A DNA stretch of 13,849 nucleotides from Candidatus Methylomirabilis sp. (GCA_020722945.1 DYJV01000006.1:1-13849); one strand, 5' to 3'. Positions 1 to 13,849 are shown, counted from the first letter of the stretch. Numbers and translations: made by a program. The notes: a model not told the origin generated them from the letters alone.

Positions 1-455
1 CTAACCCGAGTTTGTCAAAAGTGTTTATAAAGCATTGATATTATTAGATACCTAAAATCATTCTACACTACAAATTTTCTCAAACTATTGTTTTTACTCG
101 TTTTAGTGGTTTTTGGCTCAATACCAGTACATGATATATCTCCACATTAAATTCACTTGGCTCTGAGTGGAGTAAAATATCAGAAACAGGCTGATCAAAA
201 CCTGTGGGCTACTTTATATTTAGATGCACTTTTAAAAAAATCTTTCTTCTATCTATAAAAAAGATTCAGATGAAGGTCATATTTCTCAAACAATTTTGAG
301 ATCTGCTTTCATTCTTGCAAATGTTACCGTAAAATTCTCACTTTTTCCTGACCACTGAAACATCTTCTCCTGCTAATAGGATATACTCATTTTCGTATTG
401 GTTTAAGTTTAACCTAAAACCAAAGAGTATTCTAATTATATATAGACAACCTAAC
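1..455. other. non-coding, degenerate sequence left of the efflux operon
   Basis: No intact gene is visible. Minus-strand conceptual reading gives short protein-like stretches broken by stops and frameshifts. One is about 43 codons long at 80-208 (it includes ILLHSEPSEF and ends KRVKTIV then a stop). Another at about 341-404 reads EYILLAGEDVSVVRK, which weakly resembles the first catalytic-Asp region of IS4-type transposases. The most economical reading is a decayed mobile element or gene remnant, but the family is not secure. No hairpin terminator is obvious immediately after the efflux pump stop at 456. Confidence 0.4.
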
Positions 456-3400
456 CTATTTCTTCCTATCAAAAATATATGCAAACATGGGTATGTAAAT
501 AAGGGTAAGAATTGTTCCTATCAGTAATCCACCTACCGCCACATCAGCCAATGGCGAAAGTCGTTCCAGCCCTACAGCCATTTCCAGTGCAATAGGTATC
601 ATTCCGGCAATAGTCCCAAAAGCTGTCATAAATACCGGTCTAAACCTGACCCTTACACTCTCCATTGCTGATTCAAAAGCACCTCTTCCACTTTTTTTGA
701 ACTCCTGATAAAAATCTATGAGCAGAACAGAGTTTTTTATAATTATACCAAACAATAACAATATCCCTATAATACTTGGCATACATCTTGGCTTGTTAAA
801 CAGCAACATCCCCCACGCAGCACCTATCATTGACAGGGGCAAAACAAAAATCATAATAAGAGATAAAATCACCGTTCTGTATATGGCAATAAGAGTTATG
901 GTAAGTATCACAATCCCAATACCGATAGCCTTTATCATCCTTGAAAAGCTATCCTTCATCTGTTTTATATCCCCCTCTTGGGAGACTTTTACTCCACTCA
1001 AATTTAATACTTTTAGTTTTTTATTTGCATCATCAGTAATCATTGTCATAGGTCTTGTAGCTCTGTAACCATTAACATCTAATGAATACTGCATATTATC
1101 CCTTTCTATTTTGGATGAAGTAAAGTTGTAACTGACTGTTGCTAATTGAGATAGAGGAATTGCACCTTTTTTGGTATCAATAGGTAACATCTTTAAACTG
1201 TCAATCTCCTGTGAGAAAGGCTCTGTGGCATAAAGCCTCAATGTCTGTACCTGCAATGTATGTAGATTTCCATTAAGAGATACAGGGTATCCTTTCAAAG
1301 GTAGCTGCATAGCTATTTCAATGGGAGTAATACCATATCCCAGTGCCTTATTTTCATTGATGTTGAGCTTAATCTCCACAAAATCATTATCCCAGCTTTT
1401 TGTAATACTTTTAAGCCCTTTTACTTGGTAGAGGGCTTGTTCCACCTTTTTGGCCTGTTCTGGCAGGTAGATATAATCATTGCTGTATAACCTCGTATCC
1501 AGAGTAGCCTTTATACTCGACATTGCTGTAGCTCCAAAATCATACACATCAACATTTACAATATGTTTTAAACTGGAAAGCTCTTTTCTTATTTCATCTT
1601 CTATTTCCCATATATTTTTTTTCCTGCTAAATCTATCTACACAGTTGATGGTCATAATAACTTCTGTGGGGAGAGAACCACTACCGATAGATAAAATCCC
1701 CGGTTCACTTCCTATTGCAACCGAGCTCGTTAATACTTCATCTTTTTGATGGAGCCATTTTAAAAACCCAGAAAGTCTCTTTTCTATGGTTTCCAATGTT
1801 TCATTGGTGCTGAATTTTACATGTGCCTTTATTATCCCTGTGTCCATAGGTGGCATAACATCACCCCCTATAACCGGCATTATATTTTTTAAACTAAAGA
1901 TAAAAAATATAATTAGTGGGATAACAAGGATTAGTTTTCTAAAAATTTTCAATCTACTCCCATTGGAAAATCTTAAGATACCCAAATATACATTTATAAA
2001 TCTCCCTATGGTTTTTTGATATAAATTTTCCAAAACCATCTCTAACTTTGATTTGTTATGCCCCTTTCGATAAAGTATTTTGGAAAAATGGGGAATAAAG
2101 GTAATAGACAAAAAGTAGGAAACTGCCAAAGCTATCAAAAGGGTGCCAATAAGAGGTCTGTATATTTTTTGAGGGAAATCACCCACAAAAAGAAAAGGAA
2201 CCATTACTACTGAGGTGGCTATAGTCCCCGCAAATACTGGCATAATAACCTCTTTTGTCCCTTGAACAATTGATGTATCAAGGTCATTTTTTAATTCTGT
2301 AAGGTGTCTCTCAATATTTTCCAGCACCACCACAGCGTCGTCCACCAGCATTCCTAATGCTAATATTATTGCAGTATAAACAACCATATTTAATTCTCCC
2401 CCTGACATCCAGATAATTGCCAAAGTGGAGCAAAAAACCATGGGGATAGATACAAGAGCCGCAATAATTGCCTTAACATTCCCCAAAAACAACAGAATCA
2501 CTATTAGGGTAAAGATAATTGCATCCCTCAGTGCTTCCAGCATATTTGTATTGGCGGTCTCTATGAGGGTTCTCTGTGTATCTGTTATTTCAAAATTTAT
2601 ATTTTTGTAGTTTTGCTTTAGATTCTTTATAGTCTCCCTTGCAGCCTTGCTTGTGTCTAAAACACTTCCCCCAGGTGCTCTCTGTATGGCAAGAGCAATA
2701 GATTGTTTGCCATTTCCTAAATAGGCAGAAAATCTTTTTTGATAATCCCATTTTACAGTAGCTACATCTGATAATCTTAAATTTGGAGCAACGGGTAATT
2801 GTTTCAACTCTTCGATTATGTCTTTTTCACCATACATTGTAATGGTATAAAACGTGTCTTTTGACAATGTAAAACCCACAGGTATATCTTTATTAACGGA
2901 AAAAATAATTTGTCCAATTTTGCTCAATGGGATAGAGTATTTTTTGAGTTTTAAAGGATCTACATTGATTGTAACAGCACCCTGATAACCTCCAAAAATC
3001 TCTACATTTCCAATGCGGGTATCCCTTAAAAGTTCCGGTTTTATATCGCCTTCAGCAATTTTCCTAATATCTGCTACAGACAAATTCTCATTTTTGGGGC
3101 TTAAAGCAACTACATCCACAGGCAAAGTAAAGGCCCCGGCGGTATAAATTGAAGGATTCAAATCCGCAGGTAACTTGGCTTTTACCTTGTTAACAGCATT
3201 ATTTACATCTACTGCTGCAGCATCCAGACCCTTTTCGTATTCGAATTCTGCTGTAACCACAGAAACCCCAGCGATATTTACAGAACTTACTTCTCTTACC
3301 AAAGATAGTGAGCTCAGCTCCTCTTCTATCGGTTTTGAAACAGTTGCTGCCACATTTGCAGGAGTAGCTCCGGGAACTGTGGACACTACAATTACCTTTG

Positions 3401-3521
3401 GTCTGTCACTATCAGGAAAAAGATTTTTTGGCATGGTAACTAAGCCAAAAATACCCATCACAAACAAGCCCGCAATAATGCTGTAAAGGAGATATGGGCG
3501 ATTATAAAAGAATTCAAACAT
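456..3521 (-). CDS. RND-family efflux pump inner-membrane subunit (AcrB/HAE1-like)
   Basis: Proton-driven resistance-nodulation-division transporter, the inner-membrane pump of a tripartite efflux system. At 1021 residues it is close to the usual length of about 1040. The N-terminal cytosolic stub and first membrane helix (about 10-31) are followed by a periplasmic porter loop whose PGATPANVAATVSKPIEEEL at about 50-69 is typical of the family. Helices cluster at about 333-475 and 862-1015. The relay acids D394 and D395 lie in GMLVDDAVVVLENIERH, and the relay lysine K929 lies in GIIIKNSVLLIDF; together they form the proton pathway and favour the HAE1 (hydrophobic/amphiphilic drug) type over the metal-exporting CusA type. 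The internal repeat is clear, since both halves carry a periplasmic loop after their first helix. It starts 9 bases after the adaptor stop, with AAGGAT as ribosome site. Substrate is unknown. Confidence 0.95.
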   Translation of the reverse strand: MFEFFYNRPYLLYSIIAGLFVMGIFGLVTMPKNLFPDSDRPKVIVVSTVPGATPANVAATVSKPIEEELSSLSLVREVSSVNIAGVSVVTAEFEYEKGLDAAAVDVNNAVNKVKAKLPADLNPSIYTAGAFTLPVDVVALSPKNENLSVADIRKIAEGDIKPELLRDTRIGNVEIFGGYQGAVTINVDPLKLKKYSIPLSKIGQIIFSVNKDIPVGFTLSKDTFYTITMYGEKDIIEELKQLPVAPNLRLSDVATVKWDYQKRFSAYLGNGKQSIALAIQRAPGGSVLDTSKAARETIKNLKQNYKNINFEITDTQRTLIETANTNMLEALRDAIIFTLIVILLFLGNVKAIIAALVSIPMVFCSTLAIIWMSGGELNMVVYTAIILALGMLVDDAVVVLENIERHLTELKNDLDTSIVQGTKEVIMPVFAGTIATSVVMVPFLFVGDFPQKIYRPLIGTLLIALAVSYFLSITFIPHFSKILYRKGHNKSKLEMVLENLYQKTIGRFINVYLGILRFSNGSRLKIFRKLILVIPLIIFFIFSLKNIMPVIGGDVMPPMDTGIIKAHVKFSTNETLETIEKRLSGFLKWLHQKDEVLTSSVAIGSEPGILSIGSGSLPTEVIMTINCVDRFSRKKNIWEIEDEIRKELSSLKHIVNVDVYDFGATAMSSIKATLDTRLYSNDYIYLPEQAKKVEQALYQVKGLKSITKSWDNDFVEIKLNINENKALGYGITPIEIAMQLPLKGYPVSLNGNLHTLQVQTLRLYATEPFSQEIDSLKMLPIDTKKGAIPLSQLATVSYNFTSSKIERDNMQYSLDVNGYRATRPMTMITDDANKKLKVLNLSGVKVSQEGDIKQMKDSFSRMIKAIGIGIVILTITLIAIYRTVILSLIMIFVLPLSMIGAAWGMLLFNKPRCMPSIIGILLLFGIIIKNSVLLIDFYQEFKKSGRGAFESAMESVRVRFRPVFMTAFGTIAGMIPIALEMAVGLERLSPLADVAVGGLLIGTILTLIYIPMFAYIFDRKK

Positions 3522-3530
3522 TTTTTATCC

Positions 3531-4667
3531 TTATCTGTTAATAATATTTAAAGGTGCTCCTGTGGCTATCCTTAAAAGTATATCAGGCATGGCAACAATT
3601 GCAGTTTTACCACCCAAATCTTGATCAGTTATGACCCCTTCGGTGCCAGAAGCCAATATTTTTACAGGAATTTGTTTTGGCTGTTTTTCTTCATATAAAA
3701 AAATGTAGTCTTTGTCGTTTATAGATAAAACAGCATTGTGAGGCAAAACAACATTTTCCCCCTTAAAAACCACCAATTTAATATCCACAAACTCTCCCTC
3801 AACTAAGTTATCAAACACACCTTCTAATTTATAAAGCCTGATCCCACTTTCTGTAGAATTAAGCATCTTTAGTTTGTATGGTTTATCTTGAAAAATTACC
3901 TCATCGGCTTTAATGTTTCCAGGTATCTTTGTTTCTATGTATAAGTTATCCTTTGATGAAATTTTAAACAGCGGTTTGCCTACAAAGACTGTTTCCCCTT
4001 CAGTTGTAAACTTCTCTGATATAATGCCATCTATGTGTGATAATATTACAGAGTAAGAAAGTAGATTTTTTAATTCTAACAAATTATTATTTAAGATTTT
4101 TATTTTATTTTCCATCTCTTTTAAATTATTTTCCGCACTCTTCTTTTGTGCTATCGTAGCAGCAATTGTGCTTTCTTCTTCACTGTATTTTTCAATAGAA
4201 GCACCCTTTACTTTTAGTAATTTTTCCGTTCTTTTGTGTGCGTCTATTAAACTTTTAAGCTTTATATCCAAAGCGTAGATATTCTCTTTAACCGACTCTA
4301 TACTGTTTTTTGCATTTATAATTTCTATTTCAGTCGTAGAAATTTTGGATTTTATGTCGGTATTGTCTATTTCAGCTAAAATTTCCCCTTTTCTTACAAA
4401 ATCTCCATTATTCTTTGTAAGTTTGGTTACCCTGCCGGTAATTTTAGTTGCAACAGTAGAATTGATGTTGGATTTAACTACCCCGATAGTAGGCAGAGTC
4501 AACAATGCAGGTTCATTTTTTAATGTTACAGCCTCAACATTTGCAGTGATAATATCCGCTGCCTCCGCCTTTTTCAGAGCATCTTTTCTCTGTTTTAAAA
4601 CTTTTAAACCTAAAACAAGAACTACCACAATTATAAGGAGTATAATAACATTCTTAGCATATTTCAT
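3531..4667 (-). CDS. RND efflux periplasmic adaptor (membrane-fusion protein)
   Basis: HlyD/AcrA-type adaptor that links the RND pump to the outer-membrane channel. The N terminus has an uncleaved-looking membrane anchor (about 5-23), with no lipobox cysteine. A first half-lipoyl segment at about 72-102 (STVATKITGRVTKLTKNNGD, then VRKGEILAEID) is followed by a charged alpha-helical hairpin at about 103-200 and a second half-lipoyl at about 205-235 (VILSHIDGIISEKFTTEGE). A beta-barrel and membrane-proximal region follow (GEFVDIKLVV, VVLPHNAVL). Length (378) is normal. Its ATG overlaps the stop of the upstream channel gene (ATGA), and GAGGTG lies 5 bases before the start, so translation is probably coupled. 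Family and role are certain; the transported substrate cannot be told. Confidence 0.93.
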   Translation of the reverse strand: MKYAKNVIILLIIVVVLVLGLKVLKQRKDALKKAEAADIITANVEAVTLKNEPALLTLPTIGVVKSNINSTVATKITGRVTKLTKNNGDFVRKGEILAEIDNTDIKSKISTTEIEIINAKNSIESVKENIYALDIKLKSLIDAHKRTEKLLKVKGASIEKYSEEESTIAATIAQKKSAENNLKEMENKIKILNNNLLELKNLLSYSVILSHIDGIISEKFTTEGETVFVGKPLFKISSKDNLYIETKIPGNIKADEVIFQDKPYKLKMLNSTESGIRLYKLEGVFDNLVEGEFVDIKLVVFKGENVVLPHNAVLSINDKDYIFLYEEKQPKQIPVKILASGTEGVITDQDLGGKTAIVAMPDILLRIATGAPLNIINR

Positions 4668-5935
4668 TTTATCACCTCGGTTAATTCATTTCCATTCACT
4701 AATGATTTTTGGGCTATAAGTTTCCAGTTTTCAGCAATGTTGTCATATAAATCTTTCTGTGCATTCAACAAATTTACTTCAAATCTCAGATACTCTTCCA
4801 CAGTCATTCTACCACTTTCATAAGATACCTTTGCAATTTTTAACAATCTTTCAGCATTTAGAATTTGTTCATCTGACCTCTTGATATTTTCCTTTATTAA
4901 CTTTAACTGGGTTTCTATTTTGTTGAGAGTAGCTTCTGTTTCCATTTTTATCTTTTCCAATTTTACATGAGATTTTACCACATCAACTTTTTTAGATTTT
5001 ATGTCTGCCAAAATAGATTTTTCAAATAATGGGATTTTTGCATTCAACATTATTGTGCCGTAACTCTTTTCTATTTGATCGTGGGTATTGTATGCTTCCC
5101 CCATATTTTGAATATAAGAGCCTGACAAATATAGCGAAGGGTAATAAGCCTCCTTAGACATTTTAAGGTTTGTTTTAGCTATCTCAGCCTCTTCCTCTGC
5201 AATACGGAGTTTGAGATCTTCTACAGGCAGAGTAACTACATTTTCTTCCATTTCAAGAGCATGCTCTATCCTGATTCCAGTTAATACATAAATATCTTCA
5301 ATTATTTCAGTCTTTTTACCAAGTAATATATTTTTTTGAGTTTGCAGTGTCAAAATCAAGTTGTCTATGTTGTAAAGCTCTGATTCTGACAATCTGCCAG
5401 TTTCAACCATTATACTTACATCTTCTTTTGTCTTGTAAAGAGACTCTAAACGCTTTTCTAAGTAGTTTAAATTTTCTTCCACAAACTTTAGTGACCCATT
5501 GAGCGATACCACTGTGGCCTGCCTTGCTATTAAATTCATTTTCTTTGTATACTTAAATTGTTTGGTCTGCTGCTCTATTTTTTGTTTTAATGTGTATATC
5601 TCTTTTACAAACAGAGGTATTTTAAACTCTATCCCATACTTGGTAACCCCTTTTGAAAAGGGAAGGGAGTCAGTCTGTGGGTTGGCTTCTGTGGGAGGGA
5701 CTGGCCGCAAATTCACCGGGGAATTATGGTATTCAAACCCTGCTAAGGCATCAATCTGAGGATAAAGTTTGGAAATCACCTTTTCTTTTTCAATATCAAA
5801 TCGTTCAAAAATAATGTTGTCTATTTTTGTATCAGGCTGATGCTTTATGGAGTTAAGCAAATCAGAGATATCTGAAGCCTGAACAAAATTACAAAACAAT
5901 ATAAGAATAACTAAAACATATAAAAATCTCTTCAT
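4664..5935 (-). CDS. TolC-family outer-membrane efflux channel
   Basis: Outer-membrane factor of the tripartite pump. A Sec signal peptide (hydrophobic FLYVLVILILFCNFV, cleavage probably after QAS at about residue 20-22) is followed by two structurally repeated halves rich in long amphipathic helices (about 120-215 and 310-405). Each half contains a strand segment ending in a proline: KYGIEFKIPLF near 100-111 and YGTIMLNAKIPLF near 294-306. This is the usual TolC pattern. The protein (423 residues from this start) is typical of outer-membrane efflux proteins. Two ATGs are possible: 5941 directly abuts the AGAGG ribosome site, while 5935 is 6 bases away, so 5935 is preferred. It is first in the operon, and the adaptor and pump follow with overlap or short spacing. 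Confidence 0.9.
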   Translation of the reverse strand: MKRFLYVLVILILFCNFVQASDISDLLNSIKHQPDTKIDNIIFERFDIEKEKVISKLYPQIDALAGFEYHNSPVNLRPVPPTEANPQTDSLPFSKGVTKYGIEFKIPLFVKEIYTLKQKIEQQTKQFKYTKKMNLIARQATVVSLNGSLKFVEENLNYLEKRLESLYKTKEDVSIMVETGRLSESELYNIDNLILTLQTQKNILLGKKTEIIEDIYVLTGIRIEHALEMEENVVTLPVEDLKLRIAEEEAEIAKTNLKMSKEAYYPSLYLSGSYIQNMGEAYNTHDQIEKSYGTIMLNAKIPLFEKSILADIKSKKVDVVKSHVKLEKIKMETEATLNKIETQLKLIKENIKRSDEQILNAERLLKIAKVSYESGRMTVEEYLRFEVNLLNAQKDLYDNIAENWKLIAQKSLVNGNELTEVIK

Positions 5936-5941
5936 ATTCAT

Positions 5942-5946
5942 CCTCT
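5942..5946 (-). promoter_or_regulatory. ribosome binding site deciding the TolC-like start
   Basis: AGAGG on the minus strand touches the first ATG (5941) with no spacer but is 6 bases from the second ATG (5935). The second ATG is therefore the likelier initiation codon. Confidence 0.6.
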
Positions 5947-5963
5947 ACTATATTTCTATATCT

Positions 5964-5991
5964 ATTAAATTACATGTCCCTTTCTTGTCAA
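5964..5991 (-). promoter_or_regulatory. sigma70-type promoter of the efflux operon
   Basis: The minus strand shows a perfect -35 TTGACA (5986-5991), a 16-base spacer and TTTAAT (5964-5969, five of six matches to TATAAT). Transcription would start about 20 bases before the TolC-like ATG. No intact regulator gene adjoins, and no clear operator palindrome overlaps it, so expression may be constitutive or controlled from elsewhere. Confidence 0.6.
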
Positions 5992-6037
5992 GGCTGTTTA
6001 CTCCACTTAACTTATAGTAAGTGTTATTGGATTTAAG

Positions 6038-6300
6038 TTAAATTTTCCAAAAAAACATCTCATATGGAGTTTTAAATTTCAAGTCCTTTAGTTACTTTTG
6101 ATGAATGTAATAAAGTAAATAGCTCATCAAGTGTTTTTTAAACTCTTCTGTTGTCTCATAATAGTAGGTTTTTGTCGTAGCATTTTTGATTGTTTTGTTA
6201 AATATTTTAACTTGTCCGTTACTCCAAAAATCTTTAAACTTGCTTAGTCTATATTCTATGTTATGAGCTTTGGATAGCTTTTTTGCAAACTCATAGGTAG
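6038..6300 (-). pseudogene. remnant of an IS481/IS3-type transposase integrase core (C-terminal part)
   Basis: Minus-strand reading from about 6300 gives YEFAKKLSKAHNIEYRLSKF, then FWSNGQVKIFNKTIKNAT and KTYYYETTEEFKKHLMSYL. These match the C-terminal rve/integrase consensus (HGIKYRLTKP, PWTNGQVERMNRTIKEAT, then a YY/F-rich helix and LKGLTPYE). The conserved HPWTNGQVE region is degraded to DFWSNGQVK. An in-frame TAA follows YIHQK, after which LKDLKFKTPYEM continues to a second stop at 6038, so the copy is inactivated. The N-terminal DNA-binding domain and first catalytic Asp are missing. The junction with the next fragment at about 6295-6301 marks a deletion. Confidence 0.7.
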
Positions 6301-6417
6301 CACCTCATATTGGCTTGCTATCTCGTTTAAGATCTTATTGCCTTACAATAGTTACAATACCAGTTTGGCCTTAAAATCTGTGCTGTAGGTTTTTCTTTTT
6401 TGCTTATCTATTCTCTC
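6295..6417 (-). pseudogene. remnant of an IS3-family OrfA (helix-turn-helix) transposase
   Basis: Minus-strand reading gives KQKRKTYSTDFKAKLVL, stop, LL, stop, GNKILNEIASQYEVLP, all in a single frame. This is the OrfA consensus ([35 protein letters not shown]). Two codons that should encode Glu and Lys have become TAA stops, a clean signature of decay by point mutation. No ATG is present; AGGAG precedes an ATA where the start would be expected. The fragment runs straight into the integrase remnant, with the rest of OrfA and the start of OrfB deleted. Confidence 0.7.
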
Positions 6418-6658
6418 CTATCTCTTATTTACTGTCTACTTCTTTGTTTGATTCTAAAATAATTTTAGCATTAGTAATAAAAATTTTCCATAATTTGGTT
6501 GTTTTTAGTGGGAATATCATATTTTAATAATATTTTGTGCATTAATCCTCTTTTATATTCTTGCCTATTAATTAATGGCAGTCATAGTGTTATTTTAATA
6601 CTATTTCGCCATATATCAATATATTCAAGACAAAAAAATTAAACTCTACTACAAATTT
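6418..6658. other. degenerate stretch with one 23-codon open frame
   Basis: No recognisable gene. On the minus strand an AAGAGGATT ribosome-site-like sequence precedes ATG at 6542, giving a 23-residue peptide starting MHKILLKYDIPTKNNQ and stopping at 6471. One base shift then opens ITNAKIILESNKEVDSK. This looks like the eroded start of a small gene downstream of the ArsR remnant rather than a functional peptide, but its family is not identifiable. Confidence 0.35.
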
Positions 6659-6962
6659 TTAACGGTTGCTCTCATGTAATTTGAATATTAGTTTAGTAAT
6701 ATCTGAATCATTCTCAAAACCAATAATGTAAATCACCAAGCAGATTGGCAATATATAGGTTTTAGTACCACCTGAAATTTGATAATTCACCTGCTCTCTC
6801 TCTTTTGTATAGGTAACTAAACCTGTATCTTTTAATATTTTGAGGTGTTTGCTGACAGTAGAGTGAGTAAGTCTTAATATCTCTTACATTTCATACACTC
6901 ATCATCTACAGCTGAAGTAGCTTAATCATTTTGACCCTATTGGGATCGGATAGTGCTCTCAT
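6659..6962 (-). pseudogene. frameshifted ArsR/SmtB-family transcriptional regulator
   Basis: The minus-strand reading begins MRALSDPNRVKMIKLLQL and then hits TAG. After frameshifts it resumes as LTHSTVSKHLKILKDTGLVT, then YTKEREQVNYQIS and a less conserved tail ending HESNR and a stop at 6659. The first part is the ArsR N-terminal helix (ALSDPxRLKIL); the second is the winged-helix recognition helix (STVSKHLKIL, GLV) and wing (REGQxxxY). The segment between them, which would carry the ELCVCEL-type metal site, is scrambled: cysteine codons are still visible in shifted frames. With a nonsense codon and at least two frame changes, no functional repressor can be made. It lies upstream of the efflux operon and may once have controlled a neighbouring resistance gene. 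Confidence 0.75.
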
Positions 6963-7007
6963 AATTTTTATGAAGTTTTTAATATTATTTATACATCGTT
7001 AAATTAG

Positions 7008-7036
7008 CATATATTAAACCATAACGAGTTTGTCAA
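7008..7036 (-). promoter_or_regulatory. sigma70-type promoter ahead of the ArsR remnant
   Basis: The minus strand has perfect TTGACA (7031-7036), a 17-base spacer and TATATG (7008-7013, four of six -10 matches). It points into the ArsR pseudogene about 45 bases away, so the promoter seems to have outlived its gene. Confidence 0.5.
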
Positions 7037-7058
7037 GCAAATTAATTGTTCGATACCC

Positions 7059-7229
7059 TCAACTTATGAGTAAAGGATGAGCGTAACTTCCAAATAGATC
7101 TATTTTGCCAAATCTTTTTCTTTCCGATTCCTCTCTTTTAAGCTCTGAAATCTTATGAATAGCATCTTTAATTTTGAGGTTTTGATTGTTTTCTAAAAAA
7201 AATATCAGCAATATTTTCTATTGTAATAG
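7059..7229 (-). pseudogene. truncated MNT-type nucleotidyltransferase fragment
   Basis: Minus-strand reading gives ITIENIADI, then after a frame change in a run of eight T residues LENNQNLKIKDAIHKISELK, then REESERKRFGKIDLFGSYAH and soon a stop. The end matches the start of the minimal nucleotidyltransferase fold (a helix followed by the hGLFGSYARGE strand-turn carrying the catalytic GS). The catalytic Asp pair that should follow is absent, so this is a truncated, frameshifted remnant. In intact form such proteins (MntA) usually pair with HepT toxins; no HepT is visible here. Confidence 0.45.
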
Positions 7230-7236
7230 GAGATAT

Positions 7237-7277
7237 AAAAAAAGGGAGCATTAAAATTAAAAAAGTAATGCTCCCTT
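7237..7277 (-). terminator. rho-independent terminator of the second octahaem cytochrome gene
   Basis: On the minus strand a 12-bp perfect stem (arms 7266-7277 and 7242-7253, core AAGGGAGCATTA) closes a 12-base loop and runs into a T-rich tract at 7237-7243. It lies 37 bases after the stop at 7314. Confidence 0.88.
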
Positions 7278-7313
7278 CTATATTAAATTATTTTTTGATC
7301 AATAAAAATCCCT

Positions 7314-8585
7314 TTACTTCTTACTTTCGACCTTTTTTGTGGTTTTACTTTTTGCTGCAAGTAATCTCATTGTTTCTGATTCTTTCTTCATTTTAACAAG
7401 AGTTTCTTTCATCTTAGCATAACCATACCATGTAGTATAATCAGGCATATTGTGGAAAGCTGCTTGGTAAGTTTTCATTCTATAATCCATAAACATATTA
7501 TAAAGCTCCTCCTCTATCGGAGTTGTAACTTCATAAAATGTGAGAAGATCAGGATATGGCCATGTAGCTTTGTTACTATCTTTTTTGATTATCCCATCTT
7601 TATAAAGATCTTTTACAATATTTATAGCCTCTGCAAAAATTTTATCAGCAGCTTTTATCATAAGGTCTGAATTTTTCAAATTCTCTTTTGCAAAATTTTC
7701 TGAATGACACTTTTTACAATTTGCAATCATCTTATCTCGCTCTTTCTGCCAGGATTCTTTATCTAATCTTGCAATATTAGCAGCTTTTACAACATCAAGT
7801 CTTGCTGTAGGTTTACCATTAGCATCAAGAACACCCAACCCTTGCAAAATAGTAGCTCTGTATCCCATCCACTCTTTATCATCTTCAGGGAGTCGCAATG
7901 CAAGGAATCCCCAAGATGTCATAACATTATGGTTACCATTTTGCATATGGCAATCTTGACAAGTAGGTCCTCTGTGAGCTGCTCTGTCAGTAATATATGC
8001 CGAACCATGTTTTGAATGAAACCACATCTCCCATTGAGCATGATCAAATCCTGTATGGCAACTGTTACAAGCTTCAGGTTCTTTTGCCTCTTTGACTGAA
8101 AATGCATGTCTTGTATGGCAGCTTTGACAATCCATCCCATATTTATAATATTTTCTATACTCTACTGCCCCTCTTACATTATCATCTTTGATACCAAGAT
8201 TATGACAACCATTACAACCCTTTTGACCAGCAATAAATGCCTCAGGTTGATTGTGAGCAAATTCTGGGAACGCTGTTATAGGTAGTAAGCCAAGAAAATG
8301 TTTCCCTGCCATATACTCTTCTGCTTTTTCAGCATGACATTTCTGGCATGTGCTTATTGTGGGAAGCTTTGCTTTATCAACATCATTAGCACTTGTATGA
8401 GTTTGTCCATGGCATGAATCACATGTTAACTGGGAAGCCATCTTACCCCTATTAAAATCTTCAACAGCTTTAGGTGTCATCTTTTTATGACAGTCTTCAC
8501 ATGTTGATGGCTTTGCTGATAAATTACCAATTAGAAAAAAAAGTAAAAGTGTTAAAAATAAAAGAAAATTTTTAAAATATAACAT
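7314..8585 (-). CDS. octahaem cytochrome c of the hydroxylamine oxidoreductase (HAO) family, short paralogue
   Basis: Periplasmic multihaem cytochrome. A Sec signal peptide (about 1-24, ending LSA) is followed by eight CXXCH sites at residues 29, 55, 80, 124, 153, 173, 209 and 290. The spacing, with seven sites in the first half and the eighth after a gap of about 80, matches the HAO/octahaem family, as does the helical C terminus with FHNMPDYTTWYGY at about 377-389. A His (204) lies in DRAAHRGPTCQDCHM just ahead of haem 7, where HAO has distal active-site residues. There is no CXXCK (NrfA/ONR/OTR type) and no CX15CH (MccA type). At 423 residues it is shorter than typical HAO and ends in a Lys-rich tail (KSKTTKKVESKK). 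AAAAGGAGG precedes the ATG by 8 bases. It is transcribed separately from the main operon. Substrate is unknown; nitrite or hydroxylamine reduction is an inference. Confidence 0.85.
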   Translation of the reverse strand: MLYFKNFLLFLTLLLFFLIGNLSAKPSTCEDCHKKMTPKAVEDFNRGKMASQLTCDSCHGQTHTSANDVDKAKLPTISTCQKCHAEKAEEYMAGKHFLGLLPITAFPEFAHNQPEAFIAGQKGCNGCHNLGIKDDNVRGAVEYRKYYKYGMDCQSCHTRHAFSVKEAKEPEACNSCHTGFDHAQWEMWFHSKHGSAYITDRAAHRGPTCQDCHMQNGNHNVMTSWGFLALRLPEDDKEWMGYRATILQGLGVLDANGKPTARLDVVKAANIARLDKESWQKERDKMIANCKKCHSENFAKENLKNSDLMIKAADKIFAEAINIVKDLYKDGIIKKDSNKATWPYPDLLTFYEVTTPIEEELYNMFMDYRMKTYQAAFHNMPDYTTWYGYAKMKETLVKMKKESETMRLLAAKSKTTKKVESKK

Positions 8586-8673
8586 AATATTTACCTCCTT
8601 TTAGAAGTTTTTAAAAATTTTTAGAAAAAGATTTTATTAAAACTTTTTATGGTGGGCACCTTATTGGTAACAT

Positions 8674-8690
8674 TTGATAATATTTATCAA
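8674..8690. promoter_or_regulatory. Fur-box-like palindrome upstream of the second octahaem cytochrome
   Basis: TTGATAATATTTATCAA is a perfect 7-3-7 inverted repeat. Its inner 15 bases, TGATAATATTTATCA, match the Fur 7-1-7 consensus TGATAATnATTATCA at 13 of 14 defined positions. The FNR consensus (TTGAT-N4-ATCAA) is not met, because the half-sites are 7 apart. It lies about 90-105 bases before the ATG, in a promoter-proximal position for the gene ending at 7314. Confidence 0.45.
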
Positions 8691-8853
8691 TAAGAATTTG
8701 TAGTTTTTTATTAACAAATATTCTCTGGAAAATCAATATTAAAATCATTACAAACCTCAAAACTATAAAATAAATTAACTCTTAATATTTAGAATAAGAG
8801 AAAAAATGTTTAAATTATTAAATCATCATCTTCCAAAGATAAATAAAAGAGAA

Positions 8854-8899
8854 AAAATCTCAAGAATCAAGATTTTTAAAACCCAATTTTTGAGATTTT
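8854..8899 (-). terminator. AT-rich terminator-like inverted repeat after the hypothetical gene
   Basis: AAAATCTCAA (8854-8863) pairs perfectly with TTGAGATTTT (8890-8899) across a 26-base loop. On the minus strand the stem runs into TTTTTTCTCTTTT. It is GC-poor and lies 84 bases after the stop at 8983, so it is a weaker candidate than the two other terminators here. Confidence 0.4.
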
Positions 8900-8982
8900 A
8901 AAAGGTAGTTCAATATCTCTCTTTTATATTAATGTAACAGAATAAAGGTATAGAAACAATATTCTAATTTTAATATAATTTT

Positions 8983-9624
8983 TTAATTTAGTTTTTTCAT
9001 AAGTGGTTCAGAGTAAATAATATAATAAAATGTAGTATTATCTTGAAAATTTTTATCCGACAGTTTGGAAAGAGAGATATCTGAATTAAGTTTTACCATT
9101 AATAAAGGAGTTTTGATATCATTCTCTTTTTTTGCTTTTGAAAATTGTTCACTTAAAATTTTTCCTTTTTCATCAAAGAACCAATAGATATTTTTGTCAT
9201 GGGCTTCAAGGGTTGGCTCTCCAAAATTAATCATTAATTGAGATACTGTTTTTTTTAAAATATCTGTATTAACATGTTTGAAATACTTGTATAACCCAAT
9301 AATAATATTTCTCTCTTTATCAACGCTGATAAAAATATCTTTCTCTTGAAATTTTAAAACACCGGGATAATTTGATTCAATAGGTTTGCCACTCTTAGAG
9401 TTATAATTTTCCCCAATATAGTAACTTCCGATACCTATTTTTAAATTTTTAACTTTTTCCAAAAGAAGTTGATAATCTGATGCACTCAAATTATCAAATG
9501 AAGTAAAAAATAGTATGAAAAAAATAAAAATTTGTTTAACTTGTTTTATTAAATAGTTATTAATTAAAAAAGCGGGGGACCACCCCCGCTTGAATTTACT
9601 GTCCATATCTCGATTTCTGCTCAT
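8983..9624 (-). CDS. secreted or lipid-facing protein of unknown function; start uncertain, possibly a pseudogene
   Basis: I do not recognise a family. The mature region (about 49-213) is a small soluble alpha/beta domain with no cysteine and so no haem. It contains LKIGIGSYYIGENYNS, KDIFISVDKERNIIIGLYKY, MINFGEPTLEAHDKNIYWFF and a C-terminal TFYYIIYSEPLMKKL. A hydrophobic stretch IFIFFILFFTSF followed by LSAS looks like a Sec signal. The open frame begins at ATG 9624 inside the 3' end of the octahaem gene and passes through that gene's terminator (which would encode KFKRGWSPAF). No ATG, GTG or well-placed TTG with a ribosome site lies between the terminator and the signal peptide. Either it starts at 9624 or 9606 by coupling, uses a non-standard codon, or has lost its start. 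Its place between two octahaem cytochromes suggests a periplasmic accessory role. Confidence 0.55.
   Translation of the reverse strand: MSRNRDMDSKFKRGWSPAFLINNYLIKQVKQIFIFFILFFTSFDNLSASDYQLLLEKVKNLKIGIGSYYIGENYNSKSGKPIESNYPGVLKFQEKDIFISVDKERNIIIGLYKYFKHVNTDILKKTVSQLMINFGEPTLEAHDKNIYWFFDEKGKILSEQFSKAKKENDIKTPLLMVKLNSDISLSKLSDKNFQDNTTFYYIIYSEPLMKKLN
9566..9591 (-). terminator. rho-independent terminator of the tetrahaem-NrfC-NrfD-HAO operon
   Basis: On the minus strand AAGCGGGGG, loop TGGT and CCCCCGCTT form a perfect 9-bp GC-rich stem followed by six T residues (9566-9571). It begins 4 bases after the HAO-family stop at 9596. It also lies inside the open frame of the next gene if that frame starts at 9624. 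Confidence 0.93.
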
Positions 9625-11194
9625 CTTTTATCATCTTTTCAATCTGCTCACCAAAGCCTTGTAGACGCCATTTGTGCTCAGGTTTATTTAAAAGTGCATC
9701 TACTGCTTTTTTATATTTCTCAAGTTGCCCATGCTCTTTTGCGATATTTATAACTTCAGGAAGATATTCAAAATAAAATTTGTGAGCAACATCATATAAA
9801 CCATGCCAATGTGCATAATCTGGCCCCATCATAGCAGCTCCATGCCTTGCTCTCCTACCTTCGTGGTGCCAAATTTCCCACCATGCCCATCCAGCATCTG
9901 AATGGAAAAGAGACCCTTTTACAAGACCATCTTTCTGCATCATATCCCATAACTCTTTAGTAGGTTTTGCAAATTTATCATTGTAAGTATAAACAAAATC
10001 ATCAAAATAAGTGTAAAAATTCTCTACTTTCTGAACACTATGACAAGATTTACAAACTCCTTGCATAGTTTTTCTTCGCTCTTTCCAAGAGACAACTTCA
10101 ACAATTTTCTTATCTTTTACAACTTTTTTCATTTTTTCATTTTCAACTACATAATCGTCATCTTTTACAGTTTGCCCAACTTGAGGAGGATATTCACCAG
10201 GAATATCAGCAAAAGTTCCATCATTAAATATTACCCTATTTAATTTTACAGAGATAGGTGGACGTAAAGTCCATGAAATTCTATCACCAACATTATGTGT
10301 ATTTTGAGCTACAGAGCCATTTATCTTTAAATAAGCACCCATATGGCATGTAGAACATGTTGGCGCAAAGTGATAATCTTTCCCAAGCACCCATGTCCCT
10401 GTTTTTAATATATCCATACCATTCATCCCTGAACCTCTTGTAGTTGAAAAGTAAGCAATACCATGCTTTGACTCTTCATAAATCTCTTTTTGAGGATGAT
10501 CTGGACCAAGATGACATTTTGCACAGTTTTGAGGTTGTCTTGCTATTGAAGCTTTAAATGAATGTTTGGAGTGACATGCATTACATGTCCCTTTTGTTCC
10601 ATCAGGATTCAACCTTCCTATCCCTGAATTTGGCCATGTTGTATAATCTATTTTCACAGCTCCAGTTTGGTTTAGGAGGGTTTTACCATCTTTATCTTTC
10701 TGTAATTTGACAATCCCACCATGACACTGCCAGCATCCATTAACAGCATCTGCTTTAGTATCAGGCATACTGCATACAACTTCACCGAGGACATTGTCAG
10801 CAGAAGCAAGTATCTCTCCTGCAGTAGCATGGTGAGAGGTCATCATCTCCTTTGTCTCTCTCTGGTGGCAATATGCACAATCTTTAGGGGTCATCAATGT
10901 TTTGATAAAAGCTCCCTCATGCTTGTAACCGTAAGGGTCACCCTCTTTTGTAGCATGACATGTATAGCACCCTACCGAACCATCTTTTGAAGATGCATGA
11001 ATAGAGTTTTCCCATTGTAAAACAAGAGACTTATTCTCTTTTAAATGACATAGAACACACTTTTTGTTCTTCTCCTGAATGGAAGGATTTTTCACATCTT
11101 TAGACTCATCTGTTGCCCCAAAACAGAAAGATGCAAGAAGAAAGGAAAGAACAAAATTAAGAATTAAAATCTGTTTAACTTGTCGAGTAAACAT
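9596..11194 (-). CDS. hao: octahaem cytochrome c, hydroxylamine oxidoreductase (HAO) family
   Basis: Periplasmic octahaem enzyme. The start is taken at ATG 11194, which has GGAGGT 8 bases upstream; a TTG at 11200 is only 2 bases from it. A Sec signal (about 1-27) precedes eight CXXCH sites at residues 46, 76, 106, 154, 204, 224, 280 and 381. Family signatures include HHATAGEIL after haem 3, CWQCHGG at haem 4 (the catalytic P460 position in HAO), GKDYHFAPTCSTCHMG, which supplies an Asp (273) and His (275) where HAO has its distal pair, and HHEGRRARHGAAMMGPDYAHWHG at about 443-465. Length (532) fits HAO. Whether Tyr460 or another Tyr aligns with the protein-haem cross-link Tyr of oxidative HAO cannot be decided here, so direction (oxidation or reduction) is open. 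Co-transcription with an NrfCD quinol module favours reduction of nitrite or hydroxylamine. Confidence 0.9.
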   Translation of the reverse strand: MFTRQVKQILILNFVLSFLLASFCFGATDESKDVKNPSIQEKNKKCVLCHLKENKSLVLQWENSIHASSKDGSVGCYTCHATKEGDPYGYKHEGAFIKTLMTPKDCAYCHQRETKEMMTSHHATAGEILASADNVLGEVVCSMPDTKADAVNGCWQCHGGIVKLQKDKDGKTLLNQTGAVKIDYTTWPNSGIGRLNPDGTKGTCNACHSKHSFKASIARQPQNCAKCHLGPDHPQKEIYEESKHGIAYFSTTRGSGMNGMDILKTGTWVLGKDYHFAPTCSTCHMGAYLKINGSVAQNTHNVGDRISWTLRPPISVKLNRVIFNDGTFADIPGEYPPQVGQTVKDDDYVVENEKMKKVVKDKKIVEVVSWKERRKTMQGVCKSCHSVQKVENFYTYFDDFVYTYNDKFAKPTKELWDMMQKDGLVKGSLFHSDAGWAWWEIWHHEGRRARHGAAMMGPDYAHWHGLYDVAHKFYFEYLPEVINIAKEHGQLEKYKKAVDALLNKPEHKWRLQGFGEQIEKMIKDEQKSRYGQ

Positions 11195-11202
11195 TTTCAA
11201 AT

Positions 11203-11208
11203 ACCTCC
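11203..11208 (-). promoter_or_regulatory. ribosome binding site deciding the HAO-family start
   Basis: GGAGGT on the minus strand lies 8 bases from ATG 11194 but only 2 from the in-frame TTG at 11200, so initiation is at the ATG and the signal peptide begins MFTRQVKQ. Confidence 0.8.
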
Positions 11209-11232
11209 TTTAAAAATTTATTATTATATTTA

Positions 11233-12408
11233 TCAATTTTCTGCCTCGCTCTGGTCATTCCATAGAGGGAAAATTTTACTTAAAAGATACAGCGTAACAA
11301 CAGGTAGGATAAGAAGTATAACAACAGGTATAATCCCCTCTTTCTCAAAGAAGTGTGGCTGGTAAAATACAAATCCTCTCCCACTTTTAGATACCATCTG
11401 GCCTCCAATAACAACATTCCAACGCATTGCATAGACCTGAATAAGGAGAATTACTGTTGATACAATACCCCAAAATTTAACTGTGGCAAGTGTCAGCTTT
11501 TTGCCCAGAGATAACCATCCTAATATAAACAGAGGTATCACAGAACCTACTATAACTTGCAATATCCAGAAACTAAAAAAGAGTGGACCACTTAAAAGTT
11601 GAGATATTATATGCCAACTTTCAACTCTTAGATAAGCATGAACACCTACATCAAGCATTTCAAGAACAAAATCAACAATCAGAAATCCCCATAAAAATTT
11701 GACAAGTGTTCTTGTGCAATGTTCATCAACTTCTATCTTTTTGAATTTATAGATAAGAATATAAAAAAGAAGTATTCCTGCTATCCCTGAAACTGAAGCA
11801 GATAGTAGAAACACAATCGGCATCAATGGAGTAAACCACCAATGAACAGCTTTTACTCCACCAAAGATAAACCCGGCATATCCATGGAGAGTGCATGCAA
11901 GAGGTATCCCAATACCAGCAAGAAAAGCCATTATCTTATGCTCAGTTTCAATTACTTCATCAGATATATCGTAAACTCCAAGAGTCAAAACCTGATAGAT
12001 ATATCTTTTTATCCCAGTAGATTCATACATCAATTTAACAAGAGTTGGTCTGTAAAGGAAAAGTATTTCAAGAATCAGTATTAAACCATAAAATGAATAT
12101 ACAAATCCAAATCCCGACATAGCTGAACTTGGGTGAGGGGTAAGCATTATATTGAAAGCTCTTTCAGGTCTTCCAAGATGGTTTAGAAGCGGCATTGTGC
12201 AGAAAAACCAAAAAGCAAGAGCAAAAATGAGAGAGAATCTTGAAACAGGTTTTAAACTCTCTATTTTAAAAACATGATAAAGAGATGATACGATAAAAGC
12301 TCCGGCAATCAAACCTGTGATATATGGATATGTAGCTATCATAATTGACCACCAGACCCTATCATTTGGGAAAATGTAACCTATACTCTCGACAGTTTCA
12401 AACATCAT
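11233..12408 (-). CDS. nrfD: NrfD/PsrC-type integral membrane quinol-interacting subunit
   Basis: Polytopic inner-membrane protein that exchanges electrons between the quinone pool and a partner iron-sulfur subunit. At 391 residues it shows about eight to nine hydrophobic helices (roughly 25-46, 57-76, 100-118, 160-182, 190-221, 234-256, 270-298, 308-329 and 357-377). Family landmarks are LNHLGRPERAFNIML at about 75-89 (loop after helix 2), HGYAGFIFG in the helix 4 region (about 175-183) and RWNVVIGGQ at about 329-337, typical of NrfD/PsrC/DmsC-like subunits. The ATG overlaps the ferredoxin stop (ATGA) and follows GGAGGTGTT, so translation is coupled. The octahaem gene follows after 38 bases. 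It is most like the PsrC/NrfD branch and not DmsC. Quinol oxidation is inferred from partner genes. Confidence 0.92.
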   Translation of the reverse strand: MMFETVESIGYIFPNDRVWWSIMIATYPYITGLIAGAFIVSSLYHVFKIESLKPVSRFSLIFALAFWFFCTMPLLNHLGRPERAFNIMLTPHPSSAMSGFGFVYSFYGLILILEILFLYRPTLVKLMYESTGIKRYIYQVLTLGVYDISDEVIETEHKIMAFLAGIGIPLACTLHGYAGFIFGGVKAVHWWFTPLMPIVFLLSASVSGIAGILLFYILIYKFKKIEVDEHCTRTLVKFLWGFLIVDFVLEMLDVGVHAYLRVESWHIISQLLSGPLFFSFWILQVIVGSVIPLFILGWLSLGKKLTLATVKFWGIVSTVILLIQVYAMRWNVVIGGQMVSKSGRGFVFYQPHFFEKEGIIPVVILLILPVVTLYLLSKIFPLWNDQSEAEN

Positions 12409-13169
12409 AACACCTCCTGCCTAAAATTTGTATATTCGAGTCTTGGGTTGGTCCCCATGTCAGGTTTTAATCTAAAAAGTGGAGCACCACTATTTACAAT
12501 TTTGTAAACATCAGAATTTTTATCATTTAGATCACCAAATTTTCTTGCACCAGTTGGGCAGGCATTAACACATGCAGGCAAAAGACCTCTTCTGACTCTA
12601 TGATAGCACCATGTGCATTTATCAGCAGTATGTGTATGTTCATTCAAAAAACGAGAACCGTATGGACATGCTTGGATGCAATACATACACCCTACACATC
12701 TTTTATAATCAATAAGAACAAAACCATCGTCTGTTTTAAATGTAGCTCCAGCAGGACAGACTTGAACACATGCAGGATCCTCACACATATTACATAATTT
12801 GGGAACAAAGAAACTATCCTTGACTTTCTTGTCTGTTTTTACTTTATCATTAAAGCCATTAACTCCTCCATTTGGAGAATCAATTATGACCTCACCATCC
12901 TCTGTAATAGTATATCTTTCAACCCATGTCCTTGCAACTCCGTCAGGCACATTATACTCCCTCTTATCAGCAACACAACATGACCCACAACCTATACAAG
13001 AATTGACATCAATAATAAAAGCATATTCATGTTTTGAAGGATCATAATTTTCATGAATATTGAGCTGCTTCTTTATAAAATCAGGCATTGGCATAACAAG
13101 ATAAACTGCACCTGAGGCTGCTGCAATTCCGAGCTTTTTTAGAAACTCTCTTCTCGATTCATGAGACAT
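12405..13169 (-). CDS. Tat-exported 4x[4Fe-4S] ferredoxin subunit (NrfC/PsrB type)
   Basis: Electron-transfer subunit between the NrfD membrane partner and the cytochromes, on the periplasmic face. A twin-arginine signal (SRREFLKKLGIAAASGAVYL, residues 5-24) precedes four cysteine motifs. Motif I is C58, C61, C64 (CIGCGSCCVADK); II is C126, C129, C134, C138; III is C158, C161, C164, C168; IV is C185, C188, C200, C204. Motifs II-IV are complete. In motif I the expected fourth Cys position (68) is Asp, and an extra Cys (65) follows C64. ATG 13169 is chosen because GGGAGG lies 6 bases upstream; a TTG at 13187 lies before that site. The gene starts 1 base after the tetrahaem gene stop and overlaps nrfD by 4 bases. 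Confidence 0.92.
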   Translation of the reverse strand: MSHESRREFLKKLGIAAASGAVYLVMPMPDFIKKQLNIHENYDPSKHEYAFIIDVNSCIGCGSCCVADKREYNVPDGVARTWVERYTITEDGEVIIDSPNGGVNGFNDKVKTDKKVKDSFFVPKLCNMCEDPACVQVCPAGATFKTDDGFVLIDYKRCVGCMYCIQACPYGSRFLNEHTHTADKCTWCYHRVRRGLLPACVNACPTGARKFGDLNDKNSDVYKIVNSGAPLFRLKPDMGTNPRLEYTNFRQEVL

Positions 13170-13170
13170 T

Positions 13171-13716
13171 TTAATCCTCCCTTGCAAAAATTTTGTTCAT
13201 ATGTTTGATGTTTTCAAGCGGTTGGTGAACTATATGACACTGAGTGCACAAATGATCTAATCTAACATTTTTATCTTTTAAATGATCAGGCATTATAATG
13301 GTTTTTATCGGCTTTTTACCCTTTTCCCTTCCAGTTACTTGACCATTATGGCATCTCAGACATTCATCGTTAAGAGCCTTATCTTTGGCAACAATAAGGT
13401 GTCCTATCAACTCCTCTTTAAGATTAATATGCTTAGACCCAGGTCCATGGCAAAATTCACAAGATAAACTTTTGTGAGCCCCCTCTATCTGCATCTGATA
13501 TTCAACAGTATGACATTTTTGACACGATGAGTTAGTAAGATGGGTTATATCTCTTGTAGTTTCCTCTGAGATAGCAGAAAGTCTAAAATATTTGTAAAAA
13601 ACACTTCCATGATTACCAAAATCTGAAGGAGTAAAAACAAAAAAAACTATCCCTGAAAAAATTACTATGCAAATCAAAATAGTAATAACTCGCTTCAAGT
13701 ATCTACTTTTATTCAC
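13171..13716 (-). CDS. membrane-anchored tetrahaem cytochrome c
   Basis: First gene of the operon. The N-terminal hydrophobic helix (about 10-28) is probably an uncleaved anchor, since no good signal-peptidase site follows. The periplasmic part has four CXXCH sites at 65, 86, 119 and 157 (CQKCH, CEFCHG, CLRCH, CTQCH), with extra His residues suitable as second axial ligands (H80, H96, H145, H164). The start is GTG, forced by the ribosome site AGGGGG 6 bases upstream. At 181 residues it is close in size to NapC/NrfH proteins, but motif spacing and flanks do not clearly match them. It more resembles the small multihaem subunits found with NrfCD-type complexes, so the likely role is relaying electrons from the ferredoxin subunit to the octahaem enzyme. 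Confidence 0.85.
   Translation of the reverse strand: MNKSRYLKRVITILICIVIFSGIVFFVFTPSDFGNHGSVFYKYFRLSAISEETTRDITHLTNSSCQKCHTVEYQMQIEGAHKSLSCEFCHGPGSKHINLKEELIGHLIVAKDKALNDECLRCHNGQVTGREKGKKPIKTIIMPDHLKDKNVRLDHLCTQCHIVHQPLENIKHMNKIFARED
13176..13181 (-). promoter_or_regulatory. ribosome binding site deciding the ferredoxin start
   Basis: GGGAGG on the minus strand, inside the last codons of the tetrahaem gene, lies 6 bases before ATG 13169 and thus selects it over the TTG at 13187. Confidence 0.8.
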
Positions 13717-13722
13717 TTTTAA

Positions 13723-13728
13723 CCCCCT
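13723..13728 (-). promoter_or_regulatory. ribosome binding site selecting a GTG start for the tetrahaem cytochrome
   Basis: AGGGGG on the minus strand lies 6 bases before GTG 13716. No in-frame ATG precedes the membrane anchor, so the operon's first gene starts with GTG. Confidence 0.7.
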
Positions 13729-13808
13729 GATTTATTATTTATATCAGTTGTTTGAGATTTTCATAATTTTAAAATTTAGATATTTAAAATAAGTTTAATA
13801 TAAATCTT

Positions 13809-13849
13809 GTAAATATTCTATAAATATTCTGTAAATATTCTGTAAATAT
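13809..13849. repeat. 11-bp tandem repeat upstream of the cytochrome operon
   Basis: Plus-strand units are GTAAATATTCT (13809), ATAAATATTCT (13820), GTAAATATTCT (13831) and a partial GTAAATAT (13842) cut by the window edge. Period is exactly 11 bases, about one helical turn, with one substitution. It ends 92 bases before the operon's GTG. Confidence 0.75.

Follow-up and report, generated by a model that had tools for sequence, protein, structure and literature searches.

A compact gene cluster in the 13,849-nt stretch of a Candidatus Methylomirabilis sp. genome analysed here (the window) probably encodes a membrane-bound menaquinol:nitrite (or hydroxylamine) oxidoreductase, which would serve NrfA-independent ammonification. 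Of its four main genes, the first two specify a tetrahaem cytochrome c and an Fe-S protein resembling NrfC, the third a membrane protein resembling NrfD, and the last an HAO-family octahaem cytochrome c. All four are found where the initial annotation placed them; they lie on the minus strand, at most 38 bp apart (Table 1). NrfD would oxidise menaquinol at the periplasmic side and hand the electrons to the Fe-S chain of NrfC, a Tat-exported protein. The tetrahaem cytochrome, anchored in the membrane, would accept them in place of NrfB and relay them to the octahaem enzyme in the periplasm, which is of the epsilon-Hao type and lacks the tyrosine cross-link. This enzyme would turn nitrite from nitrate reductase into hydroxylamine and/or ammonium, and cytoplasmic Hcp could handle hydroxylamine or NO. 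That the four proteins form a complex, which way the electrons flow, and what is consumed and produced are inferred from the genes, residues and neighbourhoods described below.

Table 1. Features of the operon and its downstream region (window coordinates).
Feature	Position	Strand	Remarks
Membrane-anchored tetrahaem cytochrome c	13171..13716	-	181 aa, 4 CxxCH, N-terminal TM, GTG start
NrfC-like Fe-S protein	12405..13169	-	ATG 13169, Tat motif SRREFLKK, 16 Cys
NrfD-like integral membrane protein	11233..12408	-	391 aa, 8 TM, PF03916 E 2e-39
Octahaem cytochrome c, HAO family, epsilon-Hao type by residues	9596..11194	-	8 CxxCH; ORF as listed reaches TTG 11200
Codons of Asp234-His235, GPDHP motif	10496..10501	-	from alignment
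Codon of Trp465, place of cross-linking Tyr467 in N. europaea HAO	9806..9808	-	from alignment
Codon of Met457, eight residues before Trp465	9830..9832	-	second half of the epsilon-Hao signature
GC-rich hairpin + T-run	9570..9591	-	putative terminator or attenuator, inside 5' end of P5 ORF
P5, small exported protein, fifth gene of the set	8986..9624	-	true start uncertain

The genes are tightly packed, with 1 bp between the tetrahaem and NrfC genes, a 4 bp overlap of NrfC and NrfD, and about 38 bp between NrfD and the octahaem gene. For NrfC, the ATG at 13169 behind GGGAGG is a likelier start than the listed TTG at 13187, and the octahaem gene more likely begins at ATG 11194, behind AAAGGAGG, than at the TTG listed. 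The terminator that had been placed directly after the octahaem gene corresponds to a strong hairpin (9 bp stem plus T-run), which ranks first among the four terminator-like sites of the region (3.4 expected by chance), but this hairpin sits within the start of P5. The P5 ORF overlaps the octahaem stop codon both in the window and in G001, a same-order relative with a similar hairpin at the same position, likewise within the 5' end of P5. Profile searches gave no Pfam or NCBIfam match for P5; homologues of 22-48% identity directly follow the octahaem gene in six of six related loci. Given this conservation and the position of the hairpin, the view that the hairpin ends the conserved unit was modified: the unit probably comprises 4+1 genes with an attenuator.

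The octahaem protein, in which all eight haem motifs are canonical, matches PF13447 (E 3e-17), and its profile matches comprise HAO-type and general multihaem families. A PDB search returned significant matches to the HAO family only, the best being IhOCC of Ignicoccus hospitalis (4qo5; E 7e-43, residues 67-310), which is the closest solved structure but has DPDVP for GPDHP and Phe for Trp. The alignment reveals that the window protein retains the GPDHP motif, including an Asp-His pair that we take to be the HAO-family active site. Trp465 aligns with the cross-linking Tyr of N. europaea HAO, and Met457 precedes it by eight residues; in a one-column alternative placement of Tyr467 by MAFFT the window residue is His, and Tyr appears in no alignment. 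Trp in place of the cross-linking Tyr, together with Met eight residues before it, is the signature of epsilon-Hao, and a missing cross-link Tyr is associated with reductive catalysis (PMC8940962). Of the 46 members of the GPDHP-motif group that have residues at these positions, 45 carry the Trp and Met pair; it is found in none of nine octa2-type and none of eight IhOCC-type sequences.

In a maximum-likelihood tree, whose references are partial sequences taken from the PDB-search alignments, the window protein falls into a clade of 43 sequences (UFBoot 100) with HAO, HDH and IhOCC outside. The assignment of the octahaem protein to the epsilon-Hao type is made by its signature residues. Membership of the oxidative HAOs or hydrazine dehydrogenases was rejected, as the Tyr is missing and HDH and the HAOs of N. 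europaea and Kuenenia all branch elsewhere; the separation from oxidative cross-linked HAOs expected in the initial annotation is thus borne out by phylogeny. IhOCC membership was likewise dismissed, since 4qo5 falls into a clade of its own (100/100), outside that of the window protein. An AlphaFold2 model of the octahaem protein built from three sequences reached a pLDDT of 45 and was left out of the analysis.

The remaining three proteins resemble a quinol-oxidising module. The tetrahaem cytochrome is of the Cytochrom_c3_2/C7 type, has homologues of 42-46% identity in four related loci, and is likely the electron relay from NrfC to the octahaem enzyme; a tetrahaem cytochrome also precedes NrfC-NrfD in another operon type. 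The NrfC-like protein contains a Fer4_11 domain, has 2vpw ('NrfC protein') as its best PDB match, and is predicted to be periplasmic with up to four [4Fe-4S] clusters bound by its cysteines. Its scores against TtrB (221 bits), DsrO (179) and NrfC (162; cut-off 377.6) are all below the curated cut-offs, and the NrfD-like protein reaches 56 bits against the NrfD equivalog (cut-off 347.6). Identities to the counterparts in related loci are 60-67% for the NrfC-like and 61-64% for the NrfD-like protein, and the two constitute a distinct subfamily. Outside the locus, NrfD has its closest relatives (49-55%) in Desulfobacterota-type genomes, and most of them are found in an operon with the order tetrahaem-NrfC-NrfD-(NarI-like/CCG Fe-S protein)-heptahaem. 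These close relatives in CCG Fe-S/heptahaem operons mark tetrahaem-NrfC-NrfD as a shared quinone module, which is not dedicated to nitrogen, a point against the nitrite reading, and has the octahaem enzyme as one among its partners. The cassette would also be older than its pairing with the octahaem enzyme.

The four-gene order is not confined to the window: a genome search recovered tetrahaem-NrfC-NrfD-octahaem, followed by P5, in four Desulfobacterota-type genomes (L004/G145, i.e., MAG S144_36; L121/G528; L122/G174; L123/G454). The recurrence that the initial annotation called for is thus borne out. In these four loci, the same strand run continues past P5 with a second exported protein, NapM, NapA, NapG and NapH, and a histidine kinase/response regulator pair lies at the far side. 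G001 carries octahaem-P5-kinase-regulator on a contig that begins inside the octahaem gene, and the window-type locus occurs in six genomes, five of which have it complete. Among 395 genomes of the phylum of L004, a close octahaem protein (E<1e-240) and a close NrfD (E<1e-150) are present in exactly the same four.

Elsewhere in the clade, the octahaem enzyme is accompanied by other quinol modules. In L036 and L124, a Rieske protein and cytochrome b replace NrfCD beside the sister enzymes, the distant clade members L129 and L135 have a DsrOP-type module with its own tetrahaem cytochrome, short-enzyme relatives are paired with a DsrP that scores over its cut-off, and distant members on Desulfobaculum bizertense and Desulfosarcina ovata plasmids have a NapC/NirT cytochrome partner. 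The quinol module is thus interchangeable. A more far-reaching and tentative idea, possible though not the expected outcome, is that of a single reductive octahaem family with at least four quinol modules, in which the NrfCD form, in contrast to NrfHA, perhaps translocates ions and conserves energy as a nitrite ammonification complex.

The genomic surroundings of the clade point to nitrogen oxides. Genes of nap lie beside octahaem clade members in L004, L121, L122, L123, L133 and L137; in L137, NapA scores over its cut-off and adjoins the octahaem gene, and L133 has a near-identical enzyme. Hcp neighbours the octahaem gene in L129 and L135, and NirB in L130. The L135 genes run on one strand: Hcp comes first, followed by two small proteins, a ferredoxin among them, then a sulfite-reductase-C-like protein and the series tetrahaem, DsrO, DsrP, octahaem, and last an FprA-type flavoprotein, named by likeness and without a profile. 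The NapC/NirT-octahaem pair of the D. ovata plasmid has norR as a neighbour, along with genes for nitric-oxide reductase and hemerythrin.

Genome content was assessed via family searches (NrfA, Hcp, NapA etc.). NrfA (PF02335) is absent from all six genomes with a window-type enzyme, G174 having one sub-threshold fragment, and all six have Hcp-family matches, that of the window genome being over the curated cut-off (831 vs 367 bits). A sirohaem-type match was not accepted as NirB: the protein has 207 aa, and its gene run includes a ferredoxin. Nitrate is reduced to ammonium in culture by Thermosulfurimonas dismutans and Dissulfuribacter thermophilus, which have this locus and are without NrfA (PMC5276818); against this, Otr is present in both species and might reduce nitrite as well.

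The window (G+C content 33%) opens a contig of 56.5 kb, of which it covers 13.8 kb, in a 2.5 Mb draft genome with a contamination rating of 5.8%. The only NapA operon found in this genome is on contig C119, and none adjoins the four-gene operon. C119 may be a contaminant because its nap gene order is of what we take to be the Campylobacterota type and its tetranucleotide correlation is 0.68-0.73, compared with 0.87-0.93 for other contigs; owing to this deviant composition, its NapA was counted as weak evidence. Directly past the window end (contig 14040-16287), there is a divergent pair of histidine kinase and regulator, the kinase having a haem-binding Tll0287-like sensor domain with one CxxCH.

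The gene layout itself has been published: a four-gene cluster was noted in the T. dismutans genome (TDIS_0606-0609), with its specificity unsettled and a cytoplasm-facing orientation inferred (PMC4911364, 2016), and an 11-gene cluster with napMADGH was subsequently described in T. dismutans and D. thermophilus, for which nitrite reduction was proposed, with tetrathionate or polysulfide as an alternative (PMC5276818, 2017). The loci of the four Desulfobacterota-type genomes correspond to this 11-gene cluster. TDIS_0606-0609 and DBT_2326-2329 are the same four genes as in the window (HaoA homologue, NrfD-family, TtrB-like Fe-S and membrane-anchored cytochrome c), and the layout thus has precedent. 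In both species they adjoin napMADGH and two genes for periplasmic proteins, whereas the window has P5 alone and no adjacent nap. The window moreover represents a distant lineage (octahaem identity 64-67%) and has a second octahaem gene 1 kb downstream of the operon. G528 and G174 resemble T. dismutans and D. thermophilus in carrying Otr, and their NapA identity is 78.6%, against 79% in PMC5276818. A similar octahaem-based ammonification has been suggested in Caldithrix (PMC5317091) and in Deferribacter (PMC6896113). New in the present analysis are further genomes with the locus, the residues of the epsilon-Hao signature, the finding that quinol modules are exchanged, the relatives with Hcp, and P5 as fifth gene; regarding topology, a periplasmic orientation is favoured over the cytoplasmic one of 2016 by NrfC's Tat motif and by haem biology. 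In the literature, we found no biochemical test of the four-gene set or of NrfCD-linked clade members.

Comparison with characterised systems locates the peculiarity of the operon in its electron donor. The epsilon-Hao of Campylobacterota (Nautilia, Campylobacter), a proposed nitrite reductase acting with Hcp, is likewise an HAO-family octahaem protein without Tyr cross-link and with Trp and the Met eight residues before it. Its donor in Campylobacterota is a NapC/NirT-type cytochrome, whereas the window has tetrahaem-NrfC-NrfD and no such cytochrome. As the window enzyme bears the epsilon-Hao signature, the difference from epsilon-Hao would lie in the donor, not in the enzyme. The gamma-proteobacterial NrfABCD system follows a common plan (NrfD quinol oxidase, NrfC Fe-S protein, multihaem relay NrfB, periplasmic multihaem reductase), but the relay of the window has four haems and a membrane anchor, and membership was rejected since no pentahaem NrfA was found in the genome and both NrfC and NrfD fall far below the Nrf equivalog cut-offs. 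The octahaem sulfite reductase system MccACD is also fed by NrfC/NrfD-like subunits. MccA, however, has one atypical haem site, whereas all eight sites of the window protein are CxxCH; the PDB search gave no MccA match, and MccACD membership was rejected. MccA belongs to a different octahaem family, and MccACD is listed without a tetrahaem relay (PMC8076601). The Caldithrix type (PMC5317091), together with L036, L063 and L124, has a related octahaem protein with its own quinol module, Rieske/cytochrome b and not NrfCD, and adjoins nap in Caldithrix and L063. The proposal of a quinol module wired to an HAO-family enzyme in place of NrfA or MccA is partly upheld, in that comparison supports both quinol wiring and an N-oxide substrate well. 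The claim of a distinct system can be retained for the donor only: the enzyme has the epsilon-Hao signature, and the locus (2016) and its link to nitrite (2017) were already published (PMC4911364; PMC5276818).

Could the substrate be a sulfur compound instead? A quinol-linked reductase of tetrathionate, polysulfide, sulfite or another oxyanion, analogous to MccACD for sulfite, would fit the NrfC-like protein, which is nearest to the TtrB and DsrO models, as well as the pairing of short-enzyme relatives with DsrP; besides the alternative put forward in PMC5276818, PMC9213671 assigns a putative sulfur role to the clade I members of the HAO family in Desulfobacterota. We nevertheless consider a sulfur substrate unlikely, as the clade neighbours are nitrogen-oxide genes (NapA, Hcp, NirB, NorR/nitric-oxide reductase, FprA), the haem motifs differ from those of MccA, and even the DsrP-type pair of L135 shares its run with Hcp and FprA.

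Some of these neighbours, namely FprA and Hcp in L135 and all three named for the D. ovata plasmid, would also suit detoxification, i.e., the quinol-driven removal of NO or hydroxylamine arising in nitrate reduction, as would the divergent kinase with its Tll0287-type sensor domain in these loci. Detoxification instead of respiration is quite improbable, however: close members belong to the same strand run as a complete respiratory nap cluster, their genomes are without NrfA, and an NrfD/NrfC module would be costly for that purpose. Electron flow in the reverse direction, with the octahaem protein oxidising hydroxylamine or hydrazine and NrfCD reducing quinone, is conceivable from HAO-family membership and from NrfD proteins operating either way, e.g., in Qrc and Hyd-2 (PMC8076601). 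It is rendered very improbable by the missing cross-link Tyr, a trait tied to reductive catalysis (PMC8940962), by the position of the octahaem protein outside the HAO/HDH clade, and by the NapA neighbours.

For menaquinol-dependent reduction of nitrite or hydroxylamine, our preferred reading, the implications reach beyond this genome. Several nitrate ammonifiers turn nitrite into ammonium without NrfA, and the locus provides a defined, testable candidate for that route. If NrfD moves ions, the NrfCD-octahaem route would make nitrite reduction, as the terminal step, energy-conserving.

The second octahaem protein encoded in the window forms a separate clade; of the two epsilon-Hao positions, it keeps the Trp at the site of the HAO cross-link Tyr, and His replaces the Met eight residues before. 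Its closest relative, encoded at locus L050 (genome G022), likewise lies close to an octahaem gene (about 1.2 kb away), which there is of the type of the Ignicoccus hospitalis protein (IhOCC).

Features in and around the octahaem locus and in a distant relative
Feature	Position	Strand	Remark
Second octahaem HAO-like protein	window 7314-8585	-	423 aa, 8 CxxCH
RND-type efflux operon	window 456-5941	-	assigned by look of sequences alone
Histidine kinase and OmpR-type regulator	contig C110 14040-16287	+	just outside window, divergent
Formate dehydrogenase alpha	contig C110 24073-26754 (= L054:4073-6754)	-	nuo genes adjoining
Hcp, ferredoxin, sulfite-reductase-C-like protein, tetrahaem, DsrO, DsrP, octahaem, FprA	L135:2101-11375	single strand

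On C110, the contig that holds the window, the histidine kinase carries a Tll0287-like haem sensor domain with one CxxCH, and each of the six related loci has a regulator of the same family next to its octahaem genes. The formate dehydrogenase resembles NuoG at its N-terminus, and its reading frame contains a TGA codon at the site of selenocysteine (CARLUHSST); with this codon translated as Sec, the protein scores 880 bits against Fdh-alpha. By their appearance, the efflux genes encode an inner membrane pump (1021 aa), a membrane fusion protein (378 aa) and an outer membrane factor (425 aa). Elsewhere in the genome, contig C119 (L087) bears a napAGHBFL-like operon of Campylobacterota type; its tetranucleotide signature deviates, and it is possibly a contaminant in the assembly. 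An Hcp (hydroxylamine reductase) gene on contig C53 (L089:6398-9794) is divergent from a decahaem cytochrome gene.

Among the nearest NrfD relatives outside the octahaem locus, six loci of Desulfobacterota-type genomes (L153, L154, L155, L157, L158, L159) share the order tetrahaem, NrfC, NrfD, CCG/NarI-like Fe-S protein, heptahaem, except that no tetrahaem gene was picked up in L157. This operon, which encodes a putative membrane redox complex, matched no named NCBIfam system.

Two more distant octahaem relatives adjoin N-oxide genes. In L135, a quinol module has been paired independently with the octahaem family of the main gene, alongside N-oxide enzymes. In L167 (Desulfosarcina ovata plasmid Do28_1), a NapC/NirT-octahaem pair adjoins norR, nitric-oxide reductase and hemerythrin; the plasmid is mobilizable and has a Tn3 transposase, a case of N-oxide genes carried by mobile DNA in a sulfate reducer.
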